From the NCBI GenBank assembly GCA_001603275.1, contig LUYM01000020.1, forward strand, positions 211,668 to 275,667: a stretch of 64,000 nt of DNA, in the 5' to 3' direction. Under the pieces are notes generated by a model. It was not told the origin of the DNA. It ran no database searches and was given only the letters and a program-made list of their open reading frames with translations. The translations under genes were made by a program, and so were the position numbers. Origin of the DNA: Actinomycetales bacterium Actino_02 (lineage in GTDB: Bacteria; Actinomycetota; Actinomycetes; Propionibacteriales; Propionibacteriaceae). Shown in pieces: positions 1-64,000 of the stretch (positions are counted from its first letter, which is position 1; each line of letters starts with the position of its first letter).

Positions 1-94
1 AGTCGGCTGGGCGATGGGCGTGATCTCCATCGTGGCCGTCGTGCTATCAGTCATACCTACCCTCATCGCGACTCGAAGGTTCCTTCGGGTTTAG
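1..94 (+). CDS. ftsX: FtsX C-terminus (partial)
   Basis: The reading frame from base 2 encodes about 30 residues: a hydrophobic helix (GVISIVAVVLSVIPTLIATR) followed by the basic end RRFLRV and a TAG stop at 92-94. This looks like the last transmembrane helix and tail of FtsX, the permease-like half of the FtsEX complex that activates septal peptidoglycan hydrolases. The call relies mainly on context: in actinobacteria ftsE-ftsX is followed by an M23 coiled-coil protein and smpB, exactly as here. The start lies outside the window. Confidence 0.7.
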   Translation, partial: VGWAMGVISIVAVVLSVIPTLIATRRFLRV

Positions 95-118
95 CCAGAC
101 AACTGATAGGGGCGAATC

Positions 119-1387
119 GTGCGGGTGCCTTCCTCCACCCAGAACGTGGCCCGGGGCAGCGGCCCTGGACGAATGTGGACCGGACTCCGGTCGCTACTGG
201 TGATCGGCCTGGTCGCGGGTCTGAGCGTGAGTCTCAGCGGACCTGCGCAGGCGGAGAACCTCAATGACGCCCGGGATCGGGTCCGTCGTGAGCTCTCCCA
301 GACCAACAAACAAGTCGCCGCGGACAAGAAGGCTTTGGCCGACGCCAAGGCGCAACTGGTGGACGCTCAGGAGCAGCTGATCACGGCCCAGCGGGCGCTC
401 GAGGCCGCCAACGCCAAGCTCGACCAGGCAAAGGCCGATGATGCGCAGATTGCGCAGGAGCTGGCCGAAGCGGACGCGGCCGCACAGGCGGCACAGGCTG
501 CCGAGCAGCAAGCGCAGGCACGGGTCGCCGAACAGCGGCGGGTGGTGGCCAATGCCGTCCGCTCTGCCTACCAGCAGCAGACGCCGCTCCTCGGGGTGAC
601 CATGGTGCTCGGTTCCGACTCGGCCGCCGATCTGGCCCAGCGGATGCAGTGGACCGACTCCATCTTGGGCAATGTGCAGGCGCAGTACGCGCGACTCAGC
701 GCCGCGGAGGCCGAGTTGGCCGCAACGACGGCCTCCAAGCAGGCTGCCCAGGCCAAAGTCGCCGAACGCCGCCAGGCCAGTGCCTCGGCGCTGGCCAAGG
801 TGCAGAAGCTCACTCGCGAAGCGGCCGGCTATCAGGCGACGGTGACCGCTCTGGTGGCCAAGCGGGAGAAGGCGAAGTCCGCGGCCAAGGATGAGCTTGA
901 CCAGTCCCAGTCGCAATACGAGGCGCTGCAGCGCGAGGAAGCAAAGATCGCGGCGAAGCTGGCCAAGGACAACTACAACCTGGTCAACAAGGGCGGCTTC
1001 ATCCGTCCGGTGAATGCGCCGGCCGGATCCCCCTTCGGAATGCGCTTCCACCCGATCCTGCACTACTGGCGGATGCACTGGGGCACCGACTTCGGCGCCG
1101 CCTGCGGTGCCCCGATCCGGGCCATGGCGAACGGCAAGGTGGTGTCGGCCGGCTGGACTACTACCGGCTTCGGCAACTACACGATCATCAGCTACGGCAA
1201 GATGAAGGGCGCCCAGCTGGCCAGCGGCTATGCCCACCAGTCCAAGATCATCGTCAAGGCCGGTGAGTATGTGGCTCAAGGCCAGATCGTCGGCTACGTC
1301 GGCACCACCGGGCTGAGCACGGGATGCCACCTGCACCTGCAGATCTACCGCAACGGTGAGCGGGTCAACCCGATGAACTACCTCTGA
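119..1387 (+). CDS. Secreted coiled-coil M23 peptidoglycan hydrolase (EnvC/PcsB-like FtsEX partner)
   Basis: Predicted secreted murein endopeptidase of 422 aa. The N-terminus carries a signal peptide (hydrophobic stretch about residues 23-42, then PAQAE). A long Ala/Gln/Lys-rich coiled coil covers about residues 45-290. A C-terminal LytM/M23 domain spans about 300-420. Its zinc and catalytic residues are present: H320 and D324 in HWGTD, H404 and H406 in CHLHLQ, plus YAH before them. The GTG start at 119 has AGGGG six bases upstream; an ATG at 173 would also leave a full signal peptide. It sits 24 bp after ftsX, so by family knowledge it is probably the hydrolase whose coiled coil is controlled by FtsEX at the septum. 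That link is inferred from order and architecture. Confidence 0.88.
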   Translation: MRVPSSTQNVARGSGPGRMWTGLRSLLVIGLVAGLSVSLSGPAQAENLNDARDRVRRELSQTNKQVAADKKALADAKAQLVDAQEQLITAQRALEAANAKLDQAKADDAQIAQELAEADAAAQAAQAAEQQAQARVAEQRRVVANAVRSAYQQQTPLLGVTMVLGSDSAADLAQRMQWTDSILGNVQAQYARLSAAEAELAATTASKQAAQAKVAERRQASASALAKVQKLTREAAGYQATVTALVAKREKAKSAAKDELDQSQSQYEALQREEAKIAAKLAKDNYNLVNKGGFIRPVNAPAGSPFGMRFHPILHYWRMHWGTDFGAACGAPIRAMANGKVVSAGWTTTGFGNYTIISYGKMKGAQLASGYAHQSKIIVKAGEYVAQGQIVGYVGTTGLSTGCHLHLQIYRNGERVNPMNYL

Positions 1388-1455
1388 TCGCGGGCGGCGG
1401 AGCCGTCAGCCGGAGTTGGTAGGCTGACGGAACCGCACTGTGGGAAGGAGGAGCC

Positions 1456-1932
1456 ATGCCGCGACCGCAGGGACGGATCATGGTGGCGCAGAACCGCAAA
1501 GCGCGGCACGACTACCACCTGCACGACCGCTTCGAAGCGGGCATCGTGCTCACCGGCACCGAGGTGAAGTCGTTGCGTCTGGGCCGAGCATCGCTGGCCG
1601 ATGCCTTCGCCACCGTCGACGACGGCGAGGTCTGGCTGCGCAATGCGCACATCCCGGAGTACGCCTTCGGCACGTGGACCAACCACGCCACCCGGCGCAA
1701 TCGCAAGCTGCTGTTGCATCGCAAGGAGATCACCAAGCTCGATCGCGAGACGTCGGCGACCGGCAAGACCATCGTTCCGCTGGCCATCTACTTCTCCGAC
1801 GGATACGCCAAGGTCGAACTGGCTATCGCCACCGGCAAGAAGGACTGGGACAAGCGACAGACTATCGCTGCCCGCGACGCCGACCGGGACACACAGCGTG
1901 AGTTGGCCGCTCGCAACCGGGGCGAACGGTGA
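1456..1932 (+). CDS. smpB: SsrA-binding protein SmpB
   Basis: SmpB, 158 aa, binds the tRNA-like domain of tmRNA and brings it to stalled ribosomes for trans-translation. The fold is recognisable throughout: [10 protein letters not shown] near the N-terminus, GTEVKSLR, the [14 protein letters not shown] core and the basic C-terminal tail starting around KKDWDKRQ. Start ATG 1456 has a strong AAGGAGG at 1445-1451; an internal ATG at 1480 is less likely because mycobacterial SmpB has a similar N-terminal extension. Its stop overlaps the GTG of the next gene by 4 bp. The partner RNA ssrA lies only 2.3 kb downstream. Confidence 0.97.
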
Positions 1933-3797
1933 GCCGAGGGAGGCTTCCCTCCTGGCTGGCGGCGCTGGCCGTCTTGATGCTGACCGGCTGGTCGGCGGTG
2001 GTTGCCGCGCCGTCGGCCGTGGCCGCGTCCGGTGATCGGATCGACAGCCTCAACGTCGTCGCCACCGTGGACGAGCAGGGCTACGTCCATGTCACCGAGA
2101 CCTTCGTCTGGCGGTTCGGATCCGGATCGGGACGCCACGGCATCACCCGTACCCTGATCACTCGCGAGCCGGACGGCACCAGCGACTTCGACATGGTGTA
2201 CCGGATCGACCAGATCACGGTGTCCAGCCCTGACCCGCAGGTGGCCACGGATCTCCAGATCACCGACAGAGGCAGCGGGCGCGAGCAGTATCAGGAACTG
2301 AGAATCGGCTCACCGGACCAGACGGTCAGCTCCGACACGGCCACGTACGTGATCTCCTATCGGGAGCTGGGCTTGCTCCGCACGGCGAATGGCATCCCGC
2401 AGCTCTATTGGGATGTGACCGGCTCGTCGATGCCCGCGATCAGCGCCGCCCAGGTGGCGGTGAGTGTGCCCGGTGGAGCTCAGGACGCGGTCTGCTCGAT
2501 CGCACGAGCGGGTCAGAGCGGGAGTTGCCAGGAAGCGAAAGTAGTCGGCCAGCAGGCCGTTTTCGCTGGTGCCGTCCCTTCCGGCGAGCTGATGACTGTC
2601 GCCGTGAAACTGGCCGATGGTGCGGTCACTAATCCCAACGTCCTGCGCGAGGAGAGCGCCGACGCCATTGCCGCCCGTCAGACCGCCTGGCAGCTCGGTG
2701 GCTCGCTGGGGGTCGCGGCCCTGGTGCCGTTCGCCGGCTGGGCCTACCTGCGCCGCCGCACCCGCGACTACCGCTTCGCCGGCATGCCGCCGGGCACCAT
2801 CCCGCCACCGGGAGTGGCGGCCACCGAAGTGCTTTCCGACCCGAAGCTGGAGATCCCGGTCTGCTTCGCGCCGCCACCGATCGCTGTCGCCGAGGCCGGC
2901 CTGCTGGTCGACGGCGAGTTGCAGGTGCGCGACACCACGGCAACCCTGGTCAGCCTGGCCGTCAGTGGGGCGGTCCGGTTGCGCAGTGACGAGATCCAGC
3001 AGGTGGAGCTGGTCGACCCGTCGGTTCGACTCGGCGGGCCGGAGCAGGTGCTGCTGGCGGAGCTGTTCCCCACGGCCGAGGTCGGCAGTCAGCGCGACTT
3101 GGGTGAGGCCGGCACGATGACCGATGCGCATGAGTCGGTTGGACGTGCCGTGATGAATCACGCCAGCCAGGAGGGCTGGTTCGCCCGCGAGCCCGGAGGC
3201 GTCGTCGGAGTGGGGCGCGGCCTGGCTAAGACACTGTTCCCGCTGATCGTGGTGGGCTTCTTCGGGGTGAACGTGCTGGGCTCGATGGTGCTGTGGGCCC
3301 TGCCTGTGCTCGGCTCGCTGGTAATCACCTGGGTGGTGGTTCGAGCGCGACTGCGCCGCGGTCAGCGAACCGGGCTGGGCCGAGCGCTCACTGATCAGAT
3401 CGAGGGCTTCCGGCTATACCTGGCAACGGCCGAGGCCGAGCAGTTGCAGTTCGAAGAGGGCGAGGACATCTTCAGTAAGTACCTGCCCTGGGCAGTGATG
3501 TTCGACCTGACGGAGCGCTGGACGAAAGTGTGTGAACGGCTGGTCGAGCTCGGCCGGATTCCCGACCTGACGCCCACCTGGTACTACGGTCCGAACTGGA
3601 GCCTGGCCACCATGGGCTGGCAGCTGAACCAGCTGGACACCTCGGTGATGGGCTCGATCGCCGAGGCCGCCCCCGCGTTCAGCTCCGACACCGGTTTCGG
3701 CAGTGGCGGTTCCGCCTTTGGCGGCGGTGACTTCGGCGGGGGCGGCGGTTTCAGTTCCGGCGGTGGTGGTGGCGGCGGTGGCGCCAGCAGCTGGTAG
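1929..3797 (+). CDS. DUF2207 membrane protein with Gly-rich tail
   Basis: Predicted membrane protein of 622 aa matching the DUF2207 layout. It has a signal peptide (residues 1-33, ending AVAAS), an extracellular beta-rich domain starting [22 protein letters not shown], a transmembrane helix at about 255-275, a cytoplasmic domain, two further helices at about 437-471, and a low-complexity tail rich in Gly and Ser that ends GGGGASSW. The GTG start overlaps the smpB stop (GTGA), which suggests translational coupling. Function is unknown for the family. The poly-Gly end is typical of bacterial DUF2207 proteins and is not a sign of degradation. Confidence 0.85.
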
Positions 3798-3800
3798 CTG

Positions 3801-4169
3801 CTACTTCACTCCGACCAGGTCGCAGACGAAGATCAGCGTCTCGCCCGGCGCGATCACGCCGCCGGCGCCGCGGTCACCGTAGGCCAGGTGCGGCGGGATT
3901 TCGAGGCGGCGGCGTCCGCCGACCTTCATTCCGATCAGCCCGGTGTCCCAGCCGGTGATCACCCGGCGGGCGCCGAGCGGGAAGACCAGGGGAGCTCCGC
4001 GGTCGTAGCTGGAGTCGAACTCCTCGCCGCTGGAGTGAGCGACACCGACATAGTGCACAGCGACGGTCTTGCCGGCGACGGCTTCGGGGCCGGTGCCGAC
4101 CTCAAGGTCGATGATCTGCAGTTCGGTGGGAGCTGGACCCTCGATCGGGTCGACGAATGGCTTGTCCAT
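3801..4169 (-). CDS. FKBP-type peptidyl-prolyl cis-trans isomerase
   Basis: Single-domain FKBP of 122 aa, a prolyl isomerase likely acting in the cytoplasm since no signal peptide is seen. Family signatures run along its length: VHYVG, GEEFDSS, PLVFPLG, VITGWDTGLIGMKVGGRRRLEIPP, LAYG and the terminal LIFVCDLVGV. It is convergent with the DUF2207 gene, with only 3 bp between the two stop codons. The ATG at 4167-4169 has no Shine-Dalgarno but lies 7 nt downstream of TAGGGT on the minus strand, so it is probably translated from a leaderless mRNA. Confidence 0.93.
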   Translation of the reverse strand: MDKPFVDPIEGPAPTELQIIDLEVGTGPEAVAGKTVAVHYVGVAHSSGEEFDSSYDRGAPLVFPLGARRVITGWDTGLIGMKVGGRRRLEIPPHLAYGDRGAGGVIAPGETLIFVCDLVGVK

Positions 4170-4176
4170 GCGCGGA

Positions 4177-4182
4177 ACCCTA
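4177..4182 (-). promoter_or_regulatory. Leaderless -10 element of the FKBP gene
   Basis: On the minus strand TAGGGT is followed by 7 nt and then the ATG of the FKBP gene. This is the leaderless arrangement seen at many other genes of the window; no ribosome-binding site is present. Confidence 0.55.
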
Positions 4183-4210
4183 CCGAATCGGCACCGGTGC
4201 CCCGGCGGCG

Positions 4211-4216
4211 TATACT
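4211..4216 (+). promoter_or_regulatory. ssrA promoter -10 (TATACT)
   Basis: TATACT lies 42 bp before the mature tmRNA 5' end. A transcription start near 4223 would give a precursor with about 36 nt to be removed by RNase P. The -35 (around 4188-4193) is poor. Confidence 0.5.
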
Positions 4217-4258
4217 TTGAAAACTGAGCGGGTCACACCGCGCAGGTACAACTCAACA

Positions 4259-4625
<367 letters not shown>

Positions 4626-4664
4626 GCTGCCCGACCCACCCGGTCGGCGGCACTCTGCTGAGGG

Positions 4665-4692
4665 CAGCCCTCACCGATATCGGTGAGGGCTG
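4665..4692 (+). terminator. Rho-independent terminator of ssrA
   Basis: A perfect 14-bp inverted repeat (CAGCCCTCACCGAT and ATCGGTGAGGGCTG, with no spacer) lies 40 bp after the tmRNA CCA and is followed by GTTTCTTT. It is one of very few hairpins in the window with a clear T-rich tail. Confidence 0.85.
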
Positions 4693-4797
4693 TTTCTTTG
4701 TGAGTGCCGGTTGAGCGGTCAGTTTGCGGTCGATTAGGCACCCTCCCCACTTTTCGGAGTAATGCGCGTATCGCGGCCGATTAGCGTGATCTTCAGC

Positions 4798-6282
4798 ATG
4801 AATAGCGGCGCCCCCTCCACGACCTCCAGCCAGCACCACATCATCGATGTGGTGCGCTGGTTGCTGATTGTGGCCACCGTGATGTTCGCTGCGGCCGGGC
4901 TCTGGATCCGCTACCGGTTCGGCGCCGTCCTGCTCGACCAGGTGCTGCTCAACCTTCCGGCGATCGGCGGAGGCGCCGGTGTCGGCAGCGGTGCTGTCGC
5001 AGTGGAGCTGGTCGGCTGGGTGATGGTCCCGCTCACGCTCGCTGCGGCGGTGTCGGTGGTGTTGGTCCGCCGAGGCCGACGAGCCGGACGGGTGCAGGGG
5101 CGGATCTCGATGCGTGCGATCTGGCTGCCGCTCCTGGCCGCCCTGGTTTCGCTGGCCAGCTTCTTGTCGATCACCGGGGTTCCGCAATATGTGTACTCCT
5201 TGAGCGATAGTCGATCCATCGAGCCTTACTACGTGACCCCGGCAATCACGGCCAAGCCCGCTCGGGCGCTCAACCTGATCACCATCTACCTGGAGTCCAT
5301 TGAGGACACCTTCAGCGACACACAGCTGTTCGGCGAGGATCTGCTGGCTCCGGTCGAGCAGGCCACCCGTGACTGGTCGGTGTACCGAGATCTGCAGCAG
5401 CCGGCGACAGGCGGCTGGACGATGGCCGGCATCGTGGCAACCCAATGCGGGATGGCTCTGAAGAGCGACCTCCTGGAGGCCGGCTTCGACCCCAACGAGA
5501 CCGGCGAACGCCTCGGCACCTACCTGCCCGGCGCGGTGTGTCTGGGAGACCTGCTGGGCCAGGCCGGCTACACCAGCACGTTCCTTGGTGGGGCCAGCAG
5601 TTCCTTCGCCGGCAAGGACACCTATCTGCACTCGCACGGCTACCAGACCGTCCTCGGGTTGGACGACTGGAAGCGGACCGGAGAAGCTGCCCAGGACATC
5701 TCCGATTGGGGGCTGTCCGACCAGCGCCTGTTCGCCCGGGCCAGCGCTGTGGTCGACGAGCTGCACGCCGCGCAGCGGCCGTTCAACCTCACCCTGCTCA
5801 CCCTGGATACGCACGAACCGGCCGTCCTGCGGGACTCCTGTCCAGCTTCGGGGCGCGAGCCGATGGCTGCCGCGACGCACTGCTCGATGCAGGCCGTGGC
5901 CGGCTTCATCGATCACCTGCGGGCGGCGGGCTACCTGGCAGACACCGTCGTCATCGTTACCGGCGACCACCTCAAGGGGATCGGTGCCGGGACGGCGTTC
6001 TATGACGAGCTCTCCCAGGCATCGCAGCGGAGAATCTTCTTCCGGCTTTGGAGCCCGGCCCCGGTTCGGCTGGAGGTGGCTGAGGGTGACCAGTTCTCGG
6101 TGCTGCCGACCACCTTGGAGGCGCTGGGCTTTTCGGTTGCCGGCGGCAGAGCAGGACTCGGCATGTCACTCATCGGCACTCGCCCGGTCGTGGGAGTGGC
6201 ATTGGCGCTTCCACCTCAGGAATACGCCGCACTGCTCTCGGCGCCTTCGCGGACCTTCTATGCCCGGATCTGGGCTCGTTGA
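4798..6282 (+). CDS. OpgB/MdoB-like phosphoglycerol transferase (LtaS superfamily sulfatase fold)
   Basis: Membrane protein of 494 aa with three N-terminal helices (about residues 18-36, 68-88 and 108-126) and a large alkaline-phosphatase-fold domain. Motifs match OpgB, which moves phosphoglycerol onto periplasmic glucans in proteobacteria: ITIYLESIEDTFSD (metal ligand E166), GGWTMAGIVATQCG (nucleophile T208), CLGDLL with a following GG, DTH (D337, H339) and TGDH (D390, H391). All expected active-site residues are present, so it should be active. The acceptor in a Gram-positive is unknown; a membrane or cell-wall glycan is the natural guess. An in-frame ATG at 4762 is an alternative start, with GGAG only 2 nt upstream. 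It follows the ssrA terminator and stands alone. Confidence 0.8.
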   Translation: MNSGAPSTTSSQHHIIDVVRWLLIVATVMFAAAGLWIRYRFGAVLLDQVLLNLPAIGGGAGVGSGAVAVELVGWVMVPLTLAAAVSVVLVRRGRRAGRVQGRISMRAIWLPLLAALVSLASFLSITGVPQYVYSLSDSRSIEPYYVTPAITAKPARALNLITIYLESIEDTFSDTQLFGEDLLAPVEQATRDWSVYRDLQQPATGGWTMAGIVATQCGMALKSDLLEAGFDPNETGERLGTYLPGAVCLGDLLGQAGYTSTFLGGASSSFAGKDTYLHSHGYQTVLGLDDWKRTGEAAQDISDWGLSDQRLFARASAVVDELHAAQRPFNLTLLTLDTHEPAVLRDSCPASGREPMAAATHCSMQAVAGFIDHLRAAGYLADTVVIVTGDHLKGIGAGTAFYDELSQASQRRIFFRLWSPAPVRLEVAEGDQFSVLPTTLEALGFSVAGGRAGLGMSLIGTRPVVGVALALPPQEYAALLSAPSRTFYARIWAR

Positions 6283-6323
6283 GCTTCTCCGCCGCTGGAT
6301 AAGGTGGGGCCACGGGAGGTGTG

Positions 6324-6881
6324 ATGGCCAGTTACGGCGTTGGTGACTTACTGGTCGCGGGTATCGCGATCAGTGACGGTGTGTTCGACGGCACTGTGAT
6401 CCTCCTAGTCGAGGCCGACGAGTCCGGCACGGTGGGTGTGGTGCTGAACCGCATCTCCGACCTGGATCTCCCCTCGGCCCTTCCGGCCTGGGCGGGCCTG
6501 GTCAGTGAGCCGGCCCGGCTGTTCGACGGCGGCCCCGTCTCGCAACAGGGTGCGATCTGCCTGGCGGAGCCGTCGCATGCCGGTGAGGAGCCGCCGGGTT
6601 GGCGTCCGATCTTCGGCAGGGTGGGGCTGCTGAATCTGGAGACGCCCGTGGAGATCGCGTCCGGTGCCTACCGGCGGCTGCGGATCTTCGCCGGGTACGC
6701 CGGTTGGGATGCCGGCCAGCTGGAAAGAGAGCTTGAGCTGGGCATGTGGGAGGTGGTGCCGGCCTTGATCGAGGACGTCTTCGACACCCAACCGGCCAGC
6801 CTGTGGCGGCGGATACTACGTCGCCAAGGGGGAGAGCTCGCGCTGCTCTCTACCTGGACGGCGAACGCAGAACTCAACTGA
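6324..6881 (+). CDS. YqgE/AlgH family protein (UPF0301)
   Basis: YqgE/AlgH-family protein of 185 aa. Recognisable segments are GDLLVAGIAISDGVFDGTVILL near the N-terminus, GTVGVVLNR, LFDGGPV, RIFAGYAGWDAGQLE and the C-terminal W-rich region. The family's biochemical role is not settled. ATG 6324 is favoured because GGGAGGT at 6314-6320 is better spaced from it than from the adjoining GTG 6321. It lies upstream of mtrA, separated by a 49-bp gap that holds a likely mtrA promoter. Confidence 0.88.
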   Translation: MASYGVGDLLVAGIAISDGVFDGTVILLVEADESGTVGVVLNRISDLDLPSALPAWAGLVSEPARLFDGGPVSQQGAICLAEPSHAGEEPPGWRPIFGRVGLLNLETPVEIASGAYRRLRIFAGYAGWDAGQLERELELGMWEVVPALIEDVFDTQPASLWRRILRRQGGELALLSTWTANAELN

Positions 6882-6896
6882 GCGCGCCTTGTCGCA

Positions 6897-6902
6897 TAGG
6901 AT
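6897..6902 (+). promoter_or_regulatory. Putative mtrA promoter -10 (TAGGAT)
   Basis: TAGGAT lies 28 bp before the TTG start of mtrA. A transcription start near 6909 would give a short 22-nt leader containing the AAGGAGGG ribosome-binding site. No good -35 is seen. Confidence 0.4.
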
Positions 6903-6930
6903 TACGCTGTTGCAAGTCCAAGGAGGGAAG

Positions 6931-7647
6931 TTGCTTTCAGAGGCTCCCCGCACCGCACCGGCGCGGATCTTGGTGGTGGACGACGACGAGGCCCTCGCCG
7001 AGATGCTGCACATTGTGCTGGAGTCGGAGGGCTACGACGCCCGGCTCTGCCACAACGGCGACACCGCCCTGGCCGCCTTCCACGACTACCGACCCGACCT
7101 CGTCCTCTTGGATCTGATGCTGCCCGGGCGCGACGGCGTGGACGTGTGTCGCGACATCCGCGAGGAGTCCGGCGTGCCGGTGATCATGCTCACCGCCAAG
7201 TCCGACACCACCGATGTGGTGGACGGCCTGGCTGCCGGAGCCGACGACTACGTTCCCAAGCCGTTCAAGACCCAGGAGTTGATCGCCCGAATCAAGACCC
7301 GGCTGCGCCGCCACGTGGTGGCCGACTCCGACAACGACACCTTGCGGATCGGCGACCTGGTGATCCGGGTCAACGAGCACACCGTCCGGCGTGGCGACAG
7401 TGAGATCACCCTGACCCCGCTGGAGTTCGATCTGCTGCTCGCGCTGGCCCGCCGGCCGCGACAGGCCTTCACCCGTGAGGTGCTTCTCGAGGAAGTGTGG
7501 GGTTACCGGCACGCCTCCGACACCCGGCTGGTGAACGTCCATGTGCAGCGGCTGCGCTCGAAGATCGAGAAGGACCCGGAGAAGCCGGAGATCATCGTGA
7601 CGGTGCGCGGCGTCGGCTACCGCGCCGGTGAGCCCAAGTCGGCCTGA
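6931..7647 (+). CDS. mtrA: Response regulator MtrA
   Basis: OmpR/PhoB-class response regulator of 238 aa, partner of MtrB, controlling cell-wall and division genes in actinobacteria. The receiver domain (about 11-125) has the acidic pocket D17-D18-D19, phospho-acceptor D61 in LLDLMLPG, and KPFK. The winged-helix domain (about 140-233) ends LRSKIEKDPEKPEIIVTVRGVGYRAG. It aligns with mycobacterial MtrA through most of its length. TTG at 6931 was chosen because AAGGAGGGAAG sits directly upstream at 6920-6930; the open frame to 6889 lacks a start signal. Its stop overlaps the mtrB ATG by one base (TGATG). Confidence 0.95.
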   Translation: MLSEAPRTAPARILVVDDDEALAEMLHIVLESEGYDARLCHNGDTALAAFHDYRPDLVLLDLMLPGRDGVDVCRDIREESGVPVIMLTAKSDTTDVVDGLAAGADDYVPKPFKTQELIARIKTRLRRHVVADSDNDTLRIGDLVIRVNEHTVRRGDSEITLTPLEFDLLLALARRPRQAFTREVLLEEVWGYRHASDTRLVNVHVQRLRSKIEKDPEKPEIIVTVRGVGYRAGEPKSA

Positions 7648-9209
7648 TGAGACGCTGGCTGGCCCGGCTGAACCCGCTGCAGTTGTGGTCACGCTCGCTG
7701 CCGTACCGGGTGGTGACCAGCACCCTGCTGGCCGCCGTGCTGATTCTGATGGCCACCGGATGGTTCCTGACCGCCCAATCGGTCCAGGGAGTTATGGCCG
7801 GCAAGACCCAGGCCAGCCTCGCTGAGGCGTCTTCGGTGGTGGCCAGTATGCAGCGTGACCTTTCGGCCACCGACCCGCGAACCACTTCGCTGGGGGAGCG
7901 GATCACCCAGCTGACCAGGGAAGCCGCAAACCGCGGCAAGGTCGGCAATCAGTACTTCGTCGTGGTGGAGACCTCGATCGCCCAGATCGGAACCGAGGGA
8001 GTGGCGTCGTCCAGCATTCCGGACTCGATCCGCGTTGCCGCCGACGGGGACGGGCTGTGGAGCACCCCCACCGTGATCCGGTTCACCGACAGCCGGGCCG
8101 AGGAGCCTGGCTTGGTGGTGGCCGCCTTGCTGGTGGCTCCTGGACAGGAGCCGTACCGGATCTTCTTCCTGTTCTCGACCGCGCAGGAACAGCAGACGCT
8201 GGCCGTCGTCCAGCAGGCCACCTGGGCCACCGGGCTGTTCGTGATCGTCGGGCTGGCCGTGATGGTCTATCTGATCTCGCTGCAGATGCTGCGACCGGTG
8301 CGTGATGCCCGGCTGGCCGCCGAACGGCTGGCCGCTGGGCACCTGACCGACCGGATGAAGGTGACCGGTACCGAGGACCTGGCCGGTTTGGCCCGCTCGA
8401 TGAACCACATGGCCGCCGAGCTGGAGCACAAGATCACCGAGCTGGAGCACTTGTCGGCCGTCCAGCAGCGGTTCGTCTCCGACGTCTCCCATGAGCTGCG
8501 CACCCCGCTGACCACGATCCGAATGGCCAGCGAGGTGATCTACGCCCACCGGTTCAGCTTCGACGCCCCCTCGGGGCGGTCGGCAGAGTTGCTGGCTGCA
8601 GAGTTGGACCGCTTCGAGGAACTGCTGGCCGACCTCCTGGAGATCTCTCGCTTCGACGCCGGTGCCGCCCAGCTCGCTCTGGACGATGTCGACCTGCACG
8701 GATTGTCGACCGAGGAGGTGTCCGGTGTGCAGCGGCTGGCCGAGGAGTCCGGCAGCACGGTGACCGTCCTTGCCAGCGGCAACTGCGTGGCCGAGGTGGA
8801 TGGCCGCCGGATCCGGCGGATCCTGCGCAATCTGCTCACCAATGCGATCGAGCACGGCGAGGGAGGCCCGATCGTGGTCCAGGTCGCCGGTGATGAGAAG
8901 TCGGTGGCCATCGCCGTCCGCGATCACGGCGTCGGCTTCACCGTGGCCGAAGGCGGGCAGGTGTTCAACCGGTTCTGGCGAGCCGATCCGTCCCGTGGCC
9001 GTCGGGTCGGTGGCACCGGGCTGGGGCTGTCCATCGCTTTGGAGGACGCACGGCTGCACGGTGGCTGGCTGACCGCCTGGGGACGTCCCGGGGAGGGTGC
9101 CCAGTTCCGGCTGACGGTGCCGCGCCGAGCCGGCGACACCGTCCGCTCATCGCCACTGCCGCTGATTCCCGATGATGTGAAGGAGGGGATCGATGCGATC
9201 AGTAGCTGA
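7647..9209 (+). CDS. mtrB: Sensor histidine kinase MtrB
   Basis: Membrane histidine kinase of 520 aa. Order: a first transmembrane helix (about 24-45), an extracytoplasmic sensor (about 46-185), a second helix (about 190-213), HAMP (about 214-266), HisKA with H282 in SHELRTPLTTIR, then HATPase_c with the N box (LLTNAIEHGEG), G1 (DHGVGF), F box (FNRFWRAD) and G2 (GGTGLGLSIA). With MtrA and the lipoprotein LpqB it forms the conserved MtrAB-LpqB envelope system. The gene overlaps mtrA by 1 bp and lpqB by 17 bp, implying one operon. Confidence 0.95.
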   Translation: MRRWLARLNPLQLWSRSLPYRVVTSTLLAAVLILMATGWFLTAQSVQGVMAGKTQASLAEASSVVASMQRDLSATDPRTTSLGERITQLTREAANRGKVGNQYFVVVETSIAQIGTEGVASSSIPDSIRVAADGDGLWSTPTVIRFTDSRAEEPGLVVAALLVAPGQEPYRIFFLFSTAQEQQTLAVVQQATWATGLFVIVGLAVMVYLISLQMLRPVRDARLAAERLAAGHLTDRMKVTGTEDLAGLARSMNHMAAELEHKITELEHLSAVQQRFVSDVSHELRTPLTTIRMASEVIYAHRFSFDAPSGRSAELLAAELDRFEELLADLLEISRFDAGAAQLALDDVDLHGLSTEEVSGVQRLAEESGSTVTVLASGNCVAEVDGRRIRRILRNLLTNAIEHGEGGPIVVQVAGDEKSVAIAVRDHGVGFTVAEGGQVFNRFWRADPSRGRRVGGTGLGLSIALEDARLHGGWLTAWGRPGEGAQFRLTVPRRAGDTVRSSPLPLIPDDVKEGIDAISS

Positions 9210-10914
9210 GCGGTTGGCCATCGTGCTGGCAACAGTCCTTCTGGCCGGTTGCGCCTCGGTGCCGACCAGCGGCCCGGTCGCTCACCACACGCCGCAAGGG
9301 GCCAATGTGGACGGCGGAGTCCGAGTTGACCCGCTGCCGCCGTCGGATGGTGCCAGCCCGCTGCTCATCGTCGAGGGCTTCCTGCATGCAATGAGCACCT
9401 ATCAGCCCGACTATGCGGTGGCGCGGAAGTACCTGACCGAGCAGGCCAGCAAGGAGTGGCATCCCGAGGACGGGGTGCAGGTGTACGCCGACGGTGTGCC
9501 GCTCACCGACGCCGGATCCTCGGTGCGACTGATGGCTCAGCCGGTGGGACAGGTGGACGCCCGGGGGATCTACACCACCGCCGACGAGAAGGCCGACCCG
9601 ATCAGGCAGGACTTCGCCCTGGTTAAGAACGCCGAAGGCCAATGGCGGATCTCCAAGCCGCCGGTCGGCCTGCTGCTGTCCCGCTATCTGTTCTCCACCG
9701 GATTCACCGATGTGAACTTGCACTTTCTCGACGCCACCGGCTCGGTGCTGGTGCCGGACTCCCGATTCTTCGCCAGCGGTGACCAGGCCATCCAGGCGGC
9801 CGTCGAAGCCGAGTTGGACGGTCCGTCCGATTGGCTGAAGCCGGCCGTGCAGCCGATCGACACTGCGGGCGTGAGCGTCGTCTCCCTCGACCTGGATCGG
9901 ACGGGGTTGGTCAAGATCACGCTGGGTGGGATGGCCAGTTCATTGAGTGCCGCTGAGCGCCAGCGGCTGCTGGCTGAGCTGGCCTTCACCCTTTCCAGCT
10001 TCAGCCAAGTGACCGGACTCACCGTGGCCACCGATGCCGGACCCTGGCTCGACCCGGCCGGGCGGGCGGTGGTCACTACGGCCAGCTACAGCCAGCTCAG
10101 TCCCGACAACTCCGGCTCATCGGGACTGTTGTTCGCCGTTGAGGGGGAGGATCGCAAGGTTCGCCAGGTGCGCAACATCAACGACAGCAGCCAGTCGGTT
10201 GAGGTGGTGAACGGCTTGACCTCGCCGGGTGCACTGACCGCCAACGCCGCGGCCACCGAACTGGCTGCGGTGAGTGCGGACGGACGGGTGCTCGAGGTCA
10301 GTCGGATTGGTGAGACCAAGGCTCGGCAGCTGCGCACCGGCACCGAGCTGCTCCGGCCGGACTACGGACGCAATGGCGAGCTCTGGTCGGCCACGGCGGC
10401 GAGCATTCGCCAGTTGAAGGTCTTTCGCGCCGACGCCGAGGTGCCGGTGGACACGTCCGCAGTGCCGGACCTGCCGGTGGTCGCCATGCGACTCTCCCCG
10501 GACGGAGTGCGGCTGGCTCTGGTGCTGAAGGTGGGCAAGGCGACCCAAGTGGGGCTGGCTACCATCGTCCGGCAAGGGGAGAGTCTCCGGCTGGGGAGCT
10601 GGCGGCCGCTCGCTCTCGCCGCCGGTGGCGCGACGTCGGGTACAGCGAGCGATATCGGTTGGACGAATGCCACTGGTCTGGCTGTGTTGGTCACCGGGGA
10701 CTCCGGAGACTCCAGCGTGCTGAAGTCCACTGAGGATGCCGACACCGTCACCGACCTCGGCCCAGGTGACGTCGGGCCGCTGGTCCAGCTCGCGGTCGCG
10801 CCCGGGCGATCCACCTTGGCCCGTAGTGCCGAAGGCAGCGTCTATCGCTACGACGGCGAGTTTGCCTGGCCGTTGACCATGTCGTCAGTGAGTTCGCTGG
10901 CCTACTCCGGCTAG
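9193..10914 (+). CDS. lpqB: Lipoprotein LpqB (MtrAB accessory)
   Basis: Secreted lipoprotein of 573 aa that modulates MtrB in mycobacteria. The lipobox LLAGC puts the lipidated cysteine at C20. Next come a GerMN-like region (about 55-210, with VEGFLHAMSTYQPDYAVARKYL) and a beta-propeller-like C-terminal half (about 290-573). ATG 9193 has AAGGAGGGG at 9181-9188, inside the mtrB reading frame. It is the last gene of the mtrA-mtrB-lpqB operon; comF follows after 49 bp with its own possible start signals. Confidence 0.93.
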   Translation: MRSVAERLAIVLATVLLAGCASVPTSGPVAHHTPQGANVDGGVRVDPLPPSDGASPLLIVEGFLHAMSTYQPDYAVARKYLTEQASKEWHPEDGVQVYADGVPLTDAGSSVRLMAQPVGQVDARGIYTTADEKADPIRQDFALVKNAEGQWRISKPPVGLLLSRYLFSTGFTDVNLHFLDATGSVLVPDSRFFASGDQAIQAAVEAELDGPSDWLKPAVQPIDTAGVSVVSLDLDRTGLVKITLGGMASSLSAAERQRLLAELAFTLSSFSQVTGLTVATDAGPWLDPAGRAVVTTASYSQLSPDNSGSSGLLFAVEGEDRKVRQVRNINDSSQSVEVVNGLTSPGALTANAAATELAAVSADGRVLEVSRIGETKARQLRTGTELLRPDYGRNGELWSATAASIRQLKVFRADAEVPVDTSAVPDLPVVAMRLSPDGVRLALVLKVGKATQVGLATIVRQGESLRLGSWRPLALAAGGATSGTASDIGWTNATGLAVLVTGDSGDSSVLKSTEDADTVTDLGPGDVGPLVQLAVAPGRSTLARSAEGSVYRYDGEFAWPLTMSSVSSLAYSG

Positions 10915-10963
10915 GGCTGTGGACGACTGAACAGCGGTCCTTGCCGAGGCCCACTGTGCAGGT

Positions 10964-11647
10964 GTGAGCTGGCAGCAGACGGGACAGGCGGCGGCCGAAC
11001 TGGTGCTGGGTGCCACCTGCCCGGGCTGTCGGTGTTCCGGGCTCGGCCTGTGTGGCCGCTGCCTGGCCGCAATCCGCGCCACCAGGCCGTTTCGAGCCGC
11101 CGAGTTGACCGGCTTGCCACCGGTCTACGCGGCGGGCCCCTATGCCGGGGTCTTGAGGGACGTGCTGATCGCAGCCAAGGAACGCTCGGCATTGGGATTG
11201 CTGCCGATACTCGCCGAGCGGCTGGCAGCGGCGTTGGCGGCACTGCTCCTAGCCATCCCCAGCTCGCCGCTGCCGCCGGTGCAGCTGGTCAACGTTCCGA
11301 CGCTGCGAGCTCGCGCCGCCGAGCGAGGCGTCGACCACACCCGGGAGCTGACCCGGTTGGCGGCCGTGCGGCTGCGCCGGTTGGGAGTGGCGGTGACGGC
11401 GCGTCCGCTGCTGATGATCCAACGTCGGCCGCAGGACCAGTCGGAACTGACCCGTGACCAACGCTGGCGCAACCTCGAAGGGGCATTTCGGGCACGATCG
11501 GTCGGGTCGATGCCGGTCGTCCTGGTCGATGACATCGTCACGACCGGCGCCACCTTGGCTGAGGCCGTCCGAGCCTGCCAGGTGGCCGGGGGAGTTGTCT
11601 TGGGTTGTGTGACCGTGGCGGCAACAGCGAAAGGGGGCCCCTGCTGA
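10964..11647 (+). CDS. comF: ComF family phosphoribosyltransferase-like protein
   Basis: ComF-family protein of 227 aa, related to the competence protein ComFC/GntX. The N-terminus has a small zinc-ribbon (CPGC...CGRC, residues about 19-36). The phosphoribosyltransferase domain carries the PRPP-binding motif VVLVDDIVTTGAT with D189 and D190. Family roles in DNA uptake are established only in some bacteria, so the role here is open. GTG 10964 has no Shine-Dalgarno, but CACTGT lies exactly 6 nt upstream, a weaker version of the leaderless pattern. The TGA stop lies in the loop of a strong hairpin shared with the convergent glnK gene. Confidence 0.88.
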   Translation: MSWQQTGQAAAELVLGATCPGCRCSGLGLCGRCLAAIRATRPFRAAELTGLPPVYAAGPYAGVLRDVLIAAKERSALGLLPILAERLAAALAALLLAIPSSPLPPVQLVNVPTLRARAAERGVDHTRELTRLAAVRLRRLGVAVTARPLLMIQRRPQDQSELTRDQRWRNLEGAFRARSVGSMPVVLVDDIVTTGATLAEAVRACQVAGGVVLGCVTVAATAKGGPC

Positions 11648-11660
11648 GGCAGGGACCCCC
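11633..11660. terminator. Bidirectional terminator hairpin comF / glnK
   Basis: GGGGGCCCCTGC and GCAGGGACCCCC form a 12-bp stem (one mismatch) with loop TGAG, which contains the comF stop codon. On the minus strand the hairpin is followed by TTTC, so it probably stops transcription from both sides. Confidence 0.7.
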
Positions 11661-11682
11661 ATTCGGGTCGTTCGGTCGTGGA

Positions 11683-12021
11683 TCAGATGGCGGAAGAGTC
11701 GCTTTCGCCGGTCCGAACCCGAACAACGGTATCCACCGGGATAACCCAGACCTTGCCGTCGCCGACCTGGCCGGTGCGGGCGGCCTGGACGATGACACCA
11801 GTCAGCGCCTCGGCCTCCTCGTCATCGACCAGCACCTCCAGGCGAACCTTGGTGATGAAGTCGATGGTGTACTCCTCACCGCGGTAGACCTCGACGTGAC
11901 CCCGCTGACGTCCGTAGCCGGACACCTCGGAGATGGTCATTCCACCCACGCCGTGCCGAACCAGCGCCTTCTGTACGGTCTCCAGCGCCTCCGGCTGGAT
12001 GATGGCGGTTACCAGTTTCAC
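11683..12021 (-). CDS. glnK: Nitrogen regulatory protein P-II (GlnK/GlnB)
   Basis: P-II signal protein of 112 aa that senses 2-oxoglutarate and ATP/ADP and gates AmtB. It begins MKLVTAIIQP, has the T-loop segment VEVYRGEEYTIDF with the modifiable Y51, and the C-terminal GDGKVWVIPVDTVVRVRTGE. The GTG start overlaps the amtB stop by 4 bp, so both are translated from one mRNA. In many actinobacteria glnD follows glnK; here the module ends at the terminator against comF and no glnD is in the window, although Y51 is conserved. Confidence 0.96.
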   Translation of the reverse strand: MKLVTAIIQPEALETVQKALVRHGVGGMTISEVSGYGRQRGHVEVYRGEEYTIDFITKVRLEVLVDDEEAEALTGVIVQAARTGQVGDGKVWVIPVDTVVRVRTGESDSSAI

Positions 12022-13406
12022 TTCGAAGCTCCCGTCTTTTCGGCTTCAGCGAGGTCGTCCTTGGTGAGGACCAGAGTCCGCTGAACCTTGTTGGTGTAGT
12101 AGACCGGGCTCAGGTCGTAGCCGGCCTCGGAGTGCTCGGCCAGGTCGATGCCGCTGAGCTCGTCCGCCGGGCTGATCCGCCAACCGATGGTGTGCTTGAT
12201 GATCAGCGCGATGATGTAGGTCAGGATCGCGGAGTAGAGCATCACCGAGAAGGCGCCGATCGCCTGCTTGCCGAGCTGGTCGAAGCCGCCGCCGTAGAAC
12301 AGTCCGGCGACACCGGCCGCGTGAGCCTTGGTCGGGTCTTCGGCGTCGGCCACCGAGGTGGCTGCCAGCGGGCTGGCGAAGAAGCCGATCAGCAGGGTGC
12401 CGACCAGACCGCCGACCAGGTGGACGCCCACCACGTCGAGCGAGTCGTCGTAGCCGAACTTGTACTTCAGCCCGACGGCGTAGGCGCAGGCGATACCGGC
12501 CAGCAGGCCGATGGCCAGCGCACCCATGGGATCGACGGAGCCACAGGCCGGGGTGATCGCGACCAGGCCGGCCACGATGCCCGAAGCTGCACCCAGCGAG
12601 GTGGCGTGACCGTCGCGGAACTTCTCAACGATCAACCAGCCGAGCATGGCCGCCGCGGTGGCGCCCAGGGTGTTCACCCAGGCCAGGCTGGCCAGGCCGT
12701 TGGCGGCGACAGCGGAACCGGCGTTGAAGCCGAACCAGCCGAACCACAGCAGGCCGGCGCCCAGCATGACCAGCGTCATGTTGTGCGGACGCATGGGCTT
12801 GGTGCCGAAGCCGATGCGCGGGCCGAGCACCAGGGCCAGGACCAGCGCGGCAGTGCCGGCGTTGATATGGATCGCGGTGCCACCGGCGAAGTCGAGAGCG
12901 CCAACCACATTGGCGATCCAGCCGCCGACCACGGAGCCGTCCGCGCTGGAGAAGGCGAAGACCCAGTGAGCCGCCGGGAAGTAGACCAGAACACCCCAGA
13001 GCACGGTGAACAGCGTCCACGCGCCGAAGGAAGCTCGGTCGGCCACGGCGCCGGAGACCAGTGCGACGGTAATGATCGCGAAGCAGGCCTGGAAGGCGAC
13101 GAAGGCGAGGCTAGGGAGAGAGGCGTCCGGGCTGTAGGTGATGAGCCCCTGCAGGCCCGCATATTCCAGCGGGTTACCGATCAGGCCGAGACCGCCAACC
13201 GAGTTGCCGAAGGACATGCTGTAACCAAACAGGACCCAAAGCACACCGATGACGCCCATCGAGATGAAGCTCATCATCATCATGTTCAGGACGCCCTTGG
13301 CCCGGACCATGCCACCGTAGAAGAACGCGAGACCGGGGGTCATGAGCAGCACCAGAGCGGCACTGGCAAGGACCCAGGCGGTGTCGCCTGCGCTGATTTC
13401 CAACAT
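12018..13406 (-). CDS. amtB: Ammonium transporter AmtB
   Basis: Amt/MEP/Rh channel of 462 aa with about 11 transmembrane helices. Signatures include DTAWVLASAALVLLMTPGLAFFYGG at the N-terminus, HWVFAF, DFAGGTAIHINAG, the twin-histidine helices and GVHLVGGLVGTLL. It moves ammonium across the cytoplasmic membrane and is blocked by unmodified P-II. The C-terminal tail (about residues 405-462) is cytoplasmic. The promoter region contains a phased set of GTTAC-like half-sites, consistent with nitrogen control by a GlnR-type regulator. ATG 13404-13406 has AAGGA upstream on the minus strand. Confidence 0.96.
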   Translation of the reverse strand: MLEISAGDTAWVLASAALVLLMTPGLAFFYGGMVRAKGVLNMMMMSFISMGVIGVLWVLFGYSMSFGNSVGGLGLIGNPLEYAGLQGLITYSPDASLPSLAFVAFQACFAIITVALVSGAVADRASFGAWTLFTVLWGVLVYFPAAHWVFAFSSADGSVVGGWIANVVGALDFAGGTAIHINAGTAALVLALVLGPRIGFGTKPMRPHNMTLVMLGAGLLWFGWFGFNAGSAVAANGLASLAWVNTLGATAAAMLGWLIVEKFRDGHATSLGAASGIVAGLVAITPACGSVDPMGALAIGLLAGIACAYAVGLKYKFGYDDSLDVVGVHLVGGLVGTLLIGFFASPLAATSVADAEDPTKAHAAGVAGLFYGGGFDQLGKQAIGAFSVMLYSAILTYIIALIIKHTIGWRISPADELSGIDLAEHSEAGYDLSPVYYTNKVQRTLVLTKDDLAEAEKTGASK

Positions 13407-13429
13407 GGTGATGAGGGTTCCTTACCGGT

Positions 13430-13488
13430 GTTACGTGCCGATGCGGCCCGCGTTACTAACGCGTTAGCCCGTGTTACGAAGTGGTTTC
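13430..13488 (-). promoter_or_regulatory. GlnR-like operator array upstream of amtB
   Basis: Half-sites GTTAC 13430, GTTAC 13452, GTTAG 13463, GTTAC 13473 and GTTTC 13484 lie at 22, 11, 10 and 11-bp steps, so all face the same side of the helix. Read on the minus strand they are GAAAC-N6-GTAAC-N5-CTAAC-N6-GTAAC, close to the GTnAC-N6-GAAAC pattern bound by actinobacterial GlnR. Confidence 0.65.
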
Positions 13489-13551
13489 GGCGCACGGCTC
13501 AGACCCAGGAAATCCACAGCTCCGGTGCTGGCGAACCGGGGGTGGGCGAGC

Positions 13552-13557
13552 TAGGTT
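13552..13557 (+). promoter_or_regulatory. hpf promoter -10 (TAGGTT)
   Basis: TAGGTT is followed by exactly 6 nt and then an ATG, matching the leaderless pattern. CTGGCG at 13528-13533 could serve as -35 with an 18-bp spacer. Confidence 0.5.
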
Positions 13558-13563
13558 GGAGCC

Positions 13564-13602
13564 ATGGCACCACAGCCAGCACCGCACCCTTCGGGGGGTT
13601 GA
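13564..13602 (+). CDS. Putative leaderless upstream ORF of hpf
   Basis: A 12-codon frame encoding MAPQPAPHPSGG and ending in TGA at 13600-13602. It starts 6 nt after TAGGTT, so the mRNA would begin at or next to its ATG. Its codons from 13566 on form the left arm and loop of a hairpin (13566-13616). Translation is inferred, not shown. Confidence 0.35.
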   Translation: MAPQPAPHPSGG

Positions 13603-13616
13603 TCTGGCGTGGTGCC
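13566..13616 (+). promoter_or_regulatory. UUCG-capped hairpin in the hpf leader
   Basis: GGCACCAC (13566-13573) pairs with GTGGTGCC (13609-13616) and GCCAG (13575-13579) with CTGGC (13604-13608). The tip is CCC-TTCG-GGG, an extra-stable C(UUCG)G tetraloop. It has no T tract and lies 40 nt before the hpf ribosome-binding site. Confidence 0.6.
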
Positions 13617-13667
13617 TTCGTCATCTCCGCTTGTCACCCGACGAGTGGACAGACCTAGGAGGTAGAC

Positions 13668-14294
13668 ATGGACGTCCTGGTTACTGGTCGCCATTGCCAG
13701 ATTCCCGACGATTTCCGCGAGCGGGTCACTGACCGGATCGCGTCGATCGAGAAACTCAAGGACAGGGTGATTCGGGTCGAGGTTCAGGTCACTGCCTACG
13801 GTTACAAGCGTCAGCCCGATCAGGCCACCCAGGTCGAGATCACCCTGCGTGGACGCGGCCCGGTGGTCCGGGCCGAGGCGTCCGCCGACGACAAGTCCGT
13901 CGCCTTCGACCACGCGCTGGACCGGCTCAAGGCCCAGTTGCGGCGGGCGGCCGACCGGCGCAAGACCCATCGCGGTTTGCGTGGACAGGTGTCGGCGGAG
14001 GATCAGAACTTCGAGCTGGTCAACGAGCCGGTCGAGGAGCAGCGGCCCGAGATCCGCAAGATCGCCGGCCTGGAGGTGCAGGGCGACGGCCCGCTGGTGG
14101 TGCGGGAGAAGTACTTCGATGCCACTCCGCTGACCTTGGCTCAGGCCCTGGACGAGATGGAACTCGTCGGACACGACTTCTTCCTCTACGTCGATGCCGA
14201 GACCGGCGCACCGAGCGTTGTGTACCACCGCAAGGCCTACGACTACGGCGTGATTCACCTCAGCATCGAAGGAGTTACCACCGCGACTGCATGA
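13668..14294 (+). CDS. hpf: Ribosome hibernation promoting factor (long HPF)
   Basis: Long-form HPF of 208 aa that parks ribosomes as 100S dimers in stress or stationary phase. The N-terminal S30AE domain (about 1-100, MDVLVTGRHCQIPDDFRERV...) blocks the mRNA/tRNA channel. A linker follows, then the C-terminal dimerisation domain (about 145-205) with VREKYFDATPLTLAQALDEMELVGHDFFLYVDAE. ATG 13668 has AGGAGG at 13657-13662. The gene keeps the actinobacterial comF-hpf-secA neighbourhood, though here amtB-glnK and several other genes separate the three. A strong hairpin terminator follows. Confidence 0.95.
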   Translation: MDVLVTGRHCQIPDDFRERVTDRIASIEKLKDRVIRVEVQVTAYGYKRQPDQATQVEITLRGRGPVVRAEASADDKSVAFDHALDRLKAQLRRAADRRKTHRGLRGQVSAEDQNFELVNEPVEEQRPEIRKIAGLEVQGDGPLVVREKYFDATPLTLAQALDEMELVGHDFFLYVDAETGAPSVVYHRKAYDYGVIHLSIEGVTTATA

Positions 14295-14300
14295 ACCTAC

Positions 14301-14342
14301 CGGCCTCGGGGCGTCCGGTTCGCCGGCTGCGCCCCGAGGCCG
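14301..14342 (+). terminator. Hairpin terminator after hpf
   Basis: A perfect 13-bp stem (CGGCCTCGGGGCG and CGCCCCGAGGCCG) encloses a second 4-bp stem CCGG/CCGG with a TTCG loop. It starts 6 bp after the hpf stop. There is no T tract, as is usual for actinobacterial hairpin terminators. Confidence 0.75.
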
Positions 14343-14434
14343 ATCCATGTGCGTTGTCCCGGAGTCCGGTAGCCGGCGGCGCTCGGCCGCTTCCGGCCCG
14401 CTCGCCGCTCCCTTCCAGTGTCACAGGCCCCGGC

Positions 14435-14440
14435 TAGGCT
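14435..14440 (+). promoter_or_regulatory. Leaderless -10 of the YcaQ-like gene
   Basis: TAGGCT followed by 7 nt and the GTG at 14448, without a ribosome-binding site. Confidence 0.5.
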
Positions 14441-14447
14441 GCCCGCC

Positions 14448-15647
14448 GTGGCAGCGACTCTCACTTCAGCTCAGGCCCGACGGATCGCTCTGGCCGCGCA
14501 AGGCTTCGGACGCCGTCCGGACGCCGCAGTCAGCATGCGGCAGGTGCAGCAGGTGGTGAGCCGGCTGGGACAGCTCCAGATCGACTCGGTCAACGTCTGC
14601 GTTCGCGCGCACTACATGCCGCTGTTCGCCCGACTGGGTGGCTACGACCGGACGCTGCTCGATCGCGCCGGCGGTGCCGCGCCGCGCCGGGTCTTCGAGT
14701 ACTGGGGGCACGCCGCCTGCCTGATCGACGTGAACCTGCAGCCTGCGTTGCGCTGGCGAATGGACGCCAACCGGAGCCGTCCGTGGAACCAGATGCGCGA
14801 GATCTTGAGCGCACATCCTGAACTGGTGGACAAAGTGCTGGCTCAGGTCCGTGAACGTGGACCGCTGACTGCTCGCGAGATCGACCACGAAGAGGAGCGG
14901 ACGCCCGGCAGTTGGTGGAACTGGTCGGCGGCCAAGTCGGTATTGGAGTGGTTGTTCCTGATCGGTGAGCTGACCAGTGCCGGGCGCAATACCGCCTTCG
15001 AACGCCGCTACGACCTGCCGGAGCGGGTGCTGCCGAAGGTTGTGCATCAGGTAGCCACCCCGAGCGAGGAGGAAGCTCGGCTGATGCTGGCCCGGCGGGC
15101 GGCTTCGGCGCTCGGCGTGTTCGCCGAACCGTGGCTGGCCGAATACTTCTACACCGATCGGGCTCAGACTCAGGTGGCGCTGGCCGAGTTGGTGGCCGCC
15201 GGCGAAGTGGAGCCGGTCACCGTTCGCGGCTGGTCCAGCCCGGCCTACCTGTGGGCGGAGGCCGCCCGTCCGCGCCGGATCAGCGGGGACGCCCTGGTGG
15301 CCCCGTTCGATTCACTGGTCTTCGACAGGGATCGGCTGCTGGAGAGCTTCGGCGTGCACTACCGGATCGGGCTGTACACCCCGGCCGCTCAACGAGTGCA
15401 CGGCTACTACGTCTATCTGTTCGTCATGGACGAGGCGATCTCTGCTCGGGTCGACCTGAAGGCTGATCGCAAGGCCGGCCGGCTGCTGGTCCAGGCCTCC
15501 TGGCTGGAGCCGGGCTGCGACCAGGTGCAGACGGCCGCTCGGCTGGCCGCTGAACTGCGCCGATTGGCCGACTGGCTGGGGCTGGACGAAGTGGGGGTGG
15601 CGCCGCGCGGTGATCTGGCCGCGGCGCTGGCCGCGGTCAGCGGCTGA
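14448..15647 (+). CDS. YcaQ-family winged-helix protein (putative crosslink DNA glycosylase)
   Basis: Protein of 399 aa with the HTH_42/YcaQ architecture. Early features are LTSAQARRIALAAQGF, QLQIDSVNVCVRAHYMPLFARLG and the VFEYWGHAACLI segment. The family includes E. coli YcaQ and Streptomyces AlkZ-type enzymes that unhook interstrand DNA crosslinks. AlkZ-type enzymes use a QxQ catalytic motif; here residues around 33-43 read LGQLQIDS, which contains QLQ and fits. An earlier in-frame GTG (14418) would add 10 residues; 14448 was chosen from the TAGGCT-N7-GTG arrangement. Its end overlaps the convergent regulator gene by 11 bp. Confidence 0.82.
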   Translation: MAATLTSAQARRIALAAQGFGRRPDAAVSMRQVQQVVSRLGQLQIDSVNVCVRAHYMPLFARLGGYDRTLLDRAGGAAPRRVFEYWGHAACLIDVNLQPALRWRMDANRSRPWNQMREILSAHPELVDKVLAQVRERGPLTAREIDHEEERTPGSWWNWSAAKSVLEWLFLIGELTSAGRNTAFERRYDLPERVLPKVVHQVATPSEEEARLMLARRAASALGVFAEPWLAEYFYTDRAQTQVALAELVAAGEVEPVTVRGWSSPAYLWAEAARPRRISGDALVAPFDSLVFDRDRLLESFGVHYRIGLYTPAAQRVHGYYVYLFVMDEAISARVDLKADRKAGRLLVQASWLEPGCDQVQTAARLAAELRRLADWLGLDEVGVAPRGDLAAALAAVSG

Positions 15648-16167
15648 TCGGGGTCAGAATCACCAGGATCGCCTCGAGAGGAGCTTCGACGACCTGGTAG
15701 CTGTGCGGTGCGTCGCTGACCCAGCTGAGCACCTCGCCGATGCCGGCTTCCTGCTCGGCTCCGACGATGCCGGCCCGCATTCGACCATGGGTGACCACGA
15801 TGTGCTCACGCACCCCCGGACCGTGGGCGGGGGATCGGCGGACGGCGTCCGGCCCACCTTCGACCCGGAAGGTCTCGCGGACCGACTGGTCGGTGCGGTG
15901 CACGTCGATCAGTTGGTGGCTGAGGCCACCGGCCTCGATGCTGGTGCCGAGTTCCTCACCCAAGAGCGCCGAGATCGGCACCTCCAGCGGGCCGGCGAGG
16001 GCGTAGAGGGTACCCAGCGTCGGATTGCGGGTGCCTGCCTCCAGCTCGGAGAGTGACCCCTTGCCGATGCCGGCGGCGGCGGCCAATCCGGACAGCGAGA
16101 AGCCGCGCACCTGGCGCAGGGTGCGCACCCGCCGTCCCACTGCCGAGTTGAGGTCCACGTCGATCAC
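15637..16167 (-). CDS. XRE-family regulator with cupin domain (SutR-like)
   Basis: Transcription regulator of 176 aa. The N-terminal XRE helix-turn-helix is at about 8-62 (GRRVRTLRQVRGFSLSGLAAAAGIGKGSLSELEAG). The C-terminal cupin spans about 95-174 and presumably binds a small ligand. GTG 16165-16167 was chosen because TAGCCT lies 6 nt upstream on the minus strand; GTG 16171-16173, two codons earlier, is the alternative. It is divergent from the BenE transporter gene over a long palindrome. The same pairing of a XRE-cupin regulator with a BenE protein exists in E. coli (sutR/ydcN and ydcO), so control of the transporter is likely. Confidence 0.85.
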   Translation of the reverse strand: MIDVDLNSAVGRRVRTLRQVRGFSLSGLAAAAGIGKGSLSELEAGTRNPTLGTLYALAGPLEVPISALLGEELGTSIEAGGLSHQLIDVHRTDQSVRETFRVEGGPDAVRRSPAHGPGVREHIVVTHGRMRAGIVGAEQEAGIGEVLSWVSDAPHSYQVVEAPLEAILVILTPISR

Positions 16168-16173
16168 ACGCAC

Positions 16174-16179
16174 AGGCTA
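16174..16179 (-). promoter_or_regulatory. Leaderless -10 of the XRE-cupin gene
   Basis: Minus-strand TAGCCT, then 6 nt, then GTG at 16165-16167. No Shine-Dalgarno is present. Confidence 0.45.
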
Positions 16180-16185
16180 CTCTTT

Positions 16186-16219
16186 CGTTCCACATACGGA
16201 ACGTTCTGTATGTGGAACG
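16186..16219. promoter_or_regulatory. 34-bp palindromic operator between the XRE-cupin and benE genes
   Basis: Perfect 12-bp arms CGTTCCACATAC (16186-16197) and GTATGTGGAACG (16208-16219) are separated by 10 bp, which themselves contain GGAACGTTC. It fills the divergent promoter region and ends 1 bp before the benE GGAGG, so a bound repressor would block both directions. Confidence 0.75.
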
Positions 16220-16231
16220 CGGAGGATTCTG

Positions 16232-17431
16232 ATGCGCAGAGCAGTGGTCGCCGGTCTGGTGACGATTCTGGTGGGGTACACCGGGGCCTTCGCCGTGGTG
16301 CTCACCGGCCTGCAGGCAGTCGGGGCCAGCCCGGCTCAAGCGGCGTCCGGCCTGGCCGTCTTGTGCTTCACCATGGGACTGTCCACCATCGTGCTTGCCT
16401 GGCGGTATCGGATGCCGATCACCATCGCCTGGTCCACCCCGGGAGCGGCCCTGCTGGCCTCGACCGGGATTCCTGAGGGAGGCTGGCCGGCGGCGGTCTT
16501 CGCGTTCATCGTGACGGGGGCGCTGTTGGCCGTGACCGGCCTGGTGCCGTGGCTCGGACGCCTGGTGGCCAAGATCCCGACCCAACTGGCCCAAGCGATG
16601 CTGGCCGGGGTGCTGGTGCCGATCTGCCTGGTGCCTGTGCAGTCACTGTTGAAGGCGCCGCTGATGATCGCACCGGTCCTGCTCACCTGGCTGGTGATGC
16701 TGGCCTGGAAGCCGCGCTGGGCGGCGGCCACGGCGGTGGGGCTGGCTTTGGTGATCGCGGTGATCGCGGTCGGTGCCGGTCCGGGGCTGGGTGTCCTGCC
16801 GCCGCCCGGGACGGCTTTGGTGTTCACCATGCCGGTCCCGTCCTGGTCGGCTGCGATCGGCTTGGCCGTGCCGCTGTGGCTGGTCACCATAGCGTCCCAG
16901 AACATCCCCGGCGTCGCCGTGTTGGGCAGCTTCGGCTACCAGGCGCCGTGGCGCTCGGCACTGACCCTGACCGGGCTGGGCACGATCGTCGGGGCGCCCT
17001 TCGGCGGGCACGCGATCAACTACGCCGCGATCAGCGCCGCGCTGGCGGCCTCGCCGGACGCGGGCGAGGACCCGGCCCAACGCTGGCGGGCGGCTGTGGT
17101 GGCCGGAGTTGGCTATCTGGTCTTCGGCGGCATCACCGCCACCATCACTGCACTGGTCTTCGCCGGGCCGCCCGGGCTGCTGCAGGCCGCAGCCGGGGTG
17201 GCCTTGCTGGGCACTCTCGGGGCCTCGCTTGCCGGCTCGATGGCGGAGGCGGACGGACGCGAGGCAGCCGTGGTGACCTTCCTGGTGGCGGCCTCGGGGA
17301 TCAGCGTTGCGGGAATCGGTGCCGCCTTCTGGGCCTTGGCCGCGGGCCTGCTGGTGCGGGCGGTGACCGTCCAGCTTCGTCGGCGCGGCCAGGGCATTCA
17401 GGCAGCGGGACGCCCGGACGTCCGCGGCTGA
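16232..17431 (+). CDS. BenE family transporter
   Basis: Multi-pass membrane protein of 399 aa of the BenE (benzoate/H+ symporter) family. It is almost entirely hydrophobic, with about 12 helices. Family-like segments are VGYTGAFAVVLTGLQAVGAS, WRYRMPITIAWSTPGAALLAS, NIPGVAVLGSFGYQAPW and GGHAINYAAISAAL. ATG 16232 follows GGAGG at 16221-16225; the frame is open further upstream but that part lies across the operator. The substrate is uncertain, because BenE relatives paired with SutR-like regulators are not proven benzoate carriers. No benzoate catabolic genes are nearby. Confidence 0.85.
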   Translation: MRRAVVAGLVTILVGYTGAFAVVLTGLQAVGASPAQAASGLAVLCFTMGLSTIVLAWRYRMPITIAWSTPGAALLASTGIPEGGWPAAVFAFIVTGALLAVTGLVPWLGRLVAKIPTQLAQAMLAGVLVPICLVPVQSLLKAPLMIAPVLLTWLVMLAWKPRWAAATAVGLALVIAVIAVGAGPGLGVLPPPGTALVFTMPVPSWSAAIGLAVPLWLVTIASQNIPGVAVLGSFGYQAPWRSALTLTGLGTIVGAPFGGHAINYAAISAALAASPDAGEDPAQRWRAAVVAGVGYLVFGGITATITALVFAGPPGLLQAAAGVALLGTLGASLAGSMAEADGREAAVVTFLVAASGISVAGIGAAFWALAAGLLVRAVTVQLRRRGQGIQAAGRPDVRG

Positions 17432-17530
17432 GCCCGATACTGTAACGCCACCTTCACATGCAATAGGTAACTTGCCGATACCAGTTGCACCTACAGAGTT
17501 ATGCCCGCATTCAAGAAAGAAGCCCGCGTG

Positions 17531-18373
17531 ATGCTCTTCAAGAAGACCTACACCCTTGCGGCGAGCGTCGCCGCCCTTGCCCTGGCCCTGACCGGCTGTT
17601 CGGGCGCCCCGGCCAGCCCGGCAACGTCTGCCGCTCCGAGCCCGAGCGAGTCCGCCAGCAGCTCTGCGCCGGCCGTCGACTACAAGCTGGTTACTCCCGG
17701 CACTCTGACGGTCTGCTCCGACATTCCTTATAAGCCCTTCGAGTTCGAGGACGCCAGCACCGATACCGGCTACACCGGCTTCGACATCGAGATGGTCGGC
17801 GCCATTGCCCAGAAGCTCGGGCTCACCCTGAAGGTGATCAAGACCGACTTCGATGCTCTTCAGTCGGGCACCGCCCTCGTGGCTAACCAGTGTGATCTGG
17901 CCGCTTCTGCCATGACCATCACCGACGAGCGCAAGAAGAACCTCGACTTCGCCGATGCCTACTACGACTCCCTGCAGTCGCTGCTGGTGAAGGCGGATTC
18001 CGGGATCGCCAACCTGGCCGGCACCTCGGGCAAGAAGATCGCGCTCCAGAAGGGCAGCACCGGCAAGTCCTACGCGACGAAGAACGCTCCCAAGGACGCC
18101 ACCCTCATCGATTTCCCCGATGACGGCAAGATGTTCGTCGCTCTGAAGGCCGGGCAGGTGGACGCCATCCTCCAGGATCAGCCGGTGAACCACCAGCACG
18201 AGGTTGATGACCCGACCTACAAGATCGTGGAGACCTACAACACCAACGAGCAGTACGGCTTCGCCCTGGCTAAGGACAAGAAGCCGGAGCTTCTCGCCGC
18301 TGTCAATGAGCAGCTCAAGGCGCTGCGCGCCGACGGCAGCTACGACACGCTGTACAAGAAGTACTTCGGCTGA
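17531..18373 (+). CDS. Polar amino-acid ABC transporter, substrate-binding lipoprotein
   Basis: Secreted lipoprotein of 280 aa (family 3 solute-binding protein). The signal peptide ends in LTGC, lipidated C23, followed by a Ser/Ala/Pro linker. The binding domain begins near TPGTLTVCSDIPYKPFEF and contains TGFDIEMVGAIAQKLG, AASAMTITDERKKNLDFADAYY and a final YDTLYKKYFG. Amino-acid class is clear; the exact substrate (glutamate, glutamine or other polar amino acid) cannot be read. ATG 17531 is favoured, since an in-frame ATG at 17501 puts extra charged residues before the signal. It heads a three-gene operon with permease and ATPase. Confidence 0.9.
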   Translation: MLFKKTYTLAASVAALALALTGCSGAPASPATSAAPSPSESASSSAPAVDYKLVTPGTLTVCSDIPYKPFEFEDASTDTGYTGFDIEMVGAIAQKLGLTLKVIKTDFDALQSGTALVANQCDLAASAMTITDERKKNLDFADAYYDSLQSLLVKADSGIANLAGTSGKKIALQKGSTGKSYATKNAPKDATLIDFPDDGKMFVALKAGQVDAILQDQPVNHQHEVDDPTYKIVETYNTNEQYGFALAKDKKPELLAAVNEQLKALRADGSYDTLYKKYFG

Positions 18374-18383
18374 GCAGGCGAAA

Positions 18384-18410
18384 GGGTGGGCTCGCTGGGC
18401 GGGCCCACCC
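18384..18410 (+). promoter_or_regulatory. Intercistronic hairpin after the binding-protein gene
   Basis: GGGTGGGC and GCCCACCC form an 8-bp stem with an 11-nt loop and no T tract. Such hairpins between a binding-protein gene and its permease gene commonly protect the upstream message, giving excess binding protein. Confidence 0.55.
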
Positions 18411-18440
18411 TGATGCCTGTGTGACTATTCGGAGAGCCGC

Positions 18441-19241
18441 GTGAGCGCCATTCCCTATCTGAAACCCACTGTCCGAGCAAGGCTTGGCCGGGGTTCGTCG
18501 TATGCGGTGGGCATGGCCCTGCTGCTTGTGATTGCCCTGTTCGCCGACTGGAAGACGATCGGCAAGGAGTTCTTCAACCTTGAGGTCGCGGCCCAGATGT
18601 GGCCGACGATCGTCACGATCGCGCTGAAGAACACTCTGATCTACACGATCTCCAGCTTCGTCCTCGGCTCGGCGCTCGCGGTGCTGCTTGCGGTGCTCAA
18701 GGTGACTGGCGGTCCGCTCGGCTGGTTTGCCACCGCGTTCATCGAGTTCTTCCGCGGGATTCCCGCCCTGTTGACCATCTTCACCTTCGCCTTCGTGGTT
18801 CCGATCGCCTTCGGATTCCAGATTCCTGGTGGCGGCCCGGGGGCAGGCATCATGGCGCTCACGATCGTCACTGGCGCCTACGCCGCCGAGATCGTCCGCG
18901 CCGGGATCGAAGCCGTGCCCCCCGGCCAGTCCGAGGCGGCTCGGTCGCTGGGTATGAGTTCGGGAATGACGATGTTCTGGGTGGTGCTGCCGCAGGCTCT
19001 GCGGATCGTGATTCCACCGATGACCAATGAGTTCGTCATGCTGCTGAAGGACACCTCGCTGCTTTTTGTCGCGGGATTCGCGGTGAAGGAGAAGGAGCTC
19101 ACCAGTTTCGGCCAGGATGCCCTGAGCCTGACGGGTAGCCCGACGCCGCTGGTGATGGTGGCTTTGGCGTACTTGGTCGTCACCCTGCCGCTGACCTACC
19201 TGGTCGGCCTGCTTGAGAAGAAGCTGGACCCGAAGCGATGA
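18441..19241 (+). CDS. Polar amino-acid ABC transporter, permease
   Basis: Membrane component of 266 aa of the HisM/GlnP type, with about five to six helices. The N-terminal cytoplasmic part (about 1-20) is followed by a first helix. The EAA loop reads [32 protein letters not shown], and [15 protein letters not shown] is the typical FFRGTP-like region. One permease gene suggests a homodimer. GTG 18441 has GGAGAG upstream (18431-18436). Its stop overlaps the ATPase start (ATGA). Confidence 0.93.
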
Positions 19242-20047
19242 GCAACTACTTTCCGGACCTGGAGTCCAGTGCGCCCCCGGTGGTGATCACCGACCTGCAC
19301 AAGAGCTTCGGTGACAACGAGGTACTCAAAGGCATCGACCTGACGGTGCAGCAGGGCGAAGTCGTCTGCGTGATCGGCCCGTCCGGTTCCGGTAAGTCGA
19401 CGCTGCTGCGTTGCGTGAACCTGCTGGAGACGCCGACGAAGGGCTCGATCCAGCTGCTGGGTGCGGAGATGACCGATCCCGACGTCGAGCTCAACCAGGT
19501 ACGCGCACACGTCGGCATGGTGTTCCAGTCGTTCAACCTCTTCCCGAATATGTCGGCGATCGGCAACTGCATCATCGGGCAGCGGCAGGTGCTCAAGCGC
19601 TCCAAAGCCGAGGCCATCGAGATCGCCAAGAAGAACCTGGCCATGGTCGGGCTGTCGGACCGGATGGACTACGTGCCGGCCAAGCTCTCCGGTGGTCAGC
19701 AGCAGCGAGTGGCGATCGCCCGGGCGCTGTCGATGGATCCGAAGGTGATGCTCTTCGACGAGCCGACCGCAGCGCTCGACCCCGAGCTGGTCGGCGACGT
19801 CCTAGCGGTCATGCGTGATCTGGCGCATGCCGGCATGACGATGATGGTGGTCACCCACGAGATGTCGTTCGCTCGGGACGTGTCGGACCGCACCATCTTC
19901 ATGGACGGCGGAGTGATCGTTGAGGAGGGCCCGTCGCAGGATCTGATCACCGCCCCGAAGGAGCGGCGTACCCAGATCTTCCTCAAGCGGGTGCTCGATC
20001 CGACGCACATCGAAGACTCCGAACTGGGCGAGACCGAGCCGGACTGA
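19238..20047 (+). CDS. Polar amino-acid ABC transporter, ATP-binding protein
   Basis: Cytoplasmic ATPase of 269 aa of the GlnQ/HisP type. Walker A is GPSGSGKST, the Q loop [10 protein letters not shown], the signature [15 protein letters not shown], Walker [13 protein letters not shown], and the switch histidine is in VTHEM. It overlaps the permease gene by 4 bp and ends the transporter operon. The next gene, secA, has its own promoter just after the stop codon. A short acidic tail ([13 protein letters not shown]) is variable in the family. Confidence 0.95.
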
Positions 20048-20065
20048 GTTTTTCGGCATCCTCGC

Positions 20066-20099
20066 TAGGATGGTGAAGCCGCCGCGCGTTTGCGCGGCG
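20066..20099 (+). promoter_or_regulatory. secA promoter -10 and leader hairpin
   Basis: TAGGAT at 20066-20071 is followed by a perfect 8-bp hairpin CGCCGCGC-GTTT-GCGCGGCG at 20080-20099, which would sit almost at the mRNA 5' end. The secA ribosome-binding site (AGGAAG, 20116-20121) is outside the stem. Confidence 0.5.
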
Positions 20100-20130
20100 A
20101 TGCTTTGGTGCGATCAGGAAGCGGATCAGC

Positions 20131-22902
<2,772 letters not shown>

Positions 22903-22914
22903 GGGGAGTCTTCG

Positions 22915-24288
22915 ATGCGGTCACCGCGCTGGCTGGTGGCTGCTGCAGCGCTGTCGCTGATCCTGACGGGCTGCAGCCCGTCAGCGGTGCCCCCAAACGC
23001 GGGGCCGGCTCGGTCCGACTCGGTCGCGCCTGACTTCGATGGCGACGGTACGGCCGATCTCGTCTATGGCATCGGTTCGACGCATGGCCGGGTCGCGGTC
23101 AGTTATGGCTCCGGGAAGACGGTGAGCTTTGAGCGCACCGACGTCGGCGGCCCGGCGTCCGAGAGCGACGACAACGTTCGCGGCTTCGGCGACGGAGTAC
23201 TGGCCGCCGACCTCAATGCCGACGGGTTCAGCGACTTGGTCGTGGTCGACTCCACCGTCGATGCGGGTGGCTCGGCGGTGTACCTGATCTTCGGGGCCGA
23301 CGACGGGCTGAACCTCGCCCAGGCCCACCGCTATCCGGTGGCCGGTGTTGGTGGCACCCCGGCGCTGCTCAGCGCACCCGACCCGCTGCTGGTCGTGGCC
23401 GGCGGTGGGGACGGTGATGGCGGTGCCCTCACCACGTTCCGGATCGGCTCCGACGGCCTTCCGCTCGGCGCCGCGGCGATCCTCACCCAGCGCTCGCTCA
23501 CTGGCGAGGCCAACCCCGGTGACCGGTTCGGCGCGGCGCTGGCCGCCAGCGCCGACACGCTGGTGGTCGGGGTGCCCGGTAAGGACGTCGGCACGGCCAA
23601 GGACGCCGGTGCGGTCTTCGTGGCCACCTATCAGGGCCAGGGAGTGCTCAGTGGACGTTTGGAGACGATCGACCCTGCCCGGCGCGGCGACGGTCCCCGC
23701 GCTGGTGATCGGCTGGGTGCCAGCGTCGCGGTAGCGGACGGCCAGGTGGCCGCCGGAATGCCCGGACGCACGGTCGGCCGACCCGACGCCGGGGCCGTGC
23801 TGGTCTTTCCGGTGGGGAGCTTCGGCAGTGCTCGAATGATCGATGAGTCCGCCACTGAGCTGTCGGGGAAGCCCGCGAGCGGCGAGCAGTTCGGGTCCTC
23901 GGTGGCCCTGATCCGGGTCTGTGATGGTGCCCCGGGGGTGCTGGTGGGCGCGTTCGGGGAGGCCGTCGATGGCGTCGACGGAGCAGGCGCGGCGTGGGTG
24001 ATCCCGCTGACGGCCTCCGCCGACTGTCCGGCCAAGAGGATCGCCGAGGGTGGAGTGTTGTCCGGGCGTCCCACCCAGATGGGGTTGGTCGGGGCGGTGG
24101 TTGGCTGGCTGCGGACCGGATCCGAGCCGGCCGACACGGTGATCGTGGCGGCCCCGAGCCGCACCGAGGACAGCGTGGCCGCGAGGGTCTTCCGGGTCCC
24201 GCCGCCCTATGCCGACTCGGCGGTGGTTGCCGATGGTTTGCTGCTCAACGAGGAGGGGACCATCGCGCTCAGCTCGGTGGCGGGCTGA
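22915..24288 (+). CDS. FG-GAP repeat lipoprotein (integrin-alpha-like beta-propeller)
   Basis: Predicted surface lipoprotein of 457 aa. The lipobox LTGC gives lipidated C20. FG-GAP-type repeats follow, with calcium-loop motifs DFDGDGTADLVYG and DLNADGFSDLVVV and repeated GDRFGAAL, GDRLGASV and GEQFGSSV blades of about 60-70 residues. The fold is that of integrin-alpha propellers, which bind proteins or glycans; no enzymatic residues are evident. It starts 12 bp after secA with GAGGGGAG upstream, so it may be cotranscribed. A close paralogue follows at 24473. Ligand unknown. Confidence 0.85.
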   Translation: MRSPRWLVAAAALSLILTGCSPSAVPPNAGPARSDSVAPDFDGDGTADLVYGIGSTHGRVAVSYGSGKTVSFERTDVGGPASESDDNVRGFGDGVLAADLNADGFSDLVVVDSTVDAGGSAVYLIFGADDGLNLAQAHRYPVAGVGGTPALLSAPDPLLVVAGGGDGDGGALTTFRIGSDGLPLGAAAILTQRSLTGEANPGDRFGAALAASADTLVVGVPGKDVGTAKDAGAVFVATYQGQGVLSGRLETIDPARRGDGPRAGDRLGASVAVADGQVAAGMPGRTVGRPDAGAVLVFPVGSFGSARMIDESATELSGKPASGEQFGSSVALIRVCDGAPGVLVGAFGEAVDGVDGAGAAWVIPLTASADCPAKRIAEGGVLSGRPTQMGLVGAVVGWLRTGSEPADTVIVAAPSRTEDSVAARVFRVPPPYADSAVVADGLLLNEEGTIALSSVAG

Positions 24289-24400
24289 TTCTGCGCGATT
24301 GCCGTGGGTTCTGCGGCTCGATTCGTCGCCACGCGGACGAGTTGGCCTCCATTGCCCCGCCGGTGACGGTCTTGCGCGAAGGAACTGTACGACTTTCTCC

Positions 24401-24424
24401 CGCAGGGGTCTGATCGACCCTGCG
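24401..24424 (+). terminator. Hairpin between the FG-GAP genes
   Basis: CGCAGGGGTC and GACCCTGCG pair over 9 bp with one bulged G and a 5-nt loop. TACGGT 6 bp later (24431-24436) could be the -10 of the second gene. The rest of the 184-bp gap shows nothing else recognisable. Confidence 0.45.
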
Positions 24425-24472
24425 GATCGCTACGGTGAAAGAAGTCCTTGCCAGCGCGTATTGGGAGCCCGA

Positions 24473-25852
24473 ATGAGATCAGTGTCGACCATTCTTGCCA
24501 CAGTCACGGCCGTCGGTCTGTTGAGCTGCCTGCCAGCGGCCCCGATGGCGATGGCGGTGATGCCCCAGACGCCGGCGCCGGTGGCCGGAGCGAGCCCGGA
24601 CTTCGACGGCGACGGGCTGGCCGACATTGTCTACGGGCTCAACGGCGAGGTCACCGAGGGTGCTGTCCGTGTTGTCTATGGCAGCGGACGCACTCAGGAG
24701 ATCACTCGGGGCGTCGGTGATGACATGTCGTCCGACTTCGGGCGAGTGATCCTGGCCCGGGACTTCAACGGCGACGGGTACTGCGACCTCGCCGTGACGG
24801 ATTCGCCGTACTACCTGACGTCGAGGTCGGCGACGATCGTGATCATCCTCGGCAGTGCTGAGGGACTGGAGGAGACGGCCGACAGGTCCTACGCCGCACC
24901 GGCGGGGGCACGGCAGTTCGGCCTGTCTTTGGCATTCCTCAGTGCACCTTCGCGGCTTCTGGTGGTCGGGGCCGAGCAGGCTGATGTCCCTGGCGGTTCG
25001 CTGGCTGCGTACCCGATCGGCTCGGATGGGCTGCCGTCGGGCTCCCCGTTCTGGATCAATCAGTCTTCGGCAGGAGTTCCCGGCACGGCTGAGTCGGGGG
25101 ACCGGTTCGGTGAGGCCGTGGCGGCGTCCGGATCGACGCTGGTGGTCGGTGTCCCCGGTGAGGACATCGGCAAGATCAAGGATGCGGGCAATGTCGTTCT
25201 TCTCACCTATGCCGGAGGGCAACGCTTCAGCGGAGTCGCGTACGGGCAGAACTCGGCCGGTGTGCCGGACAAGGCCGAGGCCTACGACGAGTTCGGGGCC
25301 TCGGTCGCCATCGGGCGCGGAGTGGTGGCCGTCGGGGTGCCGGGAGAGGAGAAGCAGGGCGGCCTTGTCCAGCTCTTCACTCTGTCCGGATCCAAGCTGA
25401 AGCCCCTGGCTGCCATTGACCAGAACAGCAGCGGCGTCCCCGGAGTGGGCGAGCGTCACGATCGCTTCGGCGCGGCGGTCGCCATCGCCGAGGTCTGCGC
25501 GGGCAAGACCGGCGTCGTAGTGGGCGGGCCCGGCGAGAGCTTCCTGACCGGCGAGGACGGAGCAGCCTGGGTGATTCCGGTGAAGCGCACGTCGAGCTGC
25601 AAGGCGCGGCTGATTGCGGAGAACGGCATTCTCGGCGGCACCTTGGCGCGCGATGGGCGCAAGCTCGGCTCGGTGGTGGCAGTTCTCAATCACGTCGGCA
25701 CAACTCCGGACACCGTCTTGGTGGGTTTGCGTGGAAGCGAGGATGTCGGCCTTGGCCGGCTTTACGCGGTTGCCGCGCCGTACACCGCGGGTCACGTCGC
25801 CTGGAGTGACACCAACATCGACAACCTGTGGGGCTTCGCGCTGAGTCGCTGA
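24473..25852 (+). CDS. FG-GAP repeat secreted protein, paralogue
   Basis: Protein of 459 aa, paralogous to the preceding gene: PDFDGDGLADIVYG, DFNGDGYCDLAV, TLVVGVPGEDIGKIKDAGN and GDRFGEAV line up with the first copy in order and spacing. The N-terminus is a signal peptide. LLSC at residues 16-19 could be a weak lipobox, so lipid anchoring is possible but less certain than in the first copy. ATG 24473 has GGGAG upstream (24463-24467); the frame stays open into the intergenic region without a start signal. It is separated from copy one by a hairpin and a possible promoter, so the two may be expressed independently. Confidence 0.83.
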   Translation: MRSVSTILATVTAVGLLSCLPAAPMAMAVMPQTPAPVAGASPDFDGDGLADIVYGLNGEVTEGAVRVVYGSGRTQEITRGVGDDMSSDFGRVILARDFNGDGYCDLAVTDSPYYLTSRSATIVIILGSAEGLEETADRSYAAPAGARQFGLSLAFLSAPSRLLVVGAEQADVPGGSLAAYPIGSDGLPSGSPFWINQSSAGVPGTAESGDRFGEAVAASGSTLVVGVPGEDIGKIKDAGNVVLLTYAGGQRFSGVAYGQNSAGVPDKAEAYDEFGASVAIGRGVVAVGVPGEEKQGGLVQLFTLSGSKLKPLAAIDQNSSGVPGVGERHDRFGAAVAIAEVCAGKTGVVVGGPGESFLTGEDGAAWVIPVKRTSSCKARLIAENGILGGTLARDGRKLGSVVAVLNHVGTTPDTVLVGLRGSEDVGLGRLYAVAAPYTAGHVAWSDTNIDNLWGFALSR

Positions 25853-25868
25853 CTCTTTCCGGATTCGC

Positions 25869-25900
25869 CCTAGCCGGCCGACACCTGTCGGCCGGCTAGG
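25869..25900. terminator. 14-bp bidirectional hairpin between convergent genes
   Basis: CCTAGCCGGCCGAC and GTCGGCCGGCTAGG are perfect 14-bp arms with loop ACCT. The stop codon and last codons of the minus-strand Rv3235-like gene lie within it. No T tract on either side. Confidence 0.7.
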
Positions 25901-26373
25901 TGCACTGTCGGTGGCTCCAGCGCGATTGCCAGTTGGGTGATCTGCCAGCGGCCGTGCCAGCGAGTCAGCCGCAGCGCGGCCGCTCGGGAGCGTCCGGCCT
26001 GACGCAAGTGGAGGGCTACCTCGACCGCGCGCGGGTGCGGCTGTTGAATGCGCAGCGAGAGGAGCCGAAGGTCGCGACTGGCGCGTTGCGGCCGGACGAT
26101 CTCGATCACGCTCATCACGTCGGGACTCAGCCACGGTTCCAGCTGGTGCAGTGGCCGACGCCCGGCCAGCGTCTCCACCATGGCACTGGTCAGATCCCGG
26201 GCCAGTCGACGCAGCTCGGCCGGGACGAAGGCTGTTGCGTCGATCACTTCGGGAGCACCGGCCCACGGCAGCAGCGGCTGGTCGGGGGATGGCCACAGCG
26301 GCGGCTCGAACAATGGCGTCGACGGCGGCCCCAGGTACGGTACCGGGCGGTAGGTGGCCTGGCTTGGGTCCAT
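25870..26373 (-). CDS. Rv3235 family protein (DUF6459)
   Basis: Small protein of 167 aa of the actinobacterial Rv3235/DUF6459 type. A Pro-rich N-terminus (about 1-50) precedes a compact alpha/beta domain with LRRLARDLTSAMVETLAGRRPLHQLEPWLSPDV, SLRIQQPHPRAVEVALHLRQAGRSRAAALRLTRWHGRWQITQLAIA (in parts). No catalytic motif can be named and family function is unknown. ATG 26371-26373 has a strong AGGAGG on the minus strand. It lies beside secA and a WS/DGAT-type gene, as in mycobacteria. Confidence 0.78.
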   Translation of the reverse strand: MDPSQATYRPVPYLGPPSTPLFEPPLWPSPDQPLLPWAGAPEVIDATAFVPAELRRLARDLTSAMVETLAGRRPLHQLEPWLSPDVMSVIEIVRPQRASRDLRLLSLRIQQPHPRAVEVALHLRQAGRSRAAALRLTRWHGRWQITQLAIALEPPTVHLAGRQVSAG

Positions 26374-26445
26374 GTTTCCTCCTGGTCCCAGCTTGGCCCG
26401 GTCGGAACCGGGGCGAATAGCCGAATCCGGCAACCTGTGGATGAG

Positions 26446-26451
26446 TAGGGT
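26446..26451 (+). promoter_or_regulatory. Leaderless -10 of the WS/DGAT-like gene
   Basis: TAGGGT, then 6 nt, then the GTG at 26458; no ribosome-binding site is visible. Confidence 0.55.
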
Positions 26452-26457
26452 TGGCCC

Positions 26458-27711
26458 GTGAGCGAGTTCGTCTCGGTCACCGAGGCGGCGCTGCTGGCCC
26501 GGGACCAACCGAAGAAGCCGTGGCAGCAGGTGTTCGTGCTGCTGTTGGCTGGTGCTGTGACCAGGGCGGAGCTGATCGCCCGGATCAATGAGCGGATCAG
26601 CTACGCGCCGCGCTTCCGGCGCCGCGTCGAAGGCTGGCCGGTGGCTGCTTGGGTGGACGACCCGAGCTTCAGTGTGGCCGGTCACGTCCGGCAACAGCGG
26701 CTGCCTGCGGGCCAAAACCTCGAGCAGTGGCTGGCCGAACTGCTCACCGAGCCGTTGGATCCGGAACATCCCTTGTGGCAGGCCATCGTGCTGGATCAGG
26801 TCGCGCCCGGCCGCCAGGCGCTGGTGTTCCGCTGCCATCCCGCGCTGGTCGACGGCTACGACCACGTCCATCTGCTGCAGGAACTGCTGGACGAGCGGCC
26901 GGTCGCTGAGATCGGAACCGCGCCCAGTTGGGAGCCGCAGCCGGCGCCAGGTTTGGGAGTGGCGCTGTCCGGCCTGCGGGATCCGCTGCAGGCCGCCCAA
27001 GAGGTCGCCGGGGGGCTGTTCGGCCTGGTCGAGAACGCCGTCCGCTCGGTCACTGTCACCGAGCAGGTGCAGTATCTGGCCACGGCCGAAGTCGAGCTGG
27101 CCGCTGTGAAGGTGGTTCGCAACGGCTTCGCCTGCACCGTCCACGACGTGCTGTTGGCCCTGGTCACGGCCGGCCTACGCGGGCAGGTTCGGCGACAGGG
27201 CCGAACCGCGGCCGACCCGGTGGCGCTGGTCCCGCTGGCGATCAACGAGCCGGCCGTCCTGGAGTCGGCGATCGGCTGTCGAATCGCGCCGTCGTGGCTG
27301 TCGTTGCCGGTGGCCGAGCCGTCGGCCGCCGAGCGCTTGTCCACCATCGCCACGTTGACCCGAGTTCGTGCTGATAGCGGCCAGTGCGTCCGAGTGCCTG
27401 AACTCGTCGAACTCGCCGGCTTCGCCCCACCGACGCTGCATGCAGTGACCGTCGGCAGCGTCGGAGCAGGACGCGCCCATCAGGTGCTGGTCGCTGACGT
27501 CCCCGGCCCAGGGCGGGCCCGCTACCTGGGTGCGGCGTTGGTTGAGCAGGTCTTCGGGTGCACCGCCACCACTGACGCCGAGGAGTTATCGGTCACAGTG
27601 ACCAGTTACCGCGGCCGGATCAGCCTGGCCGCCGTCTCGACGCACCCACTGGACGGTTGGGCCGAGGATCTCGCCGCCGAACTCGCCACGCTGATCAAGG
27701 AGGCCCAGTGA
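26458..27711 (+). CDS. WS/DGAT-like acyltransferase with altered HHxxxDG motif
   Basis: Protein of 417 aa resembling wax ester synthase/diacylglycerol acyltransferases: [17 protein letters not shown] before the active site, a middle segment [14 protein letters not shown], and the C-terminal half about 290-415 with [13 protein letters not shown] in the place of the usual NVPGP region. The active-site motif reads H127-P-A-L-V-D132-G133, so the second histidine of HHxxxDG, generally taken as the catalytic base, is proline. It may be inactive or have another role. It precedes DUF6912 with a 4-bp overlap. Family placement is fairly sure; activity is doubtful. Confidence 0.7.
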
Positions 27712-28169
27712 GCCTGTTGTTCATCCCGCTGACCCCGGCCGAACTGGCCGCCTGGGCTGGTGGTGGCCGACTCGGCTGGCCGCGTCCGGGGTTCACGGCG
27801 AACGCCGGTCTGCGTGCCGCATTCGAGACCGGTGACGAGGAGGAGGCCGAGCACATCGCGCTGCTGGTCGCCTCGGTGGCCGGCTTGGCTCGGCATGGCG
27901 TGCGGCTGGTCGTGGTGGCCGAAGGTGTCGGTGAGCCGTCCGGGGATCCCGACTTCGGTGAGCTTCGGGTGTCCGAGCTGCCCTACGCGGCGGTGCAGGC
28001 CATCTTCGCTGAGGAGGCTGATCCGGCCGCTGTGCGGCCCGCAGCGAGTGCCGCCAGCGGCCGAGACCTGGCTGCAGCCTGGGACGATCCCGCCGTGATC
28101 GCGCTACTGGAGAATGCTGACCTGCTCTGGCATGGCCCGGAGGAATGGGGTGCACTGGTAGTGAGCTGA
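27708..28169 (+). CDS. DUF6912 family protein
   Basis: Small acidic protein of 153 aa of unknown function. It begins [17 protein letters not shown], followed by a segment of the type [19 protein letters not shown], and ends [21 protein letters not shown]. No catalytic residues or membrane segments are evident. GTG 27708 overlaps the preceding stop (GTGA) and has AAGGAGG at 27697-27703. Its fixed place behind the WS/DGAT-type gene in related genomes suggests a shared operon but not a function. Confidence 0.75.
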
Positions 28170-28190
28170 CCGCCCACGGAGGGAGCGCCG

Positions 28191-28991
28191 ATGCCGAGAT
28201 CGATCTGGAAGGGCGCCATCTCCTTTGGCCTGGTCACGATTCCAGTGAAGGTCTTCGGGGCCACCGAGGAACGTGACATCAGCTTCCGGCAAGTGCATTC
28301 GAGCGACGGCGGACGGATCCGCTACCAGCGAGTGTGTGAGGTGTGTGGCGAGGAAGTCGCCTATGCCGACATCGCCAAGGGCTTCGAAGCCGATGACGGG
28401 CGAATGGCCATCCTGGAGCCGGACGACTTCGCCGGGCTGCCCGCAGCCGAAGGCAAGACCGTCGACGTCAAGCAGTTCGTCGAGCTGGCAGAGATCGACC
28501 CGATCTACTTCGATCGCACCTACCTGCTGGCCCCGGAGAAGGCCGGGCTGAAGCCGTACGTCCTGCTCCGTCGGGCACTGGCCGACTCCGGTCGGGCTGC
28601 GGTGGTGAAGGTGGCGCTGCGCAACAAGGAGTCGCTGGCGTTGATCCGTCCCGTGGGGGAGGTGCTGCGGCTGCACACCATGCTGTGGCCCGACGAGCTG
28701 CGGGACACCGGGTTCGCCGCTCCCGAGGCCGAAGTGAAGGTCAGCGATGCCGAGGTGTCGATGGCCGAGCTGCTGATCGACCAGCTATCCGGTGAGTTCG
28801 ATCCGGCTGCCTACACCGATGACTATCGAGAAGCGCTCACCGAGGTGATCAACGCCAAACTGGAGGGCATCGTCCCGCCGGAGACGGCCGCGCCGACCGA
28901 CACCGGAGGCCAGGTGGTGGACCTGGTGGCGGCGCTGAAGGCGTCTGTCGAAGCTGCCAAGAAGCGCCGGGACGAGGCTGCGGCTAGCTGA
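28191..28991 (+). CDS. ku: Non-homologous end-joining protein Ku
   Basis: Bacterial Ku of 266 aa that rings DNA ends and recruits LigD. The N-terminus MPRSIWKGAISFGLVTIPVKVF is diagnostic, as are RVCEVCGEEV, YFDRTYLL and LHTMLWPDELRD. The C-terminus is short (AAKKRRDEAAAS) without the long Lys-rich tail found in some actinobacterial Ku proteins. ATG 28191 has GGAGGG upstream (28179-28184). No ligD is in the window, so it must be elsewhere if NHEJ is complete. Confidence 0.96.
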   Translation: MPRSIWKGAISFGLVTIPVKVFGATEERDISFRQVHSSDGGRIRYQRVCEVCGEEVAYADIAKGFEADDGRMAILEPDDFAGLPAAEGKTVDVKQFVELAEIDPIYFDRTYLLAPEKAGLKPYVLLRRALADSGRAAVVKVALRNKESLALIRPVGEVLRLHTMLWPDELRDTGFAAPEAEVKVSDAEVSMAELLIDQLSGEFDPAAYTDDYREALTEVINAKLEGIVPPETAAPTDTGGQVVDLVAALKASVEAAKKRRDEAAAS

Positions 28992-29026
28992 TTCGCTGCG
29001 ATTCGGCCCGGGCGGACGGCTGGGCG

Positions 29027-29032
29027 TAGAGT
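29027..29032 (+). promoter_or_regulatory. Leaderless -10 of pruA
   Basis: TAGAGT, then 6 nt, then GTG at 29039, with no Shine-Dalgarno. Confidence 0.6.
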
Positions 29033-29038
29033 CGGAAC

Positions 29039-30663
<1,625 letters not shown>

Positions 30664-30667
<4 letters not shown>

Positions 30668-31272
30668 TCGACCGGTTGACGCAGGATCGTCCGCAGCTTG
30701 GCGGGGGCGGTCTTGGTGAAGTCGGACAGGTAGAGCTCGTGGTGGCGTCCGCGCAGCGTGAAGCCACGCTCGGGGATGAACTGGCTGTGCAGTCGATGCA
30801 GAGTCTCAGCCTCGTCGTCGAACGGGCCCAGATGCAGGGTCTGGACGCAGCGGCCCTCGTCCAGCTGCTCGAGGCGGAGCATGTCGATAGTCGGCCCTGC
30901 CTTGGCGCGGACGGCGTCGCGGGCTGCCTGGAAGAGCTCGGTGGTGATCCAGTCGGGCACCATCATCAGCAGCGTCCAGTCCCAGGTGGACTTGTCCAAG
31001 GCCGTGGTGAAGGTGGACGGGTCGGCTGACGACCACAGCCCCTCCAACGGCATCACGGTGTAGTCGCGTCCGAGTTCGTTCTTCGAGGTGAACTTCAGCT
31101 TGTAGCCGACGCTGAACAACGCACCGATCGCCTCGCTGAACGGGCCGCCGGCGTTCGGATCGCCGTGCCCGTCGATCATCAGGTAGTTCAGCGGTGGCAC
31201 CTCGATGACCTCGAACACTCCGGCGCGCGCGGTGTAGCTGGGCAGTGACTTCTTGAAGTCGATCTTCTCCAT
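30664..31272 (-). CDS. GyrI-like small-molecule-binding domain protein
   Basis: Protein of 202 aa resembling stand-alone GyrI-like (SHS2/AraC effector-binding fold) proteins: KIDFKKSLPSYTARAG, VIEVPPLNYLMIDGHGDPN, SEAIGALFSVGYKLKF, and the C-terminal HELYLSDFTKTAPAKLRTILRQPV. Members bind or hydrolyse small hydrophobic compounds, but a substrate cannot be named. No DNA-binding domain is fused. ATG 31270-31272 has GAGAGGCC upstream on the minus strand; the frame extends 17 codons further without a better start. Confidence 0.8.
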
Positions 31273-31366
31273 GGGGGCCTCTCGTCGCGACCATGAGACA
31301 CCCTCCCATCGCGGAAGAGTCAAGAGGACTGGGGCGGTTTGTCAGCAGGTGGCGAGCCGTGCGGCC

Positions 31367-31372
31367 TAGGCT
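31367..31372 (+). promoter_or_regulatory. Leaderless -10 of the K+ channel gene
   Basis: TAGGCT, then 6 nt (GCCAGC), then GTG at 31379. Confidence 0.6.
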
Positions 31373-31378
31373 GCCAGC

Positions 31379-32443
31379 GTGTGGAGCATGAGGGTGCGGC
31401 AACGACGCCACGCCGGTAGTTCTTCGGTGGCCGGGCGTCCTGTGCTCGGCTGGGTGTTGGCGGTGCTCGCTCTGGCTCTGCTGGGGTCGTTCGGCTACAT
31501 GATCCTCGAGGGCTGGAGCTTCTTCGACGCCCTCTACATGGCGGTGACCACCATGACCACCGTCGGCTTCCGCGAGGTACATGAGCTGGACTGGGCGGGC
31601 CGACTCTGGACGATGGTGATGGCGCTGTCGGCGATCGGAGTGATTTTCGGGACCGTCGGAGTGGTGGCCGAGAACGTGATGGCCGATGTGGCCAGCGGCA
31701 GGAGGAGGGCCAAGCGGATGGATCGCACTATCAGCAAACTGAGCGGGCACTACGTGGTGTGCGGCTATGGACGAGTGGGCTCGATGGTCGCCCGGGAACT
31801 GGTCGAGGACGGTCACCAGGTGGTGGTCATCGATGTCGGTGAAGACTCGCTGCGGCGAGCCGAAGCCGACGACTATCTGGTGGTGCACGGCGACGGGGCT
31901 TCCGAGGCGGTGCTGCGGCAAGCCGGGGTGGAGCGAGCCAAGGGTCTGGTCAGCGCCATCGACTCCGACGCCCACAACGTCTACGTGACCCTCTCGGCGC
32001 GGGCGCTGAACCCCGAACTGTTCATCGTGGCCCGGGCCGGTGCGGAGAACGTCATCTCCAAGCTGCTGCAGGCCGGGGCCGACCGGGCGGTCTCGCCCTA
32101 TGTGATGGCCGGGCGGCGAATCGTGAACCTTGCCTTGCGTCCGGCCGTCGTGGAGTTCATCGACGCGGCCCTGACCAGGCAAAGCCTCGCCTTCGGAATG
32201 GAGGAAGTGCTGGCCACCCCCGGCGGCCAGTTGGTCGGCAAGACCATCGGGGAGTTGCGCTCTGAGGGGGTGCTCACCATGGCGATTCTTCGCGAGGGCG
32301 GCTCATATGAGGCCACGCCGCCGGATGGACGAGTGGTGGAAGCGGGCGAGTTGTTGATCGTTTCCGGGGTGAGCGAGGCCCTGGATCGGTTGGGTCAGAT
32401 CGCTCCGATCGGCCGGAATTCGGGGGATCGCGCCGGCTGGTGA
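31379..32443 (+). CDS. Two-helix potassium channel with RCK (TrkA-N/TrkA-C) domains
   Basis: Protein of 354 aa. Two transmembrane helices (about 24-44 and 80-100) flank a pore loop with filter TTVGF, a variant of TVGYG. A cytoplasmic RCK domain follows: TrkA-N (about 118-235) with the Rossmann motif VVCGYGRVGSMVA, then TrkA-C (about 255-340). The layout is that of MthK/Kch-type ligand-gated K+ channels. TVGF is known in several K+ channels, so K+ selectivity is still expected. It is divergent from the GyrI-like gene and has a leaderless promoter. Confidence 0.9.
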   Translation: MWSMRVRQRRHAGSSSVAGRPVLGWVLAVLALALLGSFGYMILEGWSFFDALYMAVTTMTTVGFREVHELDWAGRLWTMVMALSAIGVIFGTVGVVAENVMADVASGRRRAKRMDRTISKLSGHYVVCGYGRVGSMVARELVEDGHQVVVIDVGEDSLRRAEADDYLVVHGDGASEAVLRQAGVERAKGLVSAIDSDAHNVYVTLSARALNPELFIVARAGAENVISKLLQAGADRAVSPYVMAGRRIVNLALRPAVVEFIDAALTRQSLAFGMEEVLATPGGQLVGKTIGELRSEGVLTMAILREGGSYEATPPDGRVVEAGELLIVSGVSEALDRLGQIAPIGRNSGDRAGW

Positions 32444-32457
32444 GCCACTTGACGTAA

Positions 32458-32473
32458 TCGAACAAGCGTTCGA
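32458..32473 (+). promoter_or_regulatory. LexA SOS box of the imuA operon
   Basis: TCGAACAAGCGTTCGA is a perfect match to the actinobacterial LexA site TCGAAC-N4-GTTCGA. It lies between TTGACG (-35, 32449-32454) and a weak -10 GATCAT (32472-32477). The GTG of imuA follows 6 nt later. Confidence 0.92.
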
Positions 32474-32483
32474 TCATGGACGG

Positions 32484-33170
32484 GTGAAAGCCGCCTTCGC
32501 CGTCCCTTCCTCCGCCAGCTCGGCGGAGCTGTTGGAGTCGTTGCGCGCGCAGGTGGCCACTGCCGAAGCGCGAGTTCGGCAGCAGCCTTTCGGGCTGGAT
32601 CCGGTGCTGGCCGGCTTGCTGGGGGAGCCGGGGCTGAAGCCGGGGGCGGCTTACTGCCTGGGGGCCTCCGGGGCGCTGCTGAATGTGCTGTTGGCTGCCG
32701 CCTCGGCGCAAGGCCACTGGTGTGGTGCGGTGGGGATCCCGACCCTGGCAGCAGAGGCGGCGGCAGCAGCAGGAGTGAATCTGGAGCGGCTGGTGCTGGT
32801 GCCCGAGCCGGGCGAGCAGTGGCTGGCCGCCACCGCCGCACTGGCCGAGGTGATCCCGGTGCTGGCGCTGCGTCCGCCCGGACGGGTACGCGAGGCCGAT
32901 GCTGCCCGGCTGGCGGCCCGGCTGCGCGATCGCGGCGGAGTGCTGTTGGTGGCCGGCGACTGGCCACGGGCCGAGGCCCGGTTCACGATCGGCTCCCGCA
33001 GCTGGCAAGGCCTGGGGCTCGGCCACGGCCATCTGCGCAGTCAAGAGGTGCAGGTGTCGGTGACGTCCAAGCGTTACCCGTCCGGGCGCACTGCGAGGGT
33101 GCTGCTGCCGGCCGCCGACGGCAGGCTGCAGGCCATCGAGGCATCCAGTCCGTTGCGAGCGGTCGGCTGA
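32484..33170 (+). CDS. imuA: ImuA-like mutasome protein (RecA-like)
   Basis: Protein of 228 aa, a degenerate RecA-like protein that works with ImuB and DnaE2 in damage-induced mutagenesis. Recognisable parts are the domain start LLGEPGLKPGAAYCLGASGALLNVLLAAASAQGHWC (in parts), GIPTLAAEAAAAAGVNLERLVLVPEPGEQW and a C-terminal SVTSKRYPSGRTARV. Overall similarity to cell-division-inhibitor-like ImuA' proteins is weak, so the name rests on position: first gene after an SOS box and directly before imuB. GTG 32484 has no ribosome-binding site, consistent with a leaderless start. Confidence 0.8.
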   Translation: MKAAFAVPSSASSAELLESLRAQVATAEARVRQQPFGLDPVLAGLLGEPGLKPGAAYCLGASGALLNVLLAAASAQGHWCGAVGIPTLAAEAAAAAGVNLERLVLVPEPGEQWLAATAALAEVIPVLALRPPGRVREADAARLAARLRDRGGVLLVAGDWPRAEARFTIGSRSWQGLGLGHGHLRSQEVQVSVTSKRYPSGRTARVLLPAADGRLQAIEASSPLRAVG

Positions 33171-33171
33171 A

Positions 33172-34698
33172 ATGGCCGAGCGGTTCGGGGTGCTGTGGTT
33201 CCCCGGCTGGCCGGTGACCGCGTGGGCGCTGGCCGAAGCCGAGGACGATTCGGCGCCGGTGGCGGTGTTGGTGGCCAACCGGGTCACCTCCTGTTCAACG
33301 GCGGCGTTGGCCGAGGGGGTGCTGCCTGGACAGCGCCGCAGAGAGGCGCAGTCTCGTTGCCCGCAGTTGCGCGTGATCGCCGCCGATGAGGCCAGGGACG
33401 CCCGCTGCTTCGAGCCGGTGGTGGCTGCGGTGGAGAGGCTGGCACCAGGCGTCCAGGTGATCCGTCCGGGGTTGTGCGCGCTGCGGCTGCGGGGGCTGGC
33501 CAGCTACCTGGGCAGTGAGCTGGAGGCAGCCGAGACTCTGCTGGAAGCGGTAGCCACCGAGGTCGGGATCATCAGTGGACGGTTCGGAATCGCCGACGGA
33601 CTGTTCGCCGCGATCCAGGCGGCCCGAGCCGGCGACCCGGTGTTGCGGGTGCTGCCCGGTGGCTCACCGGACTTCCTTGCCCCGTTGCCGGTGGCTCGGC
33701 TGGGCCGGCCGGAACTTGCCGAACTGCTGCCTCGCTTGGGAGTTCGCACGCTGGGAGAGTTTGCGGCGCTGCCGGTGCCAGCGGTCCGGGAGCGGTTCGG
33801 CTCCGATGGGCTGCGGCTGCACACCCTGGCCGGCGGCACCGATCCGCAGCATCTTCAGCCGCGCACCCCGCCGCCGGAGCTGACCGCCACCCTCAGCTTC
33901 GAGCCGCCGCTGGAGGTGATCGAGCAGGTGGCCTTCTCGGCCAAGGCGACCACCGAGGAGTTCATCGGCAGACTCACCGCGGCGGGGCTGGCCCTGACCG
34001 AAGTCCGGATCGAGCTGACCAGCGAGGTCGGTGAAGTGATCGCCCGTCACTGGCTGGCCGCCACCGTCTTCGATGCCGCAGCGGTGATCGACCGGATCCG
34101 GTGGCAGCTGCAAGCGGCCTCGGGCGGCCAGCTGTCCAGTCCGCTGGCCCGGTTGCGGCTGGAGCCGCTCACCACCGATGAGGCGGCTCATCACGTCCCT
34201 GGGCTGTTCGGGCTGGGGCCGGACGAGCGAGTGCACCACGTGTTGTCCCGGGTGCAGTCGCTGGTCGGGCCCGACCAGGTGGTCACCGTCCGGCTGAGCG
34301 GGGGACGCTGGCTGGCTGAGCGGCAACAACTGGTTGCCTGGGGGGATCGTCCGGTCGCCACAGCCCGCCGAGAGGAGCCCTGGCCGGGAATGGTCCCCGA
34401 CCCGCTGCCCGGCTCAGTGTTCATCGAACCGAAGCCGGTGCGGTTGCTGACCTCGTCGGGGCGTCCGGTGCGGGTGGACGATCGGGGCCGGGTCACCGAC
34501 CCTCCGGTGGCCCTCGGCGTGGGCCAGCGGACGCTGCCGGTGATCGGCTGGGCCGGGCCGTGGCCGGTCAGCGAGCGGGCCTGGGACCCGCAGCGGGCCC
34601 GGCGGGCCGACCGGTTCCAGGTGGTTGACGGCGAGGGCACCGGCTGGCTGCTGTTCACCGACGCCGACGGCTGCTGGGCTGAGGCGAGGTACGACTGA
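33172..34698 (+). CDS. imuB: ImuB, inactive Y-family polymerase-like mutasome hub
   Basis: Protein of 508 aa with the Y-family polymerase fold but lacking catalytic carboxylates: the usual DxDxFF/SVE region reads LWFPGWPVTAWALAE. It keeps the polymerase-like order, with TCSTAALAEGVLPGQRRREAQSRCP near residues 45-65, a helix-hairpin-helix region LPRLGVRTLGEFAALP and a C-terminal extension (about 360-508) that in mycobacterial ImuB bridges DnaE2, ImuA' and the clamp. It starts 1 bp after imuA and its stop overlaps dnaE2 by one base (TGATG). Confidence 0.9.
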   Translation: MAERFGVLWFPGWPVTAWALAEAEDDSAPVAVLVANRVTSCSTAALAEGVLPGQRRREAQSRCPQLRVIAADEARDARCFEPVVAAVERLAPGVQVIRPGLCALRLRGLASYLGSELEAAETLLEAVATEVGIISGRFGIADGLFAAIQAARAGDPVLRVLPGGSPDFLAPLPVARLGRPELAELLPRLGVRTLGEFAALPVPAVRERFGSDGLRLHTLAGGTDPQHLQPRTPPPELTATLSFEPPLEVIEQVAFSAKATTEEFIGRLTAAGLALTEVRIELTSEVGEVIARHWLAATVFDAAAVIDRIRWQLQAASGGQLSSPLARLRLEPLTTDEAAHHVPGLFGLGPDERVHHVLSRVQSLVGPDQVVTVRLSGGRWLAERQQLVAWGDRPVATARREEPWPGMVPDPLPGSVFIEPKPVRLLTSSGRPVRVDDRGRVTDPPVALGVGQRTLPVIGWAGPWPVSERAWDPQRARRADRFQVVDGEGTGWLLFTDADGCWAEARYD

Positions 34699-37600
34699 TG
34701 GGCTTCAACAATCCACCGATGCCGTGGTCGCAGCTGGAGCAGACCCTCAGCGGCACCGGGAAGCGTCCGCTGGAGGCGCCGTTCTCGCGCAAACGCGGTC
34801 CCTACGAACCGCCGGTGATCGAGCGGCCCTCTCAGGTGGTGCCTTATGCCGAACTGCATGCCCACTCGTCCTTCTCATTCCTGGACGGGGCCAGCGGGCC
34901 GGCCGAACTGGCCGTGGAGGCCGAGCGATTGGGCCTGCACGCCCTGGCGATCACCGACCACGACGGGTTGTACGGGATCGTCCGATTCGCCGAGGCGGCC
35001 GAGCCGACCTCGGTCAAGACGGTGTTCGGTGCCGAGCTCTCCCTGGGTCTGACCGAGCCGCAGGCCGGGCATCCCGACCCGGAAGGCAGCCACCTGCTGG
35101 TGCTGGCCGCCGGCGAATCGGGCTATCACCGCTTGTCAGCAGCGATCACCAAGGGCCAGCTGGCCGGGGGCGAGAAGGGCCGTCCGGTCTATCAACTGGA
35201 CGATCTTGCCGACGCCGCCAACGGGGAATGGGTGGTGCTGACCGGCTGCCGGAAGGGAGCCGTACGTCAGGCGCTGGCCAGTGGCGGCATCGAGGCGGCC
35301 GGGATTGAACTGGACGACCTGGTTCGCCGGTTCGGACCCGAGCAGGTGTTCGTCGAACTCACCGACCACGGGCATCCCCTCGACGCCGACCTCAACGACG
35401 CGCTGGCCGGGCTGGCCGCCGCGCGGGGCCTGCCGGTGATCGCCACCGGCAACGTCCACTACGCCACCCCGGCGCAGCACCGGTTGGCTCAGGCGGTGGC
35501 CGCCGTCCGGGCCAACCGCAGCCTGGACGCCTTGGACGGCTGGCTGCCGGCCGCCGGGGCGGCCTTCCTGCGCTCGGGGGCCGAGATGGCTGAGCGTTTC
35601 GTCCGCTATCCCGGGGCGGTCGCTCGCACGGTCTCGGTGGCCGACGACCTGGCCTTCAGCCTGCGCCGGGCCAAGCCGGCCCTGCCCAAGCAGGAGGTGC
35701 CGGACGGGCACACCCCGATGAGCTGGCTGCGGCACCTGGTCTGGCAAGCGGTGCCACACCGCTATCCCGACCTCACCGAACCGCAACGGGCCCGGATTGA
35801 GCGCGAGCTGGCGGTAATCGAGGCCAAGGACTTTCCCGGCTACTTCCTGATCGTCCACGACATCGTCGCCGAAGCCCGGCGCCGCGGCATCCTGTGCCAG
35901 GGACGCGGCTCGGCGGCCAACTCGGCGGTCTGCTACCTGCTGAACATCACCGCTGTCGACTCGATCGGCTACGACCTGCCCTTCGAGCGGTTCCTGTCCG
36001 CGCTGCGCGACGAGGAGCCCGACATCGATGTCGATTTCGACTCTGACCGGCGCGAGGAGATCATCCAGTGGGTCTTCAACCGCTATGGACGCGAATGTGC
36101 AGCCCAGGTCTGCAATGTGATCCAGTACCGGCCGCGCAACGCCATCCGCGACATCGCCAAGGCGCTGGGCTACAGCCCCGGCCAATCCGACGCCTTCGCC
36201 AAGCGGGTCGAGCGCTGGGGGCCGGCTCCGGTGGAGGCAGACGACGCCCTTCCCGAGCAGGTGGCCGAGTTGGCCACTCAGCTGTTGAAAGCACCGCGTC
36301 ACTTGGGTATTCACTCCGGTGGCATGGTGCTCACCGAGCGTCCGGTGGCCGAGGTGGTGCCGGTCGAGCACGCCCGGATGGAAGCCCGCACGGTGATCCA
36401 GTGGGACAAGGACGACGCCGCCTGGATGGGTCTGGTGAAGTTCGATCTGCTCGGCCTGGGCATCTTGGCCGCGCTGCAGTACTGCTTCGATCTGATCGCC
36501 GGTGCCACCGGGGAGCGCTGGGAGCTGGCCACGATCCCCAAGGAGGAACCCGGCGTCTACGACATGCTCTGCCGGGCCGACTCGATCGGCGTCTTCCAAG
36601 TGGAATCGCGGGCGCAGATGGGATTGTTGCCCCGGCTGCAGCCGCGCCGCTTCTACGACCTGGTGATTCAGATCGCCCTGATCCGGCCCGGGCCGATCCA
36701 GGGCGGGGCGGTGCATCCGTTCGTCCGGCGCAAACTGGGCCGAGAGCCGGTCCGCTACGCCCATCCACTACTGGAGCCGGTGCTGAAGCGGACGCTGGGT
36801 GTCCCGGTCTTCCAGGAGCAGCTGATGCAGATGGCCATGGCCGTGGGCGACTGCACCGGCGAGGACGCCGACCTGTTGCGCCGGGCGATGGGTTCCAAAC
36901 GCGGCATCGAGCGGATCGAGTCACTGAAGGCCAAGCTGTACGCCGGGATGGCCCGCAACGGGCTGGTCGGAGAGGTGGCCGACCGGCTGTATGCCCAGAT
37001 CCAGGCGTTCGCCAACTTCGGTTTCGCCGAATCGCACTCGCTGAGCTTCGCGCTGCTGGTCTATGCCTCCAGCTGGCTGAAGCTGCACTACCCGGGAGCA
37101 TTCTTGGCTGGGCTGTTGCGGGCACAACCGATGGGCTTCTATTCGCCCTCGACTCTGGTCTCCGATGCGCGTCGGCATGGAGTGCAGGTGCTACGTCCCG
37201 ACCTGGTCCATTCCGGGGTGCAGGCCGAGCTGGAGTTGATCGGAGCCTCGCGGCAGCCGTCCGGGCGCGACGACTGCCTTCAGCGCGTCCAGCCGAAGCC
37301 GGGGGAGTTCGACGCGGTGGCCCCAGATCGGACCAGCGCGCATCGCCGCGACGCAGGCTTCGCGGTGCGACTCGGCCTGGCCGGCGTCCGTGGGATCGGG
37401 CCGGAGGTGGCCGGACGGATCGTCGCCGAGCGAGCCCAGGGGGAGTACCGCTCGATGGAGGAGCTGGTCCGCCGCACCGGGCTCAATGCCGAGCAGCTGG
37501 CCTCGCTGTCCACTGCCGGGGTTTTCGACTGCTTTGGGTTGAGCCGGCGTCAGGCCTTGTGGCGAGCCGGTAGTGCGGCGCTGGATCAGCCCGATTCGTT

Positions 37601-38060
37601 GCCGGGGACGCTGCTGGCTAGCCAGCCGCCGCTCTTCGATGAGCCCAGCCCGACCGAGGCACTGGCCGAGGAACTGTGGGCCACCGGGGTGAGTACCGGT
37701 GAGCATCCGATCGGGCAGCTGCGAGCCGAGTTGCGTGCCCGGGGGGTGCTCAGCTCGGCCGACCTGTTCTTCGCCGAGCCGGATCGCCGGATCGAGCTGG
37801 GCGGGTTGGTCACTCATCGGCAGCGTCCGGCCACCGCGTCCGGAGTCACTTTCCTCAGCCTGGAGGACGAGTTCGGCCTGGTGAACGTGGTCTGCTCGCA
37901 GGGCGTCTGGCAACGCTATCGCCGGGTGGCGCGCGGGTCGTCGGCCCTGATCGTCCGCGGCAAGTTGGAGCGCTCGAGCGAGGGCGTGGTGAACATCCTG
38001 GCCGACCGGATCGAAGCGTTGCCGATCCTGGTGCCGCATCACTCCCGGGACTTCCATTAG
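34698..38060 (+). CDS. dnaE2: Error-prone DNA polymerase DnaE2
   Basis: C-family DNA polymerase of 1120 aa, the lesion-bypass polymerase of the ImuA/ImuB/DnaE2 mutasome. The N-terminal PHP domain reads AELHAHSSFSFLDGAS (about residues 52-67). The palm carries the catalytic acidic triplet in EPDIDVDFDSDRREE (about 440-455) with GRGSAANSAVCYLL before it. The C-terminal part has tandem helix-hairpin-helix and an OB fold. The gene is translationally coupled to imuB. By family knowledge it is induced by DNA damage and produces mutations; the LexA box at 32458 agrees. Confidence 0.96.
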   Translation: MGFNNPPMPWSQLEQTLSGTGKRPLEAPFSRKRGPYEPPVIERPSQVVPYAELHAHSSFSFLDGASGPAELAVEAERLGLHALAITDHDGLYGIVRFAEAAEPTSVKTVFGAELSLGLTEPQAGHPDPEGSHLLVLAAGESGYHRLSAAITKGQLAGGEKGRPVYQLDDLADAANGEWVVLTGCRKGAVRQALASGGIEAAGIELDDLVRRFGPEQVFVELTDHGHPLDADLNDALAGLAAARGLPVIATGNVHYATPAQHRLAQAVAAVRANRSLDALDGWLPAAGAAFLRSGAEMAERFVRYPGAVARTVSVADDLAFSLRRAKPALPKQEVPDGHTPMSWLRHLVWQAVPHRYPDLTEPQRARIERELAVIEAKDFPGYFLIVHDIVAEARRRGILCQGRGSAANSAVCYLLNITAVDSIGYDLPFERFLSALRDEEPDIDVDFDSDRREEIIQWVFNRYGRECAAQVCNVIQYRPRNAIRDIAKALGYSPGQSDAFAKRVERWGPAPVEADDALPEQVAELATQLLKAPRHLGIHSGGMVLTERPVAEVVPVEHARMEARTVIQWDKDDAAWMGLVKFDLLGLGILAALQYCFDLIAGATGERWELATIPKEEPGVYDMLCRADSIGVFQVESRAQMGLLPRLQPRRFYDLVIQIALIRPGPIQGGAVHPFVRRKLGREPVRYAHPLLEPVLKRTLGVPVFQEQLMQMAMAVGDCTGEDADLLRRAMGSKRGIERIESLKAKLYAGMARNGLVGEVADRLYAQIQAFANFGFAESHSLSFALLVYASSWLKLHYPGAFLAGLLRAQPMGFYSPSTLVSDARRHGVQVLRPDLVHSGVQAELELIGASRQPSGRDDCLQRVQPKPGEFDAVAPDRTSAHRRDAGFAVRLGLAGVRGIGPEVAGRIVAERAQGEYRSMEELVRRTGLNAEQLASLSTAGVFDCFGLSRRQALWRAGSAALDQPDSLPGTLLASQPPLFDEPSPTEALAEELWATGVSTGEHPIGQLRAELRARGVLSSADLFFAEPDRRIELGGLVTHRQRPATASGVTFLSLEDEFGLVNVVCSQGVWQRYRRVARGSSALIVRGKLERSSEGVVNILADRIEALPILVPHHSRDFH

Positions 38061-38097
38061 GCGCGGGTGACCGCCGGAGTGAGACGATGACCCCGAT

Positions 38098-40614
38098 ATG
38101 AACCTCGCTGAGCAGCTTCCCGTCGGAGAACCCCCGGACCCGGACGCGCTCTATGAGAGTTTCGTCGCTGCGGTCGGCGCCGACGGCATTAGCCTGTACC
38201 CGCACCAGGATGAGGCGATCATCGACATCCTCACCGGGGCGAACGCGATCATCACTACTCCGACCGGGTCGGGCAAGTCGCTGATCGCGGTTGCCGCGCA
38301 CTTCGCGTGCCTGGCTGCCGGCGGCCGCAGCTACTACACCGCACCCATCAAAGCCCTGGTCAGCGAGAAGTTCTTCGCCCTGTGTGCCATCTTTGGTGCG
38401 CAGAACGTGGGCATGGTGACCGGCGATGCCGCCGTGAACGCCGAGGCCCCGATCATCTGCTGCACCGCCGAGATCCTGGCCAACATCGCGCTGCGCGAGG
38501 GACGGGCCGCCCGCGTCGACCAAGTGATTATGGACGAGTTCCACTTCATCGCCGATCGCGACCGTGGCTGGGCCTGGCAGGTTCCGCTGGTGGAGCTGCC
38601 GCAGGCCCAGTTCGTGATCATGTCGGCCACCCTGGGCGATGTCACCGAGCTGGCCCGCAGCCTGGAGCAGCGGACGGGGCGGCCGTCCTCGGTGATCGGC
38701 GGAGCTGTTCGTCCGGTGCCGCTGATGTACTCCTGGGCGGTGACCCCGATCCACGAGACGATCCAGAACCTGATCGCCACTCAGCAGGCTCCGGTCTACG
38801 TGGTGCACGCCACTCAGGGCGGAGCCGTAGACCAAGCCCAGGCTCTGCTGAGTTCCGGGATCGTCGATCGCCGTCATCGCGCCGCGTTGGTCGAGGCGCT
38901 GCGCGGCTTCCGGTTCGCCGGCGGCTTCGGCAAGACGCTGTCGACCCTGTTGCACGCCGGCGTGGCCGTCCATCACGCGGGCATGCTGCCGCGCTACCGC
39001 CGCCTGGTCGAGACGTTGGCTCAACGTGGCCTGCTCACGGTGATCTGCGGCACCGACACCTTGGGGGTCGGCATCAACGTGCCGATCCGGACGGTGTTGT
39101 TCGCCGCCTTGTCGAAGTTCGACGGTCACCGCTCCCGGCTGTTGCGCAGCCGCGAGTTCCATCAGATCGCCGGACGGGCCGGACGCCCGGGCTTCGACAC
39201 TGTGGGCTACGTGGTCGCCCAAGCGCCCGACCATGAGGTGGAGAACACCCGGATCCTCGCCAAGTTCGCCGACGACGCCAAGAAGCTGAAGAGCGTGCGC
39301 CGCAAGAAGCCGCCGGAGGGCTTCGTGAACTACACCGAGGCCAGCTTCACCAAGCTGATCGAATCGACCCCCGAACTGCTGCGGGCACGGATGCGGGTGA
39401 CCCACGCCATGCTGCTCAACTTGCTGCAGCGCGAGGAGGACACGGCGGCCGCGTTCGTCCACCTGATCGACGCCGGAGCGCCGGATCCGACGACCCGGCG
39501 CCGGCTGATCGGCCGCGCTGCAGCCATGGGCCGCTCGCTGATCGCTGCCGGAGTGGTGGTCCGGCTGGCCGAGCCCACGCCATCGGGTCGCCGCTACCAG
39601 TTGGCCGTCGAGCTGCAGGACAACTTCGCGCTCAACCAGCCGCTGAGTGCACTCGCTCTGGCCGCCATGGACGAACTCGACGCCGAGGCTCCCGGCTACG
39701 CCCTCGATGTGGTCAGCGTGATCGAATCGACGCTGGAGGATCCGATGGTGATCCTGCTGGCGCAACGGTTCAAGGCCCGCGGCGAGGCGGTGGCCGAACT
39801 CAAGGCCGACGGCTATGACTTCGAGGCCCGCACCGAGATCCTGGATGAGGTGACCTGGCCGCGTCCCCTGGCCGAGATGCTGGAGCGGGTGCACCTGCGG
39901 GAGTCGGCGGCCCATCCGTGGCTGTCCGAGACCCCGATCAGCCCGAAGTCGATCGTCCGCGACCAGTTCGAGCGGGCGATGACCTTCGGCGAATATGTGG
40001 GGTTCTACAAGCTGCAACGCAGCGAAGGGCTGCTGCTGCGGTACCTGTCGGACGCCTACCGGGCGCTGCGCCAGACCGTTCCGGAGGCCGCTCGAACCGA
40101 GGAGCTCGGCGATCTGATCGAGTGGTTGGGCGAGGTGACCAGGCTCACCGACAGCTCGCTGCTGGACGAGTGGACCTCGCTGACCACCCTGGCCGGCACG
40201 GCGTCCGACCTGGGGGAGGCGCCACCACCGAACAAGACGGTCACCGGGAACGCCCGAGCCTTCCGGGTGCTGGTGCGCAATGCCATGTTCCGGCGGGTCG
40301 AGCTGGCTGCGGCCGACGACGTGGACGCCCTGGCCGCGCTCGAACCCGGCGGGGTGATGACCCACAGCGTCTGGGACGAGGCCTTGGGGCAGTACTGGGA
40401 CGAGCACGACGAGATCGGCGTCGACGCCGACGCGCGTGGCCCGCAGTTGCTGGTGATCGAGGAGGAGTCGCGCAGCTGGCAGGTCCGCCAGATCATCGCC
40501 GACCCGGCCGGCAACCGGGATTGGTCGATCACCGCCCGGATCGACCTGGACGAGTGTGACGACGCCGGCGAACTGGTGGTGCACACCCTGGCCTTCGCGC
40601 GGTTGGACGGCTGA
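38098..40614 (+). CDS. Ski2-like DEAD/DEAH helicase with DUF3516
   Basis: Superfamily 2 helicase of 838 aa. Motif I TTPTGSGKS (about 53-61), Ia APIKALVSEKF, II MDEFHF, III MSATLG, then HHAGMLPRYR, GTDTLGVGINVP and VI FHQIAGRAGRPGFDT. The C-terminal half (about 430-838) is the actinobacterial DUF3516 region. The best family guess is an RNA or DNA helicase of the Ski2/HelY group. It begins 37 bp after dnaE2 on the same strand, without a terminator between, so it may be read from the SOS operon. GACGAT 9 nt before the ATG could be a weak promoter of its own. Confidence 0.9.
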   Translation: MNLAEQLPVGEPPDPDALYESFVAAVGADGISLYPHQDEAIIDILTGANAIITTPTGSGKSLIAVAAHFACLAAGGRSYYTAPIKALVSEKFFALCAIFGAQNVGMVTGDAAVNAEAPIICCTAEILANIALREGRAARVDQVIMDEFHFIADRDRGWAWQVPLVELPQAQFVIMSATLGDVTELARSLEQRTGRPSSVIGGAVRPVPLMYSWAVTPIHETIQNLIATQQAPVYVVHATQGGAVDQAQALLSSGIVDRRHRAALVEALRGFRFAGGFGKTLSTLLHAGVAVHHAGMLPRYRRLVETLAQRGLLTVICGTDTLGVGINVPIRTVLFAALSKFDGHRSRLLRSREFHQIAGRAGRPGFDTVGYVVAQAPDHEVENTRILAKFADDAKKLKSVRRKKPPEGFVNYTEASFTKLIESTPELLRARMRVTHAMLLNLLQREEDTAAAFVHLIDAGAPDPTTRRRLIGRAAAMGRSLIAAGVVVRLAEPTPSGRRYQLAVELQDNFALNQPLSALALAAMDELDAEAPGYALDVVSVIESTLEDPMVILLAQRFKARGEAVAELKADGYDFEARTEILDEVTWPRPLAEMLERVHLRESAAHPWLSETPISPKSIVRDQFERAMTFGEYVGFYKLQRSEGLLLRYLSDAYRALRQTVPEAARTEELGDLIEWLGEVTRLTDSSLLDEWTSLTTLAGTASDLGEAPPPNKTVTGNARAFRVLVRNAMFRRVELAAADDVDALAALEPGGVMTHSVWDEALGQYWDEHDEIGVDADARGPQLLVIEEESRSWQVRQIIADPAGNRDWSITARIDLDECDDAGELVVHTLAFARLDG

Positions 40615-40658
40615 CTGGAGCCGTCCACGTCGGCCCACCCGAACACCACTCGCACCTG

Positions 40659-40693
40659 CCCGCAGAAAAGGGACAGTCCCCATTTTCTGCGGG
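40659..40693. repeat. 35-bp palindromic REP-like element
   Basis: CCCGCAGAAAA and TTTTCTGCGGG are perfect 11-bp arms around GGGACAGTCCCCA, itself nearly palindromic. It lies in the 132-bp gap after the helicase gene and may end its transcript. No second copy was seen in the window. Confidence 0.7.
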
Positions 40694-40734
40694 AAGGGCG
40701 GGAGCATCCAGCAGGAGCTGTCAGTCAGGCTGAC

Positions 40735-40740
40735 TAGGGT
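40735..40740 (+). promoter_or_regulatory. Leaderless -10 of the pentapeptide-like gene
   Basis: TAGGGT, then 6 nt, then GTG 40747, which is directly followed by ATG 40750. GAAGGGG in the spacer could also help initiation at the ATG. Confidence 0.45.
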
Positions 40741-40746
40741 GAAGGG

Positions 40747-41418
40747 GTGATGAATAGCCAACCCCGCCGCACTTGCGCACCCCGGGTCCCTCCGGTGAAG
40801 CTCGGTGCTGTGGCCGTCGTCGATGAGGAGCGGTTCGTCAATGGTGACGACGATCTGGAGGCGGTCGAGATCACCGGGTTCCAGCGGACGTCGCTGAACT
40901 GGCCGACCCGGCGACGACTGGACTCGTCCCGGGTCCTCGGACTGCAGGTCGAGCAATGGCACGCTCACGGATTGGCGATGGCCGAAACCGTCTTGGAGCG
41001 GGTGGAGGTCGTGTCGGTGCACGCGTCGGACTCCGGTTGGCGCCGAGTCGAGGTGCGGGACTCCCGGATCGGCTCGGCTGAGTTGTCCGGATCGGTGTGG
41101 CGCGGGGTGCACTTGAGCGGCTGCAAGCTCGGCTATCTGAACCTGCGCGACGCCCAGGTCAGTGACCTGCTGTTCAGCGACTGCCTGATCGAGGAGCTGG
41201 ACCTGATGCGCGCGAAGGCAACCCGGGTCGCCTTCGTGAACTGCCGACTGAGGCGCCTTGAGCTGACCCGATCCACCCTGGCCGATGTGGATCTACGCGG
41301 CGCACAGCTCAGCGACGTGGGGGATCTGGCCGGGCTCTCCGGAGCGACAGTCTCCCTGGAGCAGCTTCTCGATCTCGCCCCGCTGATGGCCGAGCGGCTG
41401 GGCGTGTTGGTCGAGTAG
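40747..41418 (+). CDS. Pentapeptide-repeat-like protein
   Basis: Protein of 223 aa with a right-handed-helix-like pattern in its second half. Repeating units such as LERVEVVSVHASDS, WRRVEVRDSRIGSAELSGS, WRGVHLSGCKLGYLNLRDA and TRVAFVNCRLRRLELTRSTLADVDLRGA occur every 20 residues or so. Only some units fit A(D/N)LxX strictly. The first 50 residues are not repetitive and there is no signal peptide. Relatives are often annotated only as pentapeptide-repeat proteins; a gyrase-protecting role as in MfpA/Qnr cannot be claimed from this. Confidence 0.75.
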   Translation: MMNSQPRRTCAPRVPPVKLGAVAVVDEERFVNGDDDLEAVEITGFQRTSLNWPTRRRLDSSRVLGLQVEQWHAHGLAMAETVLERVEVVSVHASDSGWRRVEVRDSRIGSAELSGSVWRGVHLSGCKLGYLNLRDAQVSDLLFSDCLIEELDLMRAKATRVAFVNCRLRRLELTRSTLADVDLRGAQLSDVGDLAGLSGATVSLEQLLDLAPLMAERLGVLVE

Positions 41419-41461
41419 CTCCACGGCCACCCGACGGTGAGCAACGAGCCGATCAGAACTC

Positions 41462-41537
41462 GCCGCGAAATCCGCGCAAAACGGCTCTGACTGGGCTGAT
41501 CGCCTGCCGCCCGCGGTGAAATCCGCGCAAATGGCAG
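41462..41537. repeat. Two copies of a short structured repeat (GAAATCCGCGCAAA)
   Basis: GAAATCCGCGCAAA occurs at 41467-41480 and 41518-41531, 51 bp apart. Copy 1 is enclosed by GCCG/CGGC, copy 2 by CTGCC/GGCAG, so the core is constant while the pairing arms differ. They lie in the 221-bp gap after the pentapeptide-like gene. Confidence 0.6.
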
Positions 41538-41608
41538 CGTGGATGCACCCGATACCGCGGGTTTCGCCGCAGCCAGAGGTCTTCGAACGGCGCAGCCGTC
41601 CCGGATCA

Positions 41609-41624
41609 CGCGGAAATGTCCGCG
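41609..41624. terminator. Small hairpin after the symporter gene
   Basis: CGCGGA-AATG-TCCGCG, a perfect 6-bp stem, lies 15 bp past the stop of the minus-strand symporter gene. It could act as its terminator; it also resembles the GAAAT-CCGCG core of the neighbouring repeats. Confidence 0.4.
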
Positions 41625-41639
41625 GCGGGGGCAGAGGAC

Positions 41640-42620
41640 CTAGCTGGGAGACTCGGTTGGCTCTGCGAGCCTGGCGTACCGGCCGGCCAGCGTCGAGCAA
41701 GCCATCAGCTGGGCCTGATGGAACAGCATCAGGGGCAGCACCATCAAGCCGATCGGAGAGCCGGCGAACAGAACCCCGGCCATCGGCAGGCCGGAGGCCA
41801 GGGACTTCTTGGTGCCGCAGAACTGAATGGCGATGGCATCCTCGCGGTTGAAGCCCAGCCGGCGGGCCGTCCACCAGGTCAGCCACAGCATGATCGCCAG
41901 AATCGCCAGCGAGATCACCAGCAGCGCCACCAGATCGACCCAGGTGGTCTGCCACCACATCCCCTCGCGCATACCGGCCGAGAAAGCGGAGTAGACGACC
42001 AGCACGATCGAACCGCGGTCGACGAACTTCAGCTCCGGGTGCGCCTTGACGAAGCCGGCCGTCCAGCGCCGGGACAGCTGGCCGAGGATGAACGGCGCCA
42101 GCAGCTGCAAGACGATGTCGACGATGGTTCCGGTGGTGAAGCTGACCCCACTGGTCCGGGTCATCAGCAGCCACACCAGCCCAGGAGTGATGAACACCCC
42201 CAGGATGTTCGATGCCGACGCCGAGACCACGGCGCCGGCCACATTGCCCTTGGCGATCGAGGTGAACGCGATCGAGGACTGCACGGTCGAGGGAACCAGC
42301 GTGAGGTACAGCAATCCGGCTTGAAGGCTCGGGTTCATCCAGCCGTTGGTGGCTGCCACGATCCCCAGGCCCAGGACCGGAAAGACGACGTAGGTGAAGC
42401 TCAGGATGACGGCATGCAGCCGCCAGTGCTTGAGCCCCTCCAGGCTCTCCTGCGGGCTCAGCCGAGCCCCGTACAGGAAGAAGAGGATGGCGATCGCCGC
42501 CGTGGTGAGCCATTCCAGGATCTGCTCGCCCAGCCCCCAGGCCGGGAAGATCGAGGCGGTGATCGCGGCGGCGATGATGGCCAGGAGGAAGCGGTCGACC
42601 GGGATGCGGGGGAGTCTCAC
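41640..42620 (-). CDS. Bile acid:sodium symporter family protein (SBF-like, YfeH type)
   Basis: Membrane protein of 326 aa with about nine to ten helices of the SBF-like (BASS) fold, closest to the YfeH group. Typical segments: FFLYGARLSPQESLEGLKHWRLHAVILSFTYVVFP, LVPSTVQSSIAFTSIAKGNVAGAVVSASASNILG, FCGTKKSLASGLPMAGVLF. The crossed-helix proline/serine motifs that bind Na+ and substrate are present. Substrate unknown; bile acid is only a family label. GTG 42618-42620 has no ribosome-binding site but lies 6 nt from a minus-strand TAGGAT. Confidence 0.88.
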   Translation of the reverse strand: MRLPRIPVDRFLLAIIAAAITASIFPAWGLGEQILEWLTTAAIAILFFLYGARLSPQESLEGLKHWRLHAVILSFTYVVFPVLGLGIVAATNGWMNPSLQAGLLYLTLVPSTVQSSIAFTSIAKGNVAGAVVSASASNILGVFITPGLVWLLMTRTSGVSFTTGTIVDIVLQLLAPFILGQLSRRWTAGFVKAHPELKFVDRGSIVLVVYSAFSAGMREGMWWQTTWVDLVALLVISLAILAIMLWLTWWTARRLGFNREDAIAIQFCGTKKSLASGLPMAGVLFAGSPIGLMVLPLMLFHQAQLMACSTLAGRYARLAEPTESPS

Positions 42621-42645
42621 CCCGGCATCCTAGAATCCCGGAGTG
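42618..42645. promoter_or_regulatory. Overlapping divergent leaderless promoters sharing one TA
   Basis: In ATCCTAGAAT (42627-42636) the minus-strand -10 TAGGAT (42627-42632) and the plus-strand -10 TAGAAT (42631-42636) share bases 42631-42632. Each is followed by exactly 6 nt and a GTG start: 42620 on minus, 42643 on plus. Only 22 bp separate the two start codons. Confidence 0.65.
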
Positions 42646-43458
42646 ATCGTCGATGTTGCTGAGCCCGGGGACGAACGCCTGGCCGACTATGTGAAACTGC
42701 GTGAATCGTCGTTGCGGCACAGCCTTGAGTCCGAGCAGGGTCTGTTCATTGCCGAGGGCAGCAAGGTGATTCGGCGGGCCATCGAGGCCGGCTATCGGCC
42801 GCGATCCTTCCTGTTGGCGCCACGGTGGCTGGACGACCTCCACGACCTTTTCGAGACCGTCCCCGACGTGCCGGTCTATCTGGTGAGCGAGGAGCTGGCC
42901 GAACAGGTGACCGGCTTCCACGTGCACCGTGGCGCACTGGCCTCCCTGCACCGCGAGCAGCGGCACACGGTCGGCGGGCTGCTCGCCGACGCACGCCGGC
43001 TGGTGGTGGCTGAGGAGATCGCCGACCACGCCAATGTCGGGGCCATCGCCCGAAATGCCGCGGGCTTGGGCTGGGACGGGCTGCTGCTCGGGCCGCGCTG
43101 CGCGGACCCGCTTTATCGACGTTCGGTGAAGGTGTCGATGGGAACCGTCCTGTCCTTGCCATGGGCGCGGCTCGACGACTGGGCGGAGGCGGTGCCGACA
43201 CTGCAGTCGGCCGGCTTTCTGGTGGCCGCCTTGGCGCTGTCGGACGACTCGGTCTCGCTGGCCGAGTTCGCTCCGCGAGCGGCTGCCGCCCCTCGGCTGG
43301 CAGTGCTGCTCGGCAGCGAAGGCCACGGGCTCAGCCGGCACTGGATCACCCAGGCCGACTACGTGGTCCGGATCCCCATGCGTGCCGGGGTCGACTCACT
43401 CAATGTGGCAGCGGCCAGTGCGATTGCCTGCTACGAGCTCGGCGCGCGGGGCCGCTGA
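42643..43458 (+). CDS. SpoU/TrmH family RNA 2'-O-methyltransferase
   Basis: SPOUT-class methyltransferase of 271 aa that probably methylates a ribose in rRNA or tRNA. The N-terminal substrate-binding domain (about 1-105) resembles L30e, with SLESEQGLFIAEGSKVIRRAIEAG. The C-terminal knot (about 118-270) holds the three SpoU motifs: ANVGAIARNAAGLGWDG, LLGSEGHGL and VRIPMRAGVDSLNVAAAS. GTG 42643 is 6 nt from TAGAAT. It is convergent with def (8 bp between the stops). Exact target unknown. Confidence 0.9.
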   Translation: MIVDVAEPGDERLADYVKLRESSLRHSLESEQGLFIAEGSKVIRRAIEAGYRPRSFLLAPRWLDDLHDLFETVPDVPVYLVSEELAEQVTGFHVHRGALASLHREQRHTVGGLLADARRLVVAEEIADHANVGAIARNAAGLGWDGLLLGPRCADPLYRRSVKVSMGTVLSLPWARLDDWAEAVPTLQSAGFLVAALALSDDSVSLAEFAPRAAAAPRLAVLLGSEGHGLSRHWITQADYVVRIPMRAGVDSLNVAAASAIACYELGARGR

Positions 43459-43466
43459 GGCGAAGG

Positions 43467-44057
43467 TCAGCTGTCCGCCGAGCTGCGCTTCGGGGTGATC
43501 GGCCAATCCTCCGGGTAGAGGTGGGCGAGCTCCTCGTGCTGGGCATACAGCTTGCGGCGAAGCCGATTCGACAGTCGATCGCCGAAGACCGTCCCCTTCA
43601 GGTGGTCGGTCTCGTGCTGCAGGCAGCGGGCCAGCAGGCCGGTGCCGTGCACCGTGACCGGCTCGCCAAAGGGATCCACACCGGTGACCGTGGCGTGATC
43701 GGGGCGGGCCAGTGGCTGGTAGCCGCCGGGGAGTGAGAGGCACCCCTCCTCGGTGGATTCCAGGTTGCGTGCGTCCCCCTCGGGGAGGGTGAGCACTGGA
43801 TTGCAGACCGCGCCGACCCGGTTGATCTCGTCCTCGTCAGGGCAGTCATAGACGAACAAGGACAGGTCGACACCCACCTGGGTGGCGGCCAGACCCACGC
43901 CGCGGGCCGCCTCCATGGTGGCGAACATGTCGCGGACCAGCTCCTGCAGTTCGGGTCCGAAGTCGGTGACCGGACGGGTGGGTGCGTGCATCACAGGCTC
44001 TCCCCAGCGGGTCATCCGCAGCAGCTTGCCTCCGGTGGTCAGGTCCTCGATGCCCAT
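43467..44057 (-). CDS. def: Peptide deformylase
   Basis: Iron/zinc enzyme of 196 aa that removes the formyl group from nascent chains. The three family motifs are GVGLAATQVG (motif I), EGCLSLPGG with the metal-binding cysteine (motif II) and CLQHETDHLKG with the two metal histidines and catalytic glutamate (motif III). The C-terminal tail YPEDWPITPKRSSADS is longer than in E. coli. ATG 44055-44057 has GAGGGAG upstream on the minus strand, and TATGAT (44084-44089, minus) is a fair -10, so this gene has an ordinary leader. Confidence 0.95.
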   Translation of the reverse strand: MGIEDLTTGGKLLRMTRWGEPVMHAPTRPVTDFGPELQELVRDMFATMEAARGVGLAATQVGVDLSLFVYDCPDEDEINRVGAVCNPVLTLPEGDARNLESTEEGCLSLPGGYQPLARPDHATVTGVDPFGEPVTVHGTGLLARCLQHETDHLKGTVFGDRLSNRLRRKLYAQHEELAHLYPEDWPITPKRSSADS

Positions 44058-44143
44058 ATGCTCCCTCTTCGCCTCGCCGAGTCATCATAGGACGCCCAGC
44101 GCGCCCGCTTGCACTCGGTGGCAGTCGGGGTGACGCTGGCCGG

Positions 44144-45091
44144 GTGAAGCCGACTGAGCCTGTGGCACTCGCGCCTGTGGTTGAGGTGCTGCTGGCCGAC
44201 TTCGCGGAGCACCTGTCCAAGGAGCGCGGGTGTTCGGCGCACACCGTGCGGGCCTACCTCGGTGACCTGACCGCTCTGTTCACCCACCTGCAGAGGGTGG
44301 ACGGCCCGGCCCCGGCAGAGGTGACTCTGCGGGACTTGCGCACCTGGCTGGCCAATCAGCACGCCGCCGGTGCTGATCGTTCCACTGTGCAGCGGCACGC
44401 AGCCTCCGTGCGCACCTTCTTCGCCTGGGCCGCCCGCACCGGTCGGGTGCCGTCCGACCCGGCCCGGGGATTGCGGTCGCCGAAGGTGGATCGTCGGCTC
44501 CCGCCGACTTTGGAGGTCGACCACGCCCGGCGGCTGCTCGACGGTCTCGCCGCCCAGGCCGAAGCCGCCGAGGACCCGCAACAGCGGGCCGGATCGCTGC
44601 GGGACTCGGCGATCTTGGAGGTGCTCTACTCGACCGGGATCCGGGTGTCGGAGCTGTGTGGCCTCGACCTCAGCGATCAGGACGCTGAGCGGCAGTTGCT
44701 GCGCGTACTGGGCAAGGGCGGCAAGCAGCGAGTGGTGCCGCTGGGGGCGCCGGCTCGGCGCAGCCTGGACGCCTGGCTGGCGGTGCGTGGCCTGCTGGCC
44801 GCGCCGGCTGCGGAGGGTGCGGTCTTCGTCGGTGATCGCGGCGGACGGATCGACCCGCGGGTGGTCCGCCGAATCGTCCATCGCAGCCTGGCCCGCATTC
44901 CGGAGGCCCCGGATCTGGGCCCGCACGGCCTTCGGCACGCCATGGCCACCCACTTGCTCGAAGGCGGTGCCGACTTGCGCTCGGTGCAGGAGCTGCTCGG
45001 CCACTCGTCGCTGGCTACCACGCAGCTCTACACCCACGTGACCACGGAGCGGCTGCGAAAGGCCTACCAGCAGGCCCACCCCAGGGCCTGA
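44144..45091 (+). CDS. xerC: Tyrosine recombinase XerC
   Basis: Site-specific recombinase of 315 aa for resolving chromosome dimers at dif with XerD. The SAM-like core-binding domain is at about 10-100 (LSKERGCSAHTVRAYLGDLTALF). The catalytic domain (about 125-315) contains R in STGIRVSELCGL, K in GKGGKQR, HGLRH, LGHSSLATTQLYTH and the tyrosine nucleophile in QLYTHV. Its place before rpsB-tsf matches other actinobacteria. GTG 44144 has no ribosome-binding site; GACGCT 6 nt upstream is a weak leaderless -10. Its end overlaps the convergent M23 gene by 28 bp. Confidence 0.92.
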   Translation: MKPTEPVALAPVVEVLLADFAEHLSKERGCSAHTVRAYLGDLTALFTHLQRVDGPAPAEVTLRDLRTWLANQHAAGADRSTVQRHAASVRTFFAWAARTGRVPSDPARGLRSPKVDRRLPPTLEVDHARRLLDGLAAQAEAAEDPQQRAGSLRDSAILEVLYSTGIRVSELCGLDLSDQDAERQLLRVLGKGGKQRVVPLGAPARRSLDAWLAVRGLLAAPAAEGAVFVGDRGGRIDPRVVRRIVHRSLARIPEAPDLGPHGLRHAMATHLLEGGADLRSVQELLGHSSLATTQLYTHVTTERLRKAYQQAHPRA

Positions 45092-45615
45092 ACGCAGCCG
45101 GTCTCGGTCACGACAGTGTCGTCCGCCTCGCCGGAGGCCGGAGTGGGCAACAGCCGCAGCGGCTCCGGATTGAGCAGGGACAGCGGGTCCAGGTAGGTAT
45201 CGCCGCGGCGCAATCCCCAATGCAGGCAGCTGCCGCCCGGACATAGATGGCCGGCCTGCAGCGTCCCGATCACCTGGCCGGTGCTGACCCGCTCGCCGAC
45301 AGACACCGTCGCGGTGACCGGCTCGTAAGTGGTGCGCAGCGATCCGTGGGAGACCACCACCACCCCGCGACCGGCCAGTTCGGCCGCGAAGGTGACTCGC
45401 CCGGCCAAGGCAGTTCGGACCGACCCGCCGCGACCGCTGCGCAGATCGACGCCACGATGACCGGCCAGCCACGGCTGATCAGGGGGATCGAAGCCGCGGG
45501 CGACCGCCCCGGGCACTGGCCGGACGGCGCCGTCAGTGGCGTGGGCCGGCTCCGAGCCGGCCATCAGTGTCGTCGTGCACAACCCGACAACCACGGCCAA
45601 TCGAAGGATCTTCAT
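45064..45615 (-). CDS. Secreted M23-like peptidase with CLHWG active-site variant
   Basis: Secreted protein of 183 aa: signal peptide 1-26 (ends PAHAT), then a minimal M23/LytM fold. H53 and D57 in HRGVDL bind zinc. The HxH motif is C130-L-H132-W-G: the last zinc histidine is kept but the first, usually the catalytic base, is cysteine. The same CLHWG form is common in this actinobacterial family near rpsB, so it is a family trait, and activity is uncertain. The C-terminus (about 150-183) is an unrelated tail. It overlaps xerC by 28 bp. Confidence 0.82.
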   Translation of the reverse strand: MKILRLAVVVGLCTTTLMAGSEPAHATDGAVRPVPGAVARGFDPPDQPWLAGHRGVDLRSGRGGSVRTALAGRVTFAAELAGRGVVVVSHGSLRTTYEPVTATVSVGERVSTGQVIGTLQAGHLCPGGSCLHWGLRRGDTYLDPLSLLNPEPLRLLPTPASGEADDTVVTETGCVQALGWACW

Positions 45616-45677
45616 ACCCGTACTGTGGGGTGAGTCGTCGTCTGTGGTTCACGAAGCGGCAGCCTGTGGATGAGGCG

Positions 45678-45865
45678 ATCGGGGTGTCAACAGCCCCGAT
45701 TGGTGAAGCAACGGTCGGCCCGCGTAGAATCGGCTCAGCAATCTGGCAGATCCAGGTTGACTTCGCACGCAGTCTTTCCGCCTTCGGGCGGGTCGGCACC
45801 CACGGTCCCTTCGGGGAGGGAGCGCCGGCGACTGGGTCAGGCGGACCGAAACGCTCGGTCCGGAC
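45678..45865 (+). promoter_or_regulatory. rpsB promoter and structured leader
   Basis: In the 301-bp gap before rpsB, a hairpin ATCGGGG/CCCCGAT (45678-45699) precedes TAGAAT (-10, 45725-45730). Downstream the leader (about 180 nt) holds CCGCC-TTCG-GGCGG (45778-45791), CCC-TTCG-GGG (45807-45816) and ACCGA/TCGGT (about 45846-45860). The two C(UUCG)G loops suggest a folded leader, possibly for S2 autoregulation. Confidence 0.5.
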
Positions 45866-45916
45866 AACCTAATGCGGGCAGGGCTATGCCCCGGCCCCGC
45901 GCAGAAAGGAACGGCT

Positions 45917-46885
45917 ATGGCCGTCGTTACTACGCGCCAGCTGCTGGACAGTGGCGTCCACTTCGGGCATCAGACTCGCCGTTGGAACCCGAAGATGAAG
46001 AAGTTCATCTTCACCGAGCGCAACGGCATCTACATCATCGATCTGCAGCAGTCGCTGACCTACATCGACGCTGCGTACGCCTTCGTCAAGGAGACTGTCG
46101 CCAAGGGTGGCCAGGTGCTGTTCATCGGTACCAAGAAGCAGGCCCAGGAGACCGTCGCCGAGCAGGCCACCCGGGTGGGCATGCCCTACGTCAACCAGCG
46201 CTGGCTGGGCGGCATGCTGACCAACTTCGGCACCATCAGCAAGCGGATCGCGAAGATGAAGGAGCTCGAAGGGCTCAACTTCGACGACGTGGCGTCCTCC
46301 GGCCTGACCAAGAAGGAACTGCTGCAGCAGAAGCGCAAGAAGGAGAAGCTGGCCAAGACCCTGGGCGGCATCCGCGAGATGCACCGGGTGCCCCAGGCAA
46401 TCTGGGTGGTGGACACCAACAAGGAGCACCTCGCCATCGACGAGGCCCGCAAGCTGCACATCCCGATCGTCGGCATCCTGGACACCAACTGCGACCCCGA
46501 CCACGTCGATTTCCCGATCCCGGGCAACGACGACGCGATCCGTTCGGTTGCGCTGCTCACCCGGGTGATCGCCGACGCGGTTGCCGAGGGCCTGCTGGCC
46601 CGTTCGTCCGCAGCCGCCACCGGCGAGGAAGTCGAGCCCATGCCTGATTGGGAGCGCGACCTGCTGGCCGGCGCCGAGGCGAAGGCGGACGAGGCCGCAG
46701 TGGAGGCTCCGTCCGAGGTTGTTGCCGAGCCGGCTGCTGTCGAGGTTGTCGCTGAGGCTGCCCCGGAGGCTGAGGTTGTCGCTGAGGCTGCTCCCGAGGC
46801 TGAGGTTGTCGCTGAGGCTGCCCCCGAGGCCGCCGCCGAGGAGCCGGCCGCCGAGGCTGCCCCCAAGGCCAAGAAGACCAAGTAA
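45917..46885 (+). CDS. rpsB: 30S ribosomal protein S2
   Basis: Ribosomal protein uS2 of 322 aa. The core (about 1-235) is classical: [74 protein letters not shown] long acidic Ala/Glu/Val tail (about 236-322) follows, with three near-identical 10-residue units [13 protein letters not shown] 45917 has AAAGGA upstream; earlier in-frame codons lie in the leader. tsf follows after 14 bp, the usual rpsB-tsf operon. Confidence 0.96.
46742..46831 (+). repeat. Three tandem 30-bp repeats in the rpsB tail
   Basis: Units 46742-46771, 46772-46801 and 46802-46831 differ by only a few third-position bases and encode [10 protein letters not shown]. The 30-bp period keeps the frame, so copy number could change without breaking the gene. 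Confidence 0.9.
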
Positions 46886-46899
46886 GGAACGAGAGACTA

Positions 46900-47715
46900 A
46901 TGAGTGCGATCACTGCCGCGGATGTGAAGAAGCTCCGCGACGCGACCGGTGCCGGCATGATGGACGCCAAGAAGGCGCTCACCGAGGCTGACGGCGACTT
47001 CGATGCTGCCGTCGAGATCCTGCGGGTGACCGGCCAGGCCAAGATGGCAAAGCGGTCCGACCGCGAGGCCAGCAACGGCCTGGTGGCCTCGGCCGGCAAG
47101 TCCGTCATCCAGCTGGGTGCCGAGACCGACTTCGTGGCCAAGAACGCCGAGTTCATGACTCTGGCCGACGACATCGCCAAGGCGGTGGACGCTGCTGGCG
47201 CCCATGGCATCGAGGCGGCAAATGCCGTTGTCCTGCCCTCGGGTAAGACCGTGCTGGACACGATCAACGAGCTCAGCGCCAAGATCGGCGAGAAGCTGGA
47301 GCTCGCTGCTGCGGCCAGCTACGACGGTGAGGTCAGCATCTACCTGCACAAGCGGTCCGCGGACCTGCCCCCGCAGGTGGGCGTCATGGTTGAGTACGTC
47401 GGTGGCGACGAGGCCTTCGTGCGTGGCATCGCCATGCAGATCGCCGCGATGTCCCCGTCCTACGTGACCCGCGACGACGTCCCCGAGGACGTCCTGGCCA
47501 ACGAGCGCCGGATCGCCGAGCTCACCGCTCGCGAAGAGGGCAAGCCCGAGCAGATCATCCCGCGGATCGTCGAGGGTCGTCTGGGTGGCTTCTTCAAGGA
47601 AGTCTGCCTGGTCGAGCAGGCGTCGGTCTCCGACGACAAGCTGACCGTGGGCCAGCTGCTCAAGAACAACGGGGTCGAGGTCAAGCGGTTCGTCCGCTTC
47701 TCCGCCGGCGCCTGA
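46900..47715 (+). CDS. tsf: Elongation factor Ts
   Basis: EF-Ts of 271 aa, the guanine-nucleotide exchange factor of EF-Tu. The N-terminal UBA-like part MSAITAADVKKLRDATGAGMMDAKKALTEADGDF is diagnostic. ETDFVAKN is the contact region to EF-Tu helix D, and YLHKRSADLPPQVGVMVEY belongs to the core. Length and order fit actinobacterial EF-Ts. A strong hairpin terminator follows, separating it from pyrH. Confidence 0.97.
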   Translation: MSAITAADVKKLRDATGAGMMDAKKALTEADGDFDAAVEILRVTGQAKMAKRSDREASNGLVASAGKSVIQLGAETDFVAKNAEFMTLADDIAKAVDAAGAHGIEAANAVVLPSGKTVLDTINELSAKIGEKLELAAAASYDGEVSIYLHKRSADLPPQVGVMVEYVGGDEAFVRGIAMQIAAMSPSYVTRDDVPEDVLANERRIAELTAREEGKPEQIIPRIVEGRLGGFFKEVCLVEQASVSDDKLTVGQLLKNNGVEVKRFVRFSAGA

Positions 47716-47726
47716 TTCACACACGC

Positions 47727-47765
47727 CACCTGCGGCCGTCCAGCAATGCTGGGCGGCCGCAGGTG
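47727..47765 (+). terminator. Hairpin terminator after tsf
   Basis: An 18-bp stem (one G-T pair) from CACCTGCGGCCGTCCAGC and GCTGGGCGGCCGCAGGTG with loop AAT. Very stable; no T tract. Confidence 0.8.
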
Positions 47766-47787
47766 CGTCTGGACACCCCATTTCCGT

Positions 47788-47828
47788 TAGGGTGTGAGAT
47801 GCCATCGGCCAGTGCCGTCCAGCTGTGA
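47788..47828 (+). promoter_or_regulatory. pyrH promoter and possible short upstream ORF
   Basis: TAGGGT (47788-47793) is a -10. Five nt later ATG 47799 opens a 9-codon frame MPSASAVQL whose TGA (47826-47828) touches the pyrH Shine-Dalgarno AAGGAG. Transcription would begin at or near this ATG, so a leaderless uORF coupled to pyrH is possible. Confidence 0.4.
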
Positions 47829-47838
47829 AGGAGACCCC

Positions 47839-48561
47839 ATGGTCAGTCCGTATCGCCGAGTCCTGCTGAAGCTATCCGGAGAGGCCTTCGGAGGGGGCAA
47901 GCTCGGAGTCGATCCGGACGTGATCGGCGGCATCGCCGCTCAGATCGCCGGTGTGGTGGCCTCCGGAGTGCAGGTGGCCATCGTCACCGGTGGCGGCAAC
48001 TTCTTCCGCGGCGCCGAGCTCCAGACCCGGGGCATGGATCGGGCCCGCGCCGACTACATGGGCATGCTGGGTACCGTGATGAACGCCCTTGCCCTGCAGG
48101 ACTTCCTGGAGAAGGCCGGCCAGCCGAGCCGGGTCCAGACCGCGATCGCCATGGGCCAGGTCGCTGAGCCGTACATCCCGCTGCGGGCGATCCGGCACCT
48201 CGAGAAGGGCCGGGCCGTGGTATTCGGTGCCGGCTCGGGAATGCCGTTCTTCTCCACCGACACGGTCTCGGCGCAGCGGGCGCTGGAGATTCACGCGGAC
48301 GTCCTGCTGATGGCCAAGCAAGGCACCGACGGGGTCTACGACGCCGATCCTCGCACCAACCCGAATGCTCGCCGCTTCGACGAGCTCACCTATGACGATT
48401 TCCTGGCTCGCGACCTCAAGGTCGCCGACGCAACCGCTGTCAGCCTGGCCCGGGAACACCAACTTCCGATGGTGTTCTTCGACCTCGGTGTCGATGGCAA
48501 CATCGCCCGCGTGGTCGCGGGTGAGAAGATCGGAACCATCCTGCACGCCGCGCGCGTGTGA
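47839..48561 (+). CDS. pyrH: UMP kinase
   Basis: Hexameric UMP kinase of 240 aa that makes UDP from UMP and ATP. Signatures: [16 protein letters not shown] at the N-terminus, [33 protein letters not shown], and [35 protein letters not shown] 47839 has AAGGAGA upstream. It begins the pyrH-frr-cdsA-rlmN cluster that joins pyrimidine supply, ribosome recycling and phospholipid synthesis, as in many bacteria. Confidence 0.97.
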
Positions 48562-48580
48562 CCCAGAAGGGAACCCAACA

Positions 48581-49138
48581 GTGATCCCTGAGATCCTGAC
48601 CGACGCCGAGCACAAGATGACCATCGCGGTCGATCACGCTCGCGAGGAGTTCGCCGCCATCCGGACCGGCCGGGCGCACCCGGCGATGTTCAGCAAGCTG
48701 ATGGTGGACTACTACGGCTCACCCACGCCGCTGCAGCAGCTGGCCACCTTCCAGGTGCCGGAGGCTCGCACCGTCCTGATCACCCCGTTCGACCGGGGCG
48801 CAATGAACAACATCGAGAAGACCATCCGCGACTCCGACCTGGGTGTGAACCCGGCCAACGACGGCAACGTGATCCGGCTGGTGCTGCCGCAGCTCACCGA
48901 GGATCGCCGCAAGGAGTACATCAAGCTGGCCCGGCACAAGGCCGAGGAGGCTCGCGTCGCGGTTCGCAATGTCCGTCGGCACGCCATCGACTCGGTGAAC
49001 AAGCTGGTCAAGGACAAGGAAGCCAGCGAGGACGAGGCCCGTGGGGCTGAGAAGCAGCTGGACGCGGCCACCAAGAAGCACATCGACGTGGTTGATGAGC
49101 TGCTGAAGGCCAAGGAAGCCGAACTGCTGGAAGTCTGA
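48581..49138 (+). CDS. frr: Ribosome recycling factor
   Basis: RRF of 185 aa, the standard length. With EF-G it splits post-termination ribosomes. Typical parts: IRTGRAHPAMFSKLMVDYYGSPTPLQQLA, LITPFDRGAMNNIEKTIRDSDLGVNPANDG, LTEDRRKEYIKLARHKAEEARVAVRNVRR. GTG 48581 has AGAAGGGAA upstream and gives the usual N-terminus. It starts 19 bp after pyrH and its stop directly abuts the cdsA GTG. Confidence 0.97.
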   Translation: MIPEILTDAEHKMTIAVDHAREEFAAIRTGRAHPAMFSKLMVDYYGSPTPLQQLATFQVPEARTVLITPFDRGAMNNIEKTIRDSDLGVNPANDGNVIRLVLPQLTEDRRKEYIKLARHKAEEARVAVRNVRRHAIDSVNKLVKDKEASEDEARGAEKQLDAATKKHIDVVDELLKAKEAELLEV

Positions 49139-50017
49139 GTGACCACCACCGACCAGGGGCCCGAGGCCTCCCCGAAGCGAGGCCCGGGGCGAGATCTCCC
49201 GGCAGCGATCGCTGTCGGGCTGGCGTTGTTTGCCCTGGTAGTGGTGACGCTGATCTGGTTCCATCCGGGCTTCGTGGCCCTGCTCGTGCTGCTGACCAGC
49301 CTGGGTGCGATTGAACTGCATCAAGCGTTGCGGCGGGTGGGAATGACCTCGACGATCATCCCGGTGGTGATCGGCAACATCTTGATCATCGGCGGCACCT
49401 ATGCCGCTGCCGAGTTCCAGAAGCAGACCAATGTGCCCTGGCATGTGGTGCTGCTCGGCACGATCGGTGGCACCGTGTTGATGGCGCTGATCGTGCGGAT
49501 GTTCGGTGGCGCTTCGGGCTATGTGCGCGACAGTGCAGCCAGTGTGTTCATCATCGGCTACATCTCGCTGCTGGCATCGTTCATCGGTCTGATCCTCGCC
49601 CAGGATCACGGAGTCGCCAAAGTGGTCGCCGTCTTCTTGTGCGTCGTCGGCAGTGACACGGGCGGCTACGTGGTCGGGGCGACTCTCGGCAAGCATCAGA
49701 TGGTGCCCACGATCAGCCCGAAGAAGACCTGGGAAGGCCTGGCCGGCTCTTTCGGTCTGGCCATCCTGGTCGGCAGTCTGTACGCGGGGCTCTTCAGCGG
49801 CCGTCCGTGGTGGCATGGTGCGATCTTGGCGGCGATTGTGGTGATCTTCGGCACAGCCGGTGATCTGATCGAATCGCTGATCAAGCGCGACGTGGGGATC
49901 AAGGACATGAGCTCGTTCCTGCCCGGGCATGGCGGCGTGATGGATCGGCTGGATTCGATGCTGCTGGCCGGTCCGGCGGCGTGGGTCTTGTTCACCATGG
50001 TTGGCTTGTTCGGGTGA
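49139..50017 (+). CDS. cdsA: Phosphatidate cytidylyltransferase
   Basis: CDP-diacylglycerol synthase of 292 aa, a membrane enzyme at the root of phospholipid synthesis. About eight helices. The signature is near the C-terminus: [10 protein letters not shown] and [35 protein letters not shown]. The N-terminal 20 residues are polar. GTG 49139 follows the frr stop with no gap, so it depends on translational coupling. Its stop overlaps the rlmN GTG by 4 bp. Confidence 0.95.
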
Positions 50018-51228
50018 GCGGACTTACCCCGGCCGAAGAGGCTGAGTTTCAAAAGACCTTGGCCCAGGCGGCCGCCGGACGTCAGGTGCCGCTGGAGTTG
50101 GGCGTGCCGCGACGCGGCAAGCCGGCTACCCACTGGGCCGACCTGGACGCCGACGAGCGGGTTTCCGCGGTCACGTCCATCGGACTCCCGGCGTTTCGGG
50201 CCGGGCAGATCAACCGGCACCTCTTCGAGCACCTGTCCACCGATCCGTCCGGCTGGACCGATCTGCCGACGGCCGTGCGGGAGCAACTTGCTGACGCCTG
50301 GCTGCCGACCCTGATCACGGCCGTCCGCGATCAGCAGGCCGATGCCGGCACCACGATCAAGTCCTTGTGGCGGCTGTTCGACAACTCCTTGGTCGAGAGC
50401 GTGCTGATGCGCTACGGCGTCCCCGGCATTCGGGCCAGCGGACGCGGCCGCGAGCGGGCCACCGTCTGCATCTCGTCCCAGGCAGGTTGTGGCATGGCCT
50501 GTCCGTTCTGCGCCACCGGCCAAGGCGGCCTGCGTCGCAATCTGAGCAGTGGCGAGATTATCGCCCAGGTGATCGACGCCGCCCGGCGGCTCAAGGACGG
50601 CGAGGTGCCCGGCGGGCCCGGTCGAATCAGCAATGTGGTCTTCATGGGCATGGGCGAGCCGTTGGCCAACTACAACGCCGTTCTGCATGCGGTGCGCACC
50701 CTGGTGGCGCCGGCCCCGAATGGCCTGGGGATCTCGGCGCGAGGCGTCACGATCTCGACGGTCGGCCTGGTGCCGGGGATCCGCAAGCTGTGCGCGGAAG
50801 GGCTGCCGGTGACTCTCGCGGTGAGCCTGCACGCGCCCGACGACGAGTTGCGCGACGAGCTGTGCCCGATCAACACCCGCTGGCCGGTGGCCGAGGTGAT
50901 CGGCGCGGCCAAGCAGTACTTCCTGACCACCGGTCGCCGGGTCTCGATCGAGTATGCGCTGATCCGCGACATCAACGATCAGGCCGAGCGAGCCGAGCAT
51001 CTGGCCGACATTCTGCGCGGGCCCAACGGCTATGGCTGGGTGCACGTCAATCCGATCCCGCTGAATCCGACTCCTGGCTCGAAGTGGACGGCGTCGCGCC
51101 CGGCCGATGCCGACGAGTTCGTCCGCCGGCTGGAGGCTAGGGGAGTGCCGGTCACCGTCCGGGATACCCGTGGCCGGGAGATCGATGGTGCCTGCGGCCA
51201 GCTGGCCGCGATCGAGGTGGCCGGCTAG
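50014..51228 (+). CDS. rlmN: 23S rRNA (adenine-2503-C2)-methyltransferase RlmN
   Basis: Radical SAM methyltransferase of 404 aa that modifies A2503 of 23S rRNA and A37 of some tRNAs. The cluster motif is CGMACPFC. Other hallmarks: [58 protein letters not shown] and [13 protein letters not shown] end with the catalytic cysteine ([10 protein letters not shown]). GTG 50014 overlaps the cdsA stop (GTGA) and was preferred to the longer frame opening at 49981. Downstream is a LexA box. Confidence 0.94.
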
Positions 51229-51240
51229 CCCCGGATCCAC

Positions 51241-51263
51241 TAGAGTTTCGAACATACGTTCGA
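51241..51263 (+). promoter_or_regulatory. -10 element and LexA SOS box before the hydrolase gene
   Basis: TAGAGT (51241-51246) is a likely -10. TCGAACATACGTTCGA at 51248-51263 is a perfect match to the actinobacterial LexA site and covers the expected transcription start, so LexA should block this promoter. Confidence 0.8.
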
Positions 51264-51276
51264 CGCGAGGAGTGGC

Positions 51277-52080
51277 ATGTCCGGCATGGCCCATCAGGAG
51301 TTCGGCAACGGCCTGGCGCTGATTGCGGTTCACGGCTGGCCGGTCGATCACCACATCGTCCTGGGTTGTCTGGAGCCGATCTTCTCCGACCGGCCCGGCT
51401 ACCGGCGGATCTACCCCGATCTGCCAGGCCTGGGCGCCTCGCCCGGCGATCAGGTGGCCAGCTCCGACGACGTGCTGGAGGCACTGGACTCCTTCATCGA
51501 GGAGCAGCTGGGCACTGAGCCGTTCCTGCTGGTCGGGGAGTCCTACGGCGGTCTGCTGGCGCGCTCGATTGTGAACCGCCGACCCACCCAAGTGCGAGGG
51601 GTTGCGCTGATCTGCCCCTCCTCCGGTCTGCCTCACGCCGAGCGGACCCTGCCGGCGCTGCAGGTGCTGCGCCGTGAGCCCGGCGCGCTCGATGGGCTGT
51701 CGGCGGAGCTGACCGCGAACTTCACCGGACTGGCTGTGGTGCACACCCAGGAGGCGGTCCGCCGTTTCCTGGCCGAGGTCCAGCCCGGCCTGGCCGCCGC
51801 TGACCCCGAGACCGTCCAGCGCGTGGAGGCCGACTATGCGCTCAGTGTTGATCCGGACCGTGATCAGCCGGCGTTCCTGGGGCCGTCGCTGATCCTGCTC
51901 GGCCGCCAGGACATCGCGGTGGGCTATCACGATCAGTTGGCCCTGCTCGAGCGCTATCCGCACGCCTCGCTGGCCGTGTTGGACGTGGCCGGCCACAACC
52001 TGCAGATCGAGCAGCCGGCCCTGTTCGCCGCGCTGGTCGGCGAGTGGCTGGATCGGGTCGAGGCGGACGGCCAGGATTGA
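51277..52080 (+). CDS. Alpha/beta-fold hydrolase under a LexA box
   Basis: Single-domain alpha/beta hydrolase of 267 aa without a signal peptide. The oxyanion strand is AVHGWPVDHHIVLG, the nucleophile elbow GESYGG (serine near residue 89), the acid probably in LLGRQDIAVG, and the catalytic histidine in DVAGHNLQIEQP. The substrate cannot be inferred; epoxide-hydrolase, esterase and haloalkane types share this outline. ATG 51277 has GAGGAG upstream. The promoter carries a perfect SOS box. An ABC-F gene with a regulatory leader follows, with no terminator between. Confidence 0.85.
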   Translation: MSGMAHQEFGNGLALIAVHGWPVDHHIVLGCLEPIFSDRPGYRRIYPDLPGLGASPGDQVASSDDVLEALDSFIEEQLGTEPFLLVGESYGGLLARSIVNRRPTQVRGVALICPSSGLPHAERTLPALQVLRREPGALDGLSAELTANFTGLAVVHTQEAVRRFLAEVQPGLAAADPETVQRVEADYALSVDPDRDQPAFLGPSLILLGRQDIAVGYHDQLALLERYPHASLAVLDVAGHNLQIEQPALFAALVGEWLDRVEADGQD

Positions 52081-52116
52081 CCGCCAGTTTGCCGATGGCG
52101 TCCGAGGAGGTGCACC

Positions 52117-52149
52117 ATGGCAGCGGTATCCCCGATTGATCGAGGTTGA
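52117..52149 (+). CDS. Leader peptide 1 of the ABC-F gene (putative)
   Basis: A 10-codon frame, MAAVSPIDRG then TGA, with a very strong ribosome-binding site GAGGAGG (52104-52110) 6 nt before the ATG. Such a good site on so short a frame suggests it is really translated. Leader peptide 2 begins 1 nt after its stop. Confidence 0.5.
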   Translation: MAAVSPIDRG

Positions 52150-52150
52150 G

Positions 52151-52189
52151 ATGTACACAGACTCCAGTTCAGCTGCCACCCAGCGCTGA
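52151..52189 (+). CDS. Leader peptide 2 of the ABC-F gene (putative)
   Basis: A 12-codon frame, MYTDSSSAATQR then TGA, starting 1 nt after leader 1 stops and preceded by GAGG (52142-52145). Codons 4-5 (GACTCC) form segment 1 of the downstream pairing system. A ribosome paused here would change the folding of the rest of the leader. Confidence 0.5.
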   Translation: MYTDSSSAATQR

Positions 52190-52240
52190 CCTGTCGAGTC
52201 CTGCTGGACTCCGGGCGCAGCGCGCTGATCGAGGAGTCCA
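52160..52240 (+). promoter_or_regulatory. Putative translational attenuator of the ABC-F gene
   Basis: Four complementary segments: 1 GACTCC (52160-52165), 2 GAGTCC (52196-52201), 3 TGGACTCC (52205-52212), 4 GGAGTCCA (52233-52240). 1 can pair with 2 (5 bp), 2 with 3 (6 bp, 4-nt loop) and 3 with 4 (8 bp). Segment 4 overlaps the ABC-F ribosome-binding site GAGGAG (52231-52236), so 3:4 hides it and 2:3 frees it. Confidence 0.6.
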
Positions 52241-52243
52241 TTC

Positions 52244-53839
52244 ATGCTTCATCCCACAACCGTCCTTGAGGACGTCTCTTTCGCCTGGTCCGACGGCCGG
52301 ATGGTGCTCGACGCGGCCTCGGCGAGCCTGACTGGCCGAGCCGGGCTGATCGGGTCCAACGGAGCCGGGAAGTCCACCCTGCTGCGGCTGATCGCCGGTG
52401 ACCTGCGCCCCGACGCGGGACGGCTCCACGTGGCCGGACGCGTGGGCCTGCTGCCCCAACACCTGGTGCTCCAGGCTGAACGACGTGTGGTCGACCTGCT
52501 CGGCCTCGGGCGCCAGCTCGATGCGCTGCGCGCGATCGAGGCCGGATCGAGCGACCCGATCCACTACGACCAATTGGGCGATGCCTGGGATGTCGAGACC
52601 CGAGCCGCCGCGGCGCTGGCGGCAGCGGGTCTGGATCGGCTGGGTCTGGATCGGCCGGTGGGCACTCTGTCCGGCGGCGAAGTCATGCTGGTCGCCATCA
52701 CCGGGTTGCGGGCGTCCCGGCCGGCGCTGGCGCTGCTGGACGAGCCGACCAACAACCTCGACACCCGGGCCAAGGGCGCGCTGCGCGAGGTGCTCGCCGA
52801 CTGGCCCGGTTCGCTGATTGTGGTCAGCCATGATCTGCCGCTGCTGCGGACGATGGAGCAGATTGTCGAGCTCGACCGTGGCCGGCTCAGCGTGTATGGG
52901 GGCGGCTACGACGAGTTCCGCGCCCAGCGGGAGCGGGAGCAGGCGGCTGCGGAGCAGGCCGTGGCCACCGCGCGACAGGTGCTGCGGGTCGAGCAGCGGC
53001 AGCGGATCGAGGCTGAGACCCGGCTGGCGCGTAGTGCCCGCAAGGGACGCAAGGATCGGGCGAACTCGACCTTTATCGGCGCCATGGCCGATGAGCGCCG
53101 GAGGCAGGCCCAACAGACTGCGGGCAAGGTTCGCGGCACCCTGGACGACAAGGTGATCCAGGCCGAAGAACGTCTTGCCGAGGCCGAACAGCAGCTGCGT
53201 CCGATCAGCGAACTCAGCGTCGAGCTTCCCGATCCGCACCTGGGCTCGGGGCGTCGGCTGGCTGAACTCCGTGATCCCGACCACAGCTGGATCATCGCCG
53301 GGCCACAACGTGTCGCGCTCCGTGGTGACAACGGGATCGGCAAGACGCGGCTGCTGGAGACCCTGTTCGCCCCGGCCCCGGACGCGCCGCTGCAGGCTCG
53401 GCCGCTGGCTGAGCGGATCGGCTATCTGCCACAGCGATTGGACGATCTGGACGACCAGAGGTCGGTGCTGGCCAACGTGGCATCGTCCGCGCCGCACCGC
53501 GTCAGCGCCGAGATTCGGGCGCAGTTGGCCGGATTCGGGCTGCGCGGTGCTGCCGTGGACCGGCCGGTGGCAACCCTGTCGGGAGGGGAGCGGTTCACGG
53601 TGGTGCTGGCTCGGCTACTGCTGGCCGATCCGGCGCCCCAACTGGTCGTGCTCGACGAACCGACCAACAACTTGGATCTGCAGCGGGTGGACGGACTCGT
53701 CGCTGCTCTGAATCGCTATCGCGGTGGGCTGCTGGTAGTCAGTCACGATCCCGAGTTCCTGGCCAGGATCATGATCGACACCTGGCTCGAATTGGTGCCC
53801 GGGCCGGACGGTCCGCGGCTCAGCCAGCGCTGGGACTGA
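52244..53839 (+). CDS. ABC-F family ATPase (possible ribosome-protection factor)
   Basis: Soluble protein of 531 aa with two ABC domains and no membrane part. Domain 1: Walker A GSNGAGKST (about 38-46), LSGGE, LLDEPTNNLD. A charged inter-domain linker (about 215-330) contains long helices, as in ribosome-binding ABC-F proteins. Domain 2: GDNGIGKT, LSGGERF, VVLDEPTNNLD. ABC-F members either tune translation or displace antibiotics from the ribosome. The elaborate leader with two tiny ORFs is typical of inducible resistance members. The drug class cannot be read. ATG 52244 has GAGGAG upstream. Its end overlaps the convergent LOG gene by 20 bp. Confidence 0.9.
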   Translation: MLHPTTVLEDVSFAWSDGRMVLDAASASLTGRAGLIGSNGAGKSTLLRLIAGDLRPDAGRLHVAGRVGLLPQHLVLQAERRVVDLLGLGRQLDALRAIEAGSSDPIHYDQLGDAWDVETRAAAALAAAGLDRLGLDRPVGTLSGGEVMLVAITGLRASRPALALLDEPTNNLDTRAKGALREVLADWPGSLIVVSHDLPLLRTMEQIVELDRGRLSVYGGGYDEFRAQREREQAAAEQAVATARQVLRVEQRQRIEAETRLARSARKGRKDRANSTFIGAMADERRRQAQQTAGKVRGTLDDKVIQAEERLAEAEQQLRPISELSVELPDPHLGSGRRLAELRDPDHSWIIAGPQRVALRGDNGIGKTRLLETLFAPAPDAPLQARPLAERIGYLPQRLDDLDDQRSVLANVASSAPHRVSAEIRAQLAGFGLRGAAVDRPVATLSGGERFTVVLARLLLADPAPQLVVLDEPTNNLDLQRVDGLVAALNRYRGGLLVVSHDPEFLARIMIDTWLELVPGPDGPRLSQRWD

Positions 53840-54929
53840 CCGGGCCGATCAGCGCCGGGATCTCGGCCACATCGTCGACCAGGTGGATCCCGGCGGCCAG
53901 CGGACGCCCCTGCGCCAGTGCGGTGAGCAGCGGCCAGGCCGGCACGGTCGTGGTCCAGTACTCGACGCCGACCAGGATCAGCGGCGGGATCGGGCCGGTG
54001 CTGGCGTAGTAGCGCGGCGTGACCGCCTGGAAGATCTCCTGGACGGTCCCGGCCGCGCCGGCCAGGCACACCAGCCCGGCCGAGGCGTGGCGCAGCAGGA
54101 CGTCCTCGCGGATCGCGTTGGAGAAGAGCTTGGCCGAGCCCCGGCAGAAGACATTGGGCGGCTCGTGGCCGTACAGCCAGGTCGGCACGCCGTAGCTGGG
54201 GCCGGTCAAGGCCTGTCCCTCGGTCACCGCGAGAGCCGACAGCGCCCACGGCTCGATGGCGTCGTGGAAGCTCGGCACTGCGGCCAGGGCGACGATGGCC
54301 GGCTCGAGGTCGACATCGGTCGGTAGCGCAGCGCCCAGGTTCACTGCCTCCATGGCGCCGGGGCCGCCACCGGTGAGCACCGGGTGGCCGTCGGCCACCA
54401 GCGCGCGACCCAGTTGGGCGGCGGCAGCGTAGCCGGCGCTGCCGCGCTCGAGAGCGTGTCCGCCCATCACTCCGACCGCACCGACCAGCGCCAGATCGTC
54501 CAGGGCTTCGGTGATGGCGTGGTCGTGCAGAGTCATGGCCAGCTCGCTGGTCAGGCTCCGCTGGGTGCCAACATGGCGCCACCAACGGTAGGTGCGGGCG
54601 TCCAGGGTGTAGCGGTAGCCGCGCTCCAGGCCGGCATACAGCTCGGCGGGCCGATACAGGCCGGTCCGGTACGGCTCGAAGGGGAGATCCGGCAAGTCCG
54701 GGAAGACCAAGGCTCCTCTGGCCTCGATAGCGGCCTCGACGCCGGGCCCGAAGGTGCAACCCAGGAATACCGCTCGGGTGACGTCGGCGTTCAGCAGGGC
54801 GTCCCCACGCTCGGTCAGATCGAGTGCTTGCAGGTAGCACCCGACCAGCGAGCCGCTGCTCAGCTGAGCGTCGAACTGGGCAAGAGTCTCGATCTCGGCC
54901 CCGTCTGTTGGCTGTGAGCCGTGCTCCAC
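53820..54929 (-). CDS. LOG-family Rossmann-fold protein
   Basis: Protein of 369 aa of the lysine-decarboxylase-like LOG superfamily. The N-terminal third (about 1-140) is extra to the short LOG enzymes. The Rossmann part has VGAVGVMGGHALERGS, then VLTGGGPGAMEAVNLGA. The second motif, normally PGGxGTxxE, reads AGAAGTVQE, keeping G, T and E but not the leading PGG. LOG enzymes release cytokinin-like bases or cleave nucleotide phosphoribosides; activity here is uncertain. GTG 54927-54929 has GGAGGAGC upstream on the minus strand. Confidence 0.78.
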   Translation of the reverse strand: MEHGSQPTDGAEIETLAQFDAQLSSGSLVGCYLQALDLTERGDALLNADVTRAVFLGCTFGPGVEAAIEARGALVFPDLPDLPFEPYRTGLYRPAELYAGLERGYRYTLDARTYRWWRHVGTQRSLTSELAMTLHDHAITEALDDLALVGAVGVMGGHALERGSAGYAAAAQLGRALVADGHPVLTGGGPGAMEAVNLGAALPTDVDLEPAIVALAAVPSFHDAIEPWALSALAVTEGQALTGPSYGVPTWLYGHEPPNVFCRGSAKLFSNAIREDVLLRHASAGLVCLAGAAGTVQEIFQAVTPRYYASTGPIPPLILVGVEYWTTTVPAWPLLTALAQGRPLAAGIHLVDDVAEIPALIGPVSPSAG

Positions 54930-54991
54930 CGCTCCTCCGATCAGCCGCCACCTGCCACTGTGTGCACACTATCCGGCCGGTCGGCGGACGC

Positions 54992-55045
54992 TAGGCTGCA
55001 ATGGTGCCTGTACAGCAAGGAGTCAGTGGCGGATGCGTCAGGTAG
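54992..55045 (+). promoter_or_regulatory. dxr promoter with overlapping leaderless-type uORF
   Basis: TAGGCT (54992-54997), then 6 nt, then GTG 55004, which opens a 13-codon frame MPVQQGVSGGCVR ending at 55045. It contains the dxr Shine-Dalgarno AAGGAG (55017-55022) and overlaps the dxr ATG out of frame. Confidence 0.4.
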
Positions 55046-56184
55046 TCATTCTGGGGAGCACCGGATCCATCGGGACGCAGGCGATCGAGGTTATCGCCGA
55101 GCGTCCGGAGCGGTTCGAGGTGGTCGGCCTGGCCGCGGGCGGCAGCTCGGCCGAGCTGCTGGTTGCGCAGGCCCGACAGCTGCATCCGGGTTGGGTTGCG
55201 GTCAGCGACCTCGAGGCGGCGAACTGGGTGGCTGCGCAGCTGCCGGGAGTTGAGGTGCTGGCTGGCCCCGATGCCGCCAGCGCCGGGGCCGCTCGCCCGT
55301 GCGACGTCGTGCTGAACGGGATCACCGGCGCAGCCGGGCTGGAGCCGACTCTGGCCACGCTGCGGGCCGGTACCACGCTGGCTCTGGCCAACAAGGAGTC
55401 GCTGGTGATCGGCGGACGCCTGGTCACCGATGCCGCCGCGCCCGGCCAGATCGTTGCGGTCGACTCCGAGCACTCGGCCTTCGCCCAAGCGCTGCGGGCC
55501 GGTCGGGCCAGCGAGGTCCGTCGGCTGATCCTCACCGCGTCCGGTGGTCCGTTCCGCGGCCGCAGCAAGGCTGAGCTGCGCGGAGTGACCCCGGCCCAGG
55601 CCATGGCCCACCCGACCTGGGCGATGGGACGCGTGGTCACGATCAACTCCTCCACACTGATGAACAAGGGCCTGGAGCTGCTGGAAGCCGGTCTGCTGTT
55701 CGGGGTGGATCTCGATGCGATCCAGGTGGTCGTCCACCCGCAGTCCATCGTCCATTCCATGGTCGAGTTCCATGACGGCTCCACCATCGCCCAATGCTCG
55801 CCGCCGGACATGAGGTTGCCGATCGCGCTCGGGCTGAGCTGGCCGGAGCGGCTCGCCGACGCCGCGCGGCCCTGTGACTGGACGTCGGCAACCAACTGGA
55901 CCTTCGAGCCGCTGGACAACGATGCCTTCCCCGCCGTCGAACTGGCCCGCCGGGCCGGTAAGGCCGGTGGCACCGTCCCGGCGGTCTACAACGCCGCCAA
56001 TGAGGTCTGTGTGGACGCCTTCTGCGCCGGCGATTTGGACTTCAGCGGCATAGTCGAGGTCGTGGCGGACGTCGTTGAGCAGCAGCTGCAGAACCCGGTC
56101 AGCGAGGAACTGAGCGTGTCCTCGGTGCTGGCCGCCGATGCCTGGGCCAGGGTCGCGGCCGCAGAGCGGATCAAGGAACGCTGA
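55033..56184 (+). CDS. dxr: 1-deoxy-D-xylulose 5-phosphate reductoisomerase
   Basis: DXR of 383 aa, the first committed enzyme of the MEP isoprenoid pathway, using NADPH and a divalent metal. The nucleotide motif GSTGSIGTQ is at residues 7-15. ANKESLVIGG, DSEHSAFAQ (metal and substrate residues), LTASGGPFRG and NKGLELLEAGLLFGV are all standard. It is followed by rseP with a 1-bp stop/start overlap and, further on, by ispG of the same pathway. The promoter region holds a short overlapping uORF. Confidence 0.97.
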   Translation: MRQVVILGSTGSIGTQAIEVIAERPERFEVVGLAAGGSSAELLVAQARQLHPGWVAVSDLEAANWVAAQLPGVEVLAGPDAASAGAARPCDVVLNGITGAAGLEPTLATLRAGTTLALANKESLVIGGRLVTDAAAPGQIVAVDSEHSAFAQALRAGRASEVRRLILTASGGPFRGRSKAELRGVTPAQAMAHPTWAMGRVVTINSSTLMNKGLELLEAGLLFGVDLDAIQVVVHPQSIVHSMVEFHDGSTIAQCSPPDMRLPIALGLSWPERLADAARPCDWTSATNWTFEPLDNDAFPAVELARRAGKAGGTVPAVYNAANEVCVDAFCAGDLDFSGIVEVVADVVEQQLQNPVSEELSVSSVLAADAWARVAAAERIKER

Positions 56185-57473
56185 TGGAGCTTCTGGCCAC
56201 AGTGGGCTTCGGGATCGGCTTCTTCGCGCTGATCATGGCCTCGGTTGCACTGCATGAGATCGGCCACATGGTGCCGGCCAAGCTCTTCGGAGTGCGGGTG
56301 CCGCAGTACTTCGTCGGCTTCGGTCCGCGGATCTGGTCGACCGTCCGCGGTGAAACCGAATATGGCCTGAAGTGGTTTCCGCTGGGCGGCTATGTCCAGC
56401 TGCTCGGCATGTACCCGCCGCGGCGCGACGGCAGCTTCCGGCGGACCCGGCTCTCGGAGTTCGCCGACGATGCTCGCGCATATGAGTGGACGCAGATCTC
56501 CGAGGAGGACGTCGCGAATCAGCGGCTGTTCTACCAGAAGAAGACCTGGCAGAAGCTGATCGTGATGGCCGGCGGCCCGACCATGAACCTGTTGATCGCC
56601 TTCGTGCTGATGTTCGCGGTCACTGCCGGCTACGGGGTGTACCGGCCGCAGACGACCATTGCCGCCGTCCAGGCGTGCGTGATCGCCGAGCCCGGCCGGA
56701 CCAGCTGCCTGCCCAGTGATCCGCCCTCGCCGGCTGCGTCCGCGGGGTTGAAGGTCGGCGATCAGGTCGTCGAGTTCAACGGGGTTGCGGTGACCTCCTA
56801 TGCGCAGCTCAGCTCGCTGATCCGGGCGAACTTGGACGGTTCGGCCCAGATCGTCGTTGAGCGCGACGGCCAGCGGGTGGCGCTGACTCCGGTGCACACC
56901 GTGCTCAACAGCGTCACCGACCAGCTGGATCCCAGCCGCAAGCTGCAGGCCGGATGGTTGGGCATCGGTCCGACGCAAACGCTGGTCAGGGGAGGCCCGG
57001 CCGACGTCGTCTCGGACATGTGGACGCTGACGCAGCAGAGTGTGGTCGCCCTGGTCCAGTTCCCGGTGAAGGTCTGGCATGTGGTGGCCGGGATGGTCAC
57101 CGGCCAGCCTCGAGACATCAGCGACCCGATCAGCATCCTGGGCGCCAGCCAGGTGGCCGGGCAGGTCGTGGCCTCCGGCCAGATCGATACCAGGGCCAAG
57201 GTGGCGAGTTTCGCCTCGCTGTTGGCATCGGTGAACCTGTTCTTGGCGCTGTTCAACTTCGTCCCGCTGCCGCCGCTGGACGGCGGCCACATCGCCGGGG
57301 CGTTGTACGAGGGTCTGCGCCGCGGGCTCGCCAAGCTGTTCCGCCGCCGTGACCCGGGCTACTTCGATACCGCCAAGCTGTTGCCGATCGCCTACGGTGT
57401 TGGCGGTCTGCTCTTGATCAGCGGGATCGCCCTGATCCTGGCCGACATCGTCAGCCCGGTCCGGCTGTTCTGA
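56184..57473 (+). CDS. rseP: Site-2 protease RseP/Rip1 (M50 metalloprotease)
   Basis: Intramembrane zinc protease of 429 aa that cleaves anti-sigma factors and other membrane substrates. Helix 1 carries HEIGH (H24, E25, H28). A PDZ domain lies at about 180-250 (AASAGLKVGDQVVEFNGVAV). The second metal motif is in FNFVPLPPLDGGH (D366), followed by a terminal helix. The dxr-rip-ispG order matches mycobacteria, where the enzyme is Rip1. It is translationally coupled to dxr. Confidence 0.94.
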   Translation: MELLATVGFGIGFFALIMASVALHEIGHMVPAKLFGVRVPQYFVGFGPRIWSTVRGETEYGLKWFPLGGYVQLLGMYPPRRDGSFRRTRLSEFADDARAYEWTQISEEDVANQRLFYQKKTWQKLIVMAGGPTMNLLIAFVLMFAVTAGYGVYRPQTTIAAVQACVIAEPGRTSCLPSDPPSPAASAGLKVGDQVVEFNGVAVTSYAQLSSLIRANLDGSAQIVVERDGQRVALTPVHTVLNSVTDQLDPSRKLQAGWLGIGPTQTLVRGGPADVVSDMWTLTQQSVVALVQFPVKVWHVVAGMVTGQPRDISDPISILGASQVAGQVVASGQIDTRAKVASFASLLASVNLFLALFNFVPLPPLDGGHIAGALYEGLRRGLAKLFRRRDPGYFDTAKLLPIAYGVGGLLLISGIALILADIVSPVRLF

Positions 57474-57531
57474 CGGCGCTGGCCTGTGTGCGTGGCGCCG
57501 CTGCGCGGCCGAACCGATTGAGTACTTTGGG

Positions 57532-57558
57532 GACCTAGGAGTGCAGCGCTCCCAGGTC
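57532..57558 (+). terminator. Hairpin between rseP and ispG
   Basis: GACCTAGGAG and CTCCCAGGTC pair over 10 bp (one mismatch) with a 7-nt loop. It separates rseP from an ispG promoter candidate, TAGGCT at 57574-57579. A weaker stem CGGCGC/GCGCCG follows the rseP stop at 57474-57500. Confidence 0.5.
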
Positions 57559-57627
57559 GCCAGGATCGTTGAGTAGGCTTACTGGCGGCCGGTCGATACC
57601 GGCTGATGCTGAACGAACGAGGAGTCG

Positions 57628-58776
57628 ATGACCGTCAGTCTTGGGATGCCCGCAGTACCGCCTCCGGTGTTGGCGCCGCGGCGTCCGACTCGCCAGATCC
57701 GGGTGGGCAAGGTCGCGGTGGGGGGCGGCGCGCCGATTTCGGTGCAGTCGATGACCACCACCAAGACCACCGACATCAATGCCACTTTGCAGCAGATCGC
57801 CGAGTTGACCGCGGCCGGCTGCGACATCGTCCGGGTGGCCGTGCCCAGCCAAGACGATGCCGACGTGCTGCCGATCATCGCCAAGAAGAGCCAGCTCCCG
57901 GTGATCGCCGATATCCACTTCCAGCCCAAGTACGTCTTCGCGGCCATCGAGGCCGGCTGCGCGGCCGTCCGGGTGAATCCGGGCAACATTCGCGCCTTTG
58001 ACGACCAGGTCAAGCAGATCGCCCAGGCCGCGACGGATGCCGGAGTCTCGATTCGAATCGGTGTGAACGCAGGCTCGCTGGACAAGCGGTTGCTGGCCAA
58101 GTACGGCGCCCCCACGCCGGAGGCGCTGGTCGAGTCGGCATTGTGGGAGGCGTCGCTGTTCGAGGAGCACGGCTTCCGCGATTTCAAGATCTCGGTGAAG
58201 CACCACGACCCGGTGGTGATGGTGCGGGCCTACGAGCAGCTCAGCGAGGCCTGCGACTACCCGCTGCACCTGGGCGTCACCGAAGCCGGCCCGGCTTTCC
58301 AGGGCACAATCAAGTCCTCGGTTGCGTTCGGCGCACTGCTGGCCAAGGGCATCGGCGACACCATTCGGGTCTCGCTGTCGGCCCCGCCGGTCGAAGAGGT
58401 GAAGGTCGGGATCAAGATCCTGGAGTCGCTCAACCTGCGGCCCCGAAAGCTCGAGATCGTCTCCTGCCCCTCCTGCGGACGGGCCCAGGTCGACGTGTAC
58501 ACGCTGGCCGACGAGGTGACCAAGGGCTTGGAGGGGATGACCGTCCCGCTGCGAGTGGCCGTGATGGGCTGTGTGGTGAACGGCCCGGGCGAGGCTCGCG
58601 AGGCTGACCTCGGAGTGGCCTCGGGTAACGGCAAGGGCCAGATCTTCGTCCGCGGTGAGGTGGTCAAGACCGTTCCCGAGTCCGACATCGTGGCCACCCT
58701 GATCGAGGAAGCCAATCGGCTGGCCGCCGAGTTGCCGGCCGGCGAGTCCGGCCCGGTGCAGGTCTCGGTCGGGTAG
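57628..58776 (+). CDS. ispG: 4-hydroxy-3-methylbut-2-enyl diphosphate synthase
   Basis: IspG (GcpE) of 382 aa, a [4Fe-4S] enzyme of the MEP pathway. The TIM-barrel part includes [33 protein letters not shown] and VRVNPGNIR. The iron-sulfur domain has CPSCGR and [11 protein letters not shown] 57628 has GAGGAG upstream (57619-57624). It may be transcribed separately from dxr-rseP because a hairpin and a -10 candidate precede it. Confidence 0.97.
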
Positions 58777-58779
58777 CAG

Positions 58780-59607
58780 GTGGAAGCTCGCATCCTCACT
58801 CCTGCTGACGAGGAGGCCGCTCGGACCGTGGTCAGCCAAGACCCGGTCCAGAACGTCTTCGTCGGCTCGCGAATTGATGCGGGCGTGCTCAGTCCTTCCG
58901 CTCCGGGACTGTTGTGGGGTTGGCCAGGAGCGCAGCCGGTCGCTCTGCTACACTGTGGGGCGAACCTGGCTCCGGTAGCTCACAATCTCGACCCGGTGCC
59001 TGCCTTCGTCGAGGCGGCCGGACGGCGCCGGACCAGCCAGTCGATCGTCGGCCCGTCCTGGTTGGTGATGCCGTTCTGGCGGGCGCTGGCGGCTCGGTGG
59101 GGGCGCAGTTACGACGCGGTCCGAGAGGTGCGGTCCCGGCAGCCGGTGATGGCGATCAGCGAGCCGCCCAAGGTGGCCCCCGAGCCGCGGTTGCGTCCGA
59201 TTCGTCCGGCGGAGTTCGGTTCCTACTTCCAGGCGTCGGTGGCCATGTACACCGAGGAGGTCGGCAGCGATCCGGGCACCGGAGCCGACTCCGGCTACCG
59301 CAGCTACTGCTGGTGGCTGGTGGAGCAGGGGCGCGCGTTCGGCATCGTCGAGGACGGACGAGTGCTGTTCAAGGCCGACATCGGCGCGACCAACGCCGAA
59401 GTGGCGCAGATTCAGGGCGTCTGGCTGCACCCGTCGCTGCGCGGCCAAGGCCTGTCCAGCGCAGCGATGGCCGCAGTTGTCGAGTACGTCCTCGCCGACT
59501 TCAGGGTGGCCAGCCTCTATGTGAACGACTTCAACGTGCGGGCAGTGCGCAGCTACCTGCGCACCGGCTTCGAACAGGTTGGTGAGTTCGCCACCATCTT
59601 GTACTAG
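58780..59607 (+). CDS. GNAT acetyltransferase with N-terminal DUF4081 domain
   Basis: Protein of 275 aa. The N-terminal half (about 1-120) is a DUF4081-type domain, and the C-terminal half (about 140-275) is a GNAT fold with the acetyl-CoA loop VWLHPSLRGQGLSSAAM and the end NVRAVRSYLRTGFEQVGEFATILY. It follows ispG by 3 bp; the same gene follows gcpE in mycobacteria. Substrate unknown. GTG 58780 was taken as start because it gives a complete N-terminal domain. Confidence 0.85.
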   Translation: MEARILTPADEEAARTVVSQDPVQNVFVGSRIDAGVLSPSAPGLLWGWPGAQPVALLHCGANLAPVAHNLDPVPAFVEAAGRRRTSQSIVGPSWLVMPFWRALAARWGRSYDAVREVRSRQPVMAISEPPKVAPEPRLRPIRPAEFGSYFQASVAMYTEEVGSDPGTGADSGYRSYCWWLVEQGRAFGIVEDGRVLFKADIGATNAEVAQIQGVWLHPSLRGQGLSSAAMAAVVEYVLADFRVASLYVNDFNVRAVRSYLRTGFEQVGEFATILY

Positions 59608-59614
59608 CCCCGAC

Positions 59615-60094
59615 TCAGCAGATGTCGGCCACCGGGGCGCCGGTCAGCGCGTGCAGCTGATCGGGCGACAGCGGAAAGACCGCATGAGGATGCCCGGCAG
59701 CTGCCCAGATCTGCTCAAAGCGGGACAGCTCGGCGTCGATCAGAACCACGACATCGCCGGTGTGGGCGACAGGACAGACCCCACCGATCGAGAAGCCGGT
59801 GTGGGCTTTCACGTAGCTGGCGTCCGCCCGGCCGATCGGGCCGACCAGCGCCGAGACCTTGGCTTCGTCCACTCGGCGGTCGCCGGCGGCCACCACGAGG
59901 ATGGCCGCGTCGTCGTGGATCCGGCGAAAGACGATGCTTTTGGCGATCTGGCCCAGCTCAACGCCGAGAGCGGCGGCGGCGTCGGCTGCGGTGCGACCGG
60001 TCACCGGAAGCATGACAATCGGCTCGGGGTGTCCGGCCGCGGCCAACCAGGCCACGACCCGTCGGGCGCCGTCCGGCAGTTCGAAAGTGGTCAC
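59615..60094 (-). CDS. YbaK/ProX-type aminoacyl-tRNA deacylase
   Basis: Small protein of 159 aa of the YbaK/ProX editing family, which hydrolyses mischarged tRNAs in trans. Family features are LGVELGQIAKSIVF with the conserved lysine, ILVVAAGDRRVDEAKVSALVG, and the loop SIGGVCPVAHTG. Tip residues that select the substrate cannot be read with confidence. GTG 60092-60094 gives a standard length; an ATG at 60145 would overlap the DUF1304 gene by 28 bp. It is convergent with the GNAT gene, with 7 bp between them. Confidence 0.85.
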   Translation of the reverse strand: MTTFELPDGARRVVAWLAAAGHPEPIVMLPVTGRTAADAAAALGVELGQIAKSIVFRRIHDDAAILVVAAGDRRVDEAKVSALVGPIGRADASYVKAHTGFSIGGVCPVAHTGDVVVLIDAELSRFEQIWAAAGHPHAVFPLSPDQLHALTGAPVADIC

Positions 60095-60117
60095 CGGCTC
60101 ATTGTGCCCGTCTGTGA

Positions 60118-60504
60118 TCAGGCGGCCAGACCAGCCGCCACACACAAGATGGCGAATAGGGGAGGCGCGGCCTGGAACAGGGCGACTCGGGCCAGCCGGG
60201 GTGCCGACAGCAACAAGACCAGGGCGGCGGCGACCATCGCGGCGGCAGCCGACAGGATCAACGTCGCCCCAACCGCGGTCTGCCCGAAGCTGAGCAGGAC
60301 CACCCCCAGGATGGACCCGATCGCCAGGAACAGATTGTGGAAGCCCTGAGTGAAGGCGAGCAGCTGAGTGCTCTGCGCTTCGGCCAGACTCAGACCGAAT
60401 GTTGACCGAGTGCGATCCTTGGTCCAGTTGAGGGACTGAACCGTGAAGACGTAGATCTGGATACTCGCCGCCAACAACGTCAGGATGACGCCAACGACGA
60501 GCAT
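60118..60504 (-). CDS. DUF1304 family membrane protein
   Basis: Membrane protein of 128 aa with four helices, matching DUF1304: LLAASIQIYVFTVQSLNW at the N-terminus, LLAFTQGFHNLFLAIGS in the middle and two C-terminal hydrophobic helices. No functional residues are known. ATG 60502-60504 has GGAGG on the minus strand. It probably shares a transcript with the downstream YbaK-like gene, and is divergent from proS. Confidence 0.82.
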   Translation of the reverse strand: MLVVGVILTLLAASIQIYVFTVQSLNWTKDRTRSTFGLSLAEAQSTQLLAFTQGFHNLFLAIGSILGVVLLSFGQTAVGATLILSAAAAMVAAALVLLLSAPRLARVALFQAAPPLFAILCVAAGLAA

Positions 60505-60610
60505 CAGTACCTCCGCATTGAGACCGCTAACCGAACCAATGTGTCCTAATCGGAGCGGAATTACAACCCATACTGAGGGGCCCGGGGAGATCCCGCCCAG
60601 CGGGCGGTGG

Positions 60611-60649
60611 CGAACCTCGGCGAGGTTCGGTCGCCGGGCTGGATAGGAT
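60611..60649 (+). promoter_or_regulatory. proS leaderless promoter with inverted repeat over the -35
   Basis: TAGGAT (60644-60649), then 6 nt, then GTG 60656. A perfect 8-bp inverted repeat CGAACCTC-GGC-GAGGTTCG (60611-60629) covers the -35 position, so a regulator could act here. Confidence 0.5.
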
Positions 60650-60655
60650 CATCCG

Positions 60656-62440
60656 GTGATCACGCGACTGTCCAAGCTCTTCGTGCGCACTCTGCGCGAC
60701 GACCCCGCCGATGCCGAGGTGCCCAGCCACCGCTGGCTGGTCCGGGCCGGCTACATCCGCCGGACTGCACCCGGCATCTACACCTGGCTGCCGCTGGGCC
60801 TGCGGGTGCTGCAGAAGGTGGAGCAGATCGTCCGCGAGGAGATGGACGCGATGGGCGCCCAGGAGGTTCGCTTCCCGGCGCTCCTGCCGCGCGAGCCCTA
60901 CGAGTCCACCAACCGCTGGACCGAGTACGGGCCGAACCTGTTCCGGCTGAAGGATCGCAAGGGCGGCGACTACCTGCTCGGTCCGACGCATGAGGAGATG
61001 TTCACGCTGCTGGTGAAGGACCTGTACTCCTCGTACAAGGACCTGCCGTTGTCGCTGTACCAGATCCAGACCAAGTACCGCGATGAGGCCCGGCCCCGAG
61101 CCGGCCTGCTGCGTGGCCGCGAGTTCGTGATGAAGGACTCCTACTCCTTCGACGTGGACGACGCCGGCCTGGCCGCCTCCTACCAAGCCCATCGGGACGC
61201 CTACATCCGGATCTTCGATCGCCTGGGCCTGGAGTACGTGATCGTCAAGGCCACCTCCGGTGCCATGGGTGGTTCGGCCTCGGAGGAGTTCCTCGCCGTG
61301 GCCGACACCGGCGAGGACACCTTCGTCCGTTCACCGGGTGGTTATGCAGCCAACGTGGAGGCTGTGCAGATCACTCCGCCGCCCGAGCAGGATGCCTCGG
61401 CGATTGCCCCGATTCAGGAGATCGACACCCCCGGCACCGGCACCATCGTCGAACTCGTCGACGCCGTGAACGCGAAGTTCCCGCGCGCGGATCGTCCCTG
61501 GGGCGCTGCCGACACTTTGAAGAACGTCGTGTTCAAGCTCACTTTCCCCGACGGGAAGTCCGAGCTCTTGGTCGTCGGCCTGCCCGGTGACCGCGACGTC
61601 GATCTCAAGCGTCTGGAGGCTGCGATCACCCCGGCCGAAGCGGTGGCTGTCGGCGAGGAGGACTTCGCCGCGAATCCGGGTCTGGTTAAGGGCTACATCG
61701 GGCCGGTCCGGCTGGAGAACGGCGCTGCGGTGCTGCAACTCGGGCTCAAGGGCGCGCTCAAGGTGCGCTATCTGACCGATCCCCGGGTCGTGGCCGGTAC
61801 CAGCTGGATCACCGGCGCGAACCGAGCCGATACCCACCAGCTGAATGTGGTGGCCGGTCGGGACTTCGTCAGTGACGGAGTGATCGACGTGGCCGAGGTG
61901 CGCGAAGGTGACCCGTCGCCGGACGGCTCCGGGCCGCTGAGCCTGGCCCGCGGCATCGAGATGGGCCACATCTTCCAGCTCGGCCGCAAATACGCCGAGG
62001 CGCTCGGCCTGAAGGTCCTGGACGAGAACGGCAAGCTGGTCACCGTCACCATGGGCTCCTATGGCGTCGGGGTCTCCCGTGCGGTGGCCGCGGTCGCGGA
62101 GAACTCCTGCGACGAGCGAGGCCTGGCCTGGCCGAAGGAGCTGGCGCCTTACGACGTCCAGGTGGTGGCGACCGGCAAGGGCGAAGAGTTGTTCGCCGCC
62201 GCCGAGAAGCTGGCCACCGAGCTGTCGCTTGCCGGGCTCGACGTCCTGTACGACGATCGCAAGGCCAGCCCTGGGGTGAAGTTCACCGATGCGGAGATCC
62301 TCGGCATGCCGCTGGCGCTGGTGGTGGGACGTGGCCTGGCCGATGGTCTGGTCGAGCTCCGGGTTCGGTCCACCGGCGAGCGGATCGAGCTCGCCGTGGC
62401 CGATGTCGTGGCTGCAGTGGTCGCGCGCGTCCGCGACTGA
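60656..62440 (+). CDS. proS: Prolyl-tRNA synthetase (bacterial type with INS domain)
   Basis: Class II synthetase of 594 aa. Motif 1 region with [33 protein letters not shown] (motif 2 loop), the N-terminal [17 protein letters not shown], the inserted editing domain (INS, about 230-390) that removes Ala from tRNA-Pro, motif 3 in [14 protein letters not shown], and the anticodon-binding domain (about 495-594) with [29 protein letters not shown] 60656 lies 6 nt after TAGGAT and lacks a ribosome-binding site. The free-standing YbaK-type gene next to it may add editing. Confidence 0.97.
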
Positions 62441-62456
62441 TCCTGCGCTAGCGGGC

Positions 62457-62486
62457 ACCTCAGCGCCTTACACTGGGCGCTGAGGT
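62457..62486 (+). terminator. proS terminator hairpin with the rimP -10 in its loop
   Basis: ACCTCAGCGCC (62457-62467) and GGCGCTGAGGT (62476-62486) are perfect 11-bp arms. The 8-nt loop contains TACACT (62469-62474), a good -10 for the rimP-nusA operon. Confidence 0.6.
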
Positions 62487-62544
62487 GATTCACGCGCGCC
62501 GCCAGGCCGTGCACAACAGCATCGAACAATCGGATCGGGGAACA

Positions 62545-63030
62545 ATGGACAACGCTCAGGTGACCACTGTGGTGGAGCCGGTGGTGGAGAACCACGGCCT
62601 CGAAATCGATCGGATTGAAGTGGTGGCTGCCGGCAAGCGGGCGCTGGTGCGGATCTTCCTCGACGGTGACGGCCCCGAGGGTCATGGCCCGTCGTTGGAC
62701 CAGATCGCCGAGGCCACCAGGAGCATCTCGCAGGCGCTGGACGACGCCGACCTGACCAAGGGACGCCCCTACGTGCTGGAGGTGTCCTCGCGCGGGGTCG
62801 GCCGTCCGCTCACCGAACCGAAGCATTTCCGGCGCAATCTGGGTCGCCTGGTCGCACTGACCACCACCGACGGTGAGGTGGTCGGCCGAATCGCCGCCGT
62901 CACCGACGACGCGGTGGAACTCGACATCGATGGGGGCAGCCGGACCGTGGCGCTCGCTGCCATCAGTAAGGCGCTGGTCCAAGTGGAGTTGAACCGCCCG
63001 GGAAGCCAGCTGGACGAGGAGGAAGACTGA
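62545..63030 (+). CDS. rimP: Ribosome maturation factor RimP
   Basis: RimP of 161 aa, needed for 30S subunit maturation. It shows [19 protein letters not shown] at the start, [42 protein letters not shown], and a C-terminal SH3-like domain up to [14 protein letters not shown] 62545 has GGGGA upstream (62537-62541) and gives the normal start; the frame is open for 20 codons before it. nusA begins 1 bp after the stop, the standard rimP-nusA operon. Confidence 0.94.
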
Positions 63031-63031
63031 G

Positions 63032-64000
63032 ATGGACGTCGATCTGAGTGCATTGAAGGCGCTGGAGCGCGACAAGGAAATCAGCATGGAGGTGCTGCTC
63101 GGCGCCCTCAGTGAGGCCCTGGTGAACGCCTACGCGCACACCCCCGGCGCCATCGAAGGGGCCCGGGTCGAGATCGATCGCAAGACCGGCAAGGTCAGCG
63201 TGCTGGCACCGGAACTCGATGAGGACGGCAACCGGATCGGGGAGTACGACCACACCCCGGAGGGCTTCGGACGGGTGGCTGCCGCCACCGCTCGGCAGGT
63301 CATCTTCCAGCGGCTGCGTGAGGCTGAGGACGAACAGAAGTACGGCCACTTCGCCGGGGTCGAGGGTGACATTGTGCTCGGTGTCGTCCAGCAGGATCGC
63401 GACTCGCGAACGGTCCGGGTCGACCTCGGTTCGATCGAGGCGATCATGCCGCCGGCCGAACAGGTGCCCGGCGAGGACTACTCCCACGGCAAGCGGCTGC
63501 GGGTGTACGTGGTGAGCGTGCGCCGCGAGCTGCGCGGGCCGCAGGTCGTGGTCTCCCGGACGCATCCGAACCTGGTCGCCAAGCTGTTCCGGCTGGAGGT
63601 GCCCGAGATCGAGTCCGGCATCGTCGAGATCAAGGCCATCGCTCGCGAAGCCGGCCATCGCTCAAAGATCGCCGTGATCAGCCACAACCGTGATGTCTCG
63701 GCCAAGGGCGCCTGCATCGGGCCGATGGGTCAGCGCGTCCGTGCGGTGATGCATGAGCTGAACGAGGAGAAGATCGACATCGTCGACTTCTCCGAGGACC
63801 CCAGCGTGTTCGTGGCTCAGGCGCTCAGCCCGGCGAAGGTGAGCTCGGTCACCGTGACCGACGCTGCCGCGAAGGCCGCCCGAGTCGTCGTTCCGGACTA
63901 TCAGCTCTCGTTGGCCATCGGCCGCGAGGGTCAGAACGCACGACTGGCCGCCCGCCTCACCGGTTGGCGGATCGATATCCGGCCGGATACCGCACCGGCT
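63032..64000 (+). CDS. nusA: Transcription termination/antitermination protein NusA (partial)
   Basis: The first 323 residues of NusA are present; the frame runs off the window without a stop. Domains: N-terminal RNA polymerase-binding part (about 1-105, [30 protein letters not shown]), S1 (about 106-180, [22 protein letters not shown]), KH1 (about 200-275, with [21 protein letters not shown]) and KH2 (about 280 on, with [18 protein letters not shown]). ATG 63032 follows the rimP stop by 1 bp; GAGGAGGAAG lies inside the rimP end. Confidence 0.97.

Follow-up and report, generated by a model that had tools for sequence, protein, structure and literature searches.

The leader of an ABC-F gene in Actinomycetales bacterium Actino_02 (Propionibacteriaceae; GCA_001603275.1, contig LUYM01000020.1) raises the question of whether a ribosome on a short upstream reading frame decides if the gene is translated, and of how many such reading frames take part. 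In attenuators of the trp and ermC types, four segments form mutually exclusive hairpins, and the position of the ribosome decides between them. The first-pass annotation of the stretch analyzed here (the window; 64,000 nt, positions 211,668-275,667 of the forward strand) had proposed a switch of this type with two coupled leader peptides, and the elements on which it was built, ORF1, ORF2, and segments 1 to 4, are indeed present in the sequence (Table 1). Comparison with relatives and RNA folding argue for a modified version. The leader is probably a ribosome-mediated translational attenuator with ORF2 as its single leader peptide, in which finishing the peptide would close, and an early stall would open, the start of the ABC-F gene.

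Table 1. Coordinates of the ABC-F gene and of the elements of its leader in the window.
Feature	Position	Strand	Basis or remark
Likely -35 box, TTGCCG	52089..52094	+	TTGN3-N16-19-[CT]AN3T pair in 7/7 close relatives
Likely -10 box, CACCAT	52113..52118	+	Same promoter-like pair; overlaps the ORF1 ATG (52117)
ORF1, MAAVSPIDRG, behind GAGGAGG	52117-52149	+	Read from the sequence; rejected as leader peptide
ORF2 (uORF), leader peptide MYTDSSSAATQR	52151..52189	+	uORF in 42/43 R1-matching leaders
Segment 1, GACTCC	52160..52165	+	Predicted pairing with 52233-52238 when the ribosome is absent
Strand E, CGC TGA, last sense codon and stop of the uORF	52184..52189	+	Pairs with M
Segment 2, GAGTCC, antisequestor 5' arm	52196..52201	+	Covariation and folding
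Segment 3, TGGACTCC, arm common to antisequestor and sequestor	52205..52212	+	Covariation, SD-helix count, folding
Strand M, CAGCG, partner of E or, in relatives, of N	52218..52222	+	Three-way covariation
Strand N, GCTGA	52224..52228	+	M:N helix, 90.1% of cells paired
ABC-F ribosome-binding site GAGGAG (52231-52236) with segment 4 (sequestor 3' arm)	52231..52240	+	SD-helix count, folding
Segment 4, GGAGTCCA	52233-52240	+	Read from the sequence
ABC-F family ATPase, 531 aa	52244..53839	+	Two ABC_tran stretches; structure model; fold matches

The protein encoded behind this leader combines two ABC domains with long helices between them (residues 222-274 and 279-317 of the predicted structure, mean pLDDT 89.5), and the fold matches of the model are ribosome-bound ABC-F proteins; the same pattern also suits ABC-F proteins that are not resistance factors, such as EttA. 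Among the 25 best NCBIfam families listed, no curated cut-off is passed, the top score being that of ribo_prot_ABC_F (305.3, with a cut-off of 380). The actinobacterial ABC-F groups AAF1-5 are predicted resistance factors (PMC6723617). A SLOG/lysine-decarboxylase-like gene (53820-54929, reverse strand) is convergent with the ABC-F gene, the two ends overlapping by 20 nt.

Relatives from the genus Propionicimonas, from its family and from other Actinomycetes were compared. In a seed alignment of 13 leaders (A2), which begin at the uORF end, extend to the ABC-F start and were chosen for their clear anchor, the structure tested was the pairing of segment 2 with segment 3 plus an outer helix between CGCTGA (strand E) and CAGCG (strand M). 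In this alignment, 91.0% of the cells are paired and 11 show two-sided changes, and none of 500 shuffles reaches either value; two of the five measures do not beat the shuffles, namely pairs changed on both sides (3, reached by 140/500) and further pair types (7, reached by 299/500). The pair adjoining GAG is U-A in seven seeds; the other six have C-G. When 198 genomes of the family were searched with a covariance model, R1, 20 hits had E<=3e-6, every one of them directly upstream of this ABC-F gene; they comprise the 13 seeds and seven non-seeds. Its weaker hits are a mixture of true leaders (for example G116, G081, G097, and G172) and chance matches. In a run on 79 loci, R1 also found leaders outside the family, those of L236 (E 1.6e-6), L233 (2.1e-6), and L230 (6.1e-4), with L222 (0.024) as a weaker match.

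Of these 79 loci, 30, picked for hitting at the leader, led to a 31-row alignment (A4). These 31 further rows, selected by R1 and fitted to it, i.e., to the structure, have 93.1% of cells paired, and two-sided changes occur in eight pairs and 24 cells (0/500 shuffles); the counts include the row of L127 (2442-2516), which is not a leader, as well as weak hits such as L222 and some others. The E:M helix alone has 97.5% of its cells paired in A4. The alternative helix, in which M pairs with strand N just before the ribosome-binding site, has 90.1% of cells paired and 13 cells changed on both sides (0/500 shuffles), three pairs changed on both sides (11/500) and four further pair types, the last not beyond shuffles (180/500). 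Over 30 rows, the E-M-N triple reads T-A-T in 17, T-G-C in six, C-G-C in four, and otherwise in three, so that one base of M covaries with both its E and its N partner. A helix of at least six pairs over the Shine-Dalgarno sequence (SD) can be drawn in 29 of 39 matching leaders, a count made without a shuffle control. The alternative pairing of the middle stretch is thus supported by comparison of the aligned leaders. In the window, M and N are separated by just 1 nt, and the nested hairpin is therefore shifted there.

A second test, independent of R1, dispensed with alignment. From 99 loci, 97 were carried forward (L012 and L153 being without a gene start, and the leader of L113 being read from L210), and the CGCTGA anchor was found in 48 of the 96 relatives' leaders, compared with a shuffled mean of 14.6 (sd 3.8). 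Only these 48 anchored leaders were scored, the 48 anchorless ones being excluded. The pairing of the uORF end with the middle stretch beats shuffles (p<0.05) in 33/48 and, in a repeat run, in 32/48; that of the middle stretch with the SD does so in 19/48 and 21/48, and both do in 19/48 in the repeat. At 178 control anchors of the same loci, the corresponding numbers are 14, 20, and 4. The negative control, pairing of the uORF with the middle stretch, beats shuffles in none of the 48 anchored leaders. Pairing of the uORF with its own end (12/48) or with the SD (7/48) is not strongly kept in relatives. The competing 2:3 and 3:4 hairpins that the first-pass annotation had placed before the ABC-F gene are kept by two-sided changes and also beat shuffles without an alignment. 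Its segment 4 covers four of the six bases of GAGGAG.

The same relatives bear on the reading frame. By a fixed rule, a uORF is present in 42 of 43 R1-matching leader rows vs. 15 of 183 control anchors, and a ribosome-binding match of at least 4 accompanies 37 of these 42 (controls, 6/183). Judged by this conservation, ORF2 is a leader peptide, as had been proposed. Loss of the reading frames or of the complementary segments from relatives that keep the gene had been named as the outcome that would speak against the switch, and the comparison favored ORF2, 2:3, and 3:4. The earlier reading had overlooked that the end of the uORF is itself part of the antisequestor: the last codon and the stop pair with the middle strand; the other partner of this strand is the stretch before the ABC-F start. 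Strand E supplies the TGA with which the uORF ends in 25/43 leaders vs. 3/183 controls. The stop lies 10-11 nt before that TGA in 15/43 vs. 0/183 (L180, assigned by an alternative ORF, is doubtful in this class) and later than strand E in two; in the remaining leader, that of L009, no uORF stop was found near strand E. In the earlier-stop class, E no longer serves as the stop and is nevertheless kept, as predicted if the end of the uORF has an RNA-pairing role; every one of the eight rows with a core other than CGC[TC]GA is in this class. Given the usual size of its footprint, a ribosome at the termination step would sit over E in either stop class.

How the strands could be exchanged was examined by folding the RNA that a ribosome leaves free, the ribosome being taken to mask 16 nt past the first base of its P-site codon, in line with its usual footprint. 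The stretch 52151-52250 folds with -40.7 kcal/mol, a value equaled by two of 200 dinucleotide shuffles (z -2.76). In the proposed mechanism, the middle stretch (52205-52222) would pair either upstream, with E and segment 2, or downstream, with N and segment 4. When no ribosome is present, segments 1 and 4 are predicted to pair and to enclose the 2:3/E:M hairpin, closing the site; for a transcript ending at 52246, the probabilities are 0.99 for 2:3 with E:M, 0.99 for 1:4, and 0.69 for SD pairing. The 1:2 hairpin, which had been expected as the partner state, has a probability of 0.00 in the window and gives way to 1:4. The leader thus resembles the trp and ermC types in its four segments, its exclusive hairpins, and the decisive position of the ribosome, and differs from them in its predicted ribosome-free state, in which 1:4 encloses 2:3, whereas theirs consists of 1:2 together with 3:4. 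Once at the stop codon, a ribosome would cover E and segment 2, and 3:4 would then form and close the site; for the same transcript, 3:4 reaches 0.97 (SD pairing 0.63) with stalls at codons 11-12 and 0.69-0.85 at codons 7-10. A ribosome stalled at codons 1-6 would instead cover segment 1 and leave 2:3/E:M in place, releasing segment 4; here 2:3 has 0.98-0.99, 3:4 has 0.00-0.02, and SD pairing falls to 0.28-0.41. The natural cause of such a stall may be a drug that halts early elongation, and the ABC-F protein might then relieve the stall.

Inclusion of 22 nt of coding sequence (transcript to 52268) changes part of this picture. Stalls at codons 1-7 keep 2:3 (0.98-1.00), those at codons 8-10 are mixed (3:4 0.26-0.35), so that codons 7-10 no longer close cleanly, and those at codons 11-12 close (0.92-0.98). 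At stalled codons 1-6, however, the SD now pairs with the coding sequence (0.77-0.85), above its value at the last codon (0.63), and this is evidence against a simple opening. Among 33 leaders, the sequestor outweighs the antisequestor at the last codon in 32, and the antisequestor is favored at equilibrium in 13 with a stall at the start codon; from the early stall to the last codon, sequestor pairing rises by at least two pairs in 13 and falls in none. While the SD is still untranscribed, the antisequestor has at least five expected pairs in 32 of the 33. Pairing of the SD with any partner hardly depends on the state (means 0.83, 0.85, and 0.87), and it is lower early than at the stop by more than 0.2 in two leaders. 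The claim that an early stall in ORF2 frees the start site therefore divides, 2:3 being kept at codons 1-6 and the SD being no freer once coding sequence is included. Since the folding with coding sequence shows no freer SD, the opening step is a weak prediction of the folding model, and in many relatives it would depend on co-transcriptional timing.

In a different account, ORF1 and ORF2 would both be translated, in a coupled manner, and the hairpin of the closed state would be 1:2. Both frames exist, ORF2 begins 1 nt past ORF1 (with GAGG at 52142-52145), the better ribosome-binding sequence belongs to ORF1, and the 12 of 48 leaders in which the uORF pairs with its own end beyond shuffles would suit this account; the region upstream of ORF2 does not. 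In the window as well as in the six close relatives compared (L002, L003, L031, L004, L009, and L008), a TTGN3-N16-19-[CT]AN3T pair precedes the uORF, thus in all seven (300 shuffles, mean 0.33, none reaching 7), and it does so in 24 of the 59 leaders whose uORF start was read from the sequence (by pattern in L009; 100 shuffles, mean 1.5, maximum 7), while a strict sigma-70 consensus scan found no promoter. From the spacing of these boxes and the comparison, transcription is predicted to start at about 52125-52127, some 25 nt upstream of ORF2. In six of the seven, an ATG is again present at the ORF1 site as part of the -10 box; among the six relatives, L002 alone keeps the ORF1 peptide and its stop, and it has another sequence in place of GAGGAGG. 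With its start codon inside the likely -10 box and its peptide so little kept, ORF1 was rejected as a leader peptide; it is judged to sit in the promoter and to play no role in the switch. Because ORF1 lies in the likely promoter, the tandem of coupled peptides is not supported, and the second peptide of the first-pass annotation is likely not real. Given also the absence of 1:2 from the predicted fold, coupling of two peptides is very improbable.

Regulation could also act on transcription, with the hairpins deciding whether RNA polymerase continues and 3:4 serving as a terminator. This is what the reports on known actinobacterial ABC-F leaders would suggest, since those have been described as terminator/antiterminator switches (PMC8546547, PMC12421871), but no U-tract terminator is found at the switch, the sole terminator-like site in 51900-52400 being a five-pair stem at 52261-52274 inside the gene, and the position of segment 4 over the ribosome-binding site fits translational control instead; transcriptional attenuation is accordingly unlikely here. 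The stem at 52261-52274 is a weak hairpin with a T-rich tail, within the first ABC-F codons. The four Ser codons of ORF2, together with the Ser-rich peptides of L002, L003, and L008, would agree with an amino-acid attenuator that senses the charging of serine tRNA and not a drug; other leaders bear the switch with peptides without any Ser codon (MTDLIGTAPLR, MTDLVGTAPLR, and MKLLVLR), and such a sensor has hardly any likelihood. Equally remote is a fixed structure that merely sets low expression, the uORF being translated without regulatory effect: SD pairing at equilibrium is high in every simulated state, as this would require, but the three-way covariation of M with E and N is not expected from one fold. 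A translational attenuator with the single leader peptide ORF2 thus remains the preferred reading.

Several known systems offer comparisons. Ribosome-mediated attenuation of ABC-F genes is established in Streptomyces for lmrC, tiaA, and are5sc; of these, lmrC has been reported to act by transcriptional attenuation, and the same has been proposed for the other two (PMC8546547, PMC12421871). As here, a short uORF precedes the ABC-F gene, alternative RNA structures exist, and the ribosome stalls at the uORF (PMC12421871, PMC8546547); as described, these leaders differ in being terminator/antiterminator leaders and in their peptides (MVGDDDISG, MLV). For cplR of Clostridioides difficile, attenuation is both translational and transcriptional, and at its uORF, as at those of vmlR, vmlR2, and lsaA, stalling controls an SD-sequestering hairpin, as would be the case here (PMC10201436). 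This group has uORFs of three or four residues (MRI and others) and a U-tract terminator, whereas the uORFs of the matching leaders here encode 8-16 residues and no U-tract was found. In msrD, an ABC-F gene is likewise under a drug-sensing leader peptide (msrDL, MYLIFM), drug sensing being presumed in our case; a stall at the stop codon induces msrD (PMC10314930), the opposite of the closure predicted here. The two leader peptides reported before the resistance gene ermB (PMC8274638) form a layout unlike the present one, in which ORF1 is unsupported. The leader probably works like the known ABC-F attenuators.

Other leaders of ABC-F genes appeared among the loci. Many of the anchorless ones (including L154, L155, L158, L162, L163, L170, L171, and L186-L191) have uORFs that are three or four codons long (MTD, MKL, MSN, MDL), and the three-codon uORFs of family leaders resemble the short uORFs reported for ABC-F genes of other bacteria. 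L026, L027, and L030, in the same genus, lie upstream of a different ABC-F gene (36-38% identical) and carry three-codon ORFs such as ATG TGG ATC TGA, behind which lies a stretch able to pair with the sequence before the ABC-F start; these are possibly a second, minimal attenuator. In L013-L015 and L017-L019 (same order, family f2), a related ABC-F gene is preceded by a conserved leader of another layout, with GGGTTGTCGAACTGAG followed by complementary stretches of the GAGATCTC type, behind a TTGAA/TANNNT-like promoter.

Rfam 15 at its gathering score gives only tmRNA in the window and nothing at the leader; when E values as high as 1 are allowed, the sole match in 52060-52260 is a 17-nt piece of a frameshift element (E 0.2). 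The literature search, whose scope excluded subscription papers and supplements, returned no description of this leader, which does not prove its absence from the literature. The comparison thus lends support to a ribosome-sensing RNA leader, without an Rfam 15 match, before ABC-F genes. We suggest, tentatively and at slightly less than even confidence, that it represents an unnamed RNA family of Actinomycetes, recurring in several families of the class, in which the uORF stop codon is a strand of the switch, strand M covaries three ways, and completion of the peptide shuts a resistance-type gene. The analysis also illustrates how comparison with relatives can distinguish a genuine leader peptide from an ORF that occurs by chance within a promoter. 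The predicted map, in which stalls at codons 1-6 induce and stalls near the stop do not, gives the element a simple meaning: if true, it would report a ribosome that began the peptide without completing it, whichever drug had stopped elongation within the first few codons.
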